Source of the DNA: Rhizobium sp. Leaf262
GTDB lineage: Bacteria; Pseudomonadota; Alphaproteobacteria; Rhizobiales; Rhizobiaceae
Length of the DNA stretch: 64,000 nucleotides
Assembly: GCF_001422245.1 (NCBI RefSeq)
Contig: NZ_LMMM01000001.1
Coordinates: 1,422 to 65,421, forward strand
Reading direction: 5' to 3'
Positions 1 through 64,000 of the stretch are shown piece after piece. Position 1 is the first letter of the stretch, and each line of letters opens with the position of its first letter. The position numbers were made by a program, and so were the translations under genes. The notes below the pieces were generated by a model. It ran no database searches and was not told where the DNA came from. It saw only the letters and a list, made by a program, of their open reading frames with translations.

Positions 1-268
1 TGCAGCCGTCGGCGCATCCCGCGCGGCTGTGGACGCTGGATATGCGCCCAACGACTGGCAGGTGGGCCAGACCGGCAAGGTGGTAGCGCCGCAGCTTTAC
101 ATCGCCGCTGGTATTTCCGGCGCGATCCAGCATCTTGCGGGCATGAAGGACTCCAAAGTCATCGTCGCCATCAACAAGGACGAGGAAGCCCCGATCTTCC
201 AGGTGGCCGATTACGGTCTCGTGGCCAATATTTTCGACGCCCTCCCTGAGCTCGAAAAAGCACTCTGA
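1..268 (+). CDS. etfA: Electron transfer flavoprotein alpha subunit, C-terminal part
   Basis: Only the last 88 codons lie in the window; the reading frame is open from the left edge (first full codon at 2). ETF alpha binds FAD and, with EtfB, passes electrons from acyl-CoA and other dehydrogenases to ETF-ubiquinone oxidoreductase. The piece holds the family signature: [11 protein letters not shown], then [13 protein letters not shown], then the AIN and ADYGLV segments that cover the FAD. The stop at 266-268 gives the usual ending just after the last conserved helix, so the 3' end is intact. In rhizobia etfA is, as I recall, normally followed by a 3-hydroxybutyryl-CoA dehydrogenase gene; here it is followed by a transposase remnant. 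Confidence 0.95.
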
Positions 269-480
269 TCTACGTTTCGGAGGTAAATATCCTAAACCAC
301 TTAGACTGGCAGCGAATATGTACTCGGCATTGGGAAAAGAACTTTATGCGAGTAAATTCGAGGTGCTGTCGCGCTCGGCGCTCGGATAATTTAGTGTCGC
401 GTATTCCTATTGGTTGAAGGGGCGATATCAACTTAAGGTGAATCTGGATGCATCGGAGACTTCTGCCTTGGGGATTCATC

Positions 481-995
481 TCAAGCCATGGCCCCGGCTG
501 CAGCTTTCCACTCTGCGATCGCCTGGATGCGGTGAACCCGGGTTTGGAATGCGGAGCGTTTGAAGCGGGGTGGGACGAGGAGGAGAGACGAAGCGCTGAA
601 GGCCTCCCGGCGATCGGAGGCCTTGCATCATCCGCTCCCGTTTTCGCAGCGGCACATGAGAACTCTCGGCCCGGTCGTTCAGGCCCTTGTGAGATCGGTG
701 TTCGACGCGGGACATGATCTGCCGCCGGGCCGCTCCATAGGAGCGCAACTTGTCAGTGATCATCCGCTTCGGTGCGATGCCCTGCTTCTTCAGAAGGTGG
801 GTCGACAGTCGTCTGTCAGCCTTGGTGTTGAGGCGGTTTTGAATAATTTCATCAAGCACATACCCGTCCTGTTCTACGGCTCGCCAGACCCGTTGTCTCC
901 TGCCGTAAATGGTGATGACGACCTCGTCCAGATGCCACACATCGTTGCCGCTGGGCTTCTTGCATCGCACGCCGCTCCTCACAAGGCATTACCGT
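481..995 (-). pseudogene. IS6-family transposase remnant
   Basis: The minus strand encodes the catalytic half of an IS6/IS26-type DDE transposase: DVWHLDEVVITI (first Asp), VLDEIIQNRLNTK, MITDKLRSYGAA (second Asp) and HKGLNDRAESSH (Glu region), then MMQGLRSPGGLQRFVS. The N-terminal helix-turn-helix part is missing upstream of about 990. After LQRFVS the frame breaks: the true C-terminus (VPPRFKRSAF ... EWKAAAGAMA, stop at 481-483) continues in another frame, and about ten residues normally present between the two are missing, so a small deletion shifted the frame. This is a dead, 5'-truncated copy. I could not identify terminal inverted repeats. Confidence 0.88.
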
Positions 996-1220
996 GACAT
1001 CGCCGCGCAGTCAGATGGCGAGCGTATTGAAACGACCCGTTACATAACGTTCGTGAACGCGCAACCTTTCAGTAATAAAGGAAATCAAACTTTTCTGCCG
1101 CGATTGTCTGCGCAAGTGCCGGAAGGGAAAAAAGTTTAGCTGGCTTCCCGTTTGTGAATCGCTTCATACAGTAAAATGACTTGCGTCGGGAAATTGAGCA
1201 CCCAAAATGACCTGACGGTC

Positions 1221-1934
1221 TCAAGACATCGCCAGCGCATCCTTCAGGGCGAGGCCGTGTTTGGATTGGAGATCAAGGTCCGCTTCGATGTGATCGATAT
1301 GATGGATCATGAATGCGGAAGCGCGCTTGCCATCGCGCGCTTCCAATGCATCGAGAATAGCAGAATGTTCCGAATGGCCGCAGCTGGAAATGCCGGAGCG
1401 CCCGTAGAGCGCAATGACCAGCGAAGAGCGGGCAACCAGCTCTTCCATGAATTTCTGCAGGATCGCATTGCCGGAGACAGCGGCTATCATGAGGTGAAAA
1501 TCTCCCGAAGCCTTGATCTCGGCCCGCCGCGCCGCAGGGCCGCGTTCACTCATGTAACGCGCCTCCTCGTCGAGCTGACGGCGGAACCTGGTGATGTCGG
1601 CGGCGGTAATACGTTGCACAGCCTCAGCTACGATGCCCGGCTCGATCAGCCGACGGGACGCAAAGATTTGTCGCGCCTCGTCCGGTGAGGGGTGAGAAAC
1701 GAAGGCGCCGCGATTACGCTCGGTTTTCACAAGACCTTCGAACGCCAGCATCTGAAGTGCCGCGCGCGCGACAGTGCGACTAACCTCGAACAGGGCGCCA
1801 ACCTCTGCTTCCGATAGCTTTGTGCCCGGCGCAAGCCTGCGGTCGATGATCGCATGCCGCAGCGCCTCCCGGATCGCCAAGGCCCGATCCTCGGAGGCCG
1901 CTTCCGGCAGAATGATTTTTTCGCTGAGATCCAT
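1221..1934 (-). CDS. GntR-family regulator, FadR/FCD subfamily
   Basis: A 237-residue regulator with an N-terminal winged helix-turn-helix (about residues 15-80: ALREALRHAIIDRRLAPGTKLSE ... with VSRTVARAALQMLAFEGLV) and a C-terminal all-helical FCD ligand domain (about 90-220) containing the metal/ligand-type positions in GDFHLMIAAVSGN and HSAILDALEARD. FCD regulators usually sense an organic acid and repress a neighbouring catabolic or transport operon. It is divergent from the ABC transporter/racemase operon at 2167, and a palindrome typical of this subfamily sits between them, so it probably controls both. Ligand unknown; a hydantoin- or ureide-related acid is only a guess from the neighbours. 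Confidence 0.88.
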   Translation of the reverse strand: MDLSEKIILPEAASEDRALAIREALRHAIIDRRLAPGTKLSEAEVGALFEVSRTVARAALQMLAFEGLVKTERNRGAFVSHPSPDEARQIFASRRLIEPGIVAEAVQRITAADITRFRRQLDEEARYMSERGPAARRAEIKASGDFHLMIAAVSGNAILQKFMEELVARSSLVIALYGRSGISSCGHSEHSAILDALEARDGKRASAFMIHHIDHIEADLDLQSKHGLALKDALAMS

Positions 1935-2010
1935 GACGCCATCCTATGCGCCCCTTTTAGCCTGAAGGAGCTATGGCTGCCAAGCTAGATGTTTTCGATA
2001 CACAGTGAAG

Positions 2011-2022
2011 ATTGCATACAAT
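2011..2022. promoter_or_regulatory. Putative GntR (FCD) operator
   Basis: ATTGCATACAAT is an ATTG-N4-CAAT inverted repeat differing at one base from the ATTGTATACAAT-type palindrome found at many FadR-subfamily operators. It lies between the divergent GntR gene and the transporter operon, about 77 bp upstream of the regulator start and about 110 bp upstream of the sigma-54-like promoter. Confidence 0.5.
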
Positions 2023-2123
2023 TTGGCCTCGTTTGGCACACGATAGCCCGAAAATTACGCATTGCCGTGATGAAGCTGCCTAACATCCAAAAAATAGCAA
2101 ATTAAATCATACATTTAAGTAAA

Positions 2124-2140
2124 TTGGCACGGCGAATGCA
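2124..2140 (+). promoter_or_regulatory. Putative sigma-54 (RpoN) promoter
   Basis: TTGGCACGGCGAATGCA matches the -24/-12 consensus TTGGCACG-N4-TTGC at all but one position (A for T before TGC). The invariant GG and GC are separated by exactly ten bases. A start about 11 bp downstream would give a leader of roughly 15 bases carrying the AAGGAG ribosome site (2155-2160) of the gene at 2167. No activator site was recognised upstream. Confidence 0.55.
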
Positions 2141-2166
2141 TTCATCTTTTCGACAAGGAGTGCCGC

Positions 2167-3258
2167 ATGAGCAAAGCCGCTGAAATCGATATCGTCTCGG
2201 TCTCCAAAGTATATGGAGCGACCACCGCCGTCCATGCCATCAGTCTGAAGATTCCGGCGGGCACCTATTGCTGCCTTCTTGGGCCATCTGGCTGCGGCAA
2301 GACGTCGACACTCAGAATGATTGCAGGACACGAGACCATTTCTTCCGGCGATGTGCGGCTGGGCAATACTGTCGTTACCGACTTTCCACCAGCCAGACGC
2401 GGCACGGCGATGATGTTCCAGTCCTACGCGCTGTTTCCCCATCTTGATCTCGTCGACAATGTTGCGTTCAGCCTCAAGATGAAGGGTGTAGGAAAAGAAG
2501 AGCGGCGTACCAAGGCGATGGACATGCTGCGCCTGATGCAGCTCGAAGCCTATGCGACACGCCGCCCGGCCCAGCTTTCCGGCGGTCAGCAGCAGCGTGT
2601 GGCACTTGCCCGTGCACTGATTACCGATCCGGAAGCACTGCTGCTGGACGAACCGCTTTCGGCGCTCGATCCTTTCTTGAAAATCCGGATGCGGGCGGAG
2701 CTGAAGAAACTGCAGACTTCGCTCGGCATCACTTTCGTGCATGTCACCCACAGCCAAGAAGAAGCCATGGCGCTGGCGGATCTGATTGTCGTCATGAATG
2801 ACGGGCGCATCGAGCAGGCCGCGCATCCACGCATCGTGTTCGAACAGCCGGCGACGGCGTTCGTTGCCCGTTTCATGGGCGACCACAACGTGATTTCTGG
2901 CAGGGTCGTTGAGAGCGGTGAAGGAAAAATCATGCTGTCCGTGCCGGCTGGCGGTGATTTTCTGGCAACGGACAAAGGCTCGGAATCCCCTGAAGCAACA
3001 GCCGACATCGCTGTGAGAACGGACCATGTCCGCATCGGTCCACCACTGGAAAAAGGGTTGGGCTTCACCGGCTCCGTCACCAATGTGGAATATCGCGGTT
3101 CTTCGGTGAAGCTCAGCGTCACCGGTGCCGGCATCGAGGATTTCACGGCCATCCTTAGCGACAAACAATTTTTCGCCACGCCGGTCAAAGTCGGAGAGGC
3201 GATCCCGCTTTGCTGGGATGCCGAGGACGCAGTCGTCCTCGGACGTCTCAAGCACTGA
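2167..3258 (+). CDS. ABC transporter ATP-binding protein, PotA/spermidine-type
   Basis: A 363-residue ATPase that energises the importer encoded just downstream. Walker A is GPSGCGKT at 39-46, the ABC signature LSGGQQQR at 137-144, Walker B ALLLDE near 157-162, and the switch His is in HVTHSQEEA. The last ~90 residues form the TOBE domain usual for the PotA/FbpC/sulfate group. AAGGAG seven bases before the ATG sets the start. It is the first gene of an operon ATPase-binding protein-permease-permease-racemase. Polyamine-type importers of this class take up many small nitrogen compounds, so the family does not give the substrate. Confidence 0.9.
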   Translation: MSKAAEIDIVSVSKVYGATTAVHAISLKIPAGTYCCLLGPSGCGKTSTLRMIAGHETISSGDVRLGNTVVTDFPPARRGTAMMFQSYALFPHLDLVDNVAFSLKMKGVGKEERRTKAMDMLRLMQLEAYATRRPAQLSGGQQQRVALARALITDPEALLLDEPLSALDPFLKIRMRAELKKLQTSLGITFVHVTHSQEEAMALADLIVVMNDGRIEQAAHPRIVFEQPATAFVARFMGDHNVISGRVVESGEGKIMLSVPAGGDFLATDKGSESPEATADIAVRTDHVRIGPPLEKGLGFTGSVTNVEYRGSSVKLSVTGAGIEDFTAILSDKQFFATPVKVGEAIPLCWDAEDAVVLGRLKH

Positions 3259-3294
3259 AACCAACCTAAAAAACCAAACAGAGGAGAACAGGCA

Positions 3295-4584
3295 ATGACC
3301 GACAAGCAGAAGATCAAGACGGGTGTATCCCGCCGCACGTTCCTGAAAACCGCGTCAACGGCGGCTGGCCTTGCCGCCGGTTCCGGTGTCATCACAGGCT
3401 TTCCGACCATCTGGGCACAGACGCCGATCACCCTTCGGCAGTTCGGTACAGGCGTTTCCAACATCAACGCCGTTGCCGAACAGTGCAAGAAAGACCTCGG
3501 TATCACGCTGGAAATGACGGCAACCGATTCCGATGCCGCCGCCCAGCGTGCCGTCACCCAGCCAAACTCCTACGACATTGCCGATATCGAGTACTGGATT
3601 CTCAAGAAGGTCTACCCGGCCGGCGTCATCCAGCCGATGGATGTGAAGAAGCTGAAATATTACGACAAGGTCGTGCCGCTGTTCAAAGACGGCAAGCTGA
3701 AGCCCGACAGCGTCATTGCGCAGGGGACTGCACCGCACACGGTCGGTTTCGTGGAAAAGCCAGGTACCAAGACCTTCGCCAAGGGTGAAACCCAGTGGTT
3801 CACCATGATGCCGACCATCTACAATGCCGATACGCTGGGCATCCGGCCAGATCTCGTCGGGCGCGACATCACCTCCTGGGCCGACATCATGGACCCGAAG
3901 TTCAAGGGCAAGACCTCGATCCTCAATATCCCTTCGATCGGCATCATGGATGCTGCGATGATCATGGAGGCCATGGGCGAGATCAAATATGCCGATAAGG
4001 GTAACATGACCAAGGCGGAGATCGACAAGACGATCGACTTCCTGATCAAAGCCAAGCAATCCGGCCAGTTCCGCGCTTTCTGGAAGTCTTTCGATGAGAG
4101 CGTCAATCTGATGGCATCCGGCGAGGTGGTCATCCAGTCCATGTGGTCGCCGGCCGTCGCCGTCGTTCGGTCAAAGGGCGTAGCCTGCAAATATCAGCCA
4201 TTGAAGGAAGGCTACCGCGCCTGGGGTGGCGGTCTTGGCCTCGCATCGCATCTGAAGGGCGCTCAGCTCGATGCAGCCTATGAGTACATCAACTGGTACA
4301 CATCCGGTTGGGTCGGCGCCTATCTCAACCGTCAGGGCTATTACTCAGCCTGCATGGATACCGCCAAGAACTTCATGACGGCGGACGAATGGGGCTATTG
4401 GATCGAAGGCAAGGCCGCCCAAGGCGATGTTCTTTCACCGGAAGGCAAGGTCATGGAAAAGGCCGGTGCGGTTCGCGATGGCGGCGCATTTGAAGATCGT
4501 ATGGGCAAGGTCGCCTGCTGGAACTCGGTCATGGATGAAGACCGCTATATGGTTCGTCGCTGGAACGAATTCATCGCAGCCTGA
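3295..4584 (+). CDS. Tat-exported ABC substrate-binding protein, PotD-like
   Basis: A 429-residue periplasmic binding protein of the extracellular solute-binding family 8/1 group. It starts with a twin-arginine leader (SRRTFLKTAS at 11-20, hydrophobic stretch to WAQ near residue 41), so it is probably exported folded. GAGGAG precedes the ATG. It sits directly behind the ATPase gene (36-bp gap) and before two permeases, as in polyamine-type importers. An intra-operon hairpin follows the stop. Ligand unknown; the racemase at the operon end suggests a hydantoin, ureide or related amide. Confidence 0.88.
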   Translation: MTDKQKIKTGVSRRTFLKTASTAAGLAAGSGVITGFPTIWAQTPITLRQFGTGVSNINAVAEQCKKDLGITLEMTATDSDAAAQRAVTQPNSYDIADIEYWILKKVYPAGVIQPMDVKKLKYYDKVVPLFKDGKLKPDSVIAQGTAPHTVGFVEKPGTKTFAKGETQWFTMMPTIYNADTLGIRPDLVGRDITSWADIMDPKFKGKTSILNIPSIGIMDAAMIMEAMGEIKYADKGNMTKAEIDKTIDFLIKAKQSGQFRAFWKSFDESVNLMASGEVVIQSMWSPAVAVVRSKGVACKYQPLKEGYRAWGGGLGLASHLKGAQLDAAYEYINWYTSGWVGAYLNRQGYYSACMDTAKNFMTADEWGYWIEGKAAQGDVLSPEGKVMEKAGAVRDGGAFEDRMGKVACWNSVMDEDRYMVRRWNEFIAA

Positions 4585-4601
4585 GCCATTTCGTGGGTTA
4601 A

Positions 4602-4621
4602 CCCTCCCCTCTCGGGGAGGG
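4602..4621 (+). other. Intra-operon hairpin after the binding-protein gene
   Basis: CCCTCCCC-TCTC-GGGGAGGG is a perfect 8-bp stem with a 4-base loop, 17 bases after the stop of the binding-protein gene and without a T run. Hairpins at this place commonly protect the upstream message so that the binding protein is made in excess over the permeases. Confidence 0.6.
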
Positions 4622-4677
4622 CAATCTGCGGGACCGCGTGCGCCGAACGAAATCAACCGCAAAGAGGAACATGAGAC

Positions 4678-5586
4678 ATGGCGACGACGACATCTGCCGA
4701 CATGGACGGGATCAAGAGCTCGAAAAAGGCTTTTCGCCTTTCTCCAGCTGCGATTTCCTATCTGCAGGCGACGCCGCTGACCGTTATCCTCGGCGGTTTC
4801 CTGCTTTTACCCATCCTGATGATCCTCGTCGTCAGCTTCTGGGACTATGATTTCGCTCAGATGTATCCCGACTTTCTATCCATGAACTACACCGAGACGC
4901 TGGGCTCGTGGGTAACGTGGAAGATTTATGTCAACACGTTGAAATACGCTCTCATGGTCTGGGTGCTAACGCTTTTCATTGGCTTCTGGGTTGCCTATTT
5001 CCTGGCCTTCCACATCCGCACGACAGCCATGCAAATGGTTTTGTTTCTGGTCTGCACGGTGCCGTTTCTCACGTCCAACATCATCCGGATGATTTCATGG
5101 ATACCGGTGCTTGGGCGCAACGGCCTGGTCAACTCGACGCTGATCAACTCCGGCATCATCTCCGAACCCGTCGAATGGCTGCTGTATTCGGATTTCGCCG
5201 TGGTGCTTGCCATGGTCCATCTCTACACGCTTTTCATGGTGACGCCGATCTTCAACACGCTGATGCGCATCGACAAGGCTCTGGTTGAAGCCGCCCGCGA
5301 TGCCGGGGCGACAAGCTGGCAAACGCTCACCAACGTCATCCTTCCGCTCGCCAAGCCCGGCATGGCAATTGGCACCATTTTCGTCGTAACGCTTGTAATG
5401 GCCGACTTCTCGACCGTGCAGGTCATGTCTGGCGGCCAGAGCGCTTCTGTCGCCTTGATGATGAAGAACCAGATGTCATTGCTGCAATATCCAGCCGCAG
5501 CCGCCAACGCCGTGGTTCTGTTGGTTCTCGTCCTCATGATGGTCGCGGGCATTCTGCGCATCGTCGATATCCGCAAGGAGCTTTGA
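4678..5586 (+). CDS. ABC transporter permease, PotB-like
   Basis: A 302-residue inner-membrane permease with about six hydrophobic segments and the cytoplasmic EAA loop (EAARDAGATSWQTLTNVILPLAKPG, around residue 200) that docks on the ATPase. An AGAGGA ribosome site lies before the ATG at 4678. With the next gene it makes the heterodimeric channel of the importer. The gap to the binding-protein gene (93 bp) is filled by the stem-loop at 4602. Confidence 0.9.
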   Translation: MATTTSADMDGIKSSKKAFRLSPAAISYLQATPLTVILGGFLLLPILMILVVSFWDYDFAQMYPDFLSMNYTETLGSWVTWKIYVNTLKYALMVWVLTLFIGFWVAYFLAFHIRTTAMQMVLFLVCTVPFLTSNIIRMISWIPVLGRNGLVNSTLINSGIISEPVEWLLYSDFAVVLAMVHLYTLFMVTPIFNTLMRIDKALVEAARDAGATSWQTLTNVILPLAKPGMAIGTIFVVTLVMADFSTVQVMSGGQSASVALMMKNQMSLLQYPAAAANAVVLLVLVLMMVAGILRIVDIRKEL

Positions 5587-5590
5587 GCCG

Positions 5591-6409
5591 ATGTATGCCG
5601 ACAAGCGATCCCGCGAATTCTATGTCCTGGCGATTTTCTTCACCGTCTTCGTGCTTTTCCTCTACGGTCCCCTCTCGGCCATCCTGATCCTCTCATTCCA
5701 GGGGCCAAACGGCGGTCTTACATTCCCGCTCAACGGCATGTCGCTGCGCTGGTTCGCCAATCTCTTCGAAACCCAGGCAGTCGGCGATTTCGGTGGATCC
5801 TTCCGCCGCTCTGCCGTCCTCGGCATCATGGTGATGCTCGTCACGGTCGTCGTATCGCTGCTTGCCGGTCTCGCATTTCGCCGCCGCTTCATCGGCTCGA
5901 CCGCACTTTTTTACCTCGCGGTCGCAAGCCTGGTCGTGCCATCGATCATCGTCTCGCTCGGTATCGGCGTTGTGTTCCAGCAACTGGGGTTCCAGCCAAC
6001 CTGGTATACGTCGGCCTTCGGCGCGCATCTCACCTGGACGCTGCCTTTCGGCGTCTTGATCATGTTCGCGGTCTTCAATCGCTTTTCACCCGTCTACGAG
6101 GAAGCGGCACGAGACCTTGGTGCAAGCTCATGGCAAACGTTTTCGAATGTAGTCCTGCCGATGATCGCGCCGAGCCTGATCGGTGTGGGCCTATTCGGTT
6201 TCACGCTGTCCTACGACGAATTTGCACGCACGCTCATGACTTCGGGGACGTTCAATACGCTGCCACTCGAGATTTACGGCATGACGACCAACGTCACGAC
6301 ACCGGTGCTGTATGCGCTCGGGACAGTGACGACGGTCTTCTCTTTCTTCGTTATCGCCGGAACGCTCGGCTTGATCGTCCATCTCAACCGCCGTCGTCTG
6401 CGGCCCTGA
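5591..6409 (+). CDS. ABC transporter permease, PotC-like
   Basis: A 272-residue permease, second half of the membrane channel. It has multiple hydrophobic helices and the EAA motif EEAARDLGASSWQTFSNVVLP around residue 175. It begins four bases after the upstream permease stop, with the ribosome site AAGGAG inside the end of that gene, so the two are translationally coupled. Confidence 0.9.
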   Translation: MYADKRSREFYVLAIFFTVFVLFLYGPLSAILILSFQGPNGGLTFPLNGMSLRWFANLFETQAVGDFGGSFRRSAVLGIMVMLVTVVVSLLAGLAFRRRFIGSTALFYLAVASLVVPSIIVSLGIGVVFQQLGFQPTWYTSAFGAHLTWTLPFGVLIMFAVFNRFSPVYEEAARDLGASSWQTFSNVVLPMIAPSLIGVGLFGFTLSYDEFARTLMTSGTFNTLPLEIYGMTTNVTTPVLYALGTVTTVFSFFVIAGTLGLIVHLNRRRLRP

Positions 6410-6419
6410 AGTGAGTTCC

Positions 6420-7166
6420 ATGCGCATTCTCATCGTCAATCCGAATACCACCTCCAGCATGACGGCAACGATTGCCGATTCTGCGCAGCGTGTTGCCAAT
6501 ACCGGCACCGAAATCGAGGCCGTCACCTCTTCCATGGGCCCGGTCTCGATCGAAGGCTATTACGATGAGGCGTTTGCCGTACCCGGTCTGTTGATCGAGA
6601 TTGCCAAGGGCGAGAAGGCAGGTGCGGAGGCGGCGATCATCGCCTGCTTCGACGATACCGGCCTTGATGCAGCCCGCGCTCTGGCACAAATTCCGGTGAT
6701 CGGCATCTGCGAGGCAGCCCTCGCATCGACCGCTTTCATCGCCCAACGCTTCACGATCGTGACGACCATGGAGCGTTCGCGCCTGCCGCTCGAACATCTC
6801 GTTCATCGCTACGGCATGGGTGGTCGCTGCAAGGTTCGCGCGGCGGATATCCCCGTCCTTTCGCTGGAAGATCAGACATCGAATGCACGCGATCGGCTGC
6901 GCAGCGAGATTGCCGTGGCTCTGCGAGATGATGGGGCCGAAGCAATCGTGCTCGGCTGCGCCGGCATGGCGGACCTCACCGCCGAATTGCGCGCCGAGTT
7001 CGGCGTACCTGTGGTGGATGGCGTGGCTGCCGCCGTCAAACAGGCGGAAGCACTCGTCGCACTTGGCCTTTCCACCGCCAAACGAGGCGCCTACGCCTCG
7101 CCCGTCTCGAAAACATATAAGGGTTTGCTGGAAAGCTTCGAACCTCGAAAGCTCGCAGCGCTGTAA
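6420..7166 (+). CDS. Aspartate/glutamate/hydantoin racemase family protein
   Basis: A 248-residue protein of the Asp/Glu/hydantoin racemase superfamily. It begins MRILIVNPNTTSSM, the family's conserved start, which favours the ATG at 6420 over a GTG nine bases upstream. The two catalytic cysteines are visible in IIACFDDTG and VLGCAGM. Hydantoin racemases interconvert D- and L-5-substituted hydantoins before ring opening; relatives act on allantoin or maleate. No hydantoinase or carbamoylase gene is in the window, so the substrate remains inferred. It is the last gene of the operon, 10 bp behind the second permease. Confidence 0.82.
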   Translation: MRILIVNPNTTSSMTATIADSAQRVANTGTEIEAVTSSMGPVSIEGYYDEAFAVPGLLIEIAKGEKAGAEAAIIACFDDTGLDAARALAQIPVIGICEAALASTAFIAQRFTIVTTMERSRLPLEHLVHRYGMGGRCKVRAADIPVLSLEDQTSNARDRLRSEIAVALRDDGAEAIVLGCAGMADLTAELRAEFGVPVVDGVAAAVKQAEALVALGLSTAKRGAYASPVSKTYKGLLESFEPRKLAAL

Positions 7167-7199
7167 CATTCGCGGCTTATGTGAGTGTTAAGCCTAAAC

Positions 7200-7433
7200 T
7201 TACTCAGCAACACCACAGCCTTTATCGTCGCATTTCAACGTATAGGCCCTGCTCTGATCCGGCGACTGATATGTACAGGATGTCAATTTACCATCCTCCT
7301 CGCGCTTCTCGGTTTTGACTAGCGTCCATCCATTTGCATCTGCCTCGGTGCATTTAAGGAAGTGAATTGTTTCCGCCTCGCAACCGAAAAGTGGAAGCGC
7401 CACCAGCGCCATCTTGAAATGCTTTAGCCTCAT
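7200..7433 (-). CDS. Small putative lipoprotein
   Basis: 77 residues beginning MRLKHFKMALVALPLFGCEAE: a short positively charged start, a hydrophobic run and a lipobox-like LFGC with the cysteine at 18, so a lipid-anchored periplasmic protein is likely. Four further cysteines (FLKCTEAD, SCTYQS, KCDDKGC) may form disulfides. No family recognised. It is convergent with the racemase gene and lies in a run of small unassigned genes. Confidence 0.6.
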   Translation of the reverse strand: MRLKHFKMALVALPLFGCEAETIHFLKCTEADANGWTLVKTEKREEDGKLTSCTYQSPDQSRAYTLKCDDKGCGVAE

Positions 7434-7685
7434 CTTTGTCCTTGAATTGCGAAATTTACGGGCTTGAACTGAATCGACTCAACCCACCAAAAGCTGAAAA
7501 GAAGCATCTTTAGGACGCTGAATGCCATTTTCCATCCATTTTTTTTGATTAAAATCTCGCTAAGGTAGAATATAAGTTTCATTGCCTTTTGAATCCATGC
7601 ACCAAGGGGTTTGCTGATGGCGCAGTGATCACAGCGGGATGGCTAACGGCTTTAGATCGATATTTCCTGTCAAATTGGAATCCGA
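7434..7685. other. Intergenic region, AT-rich
   Basis: About 250 bases between divergent small genes. Visibly richer in A and T than the surroundings (a run of eight T near 7540 and several A/T tracts). No RNA gene or clear operator was recognised; it must hold the promoters of both flanking genes. Confidence 0.5.
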
Positions 7686-8018
7686 GTGATTGATAATCTT
7701 CTGATAGCTTCCATCCCCTTCGCTATTGCGGGAGCGATAGTGACCTACGTCCAGCTCAATCGGGGCACATACCGCTTTGTGGTCACTAAGCGTCTCATAT
7801 TTATTCTTGCTGTTTGCGCCATAGCGACGACACCGCTCAGTTGCATGATATGGGAGTGGCGGTCTTGCTCTTATCTACCGCTCCAAACGGAACTGTTCTT
7901 TCTCGGCTATTTCGGCGCGTCCTTACTTCTGATCTGTGCGCCGACATTGGGCGGCTATGTGCTGGGTCAAGGGGCTGGAGCGCTGATGCAAAGCATCACA
8001 ACCCGAATAAGGGGCTGA
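7686..8018 (+). CDS. Small membrane protein of unknown function
   Basis: 110 residues from a GTG start (GGA about eight bases upstream). Three hydrophobic segments: about 5-23, 38-57 and 70-95 (FFLGYFGASLLLICAPTLGG). Short basic C-terminus. No family recognised. The rare start codon and lack of strong ribosome site keep confidence moderate. Confidence 0.5.
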   Translation: MIDNLLIASIPFAIAGAIVTYVQLNRGTYRFVVTKRLIFILAVCAIATTPLSCMIWEWRSCSYLPLQTELFFLGYFGASLLLICAPTLGGYVLGQGAGALMQSITTRIRG

Positions 8019-8203
8019 CGTCTCAAACACGGACTGCTGGCATCGGATTGGACCCGCCGCCTGCCTTCATCTGCATCGGCTTCAAGCTACTTCAAAACCC
8101 GGCCCGCCATGTCGGCCGACCCAAAAACCGTCAGTTGACGCGCATATCCACCACTCCATTTTTCGAGAAACTTTCCACCACAGAATGGATCTGAGAGGCC
8201 GTT

Positions 8204-8728
8204 ATGAAGAGATGGGCATTGAATACTGGAGCAGCAACAGTTGTTACCATACTCGGCTTCGCCGCGCCGGCTGCTGCCGCTGACAACGGGATTGAAACAT
8301 TTTTCGCTTCTCAAGGCTGCGCCGTGGGGCCATCAACCATTGCGGCTGCAATCAGCCACGGCTTTGATCGATCTGCCATTGAGGACTACGTTGCAGGTGC
8401 GCGCGCAGCGGCCAAAACGCAAAAGGTGGGTGACTGGCTTGTTCTGGCGCGGGACGTCTGCGAAATTCGACCGCCCATGGTCGACAGTGAATTAAAGCTG
8501 AGCGACCCGGAAGTTCGACAAAGCCTTGTGGCTGAAGATAACGAGACCAATGATGGCTATGCCGGTTGCGTTCTCGACGGATCCAAATTGTTCGAAATCG
8601 TTCAGTCATCGCGTGGGTGGACTGCCGACAAGGCGAACGCCGAGTATCTTCGCATGCTCAGTGCCGGGCTTGTTTCCGGCGACCTCGCATTTTACTCGCC
8701 CGACTGGCTTCGAACGCCTCGGGCGTGA
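8204..8728 (+). CDS. Exported protein of unknown function
   Basis: 174 residues with a clear Sec signal peptide (MKRWALNTGAATVVTILGFAAPAAA, cleavage after AAA near residue 25). The mature part is helical-looking and contains three cysteines (ASQGCAVG, RDVCEIR, YAGCVLD) that could pair in the periplasm. No domain recognised. Neighbours are other small unassigned genes. Confidence 0.62.
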   Translation: MKRWALNTGAATVVTILGFAAPAAAADNGIETFFASQGCAVGPSTIAAAISHGFDRSAIEDYVAGARAAAKTQKVGDWLVLARDVCEIRPPMVDSELKLSDPEVRQSLVAEDNETNDGYAGCVLDGSKLFEIVQSSRGWTADKANAEYLRMLSAGLVSGDLAFYSPDWLRTPRA

Positions 8729-9073
8729 TGCTGACGATCGGCGAGTGCAGGAACCTCCCGCAGATGCCCGACATCAGACGCAGTCACCAGCTTCTTGTCG
8801 AACATTTCGATGCATTGATACGGGGGGACACAGCAGCGGAAGCGACATGCGATTCGCACGGTGTCCCAAGCGGGAAGTTTGACGAAGTTGCCGAGACAGT
8901 CCTGGGTGAAAAGCCCTTGAATGCATGGATGGGATTTGAAATCAAATTCATTGCCATGGGCGCTGGCTGGCATGAAGGGGTGACTGCTACGCAAAGGGGA
9001 CGGCCCCGACCGCCCATGTGTCGATAGTCGTAAGCCACGTCACGCAGCAAGCGAGGCTTTCGCTTTTCTCTAA
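8729..9073. other. Gene-poor stretch
   Basis: About 345 bases between the exported protein gene and the terminator of the DUF4167 gene. Frames of about 100 codons are open on both strands but have neither a convincing ribosome site nor recognisable sequence. I see no feature I can support. Confidence 0.4.
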
Positions 9074-9076
9074 AAG

Positions 9077-9102
9077 AAAAACCCCGGCGAACCGGGGTTT
9101 TT
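9077..9102 (-). terminator. Rho-independent terminator of the DUF4167 gene
   Basis: CCCCGG-CGAA-CCGGGG stem (9082-9097) flanked by A5 and T5. Read on the minus strand it follows the DUF4167 stop by about 30 bases and is followed by a T-rich tract. Confidence 0.85.
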
Positions 9103-9130
9103 CAAGCCGTATAAATGAGACTGATACAGA

Positions 9131-9976
9131 TTACTCTGCAGCGTTTTCCAGCTTAGGTGCAGCGTCGTCGCTGGTAGATTCCGCTGCTGCTTCGCCCTCT
9201 TCACTCCCTGCGGCGCGACGTGGGCGACGCGGACGCGGGCTGGTGCTGCGTGGGCGGCGTGGGGCGCGTTCGGATGCAGCAGAGTTGACCTGCGCTTCCT
9301 CTTCCACGGCCACTTCCTTCGGCGTACCGTCGATAACCGGTTGCGGTGCAGAGCTCGCATCGTAGACAGGCGCTGCGGCAACGGGAGCGACGGTGTTTTC
9401 ATCCTGCTCTTCTCGCGGCTGGCGTTCCTGACGGGCAGGCCGCTCGCGACGGTCGCGGCGTTCGTTGCGGTCCTGACGCTCCGGGCGATCCTGTCGCTCC
9501 TGCCGTTCAGGCTGGTCGTTGCGCTGGGACTGATCGTTACGCTGGGCGCGCTGCTGGTTGTGATCCTGTTCGCCGGGCATGGAGACCACGACATCGTCGT
9601 TGTCATCGCCGTCGATATCGTCACCATCGCGCTCCTGCTGGAACTCGCCGCGATCATCGCGCTGGAAACGTTCCTGCATCTGCGCCTGGGCAGACGCAAT
9701 GATGCGGTTGTAATGTTCCGCGTGCTGGAGATAGTTTTCGGCCATGACGCGATCGCCGGAGCTCTGGGCATCACGGGCGAGCGTCGCGTATTTTTCGGCT
9801 ATATGCTGGGCAGTGCCGCGGATCTTAACATCGGGGCCGGAGCTGTCATAGCTTCTGGTCAGCGGGTTGCCGCCTTTGCGGTTGAAGTTGTTGTTGTTAC
9901 CACCACCACCGCCACCATTGTTATTGTTGTTGCTACCACGCCCCCGGCCGCGCTTGTTTTGCTGTCCTGGCCTCAT
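9131..9976 (-). CDS. DUF4167 domain protein
   Basis: 281 residues. The N-terminus is low-complexity (RGRGRGS, then Asn and Gly runs), followed by the conserved DUF4167 segment (about 40-110: DVKIRGTAQHIAEKYATLARDAQSSGD ... AENYLQHAEHYNRI), then a long charged tail rich in Asp, Arg, Gln and Glu and a basic RRPRSTSPRPRRPRR stretch. The family is found across Rhizobiales, usually directly after prmC as here; the composition suggests RNA or ribosome binding, but function is not known to me. ATG at 9976 is preferred because AGGTGAG lies seven bases before it; a TTG precedes it directly. Confidence 0.88.
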   Translation of the reverse strand: MRPGQQNKRGRGRGSNNNNNGGGGGGNNNNFNRKGGNPLTRSYDSSGPDVKIRGTAQHIAEKYATLARDAQSSGDRVMAENYLQHAEHYNRIIASAQAQMQERFQRDDRGEFQQERDGDDIDGDDNDDVVVSMPGEQDHNQQRAQRNDQSQRNDQPERQERQDRPERQDRNERRDRRERPARQERQPREEQDENTVAPVAAAPVYDASSAPQPVIDGTPKEVAVEEEAQVNSAASERAPRRPRSTSPRPRRPRRAAGSEEGEAAAESTSDDAAPKLENAAE

Positions 9977-10364
9977 CAATTGCTCACCTGAATTCTGTTT
10001 TGCTAATGATTCACGTTGTTCGTTGCAAAAGCGGAACCGGCATCACGGCCAATGTCCCGAAGTTGCGCCCATCACGCGCCTTGACCTCTAAAGGACAAGG
10101 CCTCGCGTTTCGTGCCCGGATGCGCAAATGCTGCATCAAGCTGCCTGCGAAGAAAGTTTACTGATTCACATGCCGGGAATGCCCAGCCTTTCAGGGTTCT
10201 CAAAAAACCCGCTTCGGGACTGATCCAAACCATGGCGAATCTAAAATCCGCCGTCAGCCACCCTGCATGTGGCCGCAAACTAGCCCGCTTCCTGCGGAAA
10301 TCCAAGCCTTTTCTTTTGCTTTGCAAAATAACCTTGAACAAAACACAGATCCGAACGATTTCGC
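9977..10364. other. Intergenic region between prmC and the DUF4167 gene
   Basis: 388 bases downstream of prmC and upstream of the DUF4167 gene, both on the minus strand. A minus-strand frame of 100 codons (10072-10374) overlaps the prmC end and lacks recognisable sequence. The stretch presumably holds the DUF4167 promoter; no operator or RNA was recognised. Confidence 0.4.
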
Positions 10365-11231
10365 CTATCTGCAAAAGACAAGCGCGCGGTCGTTGCCACC
10401 ATAATCCCTGAAAGCCTCCAGACAGCGGTAGCCGTTTTGCGCGAAGATTTCGGTCACATCGATTTTCTGATCGTAGCCGATCTCGACCCCGATCAGCCCG
10501 CTATCCCTCAGAAAAGGTCCTGCTTTTTCGGCGATGACACGATAGGGCACCAAACCATCGTTACCGCCATCAAGCGCCAGCAACGGATCGAAATTCCGCA
10601 CCTCGCGATCCAGCGTTTCGATAATATCAGTCCTTATATAGGGCGGGTTCGACACGATTATGTCAAAGCAACCGGTGATCTTATCGAACCAGTTGCTCTC
10701 GACAGTCCGAAATCGCGAGGACAGGCCATGCAGCTCGGCATTCTTTTGCGCAGTGGCCATTGCATCACGTGCGATATCGCTGCCTACCCCTACTGCCTGC
10801 GGGCACTGGCTGAGAAGTGCAAGACAAATGGCACCAGTGCCGATACCCATATCGAGAATCTCTGCACGGCCCGTTGTCTTGGCAATATGTTGCAGATGCG
10901 GCAGCAGGGCGTCGACCAGCACCTCCGTATCGGGCCTTGGCTCCAGCGTGCCGGACGACAGAAGCAGATCAAGACCATAGAACTCGCGATGACCGAGAAT
11001 GCGGTGAACCGGCTCGCCCGCGGCCCGCCGTGAGACCATGGCTTCGATGCGGTTCAACTCTTCTCCACTGACAGCGCGGGTGCCATTCAGCACGAAATCG
11101 GTCAGTGAAAAACCGACGACCTCGCCAACGAGGAGACGAACATCGGCGAGCGGATCAACGATATTGGCATTGTCCAAACGTTTTCGCATGTCCCCGACAA
11201 GGGCCTGTACGGTTATCGCGGTCTCGCTCAC
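10365..11231 (-). CDS. prmC: Release factor glutamine N5-methyltransferase
   Basis: 288 residues. PrmC (HemK) methylates the Gln of the GGQ motif in release factors 1 and 2 using S-adenosylmethionine. The helical N-terminal domain ends near 80; the SAM motif is [10 protein letters not shown] at 125-134; the catalytic NPPYI is at 195-199. The GTG start overlaps the prfA stop by four bases (GTGA), so it is translationally coupled to its own substrate's gene. Length is normal. Confidence 0.96.
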
Positions 11232-12307
11232 TGCTGCTCGCCGAGCTGGGCCAGTTGCCCTGCCTGATAATCGGAAATCAGCGCATCGACCATCTCATCG
11301 ATATCGCCTTCGATCATGCGGTCAAGCTTGTAGAGCGTGAGATTGATGCGGTGGTCCGTGACGCGGCCCTGCGGGAAGTTATAGGTGCGGATGCGCTCTG
11401 ACCGGTCGCCCGAACCGACCTGGCTCTTGCGGTCGGCTGACCGTTCGCTGTCCACCTTCTGGCGTTCGATATCGTAAAGGCGCGAGCGCAGAACCTGCAT
11501 GGCCTTGGCGCGGTTCTGGTGCTGCGATTTTTCCGACGACGTGACAATGAGGCCGGTGGGCAGGTGGGTGATACGAACCGCGGAGTCCGTGGTGTTGACG
11601 TGCTGACCGCCAGCGCCCGACGCCCGCATCGTATCGATACGGATGTCTTCGGCGCGGATTTCGATGTCGATTTCTTCCGCCTCCGGCAGAACCGCGACCG
11701 TTGCTGCGGAAGTGTGGATCCGTCCGCTGGCCTCCGTTTCCGGCACGCGCTGAACGCGGTGGACGCCGGATTCGAATTTCAGCTTGGAGAACACGCCGCG
11801 CCCGGTAATGGTGGCAATGATTTCCTTGAAGCCACCCGCCTCGCCTTCGCTGGCCGAGAGGATTTCCACCTTCCAGCCCTTGGTACTGGCAAAGCGTTCA
11901 TACATGCGAAAAAGATTGCCCGCGAAAAGGGCTGCTTCGGAGCCACCGGTACCTGCGCGAATTTCGACGATGGCACTTTTCTCATCCGCCGCATCCTTGG
12001 GCAGAAGAAGGATTTGCATGTCCTTCTCCAGCTGTTCAATGCGCTCCGACATTTCGGGAAGCTCTGCTTCGGCCAGATCGCGCATATCGCGGTCGGTAGA
12101 CTTGTCAGCCAGAAGAGCTTCGAGATCGGCGACTTCGGCAAGCGCCTTCTCATACTCTCGGATGGTTTTGACCACCGGCTGCAATTCCGAATATTCCGAC
12201 GCCAGCTTCACATAGACATCAGCGGCAGGGCCAGCCGACATGCGCGCTTCGATTTCACCGAAACGCCGCTCAAGCTCACGCATTTTTTCGACGGGAAGCT
12301 TCGCCAC
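11228..12307 (-). CDS. prfA: Peptide chain release factor 1
   Basis: 359 residues. RF1 reads UAA and UAG and triggers peptidyl-tRNA hydrolysis. The GGQ loop ([12 protein letters not shown]) has the methylated Gln at 235, and the RF1-type recognition tripeptide PxT is present as PET at 189-191 in RVPETEASG, where RF2 would have SPF. It starts with GTG and follows ptsP by 29 bases, so ptsP-prfA-prmC is probably one transcript. Confidence 0.96.
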
Positions 12308-12336
12308 CTGTCACGCACTCCAATTTTTCTTGGCTT

Positions 12337-14604
12337 TCAAATAGGGATGGAATGGGTCGCTGCAAAGCGCAAAAGCAGCTGACGCGTGCTTTCCACCGAC
12401 TTGTTGTCATCAAGCGCCGCTTCCAGCTCCTCCGACAGGGTCGTCACATCCAGCCCCAGCAGCATGGCCTTGACCGGGCCGATGGAGGTTGGAGACATGG
12501 AAATGGAGCGGAAGCCAAGCCCGATCAGCGCCATGGCCGAGAGCGGCTTGCTGGCCATTTCTCCGCACAGCGTGACCTGCGTGTTGTTGCGCGTACCGGC
12601 ACGGACGATATCGCGCAGGATACGCAGGAAGGGCTTGCCGAGATTGTCGAAACGATCCGACACACGGGCATTGCCACGATCCACCGCCATGGTGAACTGA
12701 AACAGATCGTTGGAGCCGACAGAGACGAAATCGACTTCGGCCATCAGCTCATCCAGCTGCCACATCAAGGACGGCACTTCGAGCATGGCGCCGAATTGCA
12801 GCTTGCGCGGCAGGGAATGGCCGAATTTCGACAGGTGTTGAACTTCCTTTTGCAGAAGCTCCCGCGCGACGCGGATTTCCGAGACTTCGGTGATCATCGG
12901 CAGCATGATGCGCAGTTCGGCACCCGAGGCAGCACGTAAAAGAGCGCGAAGCTGGGTGCGCATCAGGCCCGGACGGTCGAGCGACAGGCGGATCGCGCGC
13001 CAGCCGAGGGCGGGATTTTCCTCTTCCTGACCACGCATATAGGACACGACCTTGTCGCCGCCGATATCGAGCGTGCGGAAGGTGACGGGCTTGCCCTTGG
13101 CGTTGCGCAGAACGCTGCGATAAAAGGCTTCCTGCTCCTCGCCCTTCGGCATATTGGAAGCGATCATGAATTGCAGTTCGGTGCGGAACAGGCCGATGCC
13201 GTCAGCGCCGGATTCGTCCAGTTGCGGCAGATCGACCAGCAGACCGGCATTCATCTTGAGATCGACTCGCTGGCCGTCCTTGGTGACGGGTTCGACATCG
13301 CGCAGTGCCCGGAACTGCTCCTGACGCTTGGCGCGAAGACGCACCTTCTCTTCGTAAGCGCGCTGAAGATCGATAACCGGGCGCAGATGCACCTGCCCGT
13401 CATCACCGTCGATGATGATGGGATCATTGTTCTCTGCCAGCGCCACAATGCCTGCGGCCTGTCCGATGATGGGGATGCCCATGGCGCGTGCGACGATGAC
13501 GACGTGGCTGGTGACCGCGCCGTCTTCCAGCACGAGACCGCGCAGCTTTTCACGCGGATAATCCAGCAATTCGGCAGCACCCATGGCGCGCGCCAGCACG
13601 ATGGCATCCGCCGGGAACTCCTGCTCCGGCCCGCGGCCGCCATAGCCGATCAACTGACGGAGAAGACGGTTGGCGAGATCGTCGAAATCATGCATCCGCT
13701 CACGCAGATAGGGATCGGTCAGGCGCATCATGCGCGCCTTGGTATCGCTCTGGACCTTTTCGACCGCAGCTTCCGCCGTCAGGCCGTTGCGAATGGCCTC
13801 TTCCATGCGCCGCACCCAGCCCTGGTCATGGGCGAACATGCGATAGGTTTCCAGCACTTCGCGGTGTTCGCCTTCAGTGGCAACATCGCGGCGCTGGAGC
13901 ATGTCATCGATGGACAGGCGAAGTGAGCCGATGGCTTCGGCCAGACGACGGGTTTCCATCTCGGCATCTTCGTTGAGAAGATTGGTCACGACGATGCGTG
14001 GATCATGCAGAACGACATGGCCAAGGCCGATGCCTTCGCCATAGGCATCGCCATCGATGGAGACGGCCCGTGTCAGGTCCAGTTCCACGCCGGGGCGGGT
14101 GATTTTCTTCAATTCACCGCTCGCAACGATTTCCGCGATAAGCATCGCAGTTGTCTCAAGCGCTTCAACTTCATCCTCCCGGTATGTTCGGCTGGTCTTG
14201 TTCTGGACGACAAGAACGCCAAGAGTGCGACCAGATCTCAAAATCGGCACACCAAGGAAGGAATGATAAATTTCTTCACCTGTTTCAGGGAGATAGCGGA
14301 AAGCAGGATGGGCCTGCGCGTCGGAAAGATTGAGCGGTTGGGCAGATGCGGCGATGGTGCCGACAAGGCCCTGCCCCATTTTCAGCTGAGCCAGATGGAC
14401 TGCGTCTTTATTGAGTCCTTCGGTGGCATAAAGCTCCAGAACGCTGTCGGAGCGAAGCACATAAACGGAGCACACTTCAGCGACCATGTTGCTGGCAATC
14501 TGCCGAACAATCTGGTCTAGGCGCTCCTGCGGCTCAAGGTGCTCCGCCATCATCTCGCGAAGCCGCTTGAGCAGGACGCGTGGACCTGCAGAAAGGTCTC
14601 TCAT
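12337..14604 (-). CDS. ptsP: PTS-Ntr enzyme I (PtsP)
   Basis: 755 residues from the ATG at 14604 (MRDLSAGPRVLLKRLREMM). PtsP starts the nitrogen phosphotransferase relay: it takes phosphate from PEP and passes it to NPr and EIIA-Ntr. Domains in order: GAF (about 15-150), PEP-utilising N-terminal helical part, the phospho-His domain with GAVTSHVVIVARAMGIP (active His near 375), and the PEP-binding TIM barrel with DFVSVGSNDLFQFTMAVDR. Length and order match rhizobial PtsP. An extended frame reaches 14652 but those residues are not conserved in character. It lies 166 bp behind lysC, a usual Rhizobiales order. Confidence 0.94.
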   Translation of the reverse strand: MRDLSAGPRVLLKRLREMMAEHLEPQERLDQIVRQIASNMVAEVCSVYVLRSDSVLELYATEGLNKDAVHLAQLKMGQGLVGTIAASAQPLNLSDAQAHPAFRYLPETGEEIYHSFLGVPILRSGRTLGVLVVQNKTSRTYREDEVEALETTAMLIAEIVASGELKKITRPGVELDLTRAVSIDGDAYGEGIGLGHVVLHDPRIVVTNLLNEDAEMETRRLAEAIGSLRLSIDDMLQRRDVATEGEHREVLETYRMFAHDQGWVRRMEEAIRNGLTAEAAVEKVQSDTKARMMRLTDPYLRERMHDFDDLANRLLRQLIGYGGRGPEQEFPADAIVLARAMGAAELLDYPREKLRGLVLEDGAVTSHVVIVARAMGIPIIGQAAGIVALAENNDPIIIDGDDGQVHLRPVIDLQRAYEEKVRLRAKRQEQFRALRDVEPVTKDGQRVDLKMNAGLLVDLPQLDESGADGIGLFRTELQFMIASNMPKGEEQEAFYRSVLRNAKGKPVTFRTLDIGGDKVVSYMRGQEEENPALGWRAIRLSLDRPGLMRTQLRALLRAASGAELRIMLPMITEVSEIRVARELLQKEVQHLSKFGHSLPRKLQFGAMLEVPSLMWQLDELMAEVDFVSVGSNDLFQFTMAVDRGNARVSDRFDNLGKPFLRILRDIVRAGTRNNTQVTLCGEMASKPLSAMALIGLGFRSISMSPTSIGPVKAMLLGLDVTTLSEELEAALDDNKSVESTRQLLLRFAATHSIPI

Positions 14605-14770
14605 CGCGTGTGCTCCCTGATACCTGGGCATGCAGACCGACGTGATCTGCATGAAGATCGATCAAATCTATACCGCCTGCACAGCAAGCCGCAAGGCAGG
14701 GATGCACAGTCGACCTAACATCTGCCACGCCACCCCCAAGAATCGGATGACGTGTATCGATGTTATGGAA

Positions 14771-16051
14771 TCAACTCTTATCCAGACCGTAAGCAGAATG
14801 CAAAGTACGAACTGCAAGTTCCGCGTAGGCACCATCAATAAGGATGGAAATCTTGATTTCCGACGTCGTGATGGCCTTGATGTTGATATTCTTTTCAGCA
14901 AGCGCCTTGAAGGCGCTCGCGGCCACGCCAGCATGGCTGCGCATGCCGATACCGATGACTGAAACCTTGGCAAGGCCGGTTTCGTTCTGGACGACGTCGA
15001 AGCCGATCTGCGCCTTGTTGTCTTCCAGGACCTTCAGCGCCTTGGGCGCATCGCCCGAAGGAACGGTGAACGTCATGTCGGTGCGCGAACCATCTTCGGA
15101 GATGTTCTGCACGATCATGTCGACATTGATATGGGATTCGGCCAGCGGCCCGAAGATGGCCGCCGATACACCTGGCCGGTCCGACAGGCGGCGCAGCGAG
15201 ATTTGTGCTTCATCCTTGGCATAGGCGATGCCGGTTACGACTTCCTGTTCCACGATTTCTTCCTCGTCACAAATCAAAGTACCGGGCGGATTGATGAGGT
15301 CGCCCATGCCCGGTGCATCGGGATCCTCGAAGCTGGAGCGCACGAAGGTCCGGACCTTGTGCACCATGGCAAGCTCGACGGAACGAACCTGCAAAACCTT
15401 TGCGCCGAGAGACGCCATTTCGAGCATTTCCTCGAAAGCGACTTTCTTCAGGCGGCGTGCCTTTGGCACGATGCGCGGGTCTGTCGTGTAGACGCCGTCG
15501 ACATCGGTATAGATGTCGCAGCGATCTGCCTTGACGGCAGCGGCAATGGCGACAGCCGACGTATCCGAACCGCCGCGACCCAGCGTCGCGATGCGGTTAT
15601 CCGGTCCCAGACCCTGAAAACCGGCAACCACCGCGACCTGACCTTCGCCCATACGACGAATGATATCAGAACCGTCGATATCCAGAATGCGGGCAGCACC
15701 GTGCGCATTATCCGTGCGGATGGGAATCTGCCAGCCCTGCCAGGACCGTGCATTGACGCCCAGCGACTGCAGGGCAACGGCCAGGAGTCCGGATGTGACC
15801 TGCTCGCCGGAGGCGACGATGGCGTCATATTCGCGGGCATCGTAAAACGATGCGGCACCGGCAGCACCGGCGACTTTGGGCGTGTTCTGAACCCAGTCCA
15901 CCAGTTCGTTGGTCTTGCCGGACATGGCGGATACGACCACGGCCACTTCATGGCCTGCATCCACTTCGCGTTTCACATGCCGTGCGACATTATGAATGCG
16001 TTCGAGGTTGGCGACGGACGTGCCGCCGAATTTCATGACAATGCGAGCCAT
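14771..16051 (-). CDS. lysC: Aspartate kinase
   Basis: 426 residues from the ATG at 16051 (MARIVMKFGGTSVAN); the frame is open a further 250 bases upstream but without family sequence. Aspartokinase makes aspartyl phosphate, the entry to lysine, threonine, methionine and diaminopimelate. KFGGTSVAN at 7-15 binds ATP; the kinase domain runs to about 245 and two ACT domains follow (about 265-425), the feedback-sensing part. I saw no lysine riboswitch upstream. The neighbours ptsP downstream and ubiG upstream are the usual Rhizobiales set. Confidence 0.96.
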   Translation of the reverse strand: MARIVMKFGGTSVANLERIHNVARHVKREVDAGHEVAVVVSAMSGKTNELVDWVQNTPKVAGAAGAASFYDAREYDAIVASGEQVTSGLLAVALQSLGVNARSWQGWQIPIRTDNAHGAARILDIDGSDIIRRMGEGQVAVVAGFQGLGPDNRIATLGRGGSDTSAVAIAAAVKADRCDIYTDVDGVYTTDPRIVPKARRLKKVAFEEMLEMASLGAKVLQVRSVELAMVHKVRTFVRSSFEDPDAPGMGDLINPPGTLICDEEEIVEQEVVTGIAYAKDEAQISLRRLSDRPGVSAAIFGPLAESHINVDMIVQNISEDGSRTDMTFTVPSGDAPKALKVLEDNKAQIGFDVVQNETGLAKVSVIGIGMRSHAGVAASAFKALAEKNINIKAITTSEIKISILIDGAYAELAVRTLHSAYGLDKS

Positions 16052-16395
16052 AGTTGACCAGTACCATCCCATTTTGCCACCTGAGCGGTGGACAAGAGCA
16101 CAATCCAGTCGGTCCCTTCTGACAAGGGGCCTCAAGTTGCGGGTCTCATAGCGAAAAGGCATGGTCCACGCAATGCCGTTTATGAACCATGCGGTACGCC
16201 TTTTCGCCGATCCCGGCGCCGGAGAGGCCGGCCCGACGGTGACGAGCGTACCGCTTTGGTCTGTACAAACGCCGCCATTCGCAGTATGAGCGCGGCAATT
16301 CAACTGGCCAAATGGCCTAAATGGCCCGTATCGGCTGCTTTATAACCTCAAGGTTTCGAGCGGATGCGGGCAGTCCCATATCCGAAAGACGGTAG
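16052..16395. other. Divergent promoter region lysC / DEAD-box helicase
   Basis: 344 bases between divergent genes. It must hold promoters for both. No riboswitch fold, RNA gene or clear operator was recognised; a short near-repeat GGCCAAATGGCCTAAATGGCC (16307-16327) is the only visible pattern. Confidence 0.4.
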
Positions 16396-18249
16396 ATGAC
16401 AGACACCCAGGGTATCGCCCCGGCGATTGCACAGGCGTTGGAAAAACGCGGCTATAAAGATTTGACACCCGTGCAGAAGGCCATGCTCGCGCCTGAACTG
16501 GATGGGCAGGACGCGCTGGTTTCCGCCCAGACGGGTTCTGGCAAGACGGTCGCTTTCGGCATTGCGATTGCCCCCACGCTGTTGCAACAGAACGGTCGTT
16601 TCGGCCCAGCCGGTGCACCGCTCGGTATCGCCATTGCCCCGACGCGTGAACTCGCCATGCAGGTAAAACGCGAGCTGGACTGGCTCTACGAATTTACCGG
16701 TGTTTCCATCGCGTCCTGCGTCGGTGGCATGGACATCCGCTCCGAACGTCGTACGCTGGAACGCGGCGCTCACATCATCGTCGGCACGCCGGGTCGTCTC
16801 TGCGACCACATCAAGCGCGGCGCTCTCGACCTTTCGTCCATCCGCGCCGTCGTGCTGGATGAGGCTGACGAGATGCTCGACCTTGGCTTCCGTGAAGATC
16901 TGGAATTCATTCTCGAGGAATCGCCTGCCGAACGCCGCACCCTCATGTTTTCGGCAACCGTGTCTCGCAGCATTGCGAAGCTGGCCGAAAGCTACCAGAA
17001 AAACGCCGTGCGCATCGCAACCGCGTCCGAGCAGAAGCAGCATGTGGACATTGAGTACCGCGCTCTTTTGGTAACGCCGTCCGACCGTGAAAACGCAATC
17101 ATCAACGCATTGCGCTATTACGAAGCCCGCAATTCGATCGTTTTCTGCTCTACCCGTGCAGCGGTGAACCATCTGACCGCGCGGTTGAACAATCGCGGCT
17201 TTTCGGTCGTGGCCTTGTCTGGCGAACTTAGCCAGAACGAGCGCACGCATGCTCTTCAGGCCATGCGCGACGGTCGTGCCCGTGTCTGCGTTGCAACCGA
17301 CGTGGCTGCGCGCGGCATCGACCTGCCCGGTCTGGAACTCGTGATCCATGCGGACCTCCCGACCAATTCGGAAACTCTTCTGCACCGTTCAGGCCGTACA
17401 GGTCGTGCCGGTCAAAAGGGCGTCAGCGCCATCATCGTGCCCGTCAGCCAGCGCCGCAAGGCAGAACGTCTGCTGGACGGCGCAAAGGTCAGCCCGGCAT
17501 GGGTACGCCCACCGACAGTGGAAGAAATCACCGAGCGCGACGGCGTAAGACTTCTGGCCGATCCATCGCTCAATGAAGATGTGGGTGACGACGAGCGCGA
17601 TTTTGTGGCCAAGCTTCTGGAACAGCACGGTGCCGAAAAGGTCGCCGCCGCCTTCGTGCGTCTGTTCCATGCGGGCCGTTCTGCACCTGAAGACATTTCC
17701 GAAGTGTCCATGGAAGCGCGCAAGCCACGCCGGGACAGCTTCGAGACGGTCGAAAACAATGCGCCACGCCGTGATCGTTCCGACTTCGCTGGCAGCGAGT
17801 GGTTTACACTTTCTGTTGGCCGCAAACAGAATGCCGAGCCGCGCTGGCTGATCCCGATGCTGTGCCGCTTCGGCAAGCTGACGCGTCAGGATATCGGCGC
17901 TATCCGCATGCAGCAGACCGAGACCTATGTAGAACTGGCCGCCGATGCGGTGGATCGTTTCACGTCTGCGCTGGGCAAGGACATGATGCTTGAAAAGGGC
18001 ATCCGCGTGAAGGCCATGGAAGGCAAGCCGGAAGCAACCGGTGCCGTCCGGGAAGACACCCGCCCACCCAGAGCGCAGAAGAAGTTCGTGAAGTCCGACC
18101 AGTCCAGCGGTCGTCCGGGCGACGACAAGCCATGGAAAAAGAAGGCCAAGCCTGCAGGAGATTACGGCTCAGGCGCGAAGCCGGCGAAATACGAAGGCAA
18201 AAAGGACAAGCCTTTCGAAAAGCGCGGACCGAAAAAGCAAGATCGCTAA
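16396..18249 (+). CDS. DEAD-box ATP-dependent RNA helicase with DbpA-type RNA-binding domain
   Basis: 617 residues. RNA helicase of the DeaD/CsdA group, acting in ribosome assembly and RNA decay. Q motif (LTPVQKAML), motif I AQTGSGKT at 44-51, PTREL, GTPGRL, DEAD within VLDEADEMLDLGF, SAT, and motif VI HRSGRTGRAG. After the helicase core (to about 365) a spacer leads to a DbpA-like RNA-recognition domain (about 470-545), followed by a Lys/Pro/Gly-rich disordered tail. Agrobacterial and rhizobial DeaD proteins have this layout. Ends at a strong terminator. Confidence 0.93.
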   Translation: MTDTQGIAPAIAQALEKRGYKDLTPVQKAMLAPELDGQDALVSAQTGSGKTVAFGIAIAPTLLQQNGRFGPAGAPLGIAIAPTRELAMQVKRELDWLYEFTGVSIASCVGGMDIRSERRTLERGAHIIVGTPGRLCDHIKRGALDLSSIRAVVLDEADEMLDLGFREDLEFILEESPAERRTLMFSATVSRSIAKLAESYQKNAVRIATASEQKQHVDIEYRALLVTPSDRENAIINALRYYEARNSIVFCSTRAAVNHLTARLNNRGFSVVALSGELSQNERTHALQAMRDGRARVCVATDVAARGIDLPGLELVIHADLPTNSETLLHRSGRTGRAGQKGVSAIIVPVSQRRKAERLLDGAKVSPAWVRPPTVEEITERDGVRLLADPSLNEDVGDDERDFVAKLLEQHGAEKVAAAFVRLFHAGRSAPEDISEVSMEARKPRRDSFETVENNAPRRDRSDFAGSEWFTLSVGRKQNAEPRWLIPMLCRFGKLTRQDIGAIRMQQTETYVELAADAVDRFTSALGKDMMLEKGIRVKAMEGKPEATGAVREDTRPPRAQKKFVKSDQSSGRPGDDKPWKKKAKPAGDYGSGAKPAKYEGKKDKPFEKRGPKKQDR

Positions 18250-18254
18250 AAGAT

Positions 18255-18286
18255 AAAACCCGGCGGAAATGATCCGCCGGGTTTTT
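18255..18286 (+). terminator. Rho-independent terminator of the helicase gene
   Basis: AAAACCCGGCGGA-AATGA-TCCGCCGGGTTTT: a 13-bp stem, then TCTTT, starting six bases after the helicase stop. It may also serve the convergent SH3b gene, whose stop is at 18308. Confidence 0.9.
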
Positions 18287-18307
18287 CTTTATCGAGCCAA
18301 CGCCCAG

Positions 18308-19138
18308 TTATGGGCAGTTGAGAGCGCCAGGAGTGCAGTTGGCACGCTCGCCATCCTGTGGCGGTCTTTGTGCACGGTTCTCGTCGGGGCGACGTCGACC
18401 CTCTTCACTCTGACGGCGCTGGTCACCTCTGTTCCAATCGCGGTTGCGATCACGATCCTCACCTCTCATGCCGTCACGGCCACGATTGTCGTTGTTGTCC
18501 CAACGCTGGCGATCGTCGCCACGCATGGGCGGACGCTGGCGATCATTCTGGTTCCAGTCGCCGTGGCGCTGTTCCCATCGACCGTCATTCGGACCGCGAC
18601 CACGCTGGTCGCGCGACTCATCCCGACCACGTTGATCGCGCCAATCGTCGCGGCCGCGCTGGTCACGCCAGTCATCGCGAGGGCGTGGGCGGTCGAAATC
18701 GGCACGCGGCGGCGGCGCATTCCAGTATCCGCCAGACGGGCGGCGCCAGCGGTCTCGCTCGCGATAAAAATCACGGTCGCGGTAATAGCGGTCCCAATAG
18801 CGTCCAGCTTCGAAGGTAATGATGGGAACGCCGAGGTCACGGTAGTAGCGTGGCTCCACATAGACGCGGTTCTGGCGATAAATGGCCTGGACATAACGGC
18901 CAGCGACCCAGCCGCGACCGTAGCTGAAGGACACGTCGCACCATGGCGTATCCGACAGGCACCCATGGATCGTCAACGGCGCGCCGTTCGGAATGACCAC
19001 GACGGCTGGATATGCCGTGCTTGGTCCGGAGCGCATATTGACGTTGGCGGTGGAAAAGCCTTGTGTCGCAGCTTCGGCCAGCGCCGGGGCGGCGACCAGC
19101 GCAAGCAGCGCAAAGGCACCTAACAGTTTCTTCTTCAC
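18308..19138 (-). CDS. Secreted SH3b-domain protein with Arg/Asp-rich repeat tail
   Basis: 276 residues: a Sec signal peptide (about 1-24, ending LAEAA), a bacterial SH3 domain (about 26-90, with ANVNMRSGPSTAYP and GWVAGRYV), a Tyr/Arg-rich linker, then a disordered tail of Arg, Asp, Gln and Asn including three 9-residue repeats (DDWRDQRGR, DDWRDQRGR, DESRDQRGR at 155-181), ending with two cysteines near the C-terminus. SH3b domains usually bind cell-wall peptides. A promoter of the general stress sigma-factor type lies about 90 bp upstream, so stress induction is likely. Precise function unknown. Confidence 0.85.
   Translation of the reverse strand: MKKKLLGAFALLALVAAPALAEAATQGFSTANVNMRSGPSTAYPAVVVIPNGAPLTIHGCLSDTPWCDVSFSYGRGWVAGRYVQAIYRQNRVYVEPRYYRDLGVPIITFEAGRYWDRYYRDRDFYRERDRWRRPSGGYWNAPPPRADFDRPRPRDDWRDQRGRDDWRDQRGRDESRDQRGRGPNDGRWEQRHGDWNQNDRQRPPMRGDDRQRWDNNDNRGRDGMRGEDRDRNRDWNRGDQRRQSEEGRRRPDENRAQRPPQDGERANCTPGALNCP
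18596..18676 (-). repeat. 27-bp tandem repeat inside the SH3b gene
   Basis: Three consecutive copies of a 27-bp unit encoding DDWRDQRGR-like peptides, the first two identical in protein. Being in frame, copy-number change would lengthen or shorten the tail without breaking the gene. Confidence 0.65.
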
Positions 19139-19225
19139 TTTGTTTCTCCCTCAAGCAGAGCTTGGCCGCCGAAATCGGCATTGAACACGGTCGAAAATAC
19201 GCGCCTCATGATGAACGCAGCATGA

Positions 19226-19251
19226 AACGAAAATGCCCGTATTTCAGTTCC
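19226..19251 (-). promoter_or_regulatory. EcfG-type (general stress sigma) promoter upstream of the SH3b gene
   Basis: On the minus strand the bases read GGAAC, 17 bases, CGTT, the alphaproteobacterial EcfG consensus (GGAAC-N16/17-CGTT). Transcription would begin near 19218 and reach the SH3b start at 19138 after about 80 bases. Confidence 0.6.
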
Positions 19252-19358
19252 TTGCGACAGATAAGCGCGGTCGCCGCAACGTCTGTGCCGCCCACCGCCC
19301 CTTGACTTCACCGGGCAATCATCCGACTTCAGGGGAACAAACAGTTTGGAGCAGCACC

Positions 19359-20105
19359 ATGAGCGAGACCGCAAAAACGACCATCGACCAGAGCGAAGTG
19401 GACCGTTTCTCCGCCATGGCGGCTGAATGGTGGAGCCCGACAGGAAAGTTCCGCCCGTTGCACAAGTTCAACCCGGTGCGGCTGGACTATATTCGCAGCC
19501 GTGCCTGCGAGAACTTTGGCCGCAACGTCAAGGCTCATCGCCCACTGGAAGGTTTGCGCGTCCTTGACATCGGTTGCGGTGGCGGCTTGCTCTCAGAACC
19601 CATGGCCCGCATGGGTGCAGATGTCGTTGGTGCCGATCCTTCCGAGAAGAATATCGGCATTGCATCCACCCACGCTCGGGAAAACAACGTCACCGTCGAC
19701 TATCGCGCCGTGACTGCCGAGCAATTGCTGGCTGCAGGTGAGACGTTCGATATCGTTCTCAACATGGAGGTGGTGGAGCACGTGGCCGACGTCGATCTGT
19801 TTGTCACCACCTGTGCAAAGATGGTGCGCCCGGGCGGACTGATGTTTGCAGCAACCATCAACCGGACACTAAAAGCTCGCGCATTGGCAATCTTCGCAGC
19901 CGAAAACATCCTGCGCTGGCTACCGCGCGGCACCCATCAATATGAAAAACTGGTGCGTCCCGACGAGTTGGAAAAGCCGATCATGGCCGAGGGCATGAGC
20001 ATCATCCACCGCACCGGCGTCTTCTATAACGTGCTTCAGGACCGGTGGAACCTGTCGCCCGACATGGACGTCAACTACATGTTGCTGGCCAAGCGTACGG
20101 TCTAG
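19359..20105 (+). CDS. ubiG: Ubiquinone biosynthesis O-methyltransferase
   Basis: 248 residues from the ATG at 19359 ([21 protein letters not shown]); the frame is open to 19233 without conserved sequence. UbiG performs both O-methylations of ubiquinone synthesis using SAM. Hallmarks: [19 protein letters not shown] near the start, SAM motif [16 protein letters not shown] (about 69-84), and the membrane-contact region around [16 protein letters not shown]. Length is normal. Divergent from the SH3b gene and, further out, from lysC. Confidence 0.96.
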
Positions 20106-20131
20106 AGAGTGGCCTTGTTGAGGTTTAACAT

Positions 20132-20560
20132 CTAATTGACGTCATCGGGCAAAACCGGCAGCGGGGCAACATCGATCCCCTCCTCGATCAGCGCTTTGGC
20201 TTCCTGCGGGGAAGCCTGGCCGATAATGCCACGGGCCTTTGCCTCGCCGTAGTGAATCTTGCGGGCCTCTTCCGGAAATTTATCTCCGACGTCATCGGTA
20301 TTGGCGCGGATCGTCGCCAGTGTTTCCTTGATCTTTGCAAAAGCCTCGCTCTTGGCCGCGTCCATTGCCAGTGTGCGTGTCGCCTCACGTTTTTTCGCGG
20401 TGGCGACGGATGGCGCCATCAGAGCCTTGGCAACATCCGATGAGCCACAGACCGGACAACTGACCAGTCCACGACCCAGCTGGGCGTCGAAATCAGCGCT
20501 ACTGGAAAACCAGCCCTCGAATTCGTGGGCTTTTTCGCAATGAAGCGAATAGCGTATCAC
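20132..20560 (-). CDS. DUF1178 family protein
   Basis: 142 residues. Conserved DUF1178 features: MIRYSLHCEKAHEFEGWF, SSADFDAQLGRGLVSCPVCGS (zinc-ribbon-like CPVC) and the C-terminal GEAKARGIIGQASPQEAKALIEEGI. Function unknown. The GTG start overlaps the stop of the nitrilase gene by four bases, so the pair is coupled, an arrangement common in alphaproteobacteria. Confidence 0.9.
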   Translation of the reverse strand: MIRYSLHCEKAHEFEGWFSSSADFDAQLGRGLVSCPVCGSSDVAKALMAPSVATAKKREATRTLAMDAAKSEAFAKIKETLATIRANTDDVGDKFPEEARKIHYGEAKARGIIGQASPQEAKALIEEGIDVAPLPVLPDDVN

Positions 20561-21417
20561 TGCGCAGCGCTCCTGGCGGCACCCAGGTTGCCGACCTTGT
20601 CGAGCGTAAAGTCGCGGGCGTTTTTCAGATTGGGAATCTTGCCACGCGCCTCCGATACGGCTGACGGTTCGATATCCGCATAGATGATCTCCTCGCCCTC
20701 GGCCCCGGCAACCGCCAGCACGTTGCCCCAGGGGTCGATGATCATGGAGTGACCGAAGGTCTCGCGCCCGTCCTCATGCGTGCCGCCCTGTGCGGCGGCG
20801 ATCAGAAAGGCACCGTTCTCGATGGCGCGCGCGCGCAGCAGAATTTCCCAATGGGCCTCGCCAGTCTGTTTGGTGAAGGCAGCGGGAACGGTGAGGATCT
20901 GCGCGCCCGCCACCGCCTCGGTGCGAAACAGGGATGGAAAGCGGACGTCGTAACAGATGGCAAAACCGAAGGTTGCCAGCGGCAGTTCCGCGATGCGGGC
21001 ATCCGTGCCTGGCTCGTAGGCAGAGCTTTCGCGCCAGCTTTCACCATTGTCGAGATCGACATCAAACATGTGGATCTTGTCGTAGGTGCAGATGCGTTCG
21101 CCATCGGGCGCAAACAGGAAGCCACGATTTGCGATCTTGCCATCGGGACGGGCGATGGCCGTGGACCCAACGTGAACATAGATACCCAGTTCGCGTGCGA
21201 GTTTGGCAGCCGTCAAAACGATGATATCGCCTTTCTCGTCCTTCAGCGCGGCGCGCAAGGCATCGCGGTCCTTCTGGATGGCACCGGTCATTTCAGGCGT
21301 CTGCACATAGACCGCGCCCTGTGCCGCCGCCTCGCGAATGAGACGTTCCATGGTGGTGGCGTTGGCCTTCGGGTCCACGCCCGAACACATCTGGATTGCA
21401 GCGGCCTTGAAGCTCAT
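20557..21417 (-). CDS. Carbon-nitrogen hydrolase (Nit1/nitrilase family)
   Basis: 286 residues. The nitrilase superfamily triad is visible: Glu42 (TPEMTG), Lys114 (YDKIHMFDVDL) and Cys155 (FAICYDVRFP). Closest in character to Nit1/deaminated-glutathione amidase, a metabolite-repair enzyme that hydrolyses deaminated glutathione; a general omega-amidase role is the alternative. It is followed by DUF1178 in an overlapping frame and preceded by grxC, which fits a glutathione-related role. Confidence 0.88.
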   Translation of the reverse strand: MSFKAAAIQMCSGVDPKANATTMERLIREAAAQGAVYVQTPEMTGAIQKDRDALRAALKDEKGDIIVLTAAKLARELGIYVHVGSTAIARPDGKIANRGFLFAPDGERICTYDKIHMFDVDLDNGESWRESSAYEPGTDARIAELPLATFGFAICYDVRFPSLFRTEAVAGAQILTVPAAFTKQTGEAHWEILLRARAIENGAFLIAAAQGGTHEDGRETFGHSMIIDPWGNVLAVAGAEGEEIIYADIEPSAVSEARGKIPNLKNARDFTLDKVGNLGAARSAAQ

Positions 21418-21450
21418 CTTTCGTTCCCTTTTGTCGTATTTTTTTAAAAC

Positions 21451-21705
21451 TCAGGCAGCCAGAAGCGGGTCCAGCTTGCCTTCCCTGTCCAGCGCATGCA
21501 GGTCATCGCAGCCACCGACATGGTGGGTGCCGATGAAGACTTGCGGAAAGGTGTTGCGGCCGGACTTGTCCATCATTTCCTGACGATAGTCCGGATTTGA
21601 CGTGGCATTATATTCGGTAAATGCAACGCCCTTGCTCTCCAGGAGAGCCTTGGCCTTGGCGCAAAAGCCACAATAATCGCGCGTGTAAATCGTAACGGAT
21701 GCCAT
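21451..21705 (-). CDS. grxC: Glutaredoxin 3
   Basis: 84 residues from the ATG at 21705 (MASVTIYTRDYCGFC); the open frame extends upstream to 21738 without conserved sequence. Dithiol glutaredoxin with active site CGFC at 12-15 and the glutathione-binding TFPQVFIG and GGCDDL segments. Thirty-three bases before the nitrilase gene, so grxC-nitrilase-DUF1178 is probably one operon; comF ends 45 bases upstream. Confidence 0.94.
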   Translation of the reverse strand: MASVTIYTRDYCGFCAKAKALLESKGVAFTEYNATSNPDYRQEMMDKSGRNTFPQVFIGTHHVGGCDDLHALDREGKLDPLLAA

Positions 21706-21750
21706 CTTGTCGAACCCTCGCACTGTCAGCCAAACCACTGGTCTGACGTG

Positions 21751-22527
21751 TCATATAGGCCCGGAAATCGCCATTGCAAAGGTCAAAACAGTGACATCTG
21801 CGGCACCGGCCGTCTTCAGACGGCGTGCGGCCGCAGCGACAGTGGCGCCTGTGGTGTAGACGTCGTCCACGAGAACGACACGCTTTCCCATGATATCGGC
21901 TTCCCGTCCCGCAGCGATGGCGAAGGCACCCCGTACGTTCAGTTTGCGGGCTTGGGCGGAAAGCCCAACCTGACGGCTGGTCGGTTTGACCCTAACCAGC
22001 GTGGAGGCTAGAAAGGATTTTCCCGACAAAGCGGCCAGATGACGGGCAAGCTCTGCCGACTGATTGAACCGCCGGGCCAGAAATCGCCGCCGATGCAGGG
22101 GTATCGGAACGATGCAGTCGCAGGCAGCAACCGTACCGTCACTGGCGCGCAGCATCCACGATGCCATCAGACGCGCAAGATCGGTACGGTCCAGGTATTT
22201 AAGTTGATGCACGAGCTTGCGGGCCGGTCCGTCGTGAACAGTTGCCGCCCGCAGTCTTTCGAAAGGTGGCGGCGAGGCGATGGCTTCGGCGCTGACTATC
22301 CCGCGACCGTGATCATAGGTGAAAGGAATGCCCAGCACCTCGCAATAGGGGCGTTCGATGAAACGGATATCCGCCCAGCACGCTACGCAGAAAGCACCGT
22401 CATTCTGGGTCTTGCAGCCGCAGCCCAGGCAGGACGGTGGATAGATGAATCGACCGACACCGCGAAAGAAACCGCGCAACATGCCGAACCCGCCCTCGTC
22501 CGAAAACAGCTTTTCCGATTGACCCAT
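21751..22527 (-). CDS. comF: ComF family phosphoribosyltransferase-like protein
   Basis: 258 residues from the ATG at 22527 (MGQSEKLFSDEGG); upstream codons overlap the divergent methyltransferase gene and look non-coding. An N-terminal four-cysteine zinc motif (PPSCLGCGCK ... FCVAC) leads to a type I PRTase domain with VVLVDDVYTTGATV near the C-terminus. ComF proteins take part in DNA uptake or processing in competent bacteria; in rhizobia the role is unproven. First gene of the minus-strand group with grxC. Confidence 0.9.
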   Translation of the reverse strand: MGQSEKLFSDEGGFGMLRGFFRGVGRFIYPPSCLGCGCKTQNDGAFCVACWADIRFIERPYCEVLGIPFTYDHGRGIVSAEAIASPPPFERLRAATVHDGPARKLVHQLKYLDRTDLARLMASWMLRASDGTVAACDCIVPIPLHRRRFLARRFNQSAELARHLAALSGKSFLASTLVRVKPTSRQVGLSAQARKLNVRGAFAIAAGREADIMGKRVVLVDDVYTTGATVAAAARRLKTAGAADVTVLTFAMAISGPI

Positions 22528-22588
22528 GCGGTTGACAATAGGCGCGAACGGGTGCCTTTGCGACAGCAAAGTTTGGATGGATAACGGC

Positions 22589-23485
22589 ATGGACATAGTT
22601 TTCGACCCGGCGCTGGTGGAGCAGAACCGCAAACGGGCGTCGCGCCTTGGGGACGACAAGGTGCTGTTTCTGCTGGATATAGCAGCCGACGAACTGGCAG
22701 ACCGCATCGCCATTGTCGAGCGCCATTTCGATCATGCTGTCGAGCTGCACGGTGCAACGGGCGTGACCGCGCGACGCATGATGCAGACCGGTAAGGTCGG
22801 AGATGTCTTGCGCGTGGAGACCGATGCCGTCTTTGCCGGAACGGATACGCCCTTCACCGTGGCCCCTCTGGAACAATTGCCGCTGGAACCGGCATCCGCC
22901 AACCTCATCGTCTCGCCGCTGACGCTGCATTTGACCAACGACACCCCCGGCACGCTGATACAAATCCGCCGCGCCTTGAAGCCGGACGGTCTTTTTCTGG
23001 CAGCCATTCCCGGCAGCGGCACCTTGCAGGAATTGCGCGATGTGCTTCTCACCGCTGAGGCGGAGCTGAATGGCGGCGCAAGCCCGCGCGTCATTCCCTT
23101 CGCCGATGTGCGCGATGTGGGTGCGCTTTTGCAGCGGGCAGGTTTTGCACTTCCGGTCACGGACGCGGAGACCTACACGGTGCGCTACGATTCCATTCTT
23201 CCGCTGATGCGCGATCTACGCGCCATGGGCATGGCAAACCCTCTGGTCGGAAGAAGCCGGAGGCCGTTGAACCGGCGCTTCCTGACGCGCGCTGCGGAAA
23301 TCTACGCCGACAAATATAGTGATCCCGACGGACGTATCCGCGCGACCTTCTCGATCATCTATGTGTCCGGTTGGGCGCCGCATGAAAATCAGCAGAAGCC
23401 ACTGAAGCCGGGTTCGGCGAAAATCCGTCTGGCCGATGCGCTGAAGACGGCTGAAATCACGTTGCCTCGCCGCGACGACACATGA
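22589..23485 (+). CDS. SAM-dependent methyltransferase, NDUFAF5-like
   Basis: 298 residues from the ATG at 22589 (MDIVFDPALVEQNRKRA); an ATG at 22577 is possible. The start and the sequence FLLDIAADELADRIAIVERHF are typical of the alphaproteobacterial relatives of NDUFAF5, the complex I assembly factor that hydroxylates an arginine in NDUFS7. The SAM-fold is class I but with a weak glycine motif; RALKPDGLFLAAIPG and LHLTNDTPG are visible. Divergent from comF, with which it is often paired in Rhizobiales. Confidence 0.82.
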   Translation: MDIVFDPALVEQNRKRASRLGDDKVLFLLDIAADELADRIAIVERHFDHAVELHGATGVTARRMMQTGKVGDVLRVETDAVFAGTDTPFTVAPLEQLPLEPASANLIVSPLTLHLTNDTPGTLIQIRRALKPDGLFLAAIPGSGTLQELRDVLLTAEAELNGGASPRVIPFADVRDVGALLQRAGFALPVTDAETYTVRYDSILPLMRDLRAMGMANPLVGRSRRPLNRRFLTRAAEIYADKYSDPDGRIRATFSIIYVSGWAPHENQQKPLKPGSAKIRLADALKTAEITLPRRDDT

Positions 23486-23495
23486 GGAAATGCCA

Positions 23496-23693
23496 TCACG
23501 CCATGGCGTTTGCAAACGTATCCGACAGAAGCGTGAAAATCGCGATCAGATTGTCGCGAACACCTTCCAGGCCCAAAATCATCGCGCTGGATATGATGGC
23601 AATGATAAGGCCGTATTCGATTGCAGTGGCGCCCCGCCTATCGACAAGGAGTGCAGCCAGCTTGCGCATCATCCATTCCGTTGTGTCCGTCAT
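23496..23693 (-). CDS. Flp/Fap-type pilin, orphan
   Basis: 65 residues (58 if the second Met is used). Shows the Flp prepilin pattern: short basic leader, Gly before the processing site in DRRGATAIEYGLI, then a single hydrophobic helix. Flp pilins are cleaved by a TadV/CpaA peptidase and assembled by Tad machinery. No tad/cpa genes are nearby, so it would have to use machinery encoded elsewhere or have another role. Convergent with the methyltransferase gene. Confidence 0.85.
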   Translation of the reverse strand: MTDTTEWMMRKLAALLVDRRGATAIEYGLIIAIISSAMILGLEGVRDNLIAIFTLLSDTFANAMA

Positions 23694-23762
23694 CCCCGAA
23701 GTCCCCGATCGTTCCGTGCAACAAGGCCACGGCTGAAACCGGTGCAGTCTACCGAGATAAGG

Positions 23763-23780
23763 TGTGTAATGTGTTACACA
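23763..23780. promoter_or_regulatory. 18-bp palindrome between the pilin and LOV genes
   Basis: TGTGTAA-TGTG-TTACACA: perfect 7-bp arms around four bases, 70 bp upstream of the pilin and about 112 bp upstream of the LOV gene. The form suits a dimeric regulator such as a TetR-type repressor; the protein is unknown. Confidence 0.45.
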
Positions 23781-23891
23781 GTTCAGGTGCCAGCCGCAGA
23801 CGGCCCTTTCAAACGGATCGGTATTTTCCTATCTGCTGTAAGAGCCTTTTTCAAAACAGCATGTTATCGTAAAAGGCGATGTCAATCATGA

Positions 23892-24479
23892 ATGAAGAGC
23901 GTTATGCCACAGCTTGAAATCGACCGTCCGCTCCAGGATTTCTTCCAAAAATCGTCGATTGCGCTTGCTTTGTCTTTTGCCGACGATGACCACCATCTGG
24001 CTTTGGTCAACCAGCGTTTCTGCGACCTGACAGGCTATGACAGCAGCTACGTCATCGGCAAGAATTGCCGGATGCTGCAGACGAGCCCGACCGGAGTGCA
24101 CGCCGAAAACGCCGAAGCGCGGGCCAAGATCAACGCTTTCCTGGAGGTCGACGGCCCTGAGACCGTGCGCACCACCATCATCAATTTTCGCAATGACGCC
24201 ACCCCGTTCGTCAATCTTCTGTTCATGTCGAAACTGAAGGCGACATCGGGGCAGGTGCGCTATATTCTGGCATCGCAGTTCGATGTCAGCCGGGCGCACA
24301 CGCACTTGCTACAAGCCTACGACGTGGAACTGGGTGACACGCTAAAACGGATCAAGCCGCTGCTCGACGACCACAACATCATGATCGAGGGCACGCTGGC
24401 GACCATCGCAAATTCCACGACCACGATCGCCCAGGCAAAACTAACATTGGCTGAGCTGGAACAAAACTCCCCCTATTGA
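23892..24479 (+). CDS. LOV-domain photoreceptor protein, stand-alone
   Basis: 195 residues (191 if the ATG at 23904, preceded by AAGAG, is used). The domain matches a true flavin-binding LOV rather than a generic PAS: VNQRFCDLTGY, then GKNCRMLQ with the photoreactive Cys, then NFRNDATPFVN with both flavin-contacting Asn, and ASQFDVS with the Gln that flips on illumination. About 60 C-terminal residues are helical with heptad-like spacing (DTLKRIKPLLDDHNIMIEGTL) and probably relay the signal or dimerise. No effector domain is attached. It lies 33 bp before the HWE kinase gene, so it probably senses blue light or redox for that kinase. Confidence 0.85.
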   Translation: MKSVMPQLEIDRPLQDFFQKSSIALALSFADDDHHLALVNQRFCDLTGYDSSYVIGKNCRMLQTSPTGVHAENAEARAKINAFLEVDGPETVRTTIINFRNDATPFVNLLFMSKLKATSGQVRYILASQFDVSRAHTHLLQAYDVELGDTLKRIKPLLDDHNIMIEGTLATIANSTTTIAQAKLTLAELEQNSPY

Positions 24480-24512
24480 TCGTTCAGCCTCTGCAATTTC
24501 AAGGACGTGTGT

Positions 24513-27500
24513 TTGTCTCAAGAGTATAGTGTTCCTGCTGTTCCCGTTGTCGGCGTCGGCTCTTCCGCTGGTGGACTTGAAGCGCTGCGCGAAATGTTGA
24601 GCGCCGCCGAGGTGCCGACCGGGCTTGCCTTCGTGGTGGTCCAGCACCTCGATCCGCATCACGAAAGCATGTTGGCCGAACTGCTGGACAGGCACACGAG
24701 ACTGACCGTGCTGCAATGCGAGGGCGGCGAATCCATCGAGGCCGATACGGTTTTCATCATACCGCCGGGAAAAGGGCTCAGCATTGAGAAGGGGCGACTG
24801 GTCCTCAATGACTTCGCCCAGCCGCGCGGACTGCGCCGACCTATCGATGATTTCTTCATTTCTCTTGCCAACGACCAGCAGTCCAATGCCGCCTGCGTCA
24901 TCCTGTCGGGTACCGGTGCGGATGGATCGACAGGACTTCGTGCCATCAAGGAAAATGGCGGGCTTTGCGTGGTGCAGGAACCGTCCACTGCCAAGTATGA
25001 CGGCATGCCGGTTTCTGCCACCGGTACCGGGCTGGTCGATTTCATACAACCGCCTCAACAGATTCTGTCATGCATCGGCGGCTTCTTTTTCCGCAAGAGC
25101 CAGGGTTCGAACCGGGCGGAAAGCTCCAGGATTGCCGACATCGTCGATGACCTGTGTACGGCGCTTCGCCGGACTGTCGGCCATGACTTTGCCGGCTACA
25201 AGCAGACGACATTCGTCCGACGTGTCGAAAGACGCATGCATGTTCTCGGTATTAGCAAGGGTTCGGACTATCTCGAGCGTGTGCAGACCGACAACGACGA
25301 ATGCGATGCCCTGTTTCGCGACCTGCTGATCAACGTCACGCGCTTCTTCAGGGATCGCCATTCTTTCGACGTGCTGAACGATGTCGCCATCACCACCCTC
25401 ATGCAGGAAGCGGCAGGCAGTGAAGACGGCGTACGGGTTTGGGTGCCGGGCTGTTCCAGCGGGGAGGAGGCCTACACGATTGCCATCCTGTTTGCCGAAG
25501 CGGCGCGACACCTCGGACTGCCGTGCAACGTGCAGATCTTTGCGACCGATATCGACGAGAGCATGCTGAAGATTGCGCGCGAGGGCTCCTATCCGATCGC
25601 CTCGCTGGCCGACATCCCGCACGAATTGCAGGAACATTACGTCATCCCTCACAAGGAGCGCTTCAATTTCATCGGCCAGATCAGAGACATGATCCGTTTC
25701 TCCGGTCACAGCCTCATCAAGGACCCGCCCTTTTCCAAGGTCGATCTGGTCTCGTGCCGCAACCTGCTGATTTATTTCGACGACAAGCTGCAAAAGACCG
25801 TCATGCCGTTGCTGCACTATGCCATCAGGCCAGGCGGTTTCCTGTTTCTCGGCTCGTCGGAAACCGTTGGCCGCTTCGACAGCGTCTTTTCTGTCGTCGA
25901 CCAGAAAGCGCGACTGTTCCAGCGCCTGCCCGGCTCCCCGACCTATCCCATTCCGCTTCCGGGCGAGCGGCAGGATCGTCGCCCCGTGATTTCGCGAACG
26001 CAGGAGCAGAAAGTCTCCGAGAGCATCGATGAGCTGGCCGCCAGCCGACTGATGGAACGCTATGTTCCGGCAAGTGTCGTTCTGGATAATGATGGCCAGA
26101 TCGTTGCGGCCTACGGTCGCCTCTCGCGCTTCTTCGAATTTCCTGTTTCCGGTGCAAGCGAAACCAGCGCCGCCACATTGGCGCGCCCCGGCGTCAAGGA
26201 ACAGCTGGGGGCCCTGGTGCGTCAGGCACGAATGGCGCGCAAACGCATCGTTGCCCGCAACGTCGAGGTCGTCACCGATTTCGGATCCCTCAAAACCGAC
26301 ATCATCTGCGACCCGCTCGACGACAACGCCTATCTCGTCGTCTTCCAGGAGACGTCCATCTTCACGCCTCTCGACACAAGCGAACTTGTCGAGATGGAGC
26401 AAGGCGATGGCCATGTCGAGGCGCTGGAGCGCGAATTGCGCTCCGCCAAGCATCGGCTTCGTTCTGCTACCGAGGAACTCGAGACAGCGAATGAGGAACT
26501 GAAGAGTTCCAACGAAGAAATGATGTCGATGAACGAGGAGCTTCAGTCGACCAATGAGGAATTGACGACCGTCAATGACGAGTTGAAGACGAAGGTCGAC
26601 GAAGTCACCGTCGCCAACACCGATCTTCGCAATTTCTTCGATTCCACCAGCCTTGCGGTAATCGTGCTGGACAGCGGCATGCGATTGCGTTCCTACACCA
26701 GAGCCGCGACCGCAATATTTCCCCTACAGCCGACCGACCGCGGGCGCCCGCTCTCGGATGTCGCCAGCCGTTTTCCGTCTCTGGACTTCGTCACCCGCGT
26801 CCAGAGCGTCATGGCCAACGGTGTCGAATATAACCAGACAGTGATGGACCGCGATCAGGAGCGCACATTCTCGCTGCGTATCCTGCCCTACCGGACCGCC
26901 GACGGCATGATTGACGGTTCGACCATTGTCATGACGGATATTTCCCATGCCATCAACGTGGAAAGCCAGCTCGCCGCCGAACGGGAGCGCCATCAGCTGG
27001 CCATCGAGGCCGCGGGCATAGGCGTTTGGGAATATTTGCCGGATCGTGGTGAATTCGTACTGGGTGGTGCAGCCATGGAGCTTCTCCAGACCAGAAACGG
27101 AACACCGGCGCTGCAGTCCGTACTTCAGAATTTCAACGACCCGGACCGCCACCAGCTGCGCGAAGCTCTGGAAACGGCCATCAACGACCATACCGGCTTC
27201 GAGCTGACATCGCGCATCGTGGGGACCGACGGTCGGCCACGATGGCTGAAGACCTTCGCCCGGCATGTGGCGGAAAGCGATCCCGGCAGGGTCATCGGCG
27301 TGAGTGTGGATGTGACGGCGGAGTACGAGCTTGCCGAAGCCCGCGAGCTGATGCTCAACGAAATGAACCACCGGGTAAAGAACCTTTTCGCGATGATTGG
27401 CGGCATCCTGCGGATCGCTTCTCGCAAGCATGATACCGTGCGCGGGCTGGTAGAGGACGTGGAAGGACGGATCCTGGCTCTTGGCAGCGCCCATTCTCTG

Positions 27501-27923
27501 GCGTCCAACCAGAAGCGAAGCTCTGCGGTGAGCCTTCACGATCTCATCGAAACCATTCTGACCCCCTATGAGCGCCACGCGGCAATCGAAATCGATGGCC
27601 AGGATTTGAAGATTGCAGCGACCTTCATCACGCCGTTGACTCTCATTCTTCACGAGTGGTCGACCAATGCTCTCAAGCATGGTGTTCTTGGGAAACCCGA
27701 TGGTCGCCTGCGTATCGAATGGGAAGAAGTGGACGACAAGATCAACTTGGTGTGGAACGAAATCGGCACTGAGGTCGTTGAGGTGCCAGGGGCAGCTGGA
27801 TTTGGGACAGTTCTCCTGACCAGTGCTGCCAAGCAGATCGGCGGAACTGTCACCACCAAGGTCGACGGCGCAAGCCTGACGCACATTCTGACGATACAAT
27901 CCAAGGTTAAACATGACGCATAA
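24513..27923 (+). CDS. CheB-CheR-PAS hybrid HWE histidine kinase
   Basis: About 1136 residues. Domains in order: CheB methylesterase (about 10-190; GVGSSAGGLEAL, QHLDPHHESML, LSGTGADGSTG), CheR methyltransferase (about 210-480; LLINVTRFFRD, WVPGCSSGEEAYTIA, DLVSCRNLLIYF), a long coiled coil (about 640-710), two PAS-like regions, and an HWE-type kinase: phospho-acceptor NEMNHRVKNLFAM and ATP-binding LILHEWSTNALKHGV. Such fusions are common soluble sensors. A TTG at 24513 is favoured as start because AAGGA lies seven bases before it, while the GTG at 24507 is too close. The receiver gene overlaps its 3' end by 11 bp. Confidence 0.88.
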   Translation: MSQEYSVPAVPVVGVGSSAGGLEALREMLSAAEVPTGLAFVVVQHLDPHHESMLAELLDRHTRLTVLQCEGGESIEADTVFIIPPGKGLSIEKGRLVLNDFAQPRGLRRPIDDFFISLANDQQSNAACVILSGTGADGSTGLRAIKENGGLCVVQEPSTAKYDGMPVSATGTGLVDFIQPPQQILSCIGGFFFRKSQGSNRAESSRIADIVDDLCTALRRTVGHDFAGYKQTTFVRRVERRMHVLGISKGSDYLERVQTDNDECDALFRDLLINVTRFFRDRHSFDVLNDVAITTLMQEAAGSEDGVRVWVPGCSSGEEAYTIAILFAEAARHLGLPCNVQIFATDIDESMLKIAREGSYPIASLADIPHELQEHYVIPHKERFNFIGQIRDMIRFSGHSLIKDPPFSKVDLVSCRNLLIYFDDKLQKTVMPLLHYAIRPGGFLFLGSSETVGRFDSVFSVVDQKARLFQRLPGSPTYPIPLPGERQDRRPVISRTQEQKVSESIDELAASRLMERYVPASVVLDNDGQIVAAYGRLSRFFEFPVSGASETSAATLARPGVKEQLGALVRQARMARKRIVARNVEVVTDFGSLKTDIICDPLDDNAYLVVFQETSIFTPLDTSELVEMEQGDGHVEALERELRSAKHRLRSATEELETANEELKSSNEEMMSMNEELQSTNEELTTVNDELKTKVDEVTVANTDLRNFFDSTSLAVIVLDSGMRLRSYTRAATAIFPLQPTDRGRPLSDVASRFPSLDFVTRVQSVMANGVEYNQTVMDRDQERTFSLRILPYRTADGMIDGSTIVMTDISHAINVESQLAAERERHQLAIEAAGIGVWEYLPDRGEFVLGGAAMELLQTRNGTPALQSVLQNFNDPDRHQLREALETAINDHTGFELTSRIVGTDGRPRWLKTFARHVAESDPGRVIGVSVDVTAEYELAEARELMLNEMNHRVKNLFAMIGGILRIASRKHDTVRGLVEDVEGRILALGSAHSLASNQKRSSAVSLHDLIETILTPYERHAAIEIDGQDLKIAATFITPLTLILHEWSTNALKHGVLGKPDGRLRIEWEEVDDKINLVWNEIGTEVVEVPGAAGFGTVLLTSAAKQIGGTVTTKVDGASLTHILTIQSKVKHDA

Positions 27924-28299
27924 GACAGTGTTGTTGGTGGAAGACGAAATCTTCGTTGCAATGGATATCCAGATGACCTTAGAGGATGAGGGCTGGACCG
28001 TCGCGGGACCCTTTCCCAGCACCGCCGAAGCACTGTCCTATCTCGACAAAGACACGCCGACTTGCGCCATTCTCGACGTGCGCCTGACGGATGGCGATGT
28101 CTTTCCGGTTGCCGACCGCTTGCGTGAGGCATCCGTACCCTTTGTTTTCCACTCCGGCCACGCGGATGGCCGAGCGCTGGAGGAAGCCTATCCGGAATCG
28201 GCTTTCTGTCAGAAGCCATGCCTGCCAACGAGCCTCGTTCAGCAGGTGGAGCGACTTGTTCGCAGTAACAGACCTGTACGCCAAGTAGCTGCCGGATAA
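27913..28299 (+). CDS. Single-domain response regulator
   Basis: 128 residues, a receiver domain only. Acidic pocket DE near 11-12, phospho-acceptor Asp55 (CAILDVRL), Ser in FHSGHADG and Lys in FCQKPCLP. No output domain, so it probably acts as phosphate sink or by protein contact, as LovR does with LovK in Caulobacter. Overlap with the HWE kinase gene makes it the likely partner. Confidence 0.92.
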   Translation: MTHKTVLLVEDEIFVAMDIQMTLEDEGWTVAGPFPSTAEALSYLDKDTPTCAILDVRLTDGDVFPVADRLREASVPFVFHSGHADGRALEEAYPESAFCQKPCLPTSLVQQVERLVRSNRPVRQVAAG

Positions 28300-28445
28300 T
28301 TTCCCAGATCACAAACGCGTTAATTTCGCACTTTCGCGCGGAACGGTTTGGGCTCACGATCATTTAGCTTTCAAGACGACGCCATGGCTCCCTCCAAGGA
28401 GCAATTGCGTCGCGTTTTGATTCAAGCTTGAGAAAGATCGCCGCT
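28300..28445. other. Intergenic region after the receiver gene
   Basis: About 145 bases without an obvious terminator hairpin with T run. CCATGGCTCCCTCCAAGGAG near 28382 is a weak imperfect stem. Confidence 0.35.
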
Positions 28446-28673
28446 ATGACCCATAAGACGTTGGTCGAGGTTTCTGTAAGGGACCGAAATGGTACGATGA
28501 TCCCCTATGGTATCATGAACAGCGAACAGGCGGCGGAACTGCCAGCTGATTATGAAATCGCTGTTGCCCACCCGGCGCGAGACCGGGAGACGGAAACGCG
28601 AGAGCAGAGCGCAGAGCGCAGAGCGCAGAGACGCATGCCTGCTAGAGCGCGTCAAACAAATACTCGCCTATAG
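28446..28673 (+). CDS. Small hypothetical protein containing a 7-bp repeat
   Basis: 75 residues from an ATG with GAGAAAG about nine bases upstream. The first half (KTLVEVSVRDRNGTMIPYGIM) looks like ordinary folded protein; the second half is charged and low in complexity because it runs through four copies of a 7-bp DNA repeat. No family recognised. Its end overlaps the convergent proline-rich gene by six bases, so the true 3' end may differ. Confidence 0.4.
   Translation: MTHKTLVEVSVRDRNGTMIPYGIMNSEQAAELPADYEIAVAHPARDRETETREQSAERRAQRRMPARARQTNTRL
28604..28630. repeat. Heptanucleotide tandem repeat (GCAGAGC)
   Basis: GCAGAGC three times plus GCAGAG. Because seven is not a multiple of three, gain or loss of a copy would shift the frame of the small gene at 28446. 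Confidence 0.85.
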
Positions 28674-28832
28674 CACGCGAGGCGGATCATCATTTTCATC
28701 GGGATTGGGGAGCGGCGAATCGTCAGGGAGCGTGTCGGGCTCAGGCTCTGTTATGGGTGGAATGTCAGGCTGAGGCGGGACGGGAGGAGTTTGGCCAGGT
28801 GTTGGTACTGGTTCAACTGGGATGACGGACAT
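28668..28832 (-). CDS. Proline-rich acidic small protein (54 residues)
   Basis: MSVIPVEPVPTPGQTPPVPP, then a continuing Pro/Asp/Glu-rich chain ending PPRVL. About one third of residues are proline and none is cysteine. GAGG lies eight bases before the ATG. Upstream at 28955-28979 is an EcfG-type promoter on the same strand. The composition suggests an extended, disordered chain. I do not recognise a family; similar short proline-rich proteins occur in rhizobia. Confidence 0.6.
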   Translation of the reverse strand: MSVIPVEPVPTPGQTPPVPPQPDIPPITEPEPDTLPDDSPLPNPDENDDPPRVL

Positions 28833-28954
28833 TCGAATACCTCATGTAAAGCGGCGGGCAGTCTGTTTCCGACGTCGCCTCGCGGTCCACTTTCGTTCGC
28901 CGCTTCCGGTCCTGTCAGATACGGAACTGCCCGCCTCCTAGGTCACGCTTGGTA

Positions 28955-28979
28955 AACGTTTATCCTGAAGAGCGGTTCC
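28955..28979 (-). promoter_or_regulatory. EcfG-type promoter upstream of the proline-rich gene
   Basis: Minus strand reads GGAAC, 16 bases, CGTT, an exact match to the EcfG consensus. Start would be near 28948, giving a leader of about 115 bases to the ATG at 28832. It lies just beyond the 3' end of the next minus-strand gene (28995). Confidence 0.6.
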
Positions 28980-28994
28980 ACCAGACTTGGGGTT

Positions 28995-29189
28995 TCAGGC
29001 AAAGCCCAGTGCATTTCGGGCAATCTCACGACGGTCGCCATAATCGCGTAGATGTGCGTTATGGCCATCTTCACGAGCAACCACCCGGCTGACCTGCAGG
29101 TCGGGCATTTGAAGAAGAGCGTCTGCGTAGGTCCCCGTCTCCTCTTCGGAGATAACCGGCTGTGGTGCGGCTTTCAAAAAATCAAACAT
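28995..29189 (-). CDS. Small hypothetical protein, stress-type promoter
   Basis: 64 residues: MFDFLKAAPQPVISEEETG, then DALLQMPDLQVSRVVARED and a basic DYGDRREIARNALGFA end. A strong GGGAGGAAG ribosome site precedes the ATG, which makes the gene credible despite its size. An exact EcfG-type promoter (29213-29237) lies 24 bases upstream of the start codon. No family recognised. Confidence 0.68.
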   Translation of the reverse strand: MFDFLKAAPQPVISEEETGTYADALLQMPDLQVSRVVAREDGHNAHLRDYGDRREIARNALGFA

Positions 29190-29212
29190 GGCTTCCTCCC
29201 ATTTGATGTTCT

Positions 29213-29237
29213 AACGCTCAGTTGACGCCCCTGTTCC
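29213..29237 (-). promoter_or_regulatory. EcfG-type promoter upstream of the gene at 28995
   Basis: Minus strand reads GGAAC, AGGGGCGTCAACTGAG (16 bases), CGTT. Exact consensus and spacing; the start would fall near 29205, about 16 bases before the ATG, with the strong ribosome site in between. Confidence 0.68.
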
Positions 29238-29566
29238 CTCCACCGTGACGCAACAACCGATCGGGTGCAAAACAATCTTATACCACGGGTTTTTGACAAT
29301 CCGTTACGCGCAATCGTCTGGACTGAGAGGAGGGTCGAAGCACGCAACCAAGCCTTGAATCCACCTGTCAAGAAATCGCCCCATTGAGCCGCAGTATGAC
29401 CCCGCAAGACGACATGGGTGGAACGGGGGCGGCAGCCGCGAGTTCATGCCTTCAAACGAGATTTAGAACCGGCACTCGACAGGCACGAGCAAGGCCACGA
29501 CAATCTTCACCAACCTTTTCACCGGCTGTTGACCCAAGCAGCACCGGATCAGCAAGGAGCATAGAC
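29238..29566. other. Intergenic region upstream of the ThuA-like gene
   Basis: About 330 bases. The coding frame of the ThuA-like gene is open upstream to 29384, but that part lacks conserved sequence and AAGGAG sits before the ATG at 29567. No operator or RNA recognised. Confidence 0.4.
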
Positions 29567-30352
29567 ATGACCATCAATACCGTCGTCTGGGGCGAGAACA
29601 TTCACGAGCACATCAACGAAACCGTTCGCTCACTCTATCCCAACGGCATGCACACCACGATCGCCGACGCGCTGAACCGCGAGCCGGAGGTCAATGCCAC
29701 CACCGCTACCTTACAGGAGCCGGAGCATGGCCTGTCGCAGGCCCGTCTCGACAAGACGGACGTATTGGTGTGGTGGGGTCACAAGGATCATGGGGCCGTG
29801 GACGACGAGATCGTCGAGCGTATTGCCAAAAGGGTCTGGGAAGGTATGGGCCTCATCGTTCTCCATTCGGGCCATTTCTCCAAGCCGTTCAAGCGTCTCA
29901 TGGGTACGCCATGCGCCCTGAAGTGGCGCGAGGCAGGTGAACGGGAACGGCTGTGGACAATCAATCCGCGCCATCCGATCGCAACCGGCCTGCCGGAGCA
30001 TTTCGAGCTGGAAAACGAAGAAATGTACGGTGAGCAGTTCTCCGTACCCGAGCCTTTGGAAACCGTCTTCATTTCCTGGTTCCAGGGCGGCGAAGTCTTC
30101 CGATCAGGCCTGACGTGGCGCCGGGGTGCGGGCAACATATTCTATTTCCGCCCTGGCCATGAAACCTATCCAACCTATCATGATGAGAACGTCCAGAAGG
30201 TCATCGGGAATGCCGTGAAGTGGGCCTATAATCCGGCAGCGGCCTTGACGTCGATTCACGACGCACCCAACGTCCCCGTCGATGAAGCGCTGGAACCTAT
30301 CGAAGAACGTGGACCAAAGCTGCATGCGGCTGGCGAAGCAGGATACAGGTAA
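29567..30352 (+). CDS. ThuA-like domain protein
   Basis: 261 residues from the ATG at 29567. The whole protein is a ThuA (class I glutamine-amidotransferase-like) fold: [10 protein letters not shown] near the start, [32 protein letters not shown] and [14 protein letters not shown]. In Sinorhizobium ThuA works with ThuB to oxidise trehalose-type disaccharides to 3-keto sugars. Here it precedes an oxidoreductase of the ThuB type by six bases, but no sugar transporter or regulator is adjacent, so the substrate is open. Confidence 0.85.
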
Positions 30353-30358
30353 ATCAAT

Positions 30359-31408
30359 ATGAGACTCGTCATTCTTGGAACTGGCGGCATGGCCAATACC
30401 CATGCCATGCATTTTTCGCTGATATCGGGCGTCGAACTCGTCGCAGCCATCGATGTCGACGATGTGGTCGTGCGCGCCTTTGCTGCCCGTCACAATATTC
30501 CGGAAACCTTCACGTCACTGGACGATGCGATTGCATGGGGTGAATTCGACGCGGTGGCAAATGTCACCCCGGATGCTATTCACCACCCCACCAGCCTCAA
30601 ACTTCTGGCCGCCGGCAAGCACGTCTTTTGTGAAAAGCCACTCGCCGAAACATACGCCAAGGCTGCGGAAATGGCGGACGCCGCGGAAAAGTCTGGTCTG
30701 GTCGCGATGGTCAACCTCACCTACCGCAACGTCGCGCCGCTTCAAGTCGCCCGGCAGATGGTTCTCGAAGGCAAGATCGGCAAGCTGCGACATCTGGAAG
30801 CCTCCTATCTGCAGAGCTGGCTGGTCTCGAAGGCCTGGGGTGACTGGATGACGGAGAGCAAATGGCTGTGGCGCCTGTCCACCAAACATGGCTCGAACGG
30901 CGTGCTGGGTGATGTGGGCATCCACATTCTCGACTTCGCTTCTTACGGTGCCGGCAGCGATGTCGAGCGCATCTTCACGCGATTGAAGACCTTCGATAAA
31001 TATGAAGGCAACAGGATCGATGTTTACGACCTCGACGCCAATGACAGCTTCACCATGACGGCGGAACTGGAGAATGGCGCGATGGGTGTCATCCATGCCA
31101 GCCGCTGGGCAACGGGCCACCTCAACGAATTGCGGCTCCGGCTTCATGGCGACAAGGGTGCTGTTGAAGTCATCCACACGCCGGATTATTCGACGCTGCG
31201 CGGGTGCCTTGGCGAGGACGTGGAAAAAGCGATTTGGCGCAACATCGACGTCGAGCCGGTGGAAACGAATTACGAGAAATTCGCAAAGGCAGTGATGGAA
31301 GGCTCAAAAGCCGACCCGGACTTCCGTCACGCCGCAAACCTGCAGAAAGTTCTCGACCTATCCATCGTAACGGACCGGGAGAGGCGAGAAATCGCAGTCT
31401 CGGCCTGA
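30359..31408 (+). CDS. Gfo/Idh/MocA-family oxidoreductase (ThuB-like)
   Basis: 349 residues. N-terminal Rossmann fold (VILGTGGMANTHAMHFS, residues 3-19), CEKPLAETY with the catalytic-type Lys, and a C-terminal beta-sheet domain (GDVGIHILDFASYG). These enzymes oxidise sugars or inositols with NAD(P). It is coupled to the ThuA-like gene and closes with a terminator, so the pair is a complete two-gene unit. Confidence 0.88.
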   Translation: MRLVILGTGGMANTHAMHFSLISGVELVAAIDVDDVVVRAFAARHNIPETFTSLDDAIAWGEFDAVANVTPDAIHHPTSLKLLAAGKHVFCEKPLAETYAKAAEMADAAEKSGLVAMVNLTYRNVAPLQVARQMVLEGKIGKLRHLEASYLQSWLVSKAWGDWMTESKWLWRLSTKHGSNGVLGDVGIHILDFASYGAGSDVERIFTRLKTFDKYEGNRIDVYDLDANDSFTMTAELENGAMGVIHASRWATGHLNELRLRLHGDKGAVEVIHTPDYSTLRGCLGEDVEKAIWRNIDVEPVETNYEKFAKAVMEGSKADPDFRHAANLQKVLDLSIVTDRERREIAVSA

Positions 31409-31427
31409 TACCTCTCTGAAACGAACC

Positions 31428-31459
31428 GGCAGGCCGTGCCTATGCGCGGCCTGCCTTTC
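31428..31459. terminator. Terminator between convergent genes
   Basis: GGCAGGCCGTG / CGCGGCCTGCC forms an 11-bp stem with one G-T pair and a six-base loop, followed by TTTCACATTTT. It lies 19 bases after the oxidoreductase stop and just before the end of the minus-strand gene at 31465. Confidence 0.7.
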
Positions 31460-31464
31460 ACATT

Positions 31465-31728
31465 TTAATGAATCGCAACGTCGTCTTCATCCGTCAGAAA
31501 ACTGCGAATGCCATCCTTTTCGCAGGTAGCAAGAAACTCTTCCCAGGCATCTTTGTCCGTGGCGAAAGGCTCGTCCCAAGAGGTCACGTCGTCCTCTTCG
31601 CTCACGACCTCCATCGTCCAGTCATTGTTGGTTCCAGCAGGGCGGAAGATGTCGACGAGAACCGTCACGCCATCATCTTCGAATTCACCTGAGAATTCCG
31701 AGTGTTCCAGTTTCTGTTTCTTCGACAT
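31465..31728 (-). CDS. Small acidic hypothetical protein
   Basis: 87 residues from the ATG at 31728 (MSKKQKLEHSEFSGEFEDDG), with GGAGAGG just upstream. Strongly acidic (many Asp, Glu and Trp: TSWDEPFATDKDAWEEF). The conserved look is that of a small cytoplasmic protein found in rhizobia; no function recognised. Confidence 0.72.
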   Translation of the reverse strand: MSKKQKLEHSEFSGEFEDDGVTVLVDIFRPAGTNNDWTMEVVSEEDDVTSWDEPFATDKDAWEEFLATCEKDGIRSFLTDEDDVAIH

Positions 31729-31877
31729 CGCCCTCTCCGGTATTGATGTGTTTGCCACGTTGGGGCTCGCCCACCCCGCTTGTGGCTTCGCGTGGGATCA
31801 TATCGAAGGCCTGTCTGTTTTGTAAGCGCCGGTGTCAAGGCTTCGGCCACGCCAAAGAGAGTTGGGAAGGAGATACG

Positions 31878-32387
31878 GTGAAAACGCGACAGCCCCTCAT
31901 CCTCGCGGCGAAGATTCCAGACCGTGATCTCGAGCCCTTCGATGTCCTGCGGAAAGCTCATTTTCCACCTGACAGAAATGTCCTGCGTGCGCATCTGACG
32001 ATGTTTCATCGCTTGCCGGGGGAATATGTTACGCGAATCATTGATCGTCTGGCTGAGGTTGCGGCGCTGCAAAAGCCGTTTCAAGCGCAAGTTACCGGTC
32101 TTCGTCATCTTGGCGGCGGTGTCGCCTTCACAATCGCGAGCCCTCAGCTTCACGCCATCCACGCTCAGCTCAGATCGGACTTTGCGTCATGGCTAGGCGG
32201 GCAGGACATGCAGAAATGGCAGCCTCACATCACCGTTCAAAACAAAGTCTCGAAACCCGTGGCCGACGAGTTGCATGGACGGCTTGTAGCCGACTTCAGG
32301 CCACACAGTATAGAAACAGCCGGTCTTGACCTGTGGCGCTATATGGATGGGCCGTGGGAACACGAGGCATCGTTCGAATTCGACTGA
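31878..32387 (+). CDS. 2'-5' RNA ligase family protein (2H phosphoesterase)
   Basis: 169 residues from a GTG with AAGGAG six bases upstream; open codons upstream look non-coding. The two HxT motifs that define 2H phosphoesterases are present: HLTMFH (about 39-44) and HITVQN (about 112-117), spaced as usual. Members act on 2',5' or cyclic phosphate ends of RNA or nucleotides; the physiological substrate is unknown. Confidence 0.85.
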   Translation: MKTRQPLILAAKIPDRDLEPFDVLRKAHFPPDRNVLRAHLTMFHRLPGEYVTRIIDRLAEVAALQKPFQAQVTGLRHLGGGVAFTIASPQLHAIHAQLRSDFASWLGGQDMQKWQPHITVQNKVSKPVADELHGRLVADFRPHSIETAGLDLWRYMDGPWEHEASFEFD

Positions 32388-32605
32388 CTGTCGAGGTTTT
32401 CGAGAGGTTTTGCCGGAATGGGCGTCTTGCTGAGCGATTTCGAGACGCTTTTTCGTTCTGCCAGCGCGTTTAAATGCCTTGAACTCACGCTTTGAAATAT
32501 TTGGTCACTTAAAATGACTTCCTATTTCTCCCCCATGCGGGCATGTGATTATCAAAGCTCTGCGGAGCACTCACACGACAACCGATGTAGCAAAGAGCTG
32601 ACACC

Positions 32606-33967
32606 ATGGAAAATCCGCTTGCACTGACGCAGCGTTCCGAAAACAGCATTTTTCGCGAAGGCGATGTTTTCGTTCTATTCGGCGAATTGTTTGGCCGCGG
32701 TTATGCGACGGGCCTGCTCGAAGAAGCGCGCGCTGCTGGCATGGACATCGTCGGAATAACAGTGGGTCGGCGTGACGAGAACAATGTTCTGCGTCCGCTG
32801 AATGCCGAAGAATTGTCGGATGCCGAAGCACGGCTGGGCGGCAAGATCATCAACGTGCCGCTGATGGCCGGTTTCGATCTCGATGCCCCCGCCGGTAGCC
32901 CTACGCCGACCGATCTCGTCGCGAAAATGACGCTGGACAGCTGGCAGACCGACACGCTGGACTGGGCCTATATCGACCAGTGCCGTGATCTGGGCACGGA
33001 ACGGTTCACTGCCGCGCTTTCGGACGTGATGTCCATTCTGGACGGCATGATTCCCGCAGGACGCAACGTTCTGTTTGCGCATACCATGGCTGGCGGCATC
33101 CCCAAGGCCAAAGTGTTTCTCGCCATCGCCAACCGCATCTACAAGGGACGCGGTGCGCGCCACATGTCGTCGCAGACGCTGCTCGACAGCGATATGGGCA
33201 AGCTCATCCTGCAGAATTTCGATGAGGTTTCGGCAAACACGTTCCGTCATCTCATCGAGCAGAGTGCTGCAATCCGCAACCGCGTGGAAGCTGCCGGAAA
33301 TGAGGTTCGCTATACCGCCTATGGTTACCATGGAACGGCGATCCTGATTGACGGCGAGTACCGCTGGCAGACCTATACGAATTACACGCAGGGCTATGCC
33401 AAGATGCGCCTGGAAAAGATTGCCACCGAAGCCTGGGCTGAGGGCGTGAAGGCGACCGTCTACAACTGCCCGGAAATCCGCACCAACTCTTCTGATGTTT
33501 TCACCGGTATCGAGCTTCCTCTCATTCCTCTGCTCCTCGCTTTGAAGAAAGAGAATGGTGGCGCTTGGGTGGAGCAGCAGTGGCAGGCATGCGAGAAGCT
33601 GCTGGCAGACGGCTTTACCATGGATGACGTGCTGCGGAAGATCAAGGATATGCAGGCCAGCGACGTCATGCGTCCGTTCTATGACTTCACGGCTTGGCCG
33701 ATGCCCAACAGCCAGGATCAGGCCGATCTGACCATCGGCACGTCGAATGAAATCACCCAGATGCACCGTGACAACAAGTCTATGATCAGCGATCTGCTGA
33801 GCAGCTTGGTCGTGGAAGCAACCGGGCAGCTGATTTTCGGCAATTCGTCCAAACCGGCTGGTCCCGTTCAGTGGCTCAACCACGATATCGTCGCCCGTCA
33901 GTTGAACGCGAAGCGTGGCCACGCATCGGTCGGCACCTCCGCTGCCTCGACTGCCGTCTTGGCTTGA
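32606..33967 (+). CDS. FabMG-like protein (putative enoyl-ACP reductase family)
   Basis: 453 residues. The N-terminus VFVLFGELFGRGYATGLLEEA resembles a Rossmann-type nucleotide-binding start, and the rest (FAHTMAGGIPKAKVFLAIANRIYKGRG, YTAYGYHGTAILI, TVYNCPEIRTNSSDVFTG) matches, as I recall, the large uncharacterised family that databases name FabMG after an enoyl-ACP reductase found in a metagenomic screen. If right, it would be a second, triclosan-tolerant enoyl reductase. It is a single-gene unit ending in a strong terminator. The family name rests on memory, not on a search. Confidence 0.6.
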   Translation: MENPLALTQRSENSIFREGDVFVLFGELFGRGYATGLLEEARAAGMDIVGITVGRRDENNVLRPLNAEELSDAEARLGGKIINVPLMAGFDLDAPAGSPTPTDLVAKMTLDSWQTDTLDWAYIDQCRDLGTERFTAALSDVMSILDGMIPAGRNVLFAHTMAGGIPKAKVFLAIANRIYKGRGARHMSSQTLLDSDMGKLILQNFDEVSANTFRHLIEQSAAIRNRVEAAGNEVRYTAYGYHGTAILIDGEYRWQTYTNYTQGYAKMRLEKIATEAWAEGVKATVYNCPEIRTNSSDVFTGIELPLIPLLLALKKENGGAWVEQQWQACEKLLADGFTMDDVLRKIKDMQASDVMRPFYDFTAWPMPNSQDQADLTIGTSNEITQMHRDNKSMISDLLSSLVVEATGQLIFGNSSKPAGPVQWLNHDIVARQLNAKRGHASVGTSAASTAVLA

Positions 33968-33977
33968 TACGACATCA

Positions 33978-34010
33978 AAGGCGGCGGCCAAAGCGCCAGC
34001 CGCCTTCTTT
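33978..34010 (+). terminator. Terminator of the FabMG-like gene
   Basis: AAGGCGGC (33978-33985) pairs with GCCGCCTT (33999-34006); the loop holds a further GGC/GCC pairing. Followed by CTTTTC. Lies 11 bases after the stop and also between convergent genes. Confidence 0.75.
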
Positions 34011-34046
34011 TCGCACATACGCCAATCAACCTTTCCCCCAAATCGT

Positions 34047-34946
34047 CTAATTCATCTCCGCCATGAAGACGGGTGCCTGCTGCTCGAAAAATTTCGAGAA
34101 GGACGCGATACGTGGCGGCAAGGCCTGATATGGCGGGTAATACAGCGTCAGCCACAGCTCTGGCGGTGCCCAACCCTTTAAGACATGCACCAGCCGACCG
34201 CTGCGCAGATGCTCACCGACGTGAAAGCGCGGCAGCATGGCGACGCCCGCACCTGCCGCGGCCATACTGGCCAGCACCTCGCCGCTATTGGCGCTGAAGG
34301 CACGGCCTGCCGAGACAGTGGCGCTTGCGCCGCCATCCGACAGCACCCAATGCTCACGCCTGCTCTCCCCGCTATAGGCAAGACAATCATCAGGCGTCAG
34401 TTCGTTTGGATGTTTCAAATCGACGAACCGGCTGCCAGGCGCAGCAACCAGAATGCGCGGGACGACACTGATCTTGCGCCAGATCGTGAACTTGTCCGAC
34501 GGCGCTGCCGAGATGCGGATCGCCAGATCGTAATCCTCATCGACGATGTTCACCATGCCGTCGGTGAGCGAAATTTCAAAGCTGATCTTCGGGAATTGCG
34601 CGTTGAAGGCTGAGAGGATGGCCGTCAACACCTGCTGACCGAACCATGTCGGTGCACTGATTCGCAAGCGACCCTGATCGGCCTTGTGATTGTTCAGCAG
34701 GTCCTTGCGGGCATTTTCCAGCGCATCGAAAGCGGGCTTGATCTGCGCCGCGTAGATCGCGCCATCGGTGGTCAGCGAAACCTGCCGTGTCGTTCGGACG
34801 AACAGTTGCACGCCAAGCTCATCCTCCAGCGCAGCGATGGCTCTCGTTACGGCCGCTGGCGTCATGTCCAGTTCTCGCGCCACCTGCGCGAAATTCCGCT
34901 TCTCGGCTGCGAGAAGAAATGTGCGAAGCGCCTTGTAGTCATTCAT
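34047..34946 (-). CDS. LysR-family regulator of the isochorismatase cluster
   Basis: 299 residues. Winged helix-turn-helix at 1-60 (FLLAAEKRNFAQVARELDMTPAAVTRAIAALEDELGVQLFVRTT) and a periplasmic-binding-like effector domain from about 90. It is divergent from the isochorismatase gene at 35173, the usual LysR layout, and TGCAATT-type elements lie right in front of its ribosome site. The same elements recur before two other transcription units of the cluster, so it probably controls all of them. Confidence 0.9.
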   Translation of the reverse strand: MNDYKALRTFLLAAEKRNFAQVARELDMTPAAVTRAIAALEDELGVQLFVRTTRQVSLTTDGAIYAAQIKPAFDALENARKDLLNNHKADQGRLRISAPTWFGQQVLTAILSAFNAQFPKISFEISLTDGMVNIVDEDYDLAIRISAAPSDKFTIWRKISVVPRILVAAPGSRFVDLKHPNELTPDDCLAYSGESRREHWVLSDGGASATVSAGRAFSANSGEVLASMAAAGAGVAMLPRFHVGEHLRSGRLVHVLKGWAPPELWLTLYYPPYQALPPRIASFSKFFEQQAPVFMAEMN

Positions 34947-34962
34947 CGATTATTTCACCTGC

Positions 34963-34992
34963 TGCAATTCAATAACAATAATTATTGCAATT
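34963..34992. promoter_or_regulatory. Putative LysR operator region
   Basis: TGCAATTC (34963-34970), the 12-bp palindrome CAATAATTATTG (34976-34987) and ATTATTGCAATT (34981-34992) overlap within 30 bp of the divergent promoter. ATTATTGCAAT recurs exactly at 40399-40409 before the haloperoxidase-like gene. Confidence 0.5.
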
Positions 34993-35172
34993 CTCCGCAC
35001 AGAGCAAGCCACCTAGATTGCAATCACACCGGCCGGAACGGATGCGGGACAGCAACAGGATTTGTCCCGAACCGCTTCAAGGTCACTTTCAAACAATGGG
35101 GCGGCATAACGTTCAAGACGTGCCGCTCCCCCTGCGCCATTCAATGCAACCAACACTTCGAAAGGAAATTCC

Positions 35173-35862
35173 ATGTCCAAGCTTCAGGTTCTCACACCAC
35201 AGAACAGCCAGATGATCTTCATCGACCAGCAGCCGCAAATGGCGTTCGGCGTTCAGTCGATCGACCGGCAGGTGCTCAAGAACAATGTTGTCGGACTTGC
35301 CAAGGCGGCGAAGATTTTCAACATCCCCACCACCATTACCACGGTGGAGACCGAAAGCTTTTCCGGCAACACCTTTCCCGAGCTTTTGGGCGTGTTTCCT
35401 GAAAACGACATTCTCGAGCGGACTTCGATGAACTCGTGGGACGACCAGAATGTACGCGATGCGCTGGCCAGGAACGCCAAGGGCGGCCGCAACAAGATCG
35501 TCGTTTCCGGCCTGTGGACGGAAGTTTGCAACACGACCTTTGCACTGTCTGCCATGCACGATGTTCCCGACTATGAGATTTACATGGTGGCCGATGCATC
35601 CGGCGGCACATCGTCTGACGCGCACAAATACGCCATGGACCGCATGGTGCAGGCAGGCGTCATCCCGGTCACCTGGCAGCAGGTGTTGCTGGAGTGGCAG
35701 CGTGATTGGGCTCGCAAGGAAACCTACGATGCGGTGACCTCGCTCGCCAAGGAATATTCCGGCGCGTACGGCATGGGCATCGACTACGCCGTGACCCACG
35801 TCCACGGCGGTGCCGAGCGTGTCAAGCACGGCAAGCGCATCGGACCGAACCCGGCACGCTAA
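35173..35862 (+). CDS. Isochorismatase-family hydrolase
   Basis: 229 residues. Cysteine hydrolase fold: Asp18 (MIFIDQQPQ), and the nucleophile Cys in VSGLWTEVCNTTFAL (about 114-128); the Lys position lies near ERTSMNSWDD. Such enzymes hydrolyse amides such as nicotinamide or ureides; the short C-terminal extension is typical of the YcaC-like group. AAGGA six bases upstream of the ATG. First gene of the LysR cluster. Confidence 0.85.
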   Translation: MSKLQVLTPQNSQMIFIDQQPQMAFGVQSIDRQVLKNNVVGLAKAAKIFNIPTTITTVETESFSGNTFPELLGVFPENDILERTSMNSWDDQNVRDALARNAKGGRNKIVVSGLWTEVCNTTFALSAMHDVPDYEIYMVADASGGTSSDAHKYAMDRMVQAGVIPVTWQQVLLEWQRDWARKETYDAVTSLAKEYSGAYGMGIDYAVTHVHGGAERVKHGKRIGPNPAR

Positions 35863-35931
35863 GTTTCCTCAAGGTGCCGTTTCGAAGAACACCCTTTGAA
35901 ACGGCCCTCCTTCCAATCGAGGACTTAATCC

Positions 35932-36219
35932 ATGAAAGTCTATCTTCTGTCTCTTGGCGCCGGACTTCTTGTCAGTCTGGTCTACAGCCTGCTCAACGTC
36001 CGCTCTCCGGCACCGCCGGTCATCGCGCTGGTCGGGCTGCTCGGCATTCTCGTGGGCGAACAGATCATTCCTTTCGCCAGGACGCTATTGGCCCGGGAGC
36101 CCGCTGCAATTTCCTGGATCCACCAGATAAAGCCTCACATGTTCGGTCATCTGCCGAAGGGTACGGTCGGTGAAAGAGACGTGGCATCGCATGGGAAAAC
36201 ACCTGCGGAGCACAGCTGA
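35932..36219 (+). CDS. XapX domain membrane protein (DUF1427)
   Basis: 95 residues, two hydrophobic segments (about 3-20 and 29-50) with LLSLGAGLLVSLVYSLLNVRSPAPPVIAL-type XapX sequence (positions 4-32). Family function unknown; members are usually encoded between an isochorismatase-like gene and an amidohydrolase, exactly as here. Its stop overlaps the next start by one base (TGATG). Confidence 0.85.
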   Translation: MKVYLLSLGAGLLVSLVYSLLNVRSPAPPVIALVGLLGILVGEQIIPFARTLLAREPAAISWIHQIKPHMFGHLPKGTVGERDVASHGKTPAEHS

Positions 36220-38201
36220 TGACCACACGTCGCACCTTTCTGGGCGGGGCGTCCAGTCTTGCCCTTGCCAATCTCTTCTCTTCCGCCGACGCCGCCAATC
36301 ATTCCACGACCGGAGCAGAAACCATGCATGCCGACCTCATATTACATCGCGGTCTGATCACCACTCTGGACAGATCGAGACCGACGGCTAGCGCCGTCGC
36401 CATCAAGGACGGAAAATTTCTGGCTGTGGGCGAGGATGCCGAAATCATGGCTCACGCCGGGCCTGATACGAAGATCGTCGATTTGAAAGGCAAACGTGCC
36501 CTTCCCGGGTTGATCGACAACCACACCCACGTCATTCGTGGTGGCCTGAACTTCAACATGGAGCTTCGCTGGGATGGCGTGCGCTCGCTGGCCGACGCGA
36601 TGGACATGTTGAAACGGCAGGTGGCCATCACCCCCGCGCCGCAATGGGTGCGCGTCGTCGGTGGATTTACCGAACATCAGTTTGCCGAAAAGCGCCTGCC
36701 GACCATCGAGGAAATCAACGCGATTGCCCCCGATACGCCGGTGTTTCTTTTGCACCTCTACGATCGGGCACTGTTGAACGGAGCCGCCTTGCGCGCAGTG
36801 GGATATACGCGCGAAACACCAAATCCGCCCGGCGGTGAAATAACGCGCGATGCCAACGGCAATCCAACCGGCCTGCTGCTGGCCAAGCCGAATGCGGGCA
36901 TCCTTTATTCCACCTTGGCAAAAGGTCCAAAACTTCCACTCGACTATCAGGTGAATTCCACGCGCCACTTCATGCGGGAACTGAACAGGCTGGGCGTCAC
37001 GGGCGTTATCGACGCGGGCGGTGGATACCAGAACTATCCCGACGATTACGAAGTGATTCAGAAACTGGCGGACGAGGACCACATGACGGTTCGCCTGGCC
37101 TATAATCTGTTCACGCAAAAGCCCAAGGAAGAAAAGCAGGATTTCCTCAACTGGACGAAATCCGTCAAATACAAGCAGGGCAACGATTATTTCCGCCACA
37201 ACGGCGCTGGCGAAATGCTGGTATTTTCAGCCGCCGATTTCGAGGATTTTCGTGAGCCACGCCCCGAACTGGCGCCGGAAATGGAAGGCGAACTGGAAGA
37301 GGTGGTTCGCATTCTCGCGGAGAACAGATGGCCCTGGCGTCTTCATGCGACCTATGATGAAACGATCTCGCGGTCACTGGATGTATTCGAAAAGGTCAAC
37401 AAGGATATTCCGCTTGAAGGTCTCAACTGGTTTTTCGACCATGCCGAAACTATCTCCGACCGATCGATCGATCGCATCGCCGCTCTTGGCGGTGGCATAG
37501 CAACCCAGCATCGCATGGCCTATCAGGGCGAATATTTCGTCGAGCGTTACGGGCATGGCGTTGCCGAGGCGACGCCGCCGATCAAAAAGATGCTCGAGAA
37601 GGGTGTCAATGTTTCCGCAGGCACGGATGCCACCCGTGTGGCCTCTTACAATCCGTGGGTCTCCTTGTCCTGGATGGTGACGGGAAAGACCGTGGGTGGG
37701 ATGCAGCTTTATCCGCGTGCCAATTGCCTGGACCGCGAAACGGCCTTGCGTATGTGGACGGAGAAAGTCACTTGGTTCTCCAATGAGGAAGGCAAGAAGG
37801 GTCGCATAGAAAAGGGCCAGTTTGCCGATCTGATCGTCCCCGACAAGGACTTCTTTGCCTGCGCAGAAGATGAAATCTCGTTCCTCACCTCAGACCTCAC
37901 CATCGTTGGCGGCAGGATCGTCTATGCTTCGGGAGACTTCAAAGCTCTGGACGAGAGTGCCTTGCCGCCCGCCATGCCGGACTGGTCGCCCGTGCGCACA
38001 TTTGGTGGCTACGCCGCTTGGGGCGAACCAGCCGGTGCTGGTCAGCGCTCTTTGCGCCGCACGGCGATTTCCACATGCGGCTGCGCCGGCGACTGTGGCG
38101 TCCACGGTCACGATCACGCCGGCGCATGGACGTCGAAACTGCCCATTGCAGATCTCAAAGGTTTCTTCGGCGCCCTGGGTTGCTCGTGCTGGGCGGTTTG
38201 A
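36219..38201 (+). CDS. Tat-exported amidohydrolase (YtcJ-like) with Cys/His-rich tail
   Basis: 660 residues, metal-dependent amidohydrolase family 3. The first metal motif HTH is in LIDNHTHVIRGG. A Tat-type leader (MTTRRTFLGGASSLALANLF) precedes the canonical family start MHADLILHRGLI, which has its own ATG at 36324 (residue 36) with GGAG eight bases upstream; both starts look usable. The C-terminal tail is unusual: CGCAGDC (620-626), HGHDH (629-633) and CSC (655-657), a likely extra metal site. Substrate unknown. Coupled to xapX. Confidence 0.82.
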   Translation: MTTRRTFLGGASSLALANLFSSADAANHSTTGAETMHADLILHRGLITTLDRSRPTASAVAIKDGKFLAVGEDAEIMAHAGPDTKIVDLKGKRALPGLIDNHTHVIRGGLNFNMELRWDGVRSLADAMDMLKRQVAITPAPQWVRVVGGFTEHQFAEKRLPTIEEINAIAPDTPVFLLHLYDRALLNGAALRAVGYTRETPNPPGGEITRDANGNPTGLLLAKPNAGILYSTLAKGPKLPLDYQVNSTRHFMRELNRLGVTGVIDAGGGYQNYPDDYEVIQKLADEDHMTVRLAYNLFTQKPKEEKQDFLNWTKSVKYKQGNDYFRHNGAGEMLVFSAADFEDFREPRPELAPEMEGELEEVVRILAENRWPWRLHATYDETISRSLDVFEKVNKDIPLEGLNWFFDHAETISDRSIDRIAALGGGIATQHRMAYQGEYFVERYGHGVAEATPPIKKMLEKGVNVSAGTDATRVASYNPWVSLSWMVTGKTVGGMQLYPRANCLDRETALRMWTEKVTWFSNEEGKKGRIEKGQFADLIVPDKDFFACAEDEISFLTSDLTIVGGRIVYASGDFKALDESALPPAMPDWSPVRTFGGYAAWGEPAGAGQRSLRRTAISTCGCAGDCGVHGHDHAGAWTSKLPIADLKGFFGALGCSCWAV

Positions 38202-38250
38202 ACTTCAGGCGGGCGGATGGACAGTCTCTGCCCGCCAGCCACGTCGATAA

Positions 38251-38292
38251 TTGCGATTTTCGCAACTAAATAGAAACAATTGATGCAATTGT
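38251..38292. promoter_or_regulatory. Operator region upstream of the DoxX gene
   Basis: Holds the inverted repeat TTGCGA-TTT-TCGCAA (38251-38265) and gaaacaattgatgcaattgt (38273-38292). The second element recurs base for base at 40425-40444. It contains CAATTG-ATG-CAATTG, so it reads as a symmetrical site. Confidence 0.55.
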
Positions 38293-38349
38293 TGGTCACA
38301 TCAATCACGGCCAATATCGCTCCAACGCAAACACTTTCAGGAGCAGATC

Positions 38350-38793
38350 ATGACAGACCACAGCACCACACAAAATGCGCCGAAAACCACCCTTTCCAAT
38401 CTTCTGAGGTCGCCTGTATCGCAAAGGTTGGCACTTCTGGCTCTTTGCGCAGCCTATATTCAGGGGCCAGTGACCAAGATCTTCGATTTTCATGGGGCCA
38501 TTGCCGAAATGAACCATTTCGGCCTTTCTCCGGCACCGGTCTTCGCAATCGCGGTCATCGTCTTTGAACTGGTGGCTTCGGCCATGGTCATTTCCGGCTT
38601 TCTACGCTGGGCGGCGGCTTTGTCACTTGTCGGCTTCACACTTCTGGCGACGCTGGTTGCACTGCGGTTCTGGGAACTGCCCTCCGGCATGGACCGCATG
38701 ATGGCGACCAACGCATTTTTTGAACACCTGGGTCTGGCAGGCGCCTTCATCATCGTGGCCGCGATGGATCTTGCAAAGGGAGCCGGCAAATGA
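38350..38793 (+). CDS. DoxX-family membrane protein
   Basis: 147 residues with four hydrophobic segments (about 27-42, 60-82, 88-105 and 123-140) in the DoxX pattern. DoxX proteins associate with quinone, thiosulfate or oxidative-stress functions; precise role unknown. AGGAG before the ATG. The MFS gene start overlaps its stop by four bases. Confidence 0.8.
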   Translation: MTDHSTTQNAPKTTLSNLLRSPVSQRLALLALCAAYIQGPVTKIFDFHGAIAEMNHFGLSPAPVFAIAVIVFELVASAMVISGFLRWAAALSLVGFTLLATLVALRFWELPSGMDRMMATNAFFEHLGLAGAFIIVAAMDLAKGAGK

Positions 38794-40388
38794 CCGCGAT
38801 AAAATCTCCGGTCAGCAGCTTCGCACCGCTTGCCCAGCCCGTCTTTGCCGTTTTGTGGGCGGCCACCGTCCTGGGCAATACCGGCAGCTTCATGCGCGAT
38901 GTCGCCAGTTCCTGGCTTATGACGGACCTTTCCGCATCCCCGGCAGCGGTGGCGATGGTGCAAGCGGCAGGCACATTACCGGTCTTTTTGCTGGCAATCC
39001 CCGCCGGCGTGCTGACCGATATTCTCGACCGCCGAAAATTTCTGATCGCCGTGCAACTCCTCCTCGCCTCCGTCAGCCTGACCCTGATGGCGCTTGCTCA
39101 TACAGGCATGCTTTCGGTCAGTTCGCTGATCGCGCTGACCTTCGTGGGTGGCATCGGAGCCGCCTTGATGGGACCGACCTGGCAGGCAATCGTGCCCGAA
39201 CTGGTGAAGCGGGAGGATGTCAAAAGCGCTGTCGCTTTGAACTCGCTGGGCATCAATATCGCCCGCTCCATCGGACCGGCAGCCGGTGGTCTGTTGCTGG
39301 CGGCATTCGGTGCCGCCGTCACCTATGGCGCCGATGTGGCAAGCTACCTGTTCGTGATCGTCGCCCTGTTATGGTGGCCACGGGCAAAGGACGGCAATGA
39401 TGCATTGGCCGAAGGTTTCTTCGGCGCATTTCGTGCCGGGCTGCGTTACACGCGGGCCAGTCGTCCGCTGCATGTCGTGCTGGTACGTGCGGCTATATTC
39501 TTTGCCTTTGCCAGCGCCGTATGGGCCTTGCTGCCTCTGGTCGCCCGGCAATTGCTGGGCGGAGATGCGGGCTTTTATGGTATCTTGCTTGGCGCGGTCG
39601 GGGCCGGCGCAATCGGCGGCGCATTGGTGATGCCACGCCTTCGCGAGCGTTTGGACGCTGATGGCTTGTTGCTGGCAGCAGCACTCGTGACCGCGATGGT
39701 TATGGCGACCCTGTCGATTGCTCCACCCAGATGGCTCGCCATCGTCGCACTTCTCTTTCTAGGCGCTGCCTGGATTACGGCGCTGACGACACTCAACGGG
39801 GCGGCGCAGGCCATTCTCCCCAACTGGGTACGCGGTCGCGGCCTTGCCGTCTATCTCACCGTCTTCAACGGAGCCATGACGGCCGGTAGCCTGGGCTGGG
39901 GTGCCGTAGGTGAGGCCGCAGGCGTGCCCGGCACGCTTTTGATCGGCGCGGCCGGATTGCTCGTTGCCGGTCTGGTCATGCACCGCCTGAAGCTGCCTGC
40001 TGGCGACATGGACATGGTGCCGTCCAACCACTGGCCGGAACCGCTGGTCGCCGAACCTGTTGCCCATGATCGCGGCCCTGTCCTGATCCTCATCGAATAC
40101 ACGATCGAGAAACATCACCGCACCGCTTTCCTGCATGCCATCGATGCCCTTTCTCATGAGCGTCGTCGAGATGGTGCCTATGGCTGGGGTGTGACTGAGG
40201 ACTCTGCCGATCCACAAAAGATCGTCGAATGGTTCATGGTGGAATCCTGGGCAGAGCATTTGCGCCAGCACAAGCGCGTCTCCAATGCCGATGCGGATTT
40301 GCAAGGCAAGGTTCTGGCGTATCACGTTGGCTCCGAAAAGCCTGTGGTCCGACATTTCTTGACGATCAACCGTCCTGGAACACTGTGA
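38790..40388 (+). CDS. MFS transporter with C-terminal ABM-like domain
   Basis: 532 residues. The first ~405 residues form a 12-helix MFS exporter of the EntS/DUF894 (MFS_3) type, with the GVLTDILDRRKFLIAVQLL motif A region after helix 2. The last ~110 residues are soluble and look like an antibiotic-biosynthesis-monooxygenase-type alpha/beta barrel (LILIEYTIEKHHRTAFLHAI, FMVESWAEHLRQH). Probably exports a small toxic or siderophore-like compound. ATGA overlap with doxX. Confidence 0.85.
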   Translation: MTAIKSPVSSFAPLAQPVFAVLWAATVLGNTGSFMRDVASSWLMTDLSASPAAVAMVQAAGTLPVFLLAIPAGVLTDILDRRKFLIAVQLLLASVSLTLMALAHTGMLSVSSLIALTFVGGIGAALMGPTWQAIVPELVKREDVKSAVALNSLGINIARSIGPAAGGLLLAAFGAAVTYGADVASYLFVIVALLWWPRAKDGNDALAEGFFGAFRAGLRYTRASRPLHVVLVRAAIFFAFASAVWALLPLVARQLLGGDAGFYGILLGAVGAGAIGGALVMPRLRERLDADGLLLAAALVTAMVMATLSIAPPRWLAIVALLFLGAAWITALTTLNGAAQAILPNWVRGRGLAVYLTVFNGAMTAGSLGWGAVGEAAGVPGTLLIGAAGLLVAGLVMHRLKLPAGDMDMVPSNHWPEPLVAEPVAHDRGPVLILIEYTIEKHHRTAFLHAIDALSHERRRDGAYGWGVTEDSADPQKIVEWFMVESWAEHLRQHKRVSNADADLQGKVLAYHVGSEKPVVRHFLTINRPGTL

Positions 40389-40399
40389 ACGGCCCATGA

Positions 40400-40444
40400 T
40401 TATTGCAATAAAGACAATTATATCGAAACAATTGATGCAATTGT
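40400..40444. promoter_or_regulatory. Operator region upstream of the haloperoxidase-like gene
   Basis: Contains the perfect 12-bp palindrome TTATTGCAATAA (40400-40411) and, 13 bases on, gaaacaattgatgcaattgt (40425-40444), identical to 38273-38292. Lies about 90-130 bp before the gene start. Confidence 0.6.
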
Positions 40445-40532
40445 CGATCTCGCCAAACCACTGCAATGTGCCTTCATCAGACAAACGCAGCATCGGCAAA
40501 AAAAACTAGCACGAATATCGAAGGAACCTAAT

Positions 40533-41510
40533 ATGCCCGAGACCCTTCTGACCATGACCCGACGCGGTGCGCTGCTTTCCGCAGCCGCTGCAACCATCAC
40601 CATCGCAGTTCCCGGCAGGGCGGCACGCGCTGCCACAGCTTCCAAATCAACCACCAGCACAGGAGATCATACAATGGGCTACACCACCACCAAGGACGGC
40701 GTCGAAATCTTCTTCAAAGATTGGGGTCCAAAGGATGCCCAGCCCATCGTGTTCCACCACGGCTGGCCATTGTCATCAGACGATTGGGATGCGCAGATGC
40801 TGTTCTTCCTCTCGAAGGGCTACCGCGTCGTGGCCCATGATCGCCGCGGCCATGGTCGTTCCGCGCAGGTTTCGGACGGCCACGATATGGACCACTATGC
40901 CGCAGATGCCTTTGCCGTCGTAGAGCATCTCGATCTGAAGAATGCCGTTCATATCGGCCATTCAACAGGCGGTGGCGAAGTCGCCCGTTACGTGGCCAAG
41001 CATGGCGAACCTGCTGGTCGCGTCGCAAAGGCCGTGCTCGTCTCTGCCGTGCCGCCACTGATGCTGAAGACGGCAGCCAATCCTGAAGGCCTGCCCATGG
41101 AGGTTTTCGATGGTTTCCGCTCTGCCCTTGCCGCCAACCGCGCGCAATTCTTCCGCGATGTTCCCTCCGGTCCCTTCTATGGCTTCAACCGCGACGGCGC
41201 GACTGTGCATGAAGGCGTCATCCAGAATTGGTGGCGTCAGGGCATGATGGGCGGCGCCAAGGCTCACTATGATGGTATCAAGGCATTTTCCGAAACCGAC
41301 CAGACGGAAGATCTCAAGGCCATCGGCGTGCCGACACTGGTTCTCCACGGCGAAGACGACCAGATCGTGCCGATCGCAGACGCTGCACACAAGGCCATCA
41401 AGCTTTTGAAGAACGGCACCATCAAGACCTATCCCGGCTTCTCCCACGGCATGCTTACTGTGAATGCCGACGTGTTGAATGCCGATCTTCTGGCCTTCAT
41501 CAAGGACTGA
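40533..41510 (+). CDS. Alpha/beta hydrolase, non-heme haloperoxidase-like, with Tat leader
   Basis: 325 residues. Catalytic Ser in GHSTGGGEV, Asp in HGEDDQIVP and His in [18 protein letters not shown] and [10 protein letters not shown] are typical of cofactor-free haloperoxidase/esterases. The first 47 residues are a Tat-type leader ([16 protein letters not shown]). At residue 48 the canonical start [18 protein letters not shown] has its own ATG (40674) with AGGAG eight bases upstream, so exported and cytosolic forms may both be made. Upstream start also has AAGGA. Last gene of the LysR cluster; ends in a hairpin. Confidence 0.88.
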
Positions 41511-41529
41511 GGTCTTTTTCTTTCGATAC

Positions 41530-41564
41530 AGACTATCCGCCCATGACGAATGGGCGGATAGTCT
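41530..41564. terminator. Hairpin between convergent genes
   Basis: GACTATCCGCCCA / TGGGCGGATAGTC, a perfect 13-bp stem with a 7-base loop, 20 bases after the haloperoxidase-like stop. The following T run is weak, but the position between convergent genes suits a two-way terminator. Confidence 0.65.
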
Positions 41565-41585
41565 ATTCGGCCCATGCCTCTTGTA

Positions 41586-42488
41586 TCAGTGCCTGTTGCG
41601 CAAACGCCATTGCTGGGGTGTCATGCCAACGACGGCCTTGAACTCCATTTCGAAACGATGTTCATCCATGAAACCGCACGCTGCGGCGACGTCGGCAACA
41701 TTGTCGCCACCTTTGCCGAGATAGGATTTCGCCCGTTCGATCCTGCTCTGCAGCAACCAGGTTTCAATCGTCTGGCCTGTCGTTGCCTCAAAGGCCGGGC
41801 AAAGCACCGCTACATCGAAACCGGTGGCAGCGGCAATATCCGTCAATGTGATGCTGCGCGACAGGTTGGCGGTCATGTACATTTTGACGCGACGCTCCTG
41901 CATCGCTGTCAGCCGCCCGGATTCGGCGAGATGCTGACGCGGCGACTGGCCGTAACGGTGAGCAAGATGAGCGAGAAGGGCAAGACCAATGTGCGGAAGC
42001 AGCGTATCGCGAACCTCATCTGGCATTGCGAACATCGGCATGAGCGCAGCACCGATGTTGCGCACGACAGGGTCATCCACCCCGCGGCAAATGCTGAAAT
42101 TCTCGATATCCGGTTCGCCTGCCTGTGCGGTCAACTCTAGGAAATGCGCAGTCGGGATATGAACGGCGAGTGCCTCAAAACGACCGCGGATCGATATCGC
42201 AGCCCCTTCCCTGAGGCTGACAAGACAGATGGAGCCACGGGGATACCTCTTAACAGGCGTCAATCGCTGATCGGCCAATATGTCGGCATGTTCGACATCG
42301 ACGAGATAGAGCATAAGCAGAAAAGCATCATCCCGCTCCAACTCCACACGATGATCCTTTTCACAGGCGAGTTCGAACTCCAAAACCGTAAGCCTGGCTT
42401 TGCTGAGCGGTCTGATGACGAGTTCGTTGGCGACCTTCACCCCGAACCCCTTCAAAATTCTGTCGCTGACTGCCAACAATTCACTCAC
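41586..42488 (-). CDS. AraC-family regulator
   Basis: 300 residues: an AraC-binding-like N-terminal domain and two helix-turn-helix motifs at the C-terminus (LTDIAAATGFDVAVLCPAFEATTG, then VADVAAACGFMDEHRFEMEFKAVVGMTPQQW). Convergent with the haloperoxidase-like gene and divergent from another AraC-type gene. Target and effector unknown; the LysR cluster is one candidate. Confidence 0.88.
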   Translation of the reverse strand: MSELLAVSDRILKGFGVKVANELVIRPLSKARLTVLEFELACEKDHRVELERDDAFLLMLYLVDVEHADILADQRLTPVKRYPRGSICLVSLREGAAISIRGRFEALAVHIPTAHFLELTAQAGEPDIENFSICRGVDDPVVRNIGAALMPMFAMPDEVRDTLLPHIGLALLAHLAHRYGQSPRQHLAESGRLTAMQERRVKMYMTANLSRSITLTDIAAATGFDVAVLCPAFEATTGQTIETWLLQSRIERAKSYLGKGGDNVADVAAACGFMDEHRFEMEFKAVVGMTPQQWRLRNRH

Positions 42489-42682
42489 AATCTATCGATA
42501 TTCCCCAACTGAGATCGAAGGTCTAGAGTGACGATCTCAGTGTACGGGCAGTTCTATCCGAGGATCGGTCGCCAATCTTGTAGAAAAGCGTCATTGCCCT
42601 GAAGTTTTGTTTTTAAGTCGTGATACGCATCATCAGGCGTTCGACAGGCGACGTCTGACATTTTTTAACCGAAAGATTCCTC

Positions 42683-43594
42683 ATGGCCCCTGCATCCGAC
42701 CATCAAGCCCGAACCGCTGGCAGCAGGACAGTGGATGGCTTCGGCTGTGCGCTGAAGCAACTGTCGGTCAATCAAAGCCTTGCATCGTCGAGTTTCGATA
42801 TCTACCGCAAGGCAACGCAGTCCAGCCTGCTGGATCAGGTCCAGACACCGGCAAGCGATCAGGGCTTCGTGATCGGAGTTGCCCTTCAAGGTGGCCATAC
42901 ACGGCGCATCTTTCGTCCGCATCACGCCTCAAGCCACGATTTCACGGAAAATGCGATCTATATTCGCGATCTCGCGCAGGACTACAAAGCCGACCTTTCC
43001 ACCCCTTTCGACTTCATGATGTTTCAGCTGTCGCCCGCATCGCTGGCAACAATCGCCGACGACTGCGACATGCCCGGCGTACGGATGCTATCCACGGAAA
43101 CAGCGACGAAAGACATCGTGCTTGCCAATCTGGCGCGTGCGCTGATACCGGCACTGGCAAGACCCGCAGAGGCGAATGCGCTTTTCGTCGATCAGATGAC
43201 GACGGCGATCGGCACCTATCTGATTCAGCGTTATGGCGGTCTGGCCGTCCCTTCCGCCAACAGGCCGGCAGGCCTGTCTCGTGCGCAGGAGGAAATGGCA
43301 AAAGACATCTTGCTGGAAAGACTTGACGGTGAGGTTCTGATTTCAGAGGTGGCGCAGGCCTGCAACCTGTCACGCGGTTACTTCATCCGCGCCTTCAAAG
43401 AAGCGACGGGCATGACGCCCTATCAGTGGCTTCTGAGCAAACGCATCGACAGAGCCAAGGAATTGCTGCGCTCCTCCAAGGCTTCGCTGGCAGAAATCGC
43501 GATTTCTTGTGGTTTTGCGGATCAGAGTCATTTTACCCGGGTCTTCTCCACCGCCGTCGGTGCCGCACCTGGTCTGTGGCGACGAAACGCTTGA
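42683..43594 (+). CDS. AraC-family regulator
   Basis: 303 residues with the same layout: N-terminal sensor (about 1-190) and C-terminal AraC DNA-binding domain (LISEVAQACNLSRGYFIRAFKEATGMTPYQW; SLAEIAISCGFADQSHFTRVF). It is divergent from the AraC gene at 41586 (194-bp shared promoter region), and the sensor parts are of similar length but not obviously alike. No catabolic target gene adjoins it on its own strand. Confidence 0.88.
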   Translation: MAPASDHQARTAGSRTVDGFGCALKQLSVNQSLASSSFDIYRKATQSSLLDQVQTPASDQGFVIGVALQGGHTRRIFRPHHASSHDFTENAIYIRDLAQDYKADLSTPFDFMMFQLSPASLATIADDCDMPGVRMLSTETATKDIVLANLARALIPALARPAEANALFVDQMTTAIGTYLIQRYGGLAVPSANRPAGLSRAQEEMAKDILLERLDGEVLISEVAQACNLSRGYFIRAFKEATGMTPYQWLLSKRIDRAKELLRSSKASLAEIAISCGFADQSHFTRVFSTAVGAAPGLWRRNA

Positions 43595-43653
43595 TCGTTC
43601 GGGTTCCGATCTTTTCCATTTCTCACAGGAACGACTGATTCTGCGCCCTTGCG

Positions 43654-45081
43654 TTGCGCCAGTTACCTTACGTCAAAATTTCTTGTTGCTGGCGTCGCTC
43701 AATTGAGAACGTTCTGATAAGCTCGCTGAAATCAGCTCAGCAGCGAGTTCCATTGTTTAAAAAAAATCCAGCCGGTCCTCATTACAGGACACAGAGACAA
43801 CATAGTCAACATTTGCAATTCGTCTGTCGCACTGCGCTACCCGTTGGCGTGTTTGTCAGCGGATTGTGGCTCGTTGTTTTTGCATTGATGCAGAACTGGC
43901 CGCTTGTCGTGACCGAAGGGCTTCTGTTTGCCGTCATATCGGGAGGATGGCTTGCCGCGCGAAGGGGTTACATTTCATTTGGCATGCTCGTCTCGCAGAT
44001 CGCTTGCGTCCTCTTTCTCGTCAGTTTCTCCCTCCTGTTCGATGTCCCCAACGAAGCCGTCCCACGCGTATCGCACATTTACCTTCTCATCATTGCGCTT
44101 GCCGGTTTCGCCAACTATCAACTTGATCCGACCCGCTTCCAGCTCGCTATCATCCTCACCTCGATTGCTTTTTTCATCCTGTTTTCCGTTTGTCCGCTGA
44201 GTTACGATTTTGCGACGCCGCTTTCCGACGATATCAGGAGCGTTACGGCCTGGATCCATGCGACAATGGCCGCTGCCTTGCTTTGCGGTGGCCTTTTGCT
44301 GATCCAGCGCAAGTTGGGGCCGGACAGTAAAAACGCCCGAGACCTGAGGACGGCCCTGGCTAGGGAACAGTTCGAACTTTTCTTTCAGCCGCAGGTCGAC
44401 GGCGGCGGTCGATTGATCGGCGCCGAAGCGTTGCTTCGCTGGCGGCATCCACGGCTGGGCTACATTGCTCCGGATGAGTTCATACCCGTGGCGGAACGTG
44501 CCGGGCTGATGCCTCAGCTGGGCGGTTGGGTACTGGAACGCGGCATCGAGACATTGTGCGCCTGGCGCGATCATCCGGAAACCAAGGATCTGGTCCTGTC
44601 GATCAATGTCAGTCCCGATCAGCTGTTTCAGGACAATTTTGTCGGCAACGTCATATCGGCCCTGTCGGCGGCATCGGTCGAACCACACGCGCTCAAGCTG
44701 GAATTGACGGAAACGATGTTTGTCGCCGAAGTGGAGGAACTGATCAGCAAGATCAAGGCCCTGGAAAAGCATGGCATCGGTATTTCGCTCGATGATTTCG
44801 GAACCGGCTATTCCTCATTGAGCTATTTGCAGAGACTGCCATTGGAGCAGTTGAAGATCGACCGCAGCTTCGTGCGTGCCGTGGCCACCGAACGTGGTGC
44901 AAGACTGGCGCGCAACATATGCCAGATGGGTCACGATCTCGGCCTCCACATACTGGCGGAAGGCATCGAAACGGAGGAGCAATACCGCTTCATGCTGGAT
45001 TGCGGGTGCAGCACGTTTCAGGGCTTTTATTTCGGACGACCCGTGGCACTGGATGTTTTCAGGCAACGTTTCTTCGGCTGA
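43654..45081 (+). CDS. Membrane-anchored EAL-domain c-di-GMP phosphodiesterase
   Basis: Up to 475 residues. N-terminal third has about six hydrophobic helices; the EAL domain covers about 228-475. Catalytic set present: EALLRW, NVSPDQL, ELTET, LDDFGTGYSS, QLKIDRSF and AEGIETEEQ, so it should hydrolyse c-di-GMP. No GGDEF domain. The start is uncertain: the listed TTG has no good ribosome site, and in-frame TTG (43753 region) or later starts before the first helix are possible. Confidence 0.85.
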   Translation: MRQLPYVKISCCWRRSIENVLISSLKSAQQRVPLFKKNPAGPHYRTQRQHSQHLQFVCRTALPVGVFVSGLWLVVFALMQNWPLVVTEGLLFAVISGGWLAARRGYISFGMLVSQIACVLFLVSFSLLFDVPNEAVPRVSHIYLLIIALAGFANYQLDPTRFQLAIILTSIAFFILFSVCPLSYDFATPLSDDIRSVTAWIHATMAAALLCGGLLLIQRKLGPDSKNARDLRTALAREQFELFFQPQVDGGGRLIGAEALLRWRHPRLGYIAPDEFIPVAERAGLMPQLGGWVLERGIETLCAWRDHPETKDLVLSINVSPDQLFQDNFVGNVISALSAASVEPHALKLELTETMFVAEVEELISKIKALEKHGIGISLDDFGTGYSSLSYLQRLPLEQLKIDRSFVRAVATERGARLARNICQMGHDLGLHILAEGIETEEQYRFMLDCGCSTFQGFYFGRPVALDVFRQRFFG

Positions 45082-45093
45082 GATCACCGCCTG

Positions 45094-45585
45094 TCAGAGC
45101 TGGCGATATCCACGTTTGAAATAGATCAGCGCCTCTTCGCCCTCGCCCGCAACAGTCTCGAGCACATCACAGACCAAGATATCGTGGGTCCCGCCATCAT
45201 GAATGGTGCGAATGCGGCAATCGAAGGAGCAGAGCGCCCCGGCAAGCACGGGCGAGCCCGTCTCAAGCGTCTTCCACTCACCGGCTGCGAAACGCATATC
45301 GGTCGGCGTCTTGCCGCCGAAGAGATTGCTCAACGGTTCCTGATCTGCCGAGAGCGTATTGACTGAGATCACCCCGTTCCCGACCACGAACCTGTATGTG
45401 GAGGAATTCTTGTTGAGGCAGACCAACAGCGTCGGTGGATTGTCCGAAACGCTGCAGACGGCAGTCGCTGCAAACCCTGCCCGACCTTCCGGCCCATCGG
45501 TGGTGACGATGTTGACGGCACCGGCCAATTGCGACATGGCGTTGCGATAATCGAGGCTGCGTTGCTCCGCAGTCTTGGACTCCAT
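45094..45585 (-). CDS. Flavin reductase domain protein (HpaC/RutF-like)
   Basis: 163 residues from the ATG at 45585 (MESKTAEQRSLDYRNAMSQL), with AAAGGA eight bases upstream; open codons reach 45618. The FMN-binding split-barrel motifs GAVNIVTTDGPEGRAGFAAT, LLVCLNKNSST and SVNTLSADQ are clear. It supplies reduced flavin to a partner monooxygenase. Divergent from the LysR gene and the flavoprotein/transport operon, so it may serve that pathway. Confidence 0.88.
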   Translation of the reverse strand: MESKTAEQRSLDYRNAMSQLAGAVNIVTTDGPEGRAGFAATAVCSVSDNPPTLLVCLNKNSSTYRFVVGNGVISVNTLSADQEPLSNLFGGKTPTDMRFAAGEWKTLETGSPVLAGALCSFDCRIRTIHDGGTHDILVCDVLETVAGEGEEALIYFKRGYRQL

Positions 45586-45825
45586 TGCGGCATCCTTTTC
45601 GAGAAACGATATTTGCATCTAAACGAAGCTTCCTAACAAGTCATCAAGCCATCCCGCCCTTTTCGTTCCGGCATTATGTTCTGCGACCCCTTAGGCGCGT
45701 GGGATTGCAGTCTGAAAAAACCGTACGATCCCGTTATGAGGACGAACGGCGGAACAGAATCCAAAAAACACTTTCTAGACCGAAAAAACAACTATTATTG
45801 CCTAGTTTCTGAGCAAATATCTGCG

Positions 45826-45849
45826 TTGCATATTTTTCATATCATGCAA
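45826..45849. promoter_or_regulatory. Putative LysR operator
   Basis: TTGCAT-N12-ATGCAA inverted repeat about 50 bp upstream of the LysR gene and 240 bp upstream of the flavin reductase start. The T-N11-A-like dyad and its place between divergent genes fit autoregulation by the LysR protein. Confidence 0.5.
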
Positions 45850-45900
45850 TATTTGAATTGCTGAATATCAATGCTGCGAAACACGCATGATAGGTCGATA

Positions 45901-46872
45901 ATGGAAATCAAGCAGCTTGAAGTGTTTTTGGCAGTCATGTCGGCAGGCAGCATCACTGCTGCCGGGCGATTGCTTGACCGTTCGCAGTCACAGGTCACGC
46001 GGCTGATCCAGGAACTGGAGGCCTCGATCGGTTTCGCATTGTTCGAGCGCAACGGGCCCAGAATCACGCCAACGCCCAAGGCCATTTCCTTTCACTCCGA
46101 GGCCGAGCGTTTTTTGAGCGGCATGGGTCAGCTTCGGGAACGGGCAAAAACCATTCTGGCCGAGGAACTGCCGCCAATCGAAATCGCTGCAATTCCGGCT
46201 TTTGCAAGTGGTCTCGTCCCGCTGGCGCTCGCAAAACTGCCGCAAAGCGTTTTACCGCGAAACGTGCATTTGCGCAGCGTTTCGGCGGAAACCGCCGTGC
46301 AATCGGTTTTGGGTCGTACCGCAGATTTTTGCGTGGCATCGCTGCCCGTCGAGCATCCCGGTCTGGAGGTCCACGGGCTCTTTCAGTCGCCTTGCGTCGC
46401 AGCCGTCTCGTCCAGCGATCCGCTGGCTCAACAACAGACGATTTCCATCAGCGATTTGGGCGAGCGTTGCGTGATCACCATGGCAAACCCATTCCGGCTG
46501 CGGCGTCGCGTCAATCACGCATTGGAGGCTGCGAATGTCCGTCCTGCACGGCTGGTCGACACCAATGCTGCGATCAATGCCCTGCAACTGGCCTCCACCG
46601 GGTTCGGGGTTGCGATCGTCGAACCCGCAACGGCCTATGGCGTGCAGCTCAGAAATATCGAGATCAGGCCGCTTGATGTCGATATCCCGTTTCTCTGGGG
46701 CATTTTTTCCGCCTCATCGAAACCGCTGCCCGAAAGCGCGCGAGAGTTGATCCAGTTGATCATCCGCATCTCTTCTGCGCGCATGCCCGGTTTCGTCGCA
46801 CATGATCCGGCACATCTCGAACGCGTTGCCGACGCCACCTTCGGTGTCGATTCTCATGCAAAGGAGTTTTGA
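45901..46872 (+). CDS. LysR-family regulator of the peptide-type operon
   Basis: 323 residues from the ATG at 45901 (MEIKQLEVFLAVMSAGSITAA). Helix-turn-helix at 1-60 (AAGRLLDRSQSQVTRLIQELEASIGFALF) and a substrate-binding effector domain. Its 3' end directly precedes the flavoprotein gene (ribosome site AAGGAG overlaps its last codons), so it may be cotranscribed with the operon it controls, unlike the usual divergent order. Confidence 0.9.
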   Translation: MEIKQLEVFLAVMSAGSITAAGRLLDRSQSQVTRLIQELEASIGFALFERNGPRITPTPKAISFHSEAERFLSGMGQLRERAKTILAEELPPIEIAAIPAFASGLVPLALAKLPQSVLPRNVHLRSVSAETAVQSVLGRTADFCVASLPVEHPGLEVHGLFQSPCVAAVSSSDPLAQQQTISISDLGERCVITMANPFRLRRRVNHALEAANVRPARLVDTNAAINALQLASTGFGVAIVEPATAYGVQLRNIEIRPLDVDIPFLWGIFSASSKPLPESARELIQLIIRISSARMPGFVAHDPAHLERVADATFGVDSHAKEF

Positions 46873-46873
46873 C

Positions 46874-48358
46874 GTGACCGATGCTTCATCCGCCTCGGCA
46901 GCGGGCCTTGCCAACCTTGAGCAAAGGCTTGCAGAGGACCTGTCCTTTCTCGAACTGCCGCCCAAGGAGTGGGTGCCGGTGACGACGCACGACGGCCAGC
47001 GTGTTTACGATACGGTCGTGATCGGTGCGGGGATGTGTGGCCTGGTCGCTGCGGCGTCGCTGAAAATGCTAGGCATCCGAAACGTCGTGTGTCTTGACCG
47101 CGCGCCAAAAGGGCTTGAAGGCCCATGGGTCACCTATGCCCGAATGGAAACGTTACGCTCACCCAAACAACTGACAGGGCCGGCGCTCGGCCTGTCGGCG
47201 CTTACGTTTCGTGCGTGGTTTGTCGCTCAGTTCGGCACCGACGCCTGGGACGGGCTCGGCAAAATTCCGAAGGGCCAGTGGATGGACTATCTGGTCTGGT
47301 ACCGCAAAGTGCTGGATCTTCCGGTGCGTAACCGCATTGCCGTAACCGACCTCGAACCGCTCGGCGATGCGCTCATCGCAGTCACGACGAACGATCTCGA
47401 TAGCGGCTCGACAGAACGTATCTACGCGCGTCACGTCGTTCTCGCGACAGGCCGTGATGGACTCGGCAGCGGGTATGTACCGCCTTTCGTGGAAAAGATC
47501 GACCGTCAGCTCTGGGCGCATTCCGCGGCAGATATCGATTTTGCAGCGTTGAAAGGCAAGCACATCGCTGTCGTCGGCGCGGGCGCTTCGGCAATGGACA
47601 ACGCCGCGACTGCCCTGGAGATGGGTGCCGCCGGTGTCGACATGATTATTCGGCGAAAAGACCTTCCGCGCATCAACAAATTTACCGGCATTTCCAGCCA
47701 GGGCGTCGTGCATGGCTTTGCCGGCCTGAGCGATGACTGGAAATGGAAGTTTCTGCAACATACGCTCGGCGCCCAAACGCCACCACCGCGCGATTCGACG
47801 CTGCGCGTGTCACGCCATCCAAACGGTCGCTTCTTTCTTGGCACGGGCCTGAACGGTGCACACCAGGACGGTCGAAGCGTGGTTCTGGAAACCGCTCGCG
47901 GCGACATGAGCTATGATTTCGTGATCTTCGCGACGGGCTTTACTGTCGATCTCGCCAAGCGACCGGAGCTCACACGCTTCGCCTCGCAAATACGCTTCTG
48001 GAGCGATGTGTTCGACCCCGCAGCCGGGATGGAAAATGGCGAGCTGGCGACTTCCCCCTATCTCGGTCCCGATTTCGAGTTTACCGAAAAGGCACCCGGC
48101 AGCAGCCCTGCGCTTCGGCTCATTCATTGCTTCAACTACCCTGCCTCGCTCAGCCATGGCAAACTTTCGGGAGACATACCGGCGGTCAGCGATGGCGGAC
48201 GCCGGTTGGCCCGCGGCATCGCCCGCAGCCTTTTCGTCGCTGATCGTCAGACGCATTTCGACAATCTGGTGGCCTATGAGACGCCCGAGTTGCTGGGCGA
48301 CGAATGGACCGACTCCGCAGAAATGATCCCGAGCCTGATGAAAGGTGCGGCTGAATGA
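46874..48358 (+). CDS. FAD/NAD(P)-binding flavoprotein monooxygenase-like
   Basis: 494 residues from the GTG at 46874, chosen because AAGGAG lies eight bases before it; the frame is open further up inside the LysR gene. Two Rossmann motifs: VVIGAGMCG (49-56, FAD) and IAVVGAGAS (NADPH), and FATGF near the end. Closest in layout to class B flavin/N-hydroxylating monooxygenases, but I do not see a clean FxGxxxHxxxY fingerprint, so oxygenase activity is inferred. Opens the operon of transport and hydrolase genes. Confidence 0.78.
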   Translation: MTDASSASAAGLANLEQRLAEDLSFLELPPKEWVPVTTHDGQRVYDTVVIGAGMCGLVAAASLKMLGIRNVVCLDRAPKGLEGPWVTYARMETLRSPKQLTGPALGLSALTFRAWFVAQFGTDAWDGLGKIPKGQWMDYLVWYRKVLDLPVRNRIAVTDLEPLGDALIAVTTNDLDSGSTERIYARHVVLATGRDGLGSGYVPPFVEKIDRQLWAHSAADIDFAALKGKHIAVVGAGASAMDNAATALEMGAAGVDMIIRRKDLPRINKFTGISSQGVVHGFAGLSDDWKWKFLQHTLGAQTPPPRDSTLRVSRHPNGRFFLGTGLNGAHQDGRSVVLETARGDMSYDFVIFATGFTVDLAKRPELTRFASQIRFWSDVFDPAAGMENGELATSPYLGPDFEFTEKAPGSSPALRLIHCFNYPASLSHGKLSGDIPAVSDGGRRLARGIARSLFVADRQTHFDNLVAYETPELLGDEWTDSAEMIPSLMKGAAE

Positions 48359-48392
48359 CGGTGAGCAAAACCGATACCGCTGGAGCGACGCT

Positions 48393-49310
48393 GTGAGCCG
48401 TTACCTTCTCGTCAAGCTGGCCGAGGCCGCGCTCGCCATTTGGGGGGTGGTGACGATCGTGTTCTTCGTCAGTCGTGTCCTCGGCGATCCCGCCGTGCTG
48501 CTGGTGCCGGTGGGTGCCAGCCAACAGGATATCGATACGATCCGCACCGCGCTCGGGCTCGACAGGCCGATCATCGAACAATATGTCGTGTCGCTTCTGT
48601 CCATGCTGCGGGGTGACTTCGGCATGTCGTTCCAGCAGGGACGGCCCGCAATGGATATCGTGCTGGAGCGTATGCCGGACACGGCACTTCTTGCCGGTAC
48701 TGCTTTGGTGTTCGGCTCCATCATCGGTGCGGTTTGCGGCGCGATCGCGGCATTGAAGCGCGGGACGATTTCGGAACTCATCGTGATGGTGGCTGCCCTT
48801 CTGGGTCAGGCGACGCCGGTTTTCTGGCTCGGCATCATGCTCATCCTGATCTTTGCGGTCGATCTGGGCTGGTTCCCCACGGGTGGTGCCGGGACATGGG
48901 CCCATCTGGTATTGCCGGGATTGACCCTGTCCGTCTTCGTCTCAGCCTCGATTGCTCGTTTGCTGCGCTCATCGCTTCTGGACATCATGCGAGAGGATTA
49001 CGTCCGCACGGCGCGGGCAAAGGGTCTTTTGCCGCGCACAGTATTCTTCTGGCATATCGCGCGTAATGCGCTGATCCCGGTCGTCACCATGATCGGCATC
49101 ATTGCAGGTGAGCTTCTTGGCGGTTCGGTGGTTATCGAGACGGTATTCGCATGGCCGGGCGTCGGTCGCGTCATCATGCAGGCGATCCAATCGCAGGATT
49201 TTCCGGTCATTCAGGCGGGTGTGGCTCTGATCGCCGCCATCTTCATCGTGGTCAACCTGCTGGTCGATCTCCTGTACGGGGTTCTCGATCCCCGTATTCG
49301 TCGACGATAG
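48393..49310 (+). CDS. Dpp/Opp-type ABC permease (DppB-like)
   Basis: 305 residues from the GTG at 48393 (VSRYLLVKLAEAALAIWGV), with GGAG seven bases upstream. Six hydrophobic segments and the DppB hallmarks: GDPAVLL after helix 1, LGLDRPII, and the EAA-like loop REDYVRTARAKGLLPRTVFFWHIARNALIPV. With the next permease it forms the channel for peptides or similar solutes. Confidence 0.9.
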   Translation: MSRYLLVKLAEAALAIWGVVTIVFFVSRVLGDPAVLLVPVGASQQDIDTIRTALGLDRPIIEQYVVSLLSMLRGDFGMSFQQGRPAMDIVLERMPDTALLAGTALVFGSIIGAVCGAIAALKRGTISELIVMVAALLGQATPVFWLGIMLILIFAVDLGWFPTGGAGTWAHLVLPGLTLSVFVSASIARLLRSSLLDIMREDYVRTARAKGLLPRTVFFWHIARNALIPVVTMIGIIAGELLGGSVVIETVFAWPGVGRVIMQAIQSQDFPVIQAGVALIAAIFIVVNLLVDLLYGVLDPRIRRR

Positions 49311-49320
49311 GAGCGGTGCC

Positions 49321-50178
49321 ATGAAATCTTTCTTCCTCGCCCTCATCAAAAGCCGCGCCGGTCTGTTCGGTTTTCTGCTGGTGATCGTTTTCGTCCTGGC
49401 GGCACTGTTTGCGCCCTATCTTGGTCTGCCGTCACCGACGCGGTCCAATCTTGTTGCCCGCATGGCCGAACCGACCTGGACAGGCATTTTTTCGCCCGGG
49501 GCGCACCCGTTGGGCACCGACGAACTTGGACGCGATATTCTCTCCCGCATCATTCATGGCAGCCGCATCACGTTGGCAATTGCTGCGGCCTCCGTCGTAC
49601 TCGGCGGCATCGTCGGGACTCTGCTTGGCATCGTCGCCGGTTATTATCGTGGTATCGTTGACCGCATCCTGATGCGTGTCGTCGACATTCAGCTGGCTTT
49701 GCCTCTGATGCTGCTTGCACTTCTGGTCGTGGCTGCCCTCGGACCATCGACGCGCAACCTGATCATCGTCCTGGCGCTGACCAGCTGGCTGCGTTACGCC
49801 CGTATCATCCGCGGCCAGGTTCTGGCCCTGCGCGAGCGCGAATTCATTCTGTCCGCCCATGCGATAGGCGCTGGAACATGGCGCATCATGATCAAACATC
49901 TTCTGCCCAACGTCATGACGCCCGTGCTGGTCATCGCCACGTTGGAACTTGCGCGCATCATCATCATGGATGCGGCACTCTCCTTCCTCGGCCTTGGCGT
50001 ACAGCCACCGAACCCAAGCTGGGGCCGCATGCTGGCCGATGGCAGGGTCTATATCTCGACGGCCTGGTGGATCGTCACTTTCCCCGGTGTCGCCATCGTG
50101 CTGACCGTGCTCAGCATCAACCTTCTGGGTGACTGGCTGCGCGACTATTTTGATCCGAAATTGAGGACTATGCGATGA
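49321..50178 (+). CDS. Dpp/Opp-type ABC permease (DppC-like)
   Basis: 285 residues. DppC pattern: HPLGTDELGRDILSRIIHGSRITL after the first helix, then the EAA-like loop LREREFILSAHAIGAGTWRIMIKHLLPNV, and LSFLGLGVQPPNPSWG. The start has GGAG upstream. The following M24 gene overlaps its stop by four bases. Confidence 0.92.
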   Translation: MKSFFLALIKSRAGLFGFLLVIVFVLAALFAPYLGLPSPTRSNLVARMAEPTWTGIFSPGAHPLGTDELGRDILSRIIHGSRITLAIAAASVVLGGIVGTLLGIVAGYYRGIVDRILMRVVDIQLALPLMLLALLVVAALGPSTRNLIIVLALTSWLRYARIIRGQVLALREREFILSAHAIGAGTWRIMIKHLLPNVMTPVLVIATLELARIIIMDAALSFLGLGVQPPNPSWGRMLADGRVYISTAWWIVTFPGVAIVLTVLSINLLGDWLRDYFDPKLRTMR

Positions 50179-51359
50179 CCCAAAACCACACCCTGCCGCC
50201 ACGCGTCGGACGTCTGAAAGCCGGGATGGCCAGACATGGCATCGACGTGATCGTATCCTTCAAGCCGGAAAACAGCTTTTATTTTACCGGCTTCAACCCG
50301 ATCATCTATTCGCATCCGGTCATCGCGATCCTGACGCGTGATCATGATCCGATCATGCTCGTACACGCGCTTCGCGACGATCATGGACGTGCCAGCGCCT
50401 GGGTTCCCGATATCCGGCTCTACGGTTCCTGGTCCACGAAGATCACGATGGGACCGAACTGGCAGGATGCATTGGCCTCCATTCTCGGGGATCTCGGGCT
50501 TGCCGGAAAAACCGTCGGCATCGAGGAAGAATTCATATCCATCCATCGCATGAAGCAGCTGCGTGCAGCTCTGCCGGATTCGCATTTTGCGGATGCCAGT
50601 CACCTGATCGACCAGTGCAGACTGATCAAAGACCCGGACGAAATCGCACATGCGCGCATTGCCGCCCGTCTTGCCGACCTTGGCATGGATACGGCCGTAT
50701 CCACTCTGGCCTCAGGTGGTAGCGAACGCGAGGTCGCCATCGCTTCCATGCACGCGATGAACACGCTATGGGCCGCGGAATATCCCGATGTCGAGGTTGC
50801 CGATTTCGGCTCTCTGGAAGGTGGCGTGCAGAACGGTATGGCGACTTGGGTCCTGTCGGGACCTCGCATGTTCTTCAATTGCGACAATCCCACCCAGCGC
50901 AAACCGCAACGCGGCGAGGCCGTCTCCGTTCTGATCTGGACGATCGCCAACGGCATCCATGCGGAAAACGAGCGGACCATCGCCATGGGTCCATTGCCAG
51001 ATGCCAACCGCCGCGCCCTCGACGCCATCTTGGAGATACGCGAAGAGGTCGACCGTCTGATCAAGCCCGGCACGCCTTACAAGGATCTTTTCGAAAAGAC
51101 CCGTGAGGGGCTGCAGGCACGTGGTTATGGAGCAAATATTCCAGGCCGTATCGGCCATGGGATAGGGCTTGGAGCGCACGAGCATTCATCGCTCGATGCA
51201 GCATCGTCTCTGGTGCTTGAGCCGGGCATGCTGTTCACCTTCGAACCCAATATCCGCGTGCCTGGTATGTGCGCAACGCAGATTTCCGACACGGTTCTCA
51301 TCACTGAAGACGGACGCGAATATCTCACCCGCTCGGCTGGCGGCTATCTGGAGGTCTAG
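50175..51359 (+). CDS. M24-family creatinase/aminopeptidase P-like protein
   Basis: 394 residues: N-terminal creatinase-type domain (about 1-150) and a pita-bread C-terminal domain. Of the five metal ligands of M24 peptidases, the His (GHGIGLGAHEHS) and both Glu (TFEPN; LITEDG) are visible, but the first Asp pair seems replaced: the segment reads IWTIANGIHAENERTI, like the metal-free creatinase form (ERT) rather than an Asp-containing one. It may thus be a creatinase-like hydrolase of a guanidino or related compound rather than an Xaa-Pro peptidase. ATGA overlap with the permease. Confidence 0.82.
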   Translation: MTQNHTLPPRVGRLKAGMARHGIDVIVSFKPENSFYFTGFNPIIYSHPVIAILTRDHDPIMLVHALRDDHGRASAWVPDIRLYGSWSTKITMGPNWQDALASILGDLGLAGKTVGIEEEFISIHRMKQLRAALPDSHFADASHLIDQCRLIKDPDEIAHARIAARLADLGMDTAVSTLASGGSEREVAIASMHAMNTLWAAEYPDVEVADFGSLEGGVQNGMATWVLSGPRMFFNCDNPTQRKPQRGEAVSVLIWTIANGIHAENERTIAMGPLPDANRRALDAILEIREEVDRLIKPGTPYKDLFEKTREGLQARGYGANIPGRIGHGIGLGAHEHSSLDAASSLVLEPGMLFTFEPNIRVPGMCATQISDTVLITEDGREYLTRSAGGYLEV

Positions 51360-51367
51360 GGGCAGAC

Positions 51368-52378
51368 ATGGCGCCATTGCTCGAAGTCCGCAATCTGACT
51401 GTCGCATTCGACACGCCGTCCGGCACGGTGCACGCCGTCAATGACGTCTCCTATACGCTGGAAGAGGGTGAGACCCTGGGCATCGTCGGGGAATCCGGTT
51501 CGGGCAAGAGTGTGCACGCGCTGTCCATGGTCGGTCTGATTGCATCGCCGCCCGGTCGTATCGTGGGTGGTGAGGTTCTGTTCAGAGGTCGTAACCTGCT
51601 GACACTGTCCAAACGCGACCTTTTCGAGGTGCGCGGGCGGGAAATCGGTTTCGTTTTTCAGGACCCTATGACCTCGCTCAATCCGGTTCTGACCATCGAG
51701 CGGCAAATTGCCGAACCGTTGCGGCGGCACTTTGGAATGTCGGCAGCGGCTGCGCGCGCCCGTGTGGTCGAACTGCTCGAACTGGTTGGCATTCCCGATG
51801 CCGCTCGCCGGGCAACACAATACCCGCACGAGTTTTCCGGCGGTATGCGCCAGCGCGTGATGATCGCCATCGGCATTTCCTGCAATCCGAAACTGCTGAT
51901 CGCCGACGAAGCAACGACCGCGCTTGATGTCACCGTGCAGGCGCAAATCCTCGATCTGGTGCGTGATCTCAAGCGCCGCATCGGTACGACGGTCATCTGG
52001 ATAACACACGACATGGGGGTTGTTGCCGGTCTCGCCGATACGGTTCAGGTCATGTATGGCGGCCGCATCATGGAGCGCGGCCCGGTTCGCCCTGTCTTCC
52101 ACGATCCGCGCAGCGCCTATACCTGGGGGCTGCTGAAATCGCTGCCGCATGGCGGCAAACGCGGTATCAACAGGCTCTATCAGATCCCCGGCACCCCGCC
52201 CGATATGAGCAAGCCGCCTGTGGGGGACCCCTTCGCGCCCCGCAACCCTTTCGCTACACCGCGTTGTTTCGAGCAGGTGCCGCCGCTGGTGGATGTAGTG
52301 GGAAGCGAGCCGGGCCACAAAGTCGCCGCCTGGTACGACCTGAAGGCTGACCTTGCCAAGCAGGAGGTCCAGCCATGA
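51368..52378 (+). CDS. Dpp/Opp-type ABC ATPase (DppD-like)
   Basis: 336 residues. Walker A GESGSGKS (about 40-47), signature FSGGMRQRVMIA, Walker B LLIADEATTALD, and the C-terminal oligopeptide/dipeptide extension with the Cys-rich region partly kept (RNPFATPRCFEQVPP). One of a pair of ATPases for the importer; the next ATPase gene overlaps by four bases. Confidence 0.93.
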   Translation: MAPLLEVRNLTVAFDTPSGTVHAVNDVSYTLEEGETLGIVGESGSGKSVHALSMVGLIASPPGRIVGGEVLFRGRNLLTLSKRDLFEVRGREIGFVFQDPMTSLNPVLTIERQIAEPLRRHFGMSAAAARARVVELLELVGIPDAARRATQYPHEFSGGMRQRVMIAIGISCNPKLLIADEATTALDVTVQAQILDLVRDLKRRIGTTVIWITHDMGVVAGLADTVQVMYGGRIMERGPVRPVFHDPRSAYTWGLLKSLPHGGKRGINRLYQIPGTPPDMSKPPVGDPFAPRNPFATPRCFEQVPPLVDVVGSEPGHKVAAWYDLKADLAKQEVQP

Positions 52379-53310
52379 GTGATATATCGCTTTCCCCTGC
52401 CGCAGCGGCGCAGTCTCTTGTTTCCGTTCGCAACCTCAGCAAGCTCTATGGCGGCGAGAAGCGTTTTCTGGGCGGCAATGCGCCGATACTGAAGGCCGTG
52501 AACGATGTGAGTTTCGATATCGCACCGGGCGAAACACTCGGGCTCGTCGGCGAATCCGGTTCGGGCAAGAGCACGACTGGTCGCATCCTGCTGCAACTGG
52601 AAGCACCGAGCGGCGGCGACATTCTCTTCAAGGGGCAAAATATCACCGGCCTTTCCAAGTCGCTGCTGAAACCTTACCGGCGTGACATGCAGATCATCTT
52701 TCAGGATCCCTACGCCTCGCTTAATCCGCGCATGACGGTGGGGGAATTTGTTGCCGAACCTCTCGACGTGCATGGCCTGAGCGGCAATCGCAGCGAAAGG
52801 CAGGACCGGGTTGCTGGTCTTTTCAAGAAAGTCAGTCTCGATCCGTCCTTCATGAAACGCTATCCGCATGAATTTTCCGGTGGGCAACGCCAGCGCGTTA
52901 ACATCGCCCGGGCGATTGCGCTAGACCCGGCTTTCATCGTCGCCGATGAGCCGATCACGGCGCTCGATGTCTCGATCCAGGCACAGATCGTCAATCTGTT
53001 TCAGGATTTACGGGATGAGCTGGGGCTGACCTATCTCTTCATTGCCCATGATCTGTCGATGATCCGTTACCTCTGCCACCGCGTCGCTGTCATGCTGCGA
53101 GGTCGCATCGTCGAGATCGGACCATGTGAGGCCATTTTCGCTAACCCGCAACACCCCTACACACAGGCGTTGCTGTCGGCCATTCCAGTGCCAGACCCCG
53201 ATATCGAGCGTAGCCGCAAGCCGATCACGTTCGATGTCGGGACCAATCTGCCGTCCGAGACGGCGCAACTGCAGCCGCTCGGTGGCGGTCACTTCGTGTT
53301 ACGGAGCTGA
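52375..53310 (+). CDS. Dpp/Opp-type ABC ATPase (DppF-like)
   Basis: 311 residues. Walker A GESGSGKST (about 58-66), signature FSGGQRQRVNIARA, Walker B FIVADEPITALD, plus a C-terminal oligo-HPY segment (EAIFANPQHPYTQALLSAIPVPDP). Partner of the DppD-like ATPase. The molybdoenzyme gene begins three bases after its stop. Confidence 0.93.
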   Translation: MSDISLSPAAAAQSLVSVRNLSKLYGGEKRFLGGNAPILKAVNDVSFDIAPGETLGLVGESGSGKSTTGRILLQLEAPSGGDILFKGQNITGLSKSLLKPYRRDMQIIFQDPYASLNPRMTVGEFVAEPLDVHGLSGNRSERQDRVAGLFKKVSLDPSFMKRYPHEFSGGQRQRVNIARAIALDPAFIVADEPITALDVSIQAQIVNLFQDLRDELGLTYLFIAHDLSMIRYLCHRVAVMLRGRIVEIGPCEAIFANPQHPYTQALLSAIPVPDPDIERSRKPITFDVGTNLPSETAQLQPLGGGHFVLRS

Positions 53311-53313
53311 GCG

Positions 53314-55575
53314 ATGCACCTCTTCGCCACGCATTTCGGTACCTATGAAGTCGCTGAGGATGCGCATGGCAAACCCCGCCTTTTGCCGTTTCGACACGAT
53401 CCTGCCCCCTCGGAGATGGGGCTTGGATATCTGGCGCTGGCCGATCATCTGCAGCGGGTTCGAGCGCCAATGATACGCAGGTCGTGGCTGGAAAGCGGTC
53501 CGCTTGCTGGTACCGGCAGGTGGCGTGGCAATGATGAATTCGTGACGGTCAGCTGGGATAAGGCCGCGAATCTGGTCGCAGACGAAGTTCGGCGCGTGTC
53601 ATCGATCCATGGCAATCAGGCTATCTTCGGCGGTTCTTATGGTTGGGCGAGTGCTGGCCGGTTTCATCACGCGCAAAGCCAGCTCAAACGCCTGCTCAAT
53701 CTTGCAGGCGGTTTTACGTCTTCGGTCAATACCTATTCCTATGGCGCGGCTGGCGTGCTGCTGCCTCATGTGCTTGGCGCAGATTACAAGGATGCCTGCG
53801 ATACTTCGCCATCATGGAACGACATCGCCGACCATTGCGATCTACTGGTTGCCTTCGGTGGCTTTCGCCTGACCAACACACAGGTGGAAGCGGGCGGCAC
53901 CGGTAGCCATCGCGCTGCCGAATGGCTGAAGCGCTGTCAGGAGCAAGGGACCGAGATCGTCATCTTCAGCCCCGCAGCCAGCGACGCGCCCGCTGGAAAA
54001 AATGTCCGACACATTCCGCTTCGCCCCAATACCGATGCTGCAGTCATGCTCGGCATGTGCCACACGCTGCTTGTGCACGGCCTGCTGGACCGCAGTTTCC
54101 TGACCCGCTGTACAGTCGGGTTTTCGGAGCTTGAGACTTATCTGACCGGTAAGATCGACGGTGTTGCCAAGGATGCCGCATGGGCCTCATCCATTTCAGG
54201 CGTCCCCATGGATGCGATCGTGGCGATCGCCAAGAACCTGAATCATCAGCCGAGCCTCATCAATGTCGCCTGGTCGTTGCAGCGGGCGCAGTTCGGCGAA
54301 CAGCCCTTCTGGACGGCAATCGCGCTTGCCTGCATGGCAGGTCACGTCGGCAAGGCTGGCTGCGGCTTTGCCTTCGGCCTCACCGCCGTCAATTCCGTCG
54401 GCCAGCCCGTACGGCGTCTGAAAGGCCCTGCTTTCGATCAGGGCCACAATCCCGTCAGACAATATATTCCCGTTGCGCGCATTACCGAGCTTCTCGAAAA
54501 TCCCGGCGGCACGATGGATTACGACGGACGCGTGCTTACCCTGCCTGACATCAGGCTGATCTGGTGGGCAGGAGGCAACCCGTTCCATCACCATCAGGAC
54601 CTCAACCGGTTGAGACAGGCATTTCAAAGGCCGGAGACCATCATCGTTTCCGAACCGATGTGGACGGCGACGGCGCAGATGGCCGATATCGTTCTGCCAT
54701 CCGCCCTTCCGTTCGAACGCGATGACATCGCCGCATCCTCTCGCGACAACTGGCTCGTCTACAGCCGTCGCGTGGTACAGCCGCCAAACGGCATTCTCAG
54801 CGACCACGAATTTTATGGGCTGGTCGCCGATCGGCTCGGTTTTCGTTCAGAGTTTGATGGCGGGCTGTACATTGATGAATGGCTGGTCAAAATCTACGAT
54901 GGATATCGCGATCGGTACCCGGAACTACCGGATTTTCCATCCTTCCAAGACCGTGGCTTTGCCGCGCTTGACGAAGGCGCGGACGCACCGGCACCGGCAG
55001 ATCATTTTCGCCGGTTTGCAAACGACCCTCGTTCAGCGCCGCTGAAGACCCCGAGTGGTCGCATCGAGATTGGCTCGGAGGCAATTGCGGCATTCGGATA
55101 TGACGACATGCCGGGCCATCCGGTGTGGATGCCGCCTGCGGAATGGCTTGGTGCACCGCTTGCAAAAAAACACGGATTGCATCTTCTTTCGCCGCAACCA
55201 GCCCACCGTCTTCATGGCCAGTTGGAGCTTGGACCAGCAAGCCAGAGCGCAAAACGCCATGGTGCCGAACAGTTTTCGCTGAGTTCCGCCGATGCTGCCC
55301 GCCTTGGGTTACGCGACGGGGACCTCTGCGAAATCTATAACGACCGTGGCCGTTTGGTGGCAGCGCTGGCCGTGGATACCGGCCTGATGCCGGGTGTGAT
55401 CGTGCTGCCGACAGGAAGTCGGTACTCCCCGGATGCAGAGGGCGTCGATCAGGGCGGCAACCCGAACACGCTCACCGACATCGCACCTGCCTCTACCCTG
55501 TCGCAGGCCACCGCGCCGAATTCCTGCCTGGTTTCGGTTCGTTTGTGGAAACGGATCGGGCGGGAGGCTGCATGA
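53314..55575 (+). CDS. Molybdopterin oxidoreductase, BisC/TorA type (cytoplasmic)
   Basis: 753 residues, DMSO-reductase family without an N-terminal iron-sulfur motif or Tat leader, so a cytoplasmic S- or N-oxide reductase like biotin sulfoxide reductase. The active-site loop GGSYGWASAGRFHHAQ carries the Ser that would bind Mo; VAFGGFRLTN and LPSALPFERDDIA are cofactor-contact segments, and the C-terminal cap has SPQPAHRLHGQL. Fused into a transport/hydrolase operon, which suggests it reduces an oxidised form of the imported compound. Slightly shorter than E. coli BisC. Confidence 0.88.
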   Translation: MHLFATHFGTYEVAEDAHGKPRLLPFRHDPAPSEMGLGYLALADHLQRVRAPMIRRSWLESGPLAGTGRWRGNDEFVTVSWDKAANLVADEVRRVSSIHGNQAIFGGSYGWASAGRFHHAQSQLKRLLNLAGGFTSSVNTYSYGAAGVLLPHVLGADYKDACDTSPSWNDIADHCDLLVAFGGFRLTNTQVEAGGTGSHRAAEWLKRCQEQGTEIVIFSPAASDAPAGKNVRHIPLRPNTDAAVMLGMCHTLLVHGLLDRSFLTRCTVGFSELETYLTGKIDGVAKDAAWASSISGVPMDAIVAIAKNLNHQPSLINVAWSLQRAQFGEQPFWTAIALACMAGHVGKAGCGFAFGLTAVNSVGQPVRRLKGPAFDQGHNPVRQYIPVARITELLENPGGTMDYDGRVLTLPDIRLIWWAGGNPFHHHQDLNRLRQAFQRPETIIVSEPMWTATAQMADIVLPSALPFERDDIAASSRDNWLVYSRRVVQPPNGILSDHEFYGLVADRLGFRSEFDGGLYIDEWLVKIYDGYRDRYPELPDFPSFQDRGFAALDEGADAPAPADHFRRFANDPRSAPLKTPSGRIEIGSEAIAAFGYDDMPGHPVWMPPAEWLGAPLAKKHGLHLLSPQPAHRLHGQLELGPASQSAKRHGAEQFSLSSADAARLGLRDGDLCEIYNDRGRLVAALAVDTGLMPGVIVLPTGSRYSPDAEGVDQGGNPNTLTDIAPASTLSQATAPNSCLVSVRLWKRIGREAA

Positions 55576-55716
55576 CCGATCATGGCACCGGTTTTCGCGG
55601 CATCGGTAATTTCGAAATGCTTTCTAAAAGATGTGCATTCCACGGAAGCCGATTTCTTGAAATCTTATACAACTGCATGAAAAGAAAAGATAATTATGAT
55701 CACTAGGAGATGGAAT

Positions 55717-57222
55717 ATGAAAAGCAGACTACCCATGGCGGCCGTGGCCGCCGCATCATTCGCCGCACTGATATCATCCACCGCGCTGGCGCAGGAAAAG
55801 ACCCTGACGATTGCCGTGACGAATATGATGAATACGTTCGATCCGCATATGACCGCTTCGGTCGGCACCGATCTCAGCCTACTTAGCCACATCTATCCTT
55901 CGCTGGTCCTGCGGGGACCCGATCTAAAGATTGCGCCTTCGCTCGCCACGGAGTGGAGCAATGTCGATGATCTGACATGGCGCATCAAGCTGCGCTCCGA
56001 CGCCAGCTTCACCGATGGTGAAAAGATCGATGCGGAAGCGGTGAAGTGGAATTTCGACCGCGTCCGTGATCCCGCCGTCAATGCCCGCATCAAGGCGTGG
56101 TTCACGCTGATCAGCGATGTGAAGGTCGTCAGCCCGACCGAAATCGAAATCAAGACCAGCTCCCCCTACCCGGCCTTGATCGATCAGCTCTCGATGTTTT
56201 TCCTGTTGCCGCCCAAATGGGCCGCCGAACACAAACCGGCAACGGAAACGGCCTCGGGCGGACCATATGTGATATCGTCGGTCAAGGCAGGCGACAGCAT
56301 CACGCTGGAAGCCAATCCGAAATATTGGGGCGAAAAACCCGCCTTCGACAAATACGTCATCCGTGTCATCCCAGACGCGGCAAGCCGCGTTGCTGCCCTT
56401 TTGGCGGGTGAAGTCGATTTCATCAACTCCATCCCGACCACCGAGATCGAGCGTATCAAGACTAGCGGCAATGCCCAGGCGGGCGCCGTGCCGAGCACAC
56501 GCACCGTGTTCATCAAATTCAACACGCTCAAAGCTCCGCTCGATAACAAGCTGCTGCGTCAGGCACTGAATTATGCTGTCGATAAGGAAGGCATCGTCAA
56601 GGCGATCTTCAATGACCAGGCGGAAGTCGCGCATTGCCAGGTCACATCGAAGAGCTATTTCGGTTTCAACCCTGACCTCAAATCTTACCCCTATGACCCC
56701 GATAAGGCGGCGGAGTTACTGGAAGAGGCAGGTGGAGCACCTGAAGAACCGATCGAATTGGAAGTACCGACAGGCACTTACCTGAACGGCGAGGAAGTGG
56801 TTCAGGCGGTTGCAAGCCAGCTTGAAGAGATCGGCGTGAAGACGAAGATCACCGAGATGCAGTTCAGCACCTATATGGACAAGTATCTGAAGGCCAAGGA
56901 TCTCGGTCGCATGAGCCTTCTCAGTCAGGCATGGCCGACCATCGATGCCGACGGTCTTCTGACACTCTTTGCGCCCGGCAACATGTATGCCTATTGGGAC
57001 AATGCCGATTTCGGCAAAGCGTTGACCGATGGCCGTTCCACCATGGACAAGGCCAAGCGTCTGGAAGCCTACAAAAAGGCGACCGAAATCATGTGTGACG
57101 AGGCGCCTGCCCTCTTCCTTTACACGCAGCCGACGACCTACGGCCTGTCGAAGAAGATCACCTGGGCAGCCCGTGGCGACGATTGGGTTCGCGCCTTCGA
57201 CATGAAGCCAGCTTCCAACTAA
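55717..57222 (+). CDS. Dpp/Opp-type periplasmic binding protein
   Basis: 501 residues from the ATG at 55717, with AGGAG seven bases upstream; the open frame begins at 55696. Sec signal peptide (MKSRLPMAAVAAASFAALI ... ALAQ). SBP family 5 pattern: IYPSLVLRGPDLKIAPSLATEW, WRIKLRSDASFTDGEKIDAEAVKWNFDRV, and NPKYWGEKPAFD. Defines the ligand of the importer encoded upstream. A 120-bp gap before it contains no gene. Followed by a strong hairpin. Confidence 0.9.
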   Translation: MKSRLPMAAVAAASFAALISSTALAQEKTLTIAVTNMMNTFDPHMTASVGTDLSLLSHIYPSLVLRGPDLKIAPSLATEWSNVDDLTWRIKLRSDASFTDGEKIDAEAVKWNFDRVRDPAVNARIKAWFTLISDVKVVSPTEIEIKTSSPYPALIDQLSMFFLLPPKWAAEHKPATETASGGPYVISSVKAGDSITLEANPKYWGEKPAFDKYVIRVIPDAASRVAALLAGEVDFINSIPTTEIERIKTSGNAQAGAVPSTRTVFIKFNTLKAPLDNKLLRQALNYAVDKEGIVKAIFNDQAEVAHCQVTSKSYFGFNPDLKSYPYDPDKAAELLEEAGGAPEEPIELEVPTGTYLNGEEVVQAVASQLEEIGVKTKITEMQFSTYMDKYLKAKDLGRMSLLSQAWPTIDADGLLTLFAPGNMYAYWDNADFGKALTDGRSTMDKAKRLEAYKKATEIMCDEAPALFLYTQPTTYGLSKKITWAARGDDWVRAFDMKPASN

Positions 57223-57229
57223 ACAAACT

Positions 57230-57255
57230 GGCGCTTCGCGTTAGCGCGGAGCGCC
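57230..57255 (+). other. Intra-operon hairpin after the binding-protein gene
   Basis: GGCGCTTCGCG / CGCGGAGCGCC, an 11-bp stem with one G-T pair and a TTAG loop, eight bases after the stop and without a T run. Same place and form as the hairpin at 4602, so again probably a message-protecting element. Confidence 0.6.
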
Positions 57256-57301
57256 TCCTTGCCACCGGTTTCAGGTGGCCAAGATATGTCCCGGAAATGC
57301 C

Positions 57302-59032
57302 ATGCCCACTGTCGATTTTCCTGCCGACCGGACACTCACCGATATCGCCGCGCGCGAGTGGTCGTTCCGACGTCAGCATATGGTGCGGGAACTCGGGGCC
57401 CATGTGCCGCTCAAAAGCGCGCTTCCCAAATTGGATCCGGCCAGTCAGGCGGAAAAACTGGCCTTCTGGACGGCCATCATCGGCGAACTCGACGTACTGA
57501 ATGGTCATGCGCTCTCGCCGACTGGACGCGAGGACCAACTTGTGCTGCGCCAGCAGGTGGAAGCGCTACGCCTGTCCCAGCTATACCGAGACTACGAGCG
57601 GCCATTCAATGCTTTCACCAGCTTTTGGGATGACACCGCAGCTTCCATCCGCGAAGAGAGTTTCGACCACGAACACAAATATCGTGATGCCATCCACATG
57701 ATGTACGACTTGCCACGTTACTTCGACGAGGCAACCGCAAATATGAAGCGTGGTCTGGAACGGGGTTTCAGCCAGCCTAAGATCATCATGCCGGCAGTCA
57801 TTCGCACCATCGAAGCCGTATTGACGCAGACGCCCGAGCAAACCGATTATTTTCGGCCCTTCCATACGATCCCACGAACCGTACCGATCGAGGTTCGGCG
57901 CGAGCTTGTTCAAAAAGCGAGAACGGCGATCAGTGAGGCTGTGATGCCTGCTTATGGGCGACTTCTCACCTTCATGCGTGACGTCTACGCGCCCAACGCG
58001 ATGACGAAAATCGCCGCTGCGGAACTTCCAGACGGGCCTGCCTATTATCGTGCCAAGGTGCGTGAATTCACGACGCTCGAAATGTCTCCCGATGAGATTT
58101 ACCGATTGGGGCTCGCAGAGGTCGAAAGCTGTAACGCCCACATGTTGGCGACCGTTCGCGAAAGTGGTTTCGATGGGTTACTTGCAGAGTTTCTGGTATT
58201 CCTGAAATCCGAGCAGCAATTTTATCCAACCTCACCGCAGGATCTGCTGATGCGGGCTGCATGGATCACGAAAAGGGTCGAAGCGAAGCTCGACCGGTTT
58301 TTCGACGTTCTGCCCCGCCGCCGCTTCGCCATCGAGGCGGTGCCGGACAATATCGCGCCCAATTATCCGATGGGTACCGGTGCGCCAGGGCTTTACCTGC
58401 TCAACACCTTCGATCTGGCATCCCGGCCGCTCTACCTCCTGCCTGTGCTGACATTGCACGAGGCCGTGCCGGGCCATTGTTTCCAAATGTCTCTTGCTGC
58501 CGAGAACCTGTCACGCCCACCTTTTCGCGCGCAGACCTACGGCATTGCCTATGGAAATGCATGGGCGCTTTATTGCGAAAAGCGGCTTGGCGTCGAGATG
58601 GGCATATACGAAACGCCTTACGAACTGTTCGGCATGTGGAGCCTGCTGACACTCAGGGCCGTACGCATGGTCGTGGATGTCGGCGTCCATGCCAAGGGCT
58701 GGAGTTACGACCGCGCGCGCGACTATATGGCTGAAAAGACTGGCCTGCCCATGCCGGTCATAGAGGCTGAACTTACGCGCTATATCAGTTGGCCCGGTCA
58801 GGCTCTGGGCTATTATCTGGGCATGATGACCATTGAGCGCGCACGCGAAAAGTCTGAGCGCATGCTTGGCCAAGCTTTTGACATCAGCGCTTTTCATGAC
58901 CGGATTCTGGCACTGGGCCCGGTTCCGATGACCGTGGTCGAAGACAGTATCGACCGGATGATCACTGAGCATCTCGACAGCCAGGCAAAGCCTGAAGCAC
59001 AAAAGACAGAGGATATCTCATGCCGACAGTAA
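57302..59032 (+). CDS. DUF885 family putative metallopeptidase
   Basis: 576 residues from the ATG at 57302 (MPTVDFPADRTLTDIAA); a GTG at 57275 is possible. The family zinc motif HEAVPGHCFQ is at about residue 384-393, followed by GNAWALYCEKRLGVEMG with the third-ligand-type Glu, and GQALGYYLGMMTIERAREKSE. DUF885 proteins are M1/M3-like metallopeptidases, substrate mostly unknown. It overlaps the next hydrolase gene by 13 bp. Confidence 0.85.
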   Translation: MPTVDFPADRTLTDIAAREWSFRRQHMVRELGAHVPLKSALPKLDPASQAEKLAFWTAIIGELDVLNGHALSPTGREDQLVLRQQVEALRLSQLYRDYERPFNAFTSFWDDTAASIREESFDHEHKYRDAIHMMYDLPRYFDEATANMKRGLERGFSQPKIIMPAVIRTIEAVLTQTPEQTDYFRPFHTIPRTVPIEVRRELVQKARTAISEAVMPAYGRLLTFMRDVYAPNAMTKIAAAELPDGPAYYRAKVREFTTLEMSPDEIYRLGLAEVESCNAHMLATVRESGFDGLLAEFLVFLKSEQQFYPTSPQDLLMRAAWITKRVEAKLDRFFDVLPRRRFAIEAVPDNIAPNYPMGTGAPGLYLLNTFDLASRPLYLLPVLTLHEAVPGHCFQMSLAAENLSRPPFRAQTYGIAYGNAWALYCEKRLGVEMGIYETPYELFGMWSLLTLRAVRMVVDVGVHAKGWSYDRARDYMAEKTGLPMPVIEAELTRYISWPGQALGYYLGMMTIERAREKSERMLGQAFDISAFHDRILALGPVPMTVVEDSIDRMITEHLDSQAKPEAQKTEDISCRQ

Positions 59033-59868
59033 CGCTGAACGGAGCCACCTTCGTCTACGACGAAGCCGGCGATCCAAACGCCGAAACGATCATCGCCCTG
59101 CATGGCGGTCGCGGTATCGGTGACCGCAAAAGCGAGTTCAAAGCCTATAGGGTTCTTTCGGATCGCTACCGGGTCATCGCCTATGACCAGCGCGGATGCG
59201 GTGAAACCAGCCTGACGCCACCCTATACGTTCGAGCAACTGGCAGACGATGTCGAGGCATTTCGCGTCAACCTGTGCGATGGCAGAAAGATCATTCTCGA
59301 AGGCGGCTCTTTCGGGGGCATGATCGCACTTACCTATGCGATCAAATACGGCCAAAATCTCTCTCGCCTTATCCTCCGCGGAACGGCTGCAAGCTATCAT
59401 CACGAGGATGATGCGATGGTCGTCTTCAAGGAACGCATCCACAAGGCGCCGAGCGCATCGCTGGACATGCTCGACAAGATGTTTTCCGACAGGGTGATAG
59501 ACGATACAGAACTTCGGCTGATCTGGCTGGCTCTACAGCCGCTCTACTACGAAAAATTCGATCCCGATGCTGCGCTTGAGCGCACCCGCACGATGCATCT
59601 CCACGCAGAAACGCATAATGCCCTGTTCAAGGAAAAGCTCTACGACCTACGTGACCGTTTGAAGGAGATTTCAGTGCCGACGCTGGTCATTTGTGGTGCA
59701 CAGGACTGGATTTGCCCGCCAAACCATTCGCGCCTGATCGCCGAAAGCGTTCAAAATGGTGAGCTGCTTGAGGTTCCCAATGCCAATCACTCGGTCCATG
59801 TCGAGGCGCATGAACACGTCATTTCGGCAATTCGCGACTTTCTCGGGCGAACGGCGGATGACGCTTGA
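59020..59868 (+). CDS. Alpha/beta hydrolase, prolyl-aminopeptidase-like
   Basis: 282 residues. S33-type features: HGGRGIG (28-34), DQRGCGET (56-63) as in proline iminopeptidases, nucleophile Ser97 (EGGSFGG), Asp in CGAQDWICPP and His in NANHSVHVEAH. Could remove an N-terminal proline or hydrolyse another small amide or ester. Coupled to the DUF885 gene; last gene of the operon. Confidence 0.86.
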   Translation: MPTVTLNGATFVYDEAGDPNAETIIALHGGRGIGDRKSEFKAYRVLSDRYRVIAYDQRGCGETSLTPPYTFEQLADDVEAFRVNLCDGRKIILEGGSFGGMIALTYAIKYGQNLSRLILRGTAASYHHEDDAMVVFKERIHKAPSASLDMLDKMFSDRVIDDTELRLIWLALQPLYYEKFDPDAALERTRTMHLHAETHNALFKEKLYDLRDRLKEISVPTLVICGAQDWICPPNHSRLIAESVQNGELLEVPNANHSVHVEAHEHVISAIRDFLGRTADDA

Positions 59869-59966
59869 ATTCTTTATGGCACTGAGGGTTTGAAATTCTG
59901 CCAAACCGTAGTGGTGAAGAGCCCTAGAGACGCTTCTAAGCCGCTATATCCGCTTTCCTCTGCGCA

Positions 59967-59993
59967 GGTCAGCCCAAAAAATTTGGGCTGACC
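59967..59993. repeat. Perfect inverted repeat between convergent genes
   Basis: GGTCAGCCCAAA-AAA-TTTGGGCTGACC: 12-bp perfect arms with a 3-base loop, 99 bases after the hydrolase stop and 30 before the end of the convergent TctC gene. No T run on either side. Probably a two-way transcription stop or an mRNA 3' stabiliser. Confidence 0.7.
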
Positions 59994-60022
59994 GTTGATC
60001 AGGTTCACAAGCCTCTGCCAGA

Positions 60023-61012
60023 TCAGTCCATCTGTATGTTAGCGTCCTTGACCACAGGACCCCATTTCGCAATTTCCTGGGACACATGCGTTTTGAGCTC
60101 TTCGGGGCTGGAACCCACGATCTGGGCGCTGAAATCCGCCATGCGTGCGGCGACGCTAGGGTCTGCCAAGGCTTTTTTGGCAGCAGCGTTCAGGCGGTCT
60201 ATCGCTTCTGGCGGGGTGCCCGCAGGCGCAAAGAGCGCGTTCCAGGTATATGTCTCATAACCCGGCACGGTTTCCGCAATGGTCGGTACATCGGGGAAGG
60301 ATGACGCCCGTTCCTTGGTGGTGACCCCGAGTGCGCGCAATGTGCCCGATTTGATGTGCCCTGATGAGGACGGCAGGTTGTCGAACATGATCGAAACCTG
60401 ATTTCCGAGAAGATCGTTGAGAGCCGGTCCAGACCCCTTATAGGGCACGTGCTGCATGCTGACGCCCGCCATGCTTTTGAACAACTCGCCGGAAAGATGA
60501 AGCGGCGTGCCATTACCGGAAGAGGCATAGGCGTATTTATCGGGCTCCGCCTTCAAAAGAGCCACCAGTTCTGCCACCGTATTGACGGGAAGTTTCGGAT
60601 TGACGACCAGGACATTGGGCACGACCACAAGCAATGAAATCGGCGCAAAGTCTTTTTCGGGATCGTAGGGCTTTGTCTTGAGAATCAGAGGATTAAGGGC
60701 GTGTGTGGCGACGGTGCCCATGAGGACGGTGTATCCATCCGGCTCCGCTCTTGCGACCCGATCGGCACCCAGATTGCCACCCGCGCCGGCGATATTTTCA
60801 ACGACGACCTGCTGACCGAGATCGTCACCCATTTTCTGCGCGATAACGCGTGCAACGACATCCGTAGAACCGCCTGCCGCAAATGGAACGACCAGCGTTA
60901 TCACCCTATCGGGAAAATTCTGTGCCTGTGCAGGATTGCCTAGCGAAAAAAGTGAGACTGCAGATGCGGCAAGCGCCAGAGCGGTACGCCGTGTGATAGA
61001 TCGATGCGTCAT
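60023..61012 (-). CDS. TctC (Bug) family solute-binding protein, orphan
   Basis: 329 residues from the ATG at 61012, with AGGAGG five bases upstream; the open frame extends to 61093 without conserved sequence. Tat-type leader (SITRRTALALAASAVSLF) ending at AQA; then the Bug fold start PDRVITLVVPFAAGGSTDVVARVIA and AGAGGNLGADRVARAEPDGYT. Binds carboxylates for tripartite tricarboxylate transporters, but no tctA/tctB genes are in the window. Confidence 0.88.
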   Translation of the reverse strand: MTHRSITRRTALALAASAVSLFSLGNPAQAQNFPDRVITLVVPFAAGGSTDVVARVIAQKMGDDLGQQVVVENIAGAGGNLGADRVARAEPDGYTVLMGTVATHALNPLILKTKPYDPEKDFAPISLLVVVPNVLVVNPKLPVNTVAELVALLKAEPDKYAYASSGNGTPLHLSGELFKSMAGVSMQHVPYKGSGPALNDLLGNQVSIMFDNLPSSSGHIKSGTLRALGVTTKERASSFPDVPTIAETVPGYETYTWNALFAPAGTPPEAIDRLNAAAKKALADPSVAARMADFSAQIVGSSPEELKTHVSQEIAKWGPVVKDANIQMD

Positions 61013-61116
61013 TGAACCTCCTGTGGAGTGGCCTCCCCGCCACCGCGCCATAGTAGCCCAACCGGACCTGAGAGCAAGTCGCCTTCCGCACACTGCGCTC
61101 GGTTTGACACCAAGCC

Positions 61117-61731
61117 TCAGATCATCATCCGCTTCGCATACTCATGGACGGCCCGGAAAGCAGCCTCGGCACCGGCTATGGCGCGGTCTTCTTCATCCTG
61201 ATCCAAGGGGACAGCATCAAGCGCTGCAACGAATGTGCGCCAATGCAGACCGCGGCCTTCCGGTGCTCCGGCCAGATGGCGTGCTCCGAAGGTTTCATCC
61301 AGACCGAGCTTGGCTGCATCTTTGAGCAGGAACGCGGCGCCGAGGTTCGATCCTTCGACGACATAGAGCCATCCCAACGCCTCGGGCAGGTCAAAATCCT
61401 GATCGTTCGCCTGAAAACGGGCGGCCGGTGTCTCTGGCTGACCGAGGCCGAGATCCTGAAGGTCCTGGGCAATGAAATCTAGGCGTCTGCGACCCTTTAA
61501 ATCCGGCAGCAAGGCGTCGAGTGTTTCATTCGAGAAAAAAGCATCGAGGTCACTGTGAAACAAATGTTGTGTTTTGACGAATTTGCCGAAATTCTCCCGG
61601 CTTTCGAAAGGCTTGGCAGACATGATGAAGCCATCGAGTTCCTCATGCGCCTGGCGGGTCGCTGCCTTCAGGCGTTTTGTTCTGCTGGGCTCGATCGCCA
61701 GTGGGGTCTCGGCCAAAGGGGCAACGGTCAT
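61117..61731 (-). CDS. Heme oxygenase, biliverdin-producing
   Basis: 204 residues from the ATG at 61731, with GAGGA five bases upstream. Bacterial heme oxygenase (HemO/BphO type): the proximal His is His29 in ATRQAHEELD, and the distal helix includes ALGWLYVVEGSNLGAAFL. Splits heme to biliverdin, CO and iron, for iron supply or for bacteriophytochrome chromophore. No phytochrome gene is in the window. It lies between the TctC gene and repC on the same strand. Confidence 0.85.
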   Translation of the reverse strand: MTVAPLAETPLAIEPSRTKRLKAATRQAHEELDGFIMSAKPFESRENFGKFVKTQHLFHSDLDAFFSNETLDALLPDLKGRRRLDFIAQDLQDLGLGQPETPAARFQANDQDFDLPEALGWLYVVEGSNLGAAFLLKDAAKLGLDETFGARHLAGAPEGRGLHWRTFVAALDAVPLDQDEEDRAIAGAEAAFRAVHEYAKRMMI

Positions 61732-61790
61732 GTCATTCCTCGTTATCGTCGTTTTAGCGGGCATAGAAATCTTTCAGATCGGAGTCAAGA

Positions 61791-63095
61791 TTAATGCTGC
61801 CCTGCGAAAGCATAGTTCATGATCTGTGTTCGTCCACTGGTCAAATCGTTCTTTGAGACCATCTGCACCTTCAATAGGGCCATAAGCATCGGTTTGATGG
61901 AGAATTTGCCTGCCAATGCTTTTTCCGTAAGGCTGCGCAGGTATCCCCCCGGAGATTGAATTGTCGCCGATCTCTCCAAAATACACGCTATGATTGTGTT
62001 TGTAGCCTGTGCTCCCAATGTCTTTTCTGCCTCTTGATAAGCCGAATGGCTGATTGAAAGCATGTTTTTAACAACATTGGTCGCCTGTTTGAGTTCCTGC
62101 CAGCTTCCTACAGCGCCATTTGGTCCATAAAGCGATATTTCTGGGCATGCCTTGATGACGGTTTGAAGATCGAAACTGTCTCTCTGATAGCTGCTGGAAT
62201 CTTTCGTGATCGTGACCTCTTTCACTTTTTCATCTGCATCACTGGTCGAGACGGAGGTGATATCTACTGTCTTCGTTGCGTTATCCACATGCTCCGGTTC
62301 AAAAATGGATTCGGATTCTGAACTCTGTATAAGCCGCTCATTTTGATAGGCATTGGCGCTTATTTTTTTTGTTTCTATATGTTTTTCCAATTGGTTAGCC
62401 ATATCGTCGCGCAGGCTGGTCAAATAATCGAGGATCAAGGTGAGATGGGGTGCCTTAGCCTTGCGATCCAGCATGGATTTTGCCGAGAAGTAACGTTGCT
62501 GAAAGAGTTCCCAGTCTCCATCTGCCTGTTCCTCAAGCGCGATTTCGGCAAACTTCACGATATCGCGTCTGCACAGGCTGATTTTTTCCCGCAATCTCTG
62601 AAGCTGCAAGCGAGCCTCGATGACCTGCTGGGCCAATGCCTGGATTTCGTCGGCACGGGTAATCAATGGAGCGAGGGAAAAACCGTATGCGTCGCTTATT
62701 TCGCCGTTGCGATCTTTGCGGGCATAACGCTTTCCATTGGGGCTGTCCTTTCGCAGGATCAGACCAGCATCGACCAGAGCGGAGAGATGACGGCGCAGAG
62801 TTTGCTCCGGCATACCGTGGGCACGAAGAGAAAGCTGTTGGTTTGATGGAAACACGACCAGTCCGTTTTCTTCGGACAGTTCCGTGTGCGGATAAAAACT
62901 GATGAGCGCGTTGAGGACCGCGAGAGATCGGTCACTCACGCCAAGTAGCGGACGGGCTTCGCAGGTCGCACGAAACACCTTCCATTTATCGATCGATCGA
63001 TTGGGATCAATCACTTTCGATGCGAACTGACTTGCCAGACGGCCAAGGGACATCCCCCGCCGCCCGAAAGGCGTCGCTAAATTATCGCTATTCAT
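61791..63095 (-). CDS. repC: Replication initiator RepC
   Basis: 434 residues from the ATG at 63095 with AAGGTG seven bases upstream (a TTG at 63110 is the alternative). RepC is the initiator of repABC replicons; the replication origin is thought to lie within its own coding sequence. Conserved N-terminal start TPFGRRGMSLGRLASQF, winged-helix region with ENGLVVFPSNQQLSLRAHGMPEQTLRRHLSALVDAGLI, and a long less conserved C-terminal part. Preceded by the antisense RNA locus and repB, as in all repABC units. Confidence 0.93.
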   Translation of the reverse strand: MNSDNLATPFGRRGMSLGRLASQFASKVIDPNRSIDKWKVFRATCEARPLLGVSDRSLAVLNALISFYPHTELSEENGLVVFPSNQQLSLRAHGMPEQTLRRHLSALVDAGLILRKDSPNGKRYARKDRNGEISDAYGFSLAPLITRADEIQALAQQVIEARLQLQRLREKISLCRRDIVKFAEIALEEQADGDWELFQQRYFSAKSMLDRKAKAPHLTLILDYLTSLRDDMANQLEKHIETKKISANAYQNERLIQSSESESIFEPEHVDNATKTVDITSVSTSDADEKVKEVTITKDSSSYQRDSFDLQTVIKACPEISLYGPNGAVGSWQELKQATNVVKNMLSISHSAYQEAEKTLGAQATNTIIACILERSATIQSPGGYLRSLTEKALAGKFSIKPMLMALLKVQMVSKNDLTSGRTQIMNYAFAGQH

Positions 63096-63193
63096 GTCTT
63101 TCACCTTCAAAAAGGCAAAAGAAAATCGCCCACCGAAGAAATTTCGATGCCAAGACTCTTGACTATGATTCGCGGAAATGAGATTCTTTGGGT

Positions 63194-63242
63194 GCTTAGA
63201 TCAAAGAAAGGCTTCCGTGCGGCAACGTGCGGGGGCTTTTTT
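63194..63242 (+). ncRNA. repABC counter-transcribed RNA (ctRNA)
   Basis: The repB-repC gap, read on the strand opposite to the rep genes, has a -35-like TTGACT (63159-63164), 17 bases, a -10-like GATTCT (63182-63187), and then a terminator-like hairpin: AGGCTTCCGTGC pairs with GTGCGGGGGCTT (63209-63238, several G-T pairs) followed by TTTTTT. The G-T pairs make the fold strong only on this strand. This fits the small antisense RNA that limits RepC in repABC replicons and determines incompatibility. Ends are estimated. Confidence 0.65.
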
Positions 63243-63290
63243 CTTTTGGGCTTGCTGCTCCTGTTAAAGTTTCAGTTGGTTGAACTCAGT

Positions 63291-64000
63291 TCACTGCTTG
63301 GAGCGATGCTCTTCAAACAGCGCCTGTAAGTGATCAAGGACAAAGGCTGCAAACTCTGGCGCCTGACGGCGATCAATTGAGATATCGACCCTATGATCGG
63401 ACTCGACGATCTTTGCGAGTTTCTGACCGTTTTGGGTGGCTAGGACGCCCGTCTTCTTTGGCTCTGCCTTCGGTTTCAAAAACTCCAGAATAGACTTGAA
63501 GCGCTCTTCGGACGGTAAACGGGCAACACTCTCGTCACGCAGATAGGCACGTGCGGCATCATTGACCTTGGATGAGGACAGCTGTTCTGCAAGATCCATC
63601 CAGTTGCGTCGCCCGACGCCGGGAGCGGGGCCGATGCTGTCGACGATGTCATCGGGGATGCGCCCGACAACCGACAGCATGTTGGAGAGGTCACCCTTAT
63701 ATAGCGACATCGCAGCCATGATGGTCTCGCGCGGGAAACGCATCTGAAGCTTCTGAGCGAAACGCGCTTTTTCAATATAACTGAGGTCACGACGTTCGTT
63801 ATTTTCCTGGCCCTGAGCCACGACCAACTGTTCGTCGGTAAGATTGCGGACGACGGCACGAACGGGGATGCCGATTTCGGCTACAGCACGCAGGCGACGA
63901 TGACCGAAGGCCACCTGATAACGACCGGGATGATCCGGGTGAGGGCGAACAAGGATCGGAACCTGTTGCCCCTGCTCGCGGATTGCTTCCACCAGTCCGA
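63291..64000 (-). CDS. repB: Partition protein RepB, C-terminal part
   Basis: At least 236 residues; the gene runs off the right edge of the window. ParB-like: the VEAIREQGQQVPILVRPHP, GHRRLRAVAEIG and QGQENNERRDLSYIEKARFA boxes are the ParB nuclease-like and DNA-binding core, followed by a helix-turn-helix region and a C-terminal dimerisation segment. RepB binds parS sites and with RepA segregates the replicon. repA must lie beyond 64000. No parS palindrome (GTT-N4-GC-N4-AAC) was found by eye. Confidence 0.93.
   Translation of the reverse strand, partial: GLVEAIREQGQQVPILVRPHPDHPGRYQVAFGHRRLRAVAEIGIPVRAVVRNLTDEQLVVAQGQENNERRDLSYIEKARFAQKLQMRFPRETIMAAMSLYKGDLSNMLSVVGRIPDDIVDSIGPAPGVGRRNWMDLAEQLSSSKVNDAARAYLRDESVARLPSEERFKSILEFLKPKAEPKKTGVLATQNGQKLAKIVESDHRVDISIDRRQAPEFAAFVLDHLQALFEEHRSKQ

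Follow-up and report, generated by a model that had tools for sequence, protein, structure and literature searches.

Genes of the cluster

The window analyzed here is a 64,000-nucleotide stretch of a Rhizobium sp. Leaf262 contig, and it contains a cluster of genes that an initial annotation, made from sequence, called as a LysR-type regulator, an isochorismatase, a DoxX protein, an MFS transporter and a haloperoxidase-type hydrolase; these calls are correct (Table 1). The regulator carries both an N-terminal LysR HTH and a LysR substrate-binding domain, as members of the LysR family do. We infer three operons in the cluster, isochorismatase-xapX-amidohydrolase, doxX-MFS and haloperoxidase. No cluster or LysR of such make-up was found described in the open-access literature searched.

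Table 1. Genes and putative regulatory features of the cluster (positions in the window).
Feature	Position	Strand	Remarks
LysR-type regulator, presumed binder	34047-34946	-	PF00126 71.9 bits, PF03466 119.8 bits, both above cut-off; divergent from isochorismatase operon
Isochorismatase-family (YcaC-like) hydrolase, operon 1 gene 1	35173-35862	+	PF00857; PDB 1yac, E 3.6e-25; under YcaC equivalog cut-off
XapX/DUF1427 protein	35932-36219	+	PF07235, TIGR03510; stop overlaps next start
Amidohydrolase, operon 1 last gene	36219-38201	+	N-terminal RR motif; PF07969, E 4.3e-131
DoxX-family membrane protein, operon 2 gene 1	38350-38793	+	PF07681
MFS transporter	38790-40388	+	PF05977, E 2.6e-241; overlaps doxX stop
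Haloperoxidase/arylesterase-type alpha/beta hydrolase	40533-41510	+	RR-containing leader; PDB 1a88 (chloroperoxidase L), E 2.9e-133
Two adjacent AraC-type regulators	41586-42488; 42683-43594		
Operator A (putative)	34949-34997	+	points toward isochorismatase; 33.4 bits, matrix trained without window; 0 mismatches to degenerate pattern
Operator A recognition half	34949-34968	+	ATTATTTC-N7-GCAAT
Operator A activation half, end	34987-34992	+	GCAATT
Operator B (putative)	38247-38295	+	77.7 bits; 0 mismatches to degenerate pattern
Operator B recognition half	38247-38266	+	ATAATTGC-N7-GCAAC
Operator B activation half	38273-38292	+	GAAAC-N7-GCAATTG; overlaps -35; 20-mer copy 1
Operator C (putative)	40399-40447	+	64.3 bits; 1 mismatch to degenerate pattern
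Operator C recognition half	40399-40418	+	ATTATTGC-N7-ACAAT
Operator C activation half	40425-40444	+	GAAAC-N7-GCAATTG; 20-mer copy 2
Putative -10, isochorismatase operon	35014-35019	+	TAGATT; 17 bp past -35 slot 34991-34996 (TTCTCC)
Putative -10, doxX operon	38312-38317	+	CAATAT; 17 bp past TTGTTG 38289-38294; column conserved in 49 doxX promoters
Putative -10, haloperoxidase gene	40464-40469	+	CAATGT; 17 bp past TTGTCG 40441-40446

A composite element in three intergenic regions

A 49-bp composite element, ATWATTKC-N7-RCAAY-N18-GCAATT, is present once in each of the three intergenic regions. Parts of it had been seen in the initial annotation, which reported a 20-mer, GAAACAATTGATGCAATTGT, before doxX and the haloperoxidase gene. 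The two copies are indeed identical, with no other match in the window at up to three mismatches and 0.02 expected from shuffles. This 20-mer is the promoter-proximal half of the composite element. The same annotation had paired ATTATTGCAAT at 34981 with its occurrence at 40399; the word is present at both positions, but the first is the right (promoter-proximal) arm of operator A and the second the left (promoter-distal) arm of operator C, and the pairing was dropped because different arms are involved. On its own the word is weak, with three matches in the window at no more than one mismatch versus 0.92 expected. TGCAATT does lie before lysR, at 34963 and 34986, but was discarded as evidence since its 12 occurrences in the window are at chance level (12.1 expected). 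The left arms at 34949 (ATTATTTC) and 38247 (ATAATTGC) had gone unreported, and the left end of operator A and the lysR start codon are 2 bp apart. The repeats are genuine and appear to be functional.

A weight matrix was built from 77 upstream regions of doxX and haloperoxidase genes of other genomes. Training sites were required to have GCAATTG at a distance of 60-115 bp from the gene, which excluded doxX and haloperoxidase sites lacking this word; site A, the lysR-side sites and the isochorismatase sites were omitted. This matrix finds exactly three matches in the window, operators A, B and C, and the next best position scores -13.0 bits. None of about 0.92 million positions of first-order Markov sequence (both strands, about 0.46 Mb) scored above 0. 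The score of operator A is far below those of B and C. A search of the strain's own 5.05-Mb genome with the degenerate pattern, allowing up to three mismatches, returned three matches, all in the cluster, versus none for the reversed control. The 8-bit threshold used below was chosen after the scores had been seen; across loci L008-L116, 250 positions score above 0 and 244 above 8.

That two copies agree exactly over 20 bp could also be due to coincidence, to recent duplication or to a small mobile repeat devoid of function, an explanation that we consider extremely improbable. The low chance expectation and the mere three sites in the genome speak against it. In the 24 loci with both operators, the identity between doxX and haloperoxidase operators is 0.707 within a locus versus 0.704 between loci (permutation p 0.33), and because these values are equal there is no sign of copying; on the same figures, gene conversion as a regular process acting between operators B and C was rejected. 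No Rfam match was found in 32000-43700, and an RNA element was rejected accordingly. Conservation in 80 loci, described below, already contradicts a functionless repeat or chance match.

Position relative to the promoters

In every class of relatives the mean -10 score is maximal at 17 bp after the -35 slot (spacings of 10-24 bp were tried), the spacing also found at the three window promoters. The T and the A of a T-N11-A motif are both present in 3/3 window, 80/80 lysR-side, 39/39 haloperoxidase, 47/49 doxX and 29/29 isochorismatase sites, and in only 15 of 23 other sites, which lie at unassigned genes. The columns of the operator hold 1.47 bits of information each, versus 0.08 in the upstream flank. 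The element stands in one register and in fixed phase to the -10.

LysR-type operators, as set out in the available text of PMC8407307, have a T-N11-A dyad as recognition site near -65 and a second, activation site over -35, about 50 bp in total, with the regulator gene adjacent and divergent. The elements described here share these features, with recognition near -65 and activation at -35 when positions are counted to the inferred -10 and starts are deduced from sequence. It might be argued that the operator belongs to the LysR protein but that this protein is mainly a repressor lifted by ligand and not an activator, since the -35 slot of the target promoters lies within the element, which also adjoins the lysR start. 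However, none of the -35 hexamers (TTCTCC, TTGTTG and TTGTCG) is perfect, and a T-N11-A near -66 together with a site at -35 is the geometry of activated LysR-type promoters in the available text of PMC8407307; a mainly repressing LysR is thus rather unlikely.

Conservation in relatives

LysR orthologues were found at 80 loci of relatives, among them L052, the cluster of the laboratory symbiont Rhizobium johnstonii 3841. Loci L001-L007, from the window's own genome, were removed before counting; facing counts cover 350 bp upstream of genes in loci L037-L116, while other element and dioxygenase tallies use L008-L116. Genes whose match started after residue 40, that had less than 45% identity or that had less than 300 bp of upstream sequence were dropped from the facing counts. 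A motif search around homologous clusters, suggested in the initial annotation, finds the element adjoining lysR in 80/80 loci, across dozens of related species, pointing outward in every one, and facing doxX in 49/57, the haloperoxidase gene in 39/51 and isochorismatase in 34/71; absence of the motif, which that annotation had named as a refuting outcome, was thus not observed. The matrix training drew on doxX and haloperoxidase sites, so these two counts are not independent of it. No element faces 8/57, 12/51 and 37/71 of the three genes, respectively, over the 350 bp covered. The lysR-side element is present in all of 19 further loci with a LysR orthologue. Of haloperoxidase genes on the far side of lysR, 17/19 carry it, so the element travels with the gene.

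Among internal genes a facing element occurs before XapX in 0/67, amidohydrolase in 0/65 and MFS in 1/56, which are weak controls since most of this upstream sequence is coding. A fairer control is provided by the AraC genes: a facing element within 350 bp is found at 0/25 and 0/26 of them, and one gene of the 25 has an element oriented away from it. This bears on the idea that the binder is either of the two neighboring AraC-type regulators. Their genes lie next to the cluster in many relatives as well as in the window, but they lack a facing element themselves, and 43 of 67 full-length loci lack an AraC homologue with at least 45% identity at the locus, with 35 of these 43 keeping the doxX/haloperoxidase element. 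We regard an AraC-type binder as very improbable.

Co-occurrence with the LysR orthologue

Of the 20 family genomes that have a LysR orthologue, 17 contain the pattern, versus 3 of the 277 that lack the orthologue (297 genomes; Fisher p 6.6e-22). In the three exceptions of the first kind (G094, G229 and G294) the orthologue is present and the pattern was missed at two mismatches; the matrix scores 37.8, 22.8 and 19.0 bits beside their lysR genes. In the three of the second kind (G190, G263 and G236) no close intact LysR orthologue is present, and the pattern precedes a haloperoxidase gene; beyond that gene, G236 has an open frame of 93 aa that is 68% alike. A class-wide LysR search at E 1e-55 matched the own genome only, among 337, and deeper footprinting was therefore confined to the family. 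In the best 10 of 32 more distant LysR matches with less than 60% identity (L027-L036), an MhqO-like gene is divergent in 10/10 with related AT-rich words between, and 3/10 of these loci exceed 8 bits.

Comparison with the nod box and the MhqR regulon

The three genomes that have the pattern without a close LysR could be taken to mean that another LysR-type protein, for instance a NodD-like one, is the real binder. The nod box of rhizobia is likewise a LysR-type operator of similar length, a 47-bp element with an ATC-N9-GAT palindromic motif in the available text of PMC5596368, and one ATC-N9-GAT is present in 16/49 doxX and 6/39 haloperoxidase operators. Most copies lack it, however: it is found in 0/80 lysR-side, 0/29 isochorismatase and 1/3 window operators, and two copies are found in none. 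The element is thus not a nod box, and the cluster genes are not nodulation genes. Since the element also adjoins the cluster's own lysR in 80/80 loci, another LysR-type binder seems improbable.

The MhqR regulon of Bacillus and Staphylococcus, which is linked to quinone stress and in Bacillus includes a DoxX-type protein, is similar in having an alpha/beta hydrolase among its targets. In most relatives the putative target divergent from lysR is a gene for an MhqO-like ring-cleaving dioxygenase (PDB 3oaj, E 5e-78): 87 of the 99 lysR-side operators of relatives face one. The MhqR regulon differs in that the conserved adjacent regulator here is LysR-type, not MarR-type, and in that the window cluster has no MhqO-like gene; an MhqO-like relative (68%) elsewhere in the genome has no operator in the surrounding 3.9 kb. 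For MhqR, a MarR-type repressor, a 9-9 bp repeat lies at the start site (available text of PMC6798810), and the S. aureus repeat given there has no match in the window at up to four mismatches and three at five, none of them in the cluster.

Regulatory model and implications

The initial annotation had proposed that one regulator, presumably the LysR protein, acts on all three regions. Conservation in relatives and co-occurrence over 297 genomes support this as a prediction of binding, with the motif parse corrected: the cluster as a whole is very probably under a single regulator, and the three regions most likely carry one composite operator of the adjacent LysR, which would activate the three operons and repress lysR. 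The promoter-distal half, ATTKC-N7-RCAAY, would be the T-N11-A recognition site, centered some 66 bp upstream of the inferred transcription start, and the promoter-proximal half, which holds the 20-mer, would be the activation site overlapping the -35 box. A LysR tetramer may occupy both halves; binding of a small inducer would then shift its grip, and RNA polymerase would be recruited to the isochorismatase-xapX-amidohydrolase, doxX-MFS and haloperoxidase operons. Because operator A ends so close to the lysR start codon, binding there should also repress lysR. Such control of a cluster is a clear but ordinary kind of bacterial regulation. The core word ATTGCAAT was not found described for a LysR in the open-access literature searched; a single paper, on delta-proteobacteria judging by its title, contains both the word and LysR.

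The divergent MhqO-like dioxygenase gene in most relatives hints at a quinone or phenol signal. We tentatively raise the possibility that the LysR and its operator form an undescribed Rhizobiaceae detoxification regulon for quinones or hydroquinones (e.g. plant phenolics) with variable targets under a fixed operator grammar, a LysR-controlled counterpart of the Firmicutes MarR-type MhqR regulon. If so, its targets would come and go among ring-cleaving dioxygenase, DoxX, haloperoxidase-type hydrolase, ChaC-like, RidA-like and transporter genes.

Similar clusters are also found on plasmids, with 105 plasmid records having a place that covers at least 80% of the 7.5-kb cluster. The analysis provides a precise, testable operator and a target list for a regulator of many plant-associated Rhizobiaceae, in which the set of target genes is rearranged around a conserved regulator and the operator is kept. 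LysR-controlled genes can thus be predicted species by species, which offers a route to the inducer.

A 49-bp element precedes each of three predicted transcription units

As the initial annotation had noted, an identical 20-mer stands before the doxX-MFS unit and the haloperoxidase gene (38273-38292 and 40425-40444; 0.02 copies expected in the window at up to three mismatches), and no third copy was found elsewhere in the window with three mismatches allowed. Comparison with relatives set the register: each of the three intergenic regions carries a single 49-bp element with the consensus ATWATTKC-N7-RCAAY, 18 bp, GCAATT, and the 20-mer is its promoter-proximal portion. The halves can alternatively be parsed as ATTGC-N7-GCAAT and GAAAC-N7-GCAAT with 23 bp between them. 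ATTATTGCAAT does occur at 34981 and 40399, but the two copies had been wrongly paired, the latter being the left arm of operator C and the former the right arm of operator A. TGCAATT, also proposed as a shared motif, occurs by itself at chance level in the window; what the regions share is the longer element. The gene identifications in the cluster were correct, and the attribution of all three regions to one regulator, presumably the LysR protein encoded at 34047, stands despite the out-of-register pairing and is supported and sharpened by the results below.

Positions of the composite operators in the window
Feature	Position	Description
Operator A	34949-34997	element facing isochorismatase, 2 bp from the lysR start codon
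Operator B	38247-38295	49-bp element before doxX
Operator C	40399-40447	49-bp element before the haloperoxidase gene

Conservation and specificity of the element

LysR orthologues were taken from 80 named loci (78-85% identity; the best 80 of 170) and from 19 further genomes of the family sample (71-85%); in most long loci the other cluster genes lie close by, in varying order. Word counts made without the window found the same words enriched upstream of the relatives' lysR, doxX and haloperoxidase genes, and the full element is visible in their aligned upstreams. We trained a matrix on 77 distinct upstreams from other genomes (44 doxX and 33 haloperoxidase), selected by GCAATTG 60-115 bp from the gene, holding out site A, the lysR-side sites and the isochorismatase sites. 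It scored B, C and A at 77.7, 64.3 and 33.4 bits, the next best position in the window reaching -13.0, and no position scored above 0 in first-order Markov controls (about 0.92 million positions, both strands). A degenerate pattern, drawn up with the window sites in view, matched only A, B and C in the Leaf262 genome (5.05 Mb, up to three mismatches), where its reverse had no match.

The motif search in homologous clusters that had been suggested supports the proposed regulon: within 350 bp, an outward-pointing element adjoins lysR in 80 of 80 named loci and faces doxX in 49/57, haloperoxidase in 39/51, isochorismatase in 34/71, MFS in 1/56, XapX in 0/67 and amidohydrolase in 0/65. Isochorismatase genes lacking their own element are presumably transcribed from an operator belonging to some gene further upstream. 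Of 19 haloperoxidase genes located beyond lysR, 17 carry the element, and in the further family genomes all 19 orthologue loci have one on the lysR side. Two AraC-type regulator genes (41586-43594) adjoin the cluster in the window and in many relatives, and in some (L048, L056) lie between isochorismatase and lysR without a facing operator; across the named loci no element faces either (0/25 and 0/26), and a single AraC gene has an element pointing away.

A collinear cluster, with no dioxygenase gene next to lysR, is found on an Agrobacterium vitis plasmid typed as conjugative. It contains exactly three operators, at lysR/hydrolase (23.9 bits), doxX (82.8) and the alpha/beta hydrolase (64.8), the next best score being -19.7.

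Promoter layout

In every target class the best mean -10 score fell exactly 17 bp past the operator-overlapped -35 slot (10-24 bp tried). If transcription is assumed to begin 7 bp beyond the -10, the centre of the T-N11-A dyad falls at about -66 and that of the proximal half at about -40. Across 49 doxX promoters, information per column was highest in the -10 (1.78 bits), followed by the operator (1.47), the stretch past the -10 (0.90), the spacer (0.57) and the upstream flank (0.08). The element matches the general LysR-type layout as outlined in PMC8407307: 50-60 bp, with a T-N11-A recognition site near -65 and an activation site at -35/-10.

Co-occurrence of LysR and the element

Among 297 family genomes, 20 (Leaf262 included) encode a LysR orthologue of at least 71% identity and 20 contain the pattern (up to two mismatches): 17 have both, three LysR only, three the pattern only and 274 neither (Fisher p = 6.6e-22, which overstates independence because the genomes are related). 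In the LysR-only genomes (G094, G229, G294) the matrix places an element beside lysR at 37.8, 22.8 and 19.0 bits. The pattern-only genomes (G190, G236, G263) have the element before a haloperoxidase gene and no close LysR orthologue, which counts against strict dependence; G236 has a LysR-like fragment (68%) beyond that gene. Operator-preceded haloperoxidase genes in genomes without a close intact orthologue (L120, L129, L131) are possibly remnants of a lost regulon, or controlled by another LysR.

Enzyme starts

The haloperoxidase gene (40533-41510) has two possible starts, ATG 40533, giving an RR-containing leader, and an internal ATG at 40674 (MGYTTTKDG) preceded by GGAG, giving the short form annotated in A. 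vitis. Some relatives have the leader (L146); in others the frame opens from the internal site (L139, L131). The amidohydrolase (36219-38201) begins MTTRRTFLGG, an RR motif suggestive of Tat export, so two cluster enzymes may act outside the cytoplasm.

Proposed regulation and signal

Most likely, LysR binds all three elements and would activate the three predicted operons when a putative inducer is present; at operator A, whose end lies 2 bp from the lysR start codon, it would also repress its own gene. Of 99 lysR-side operators (L008-L116), 87 face an MhqO-like ring-cleaving dioxygenase gene, eight share the window's arrangement with isochorismatase, and four point at other open frames that may not be genuine. 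The best solved relative of this dioxygenase is MhqO (PDB 3oaj, E = 5e-78), and it also matches 2,6-dichloro-p-hydroquinone 1,2-dioxygenase (E = 1.7e-41); an MhqO-like gene is divergent from more distant LysRs in 10 of 10 examined. The window cluster is without this gene, and no operator lies in the 3.9 kb surrounding its relative elsewhere in Leaf262 (L148, contig C18, 68%). Among the other element-bearing genes in relatives are those for DUF1275 (5 loci), RidA-like (3), weakly glyoxalase-like (2) and ChaC-like (1) proteins. MhqR regulons are described as including ring-cleaving dioxygenases against quinones (PMC6798810), and an Agrobacterium is reported to have mhqO genes, one 17-fold up on lignin (PMC12673573). 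Given these regulons, the lignin response and the MhqO-like genes at lysR-side operators, a quinone or phenol is a plausible signal. The regulon itself is of the standard LysR type, of which it adds a new and well-defined example.
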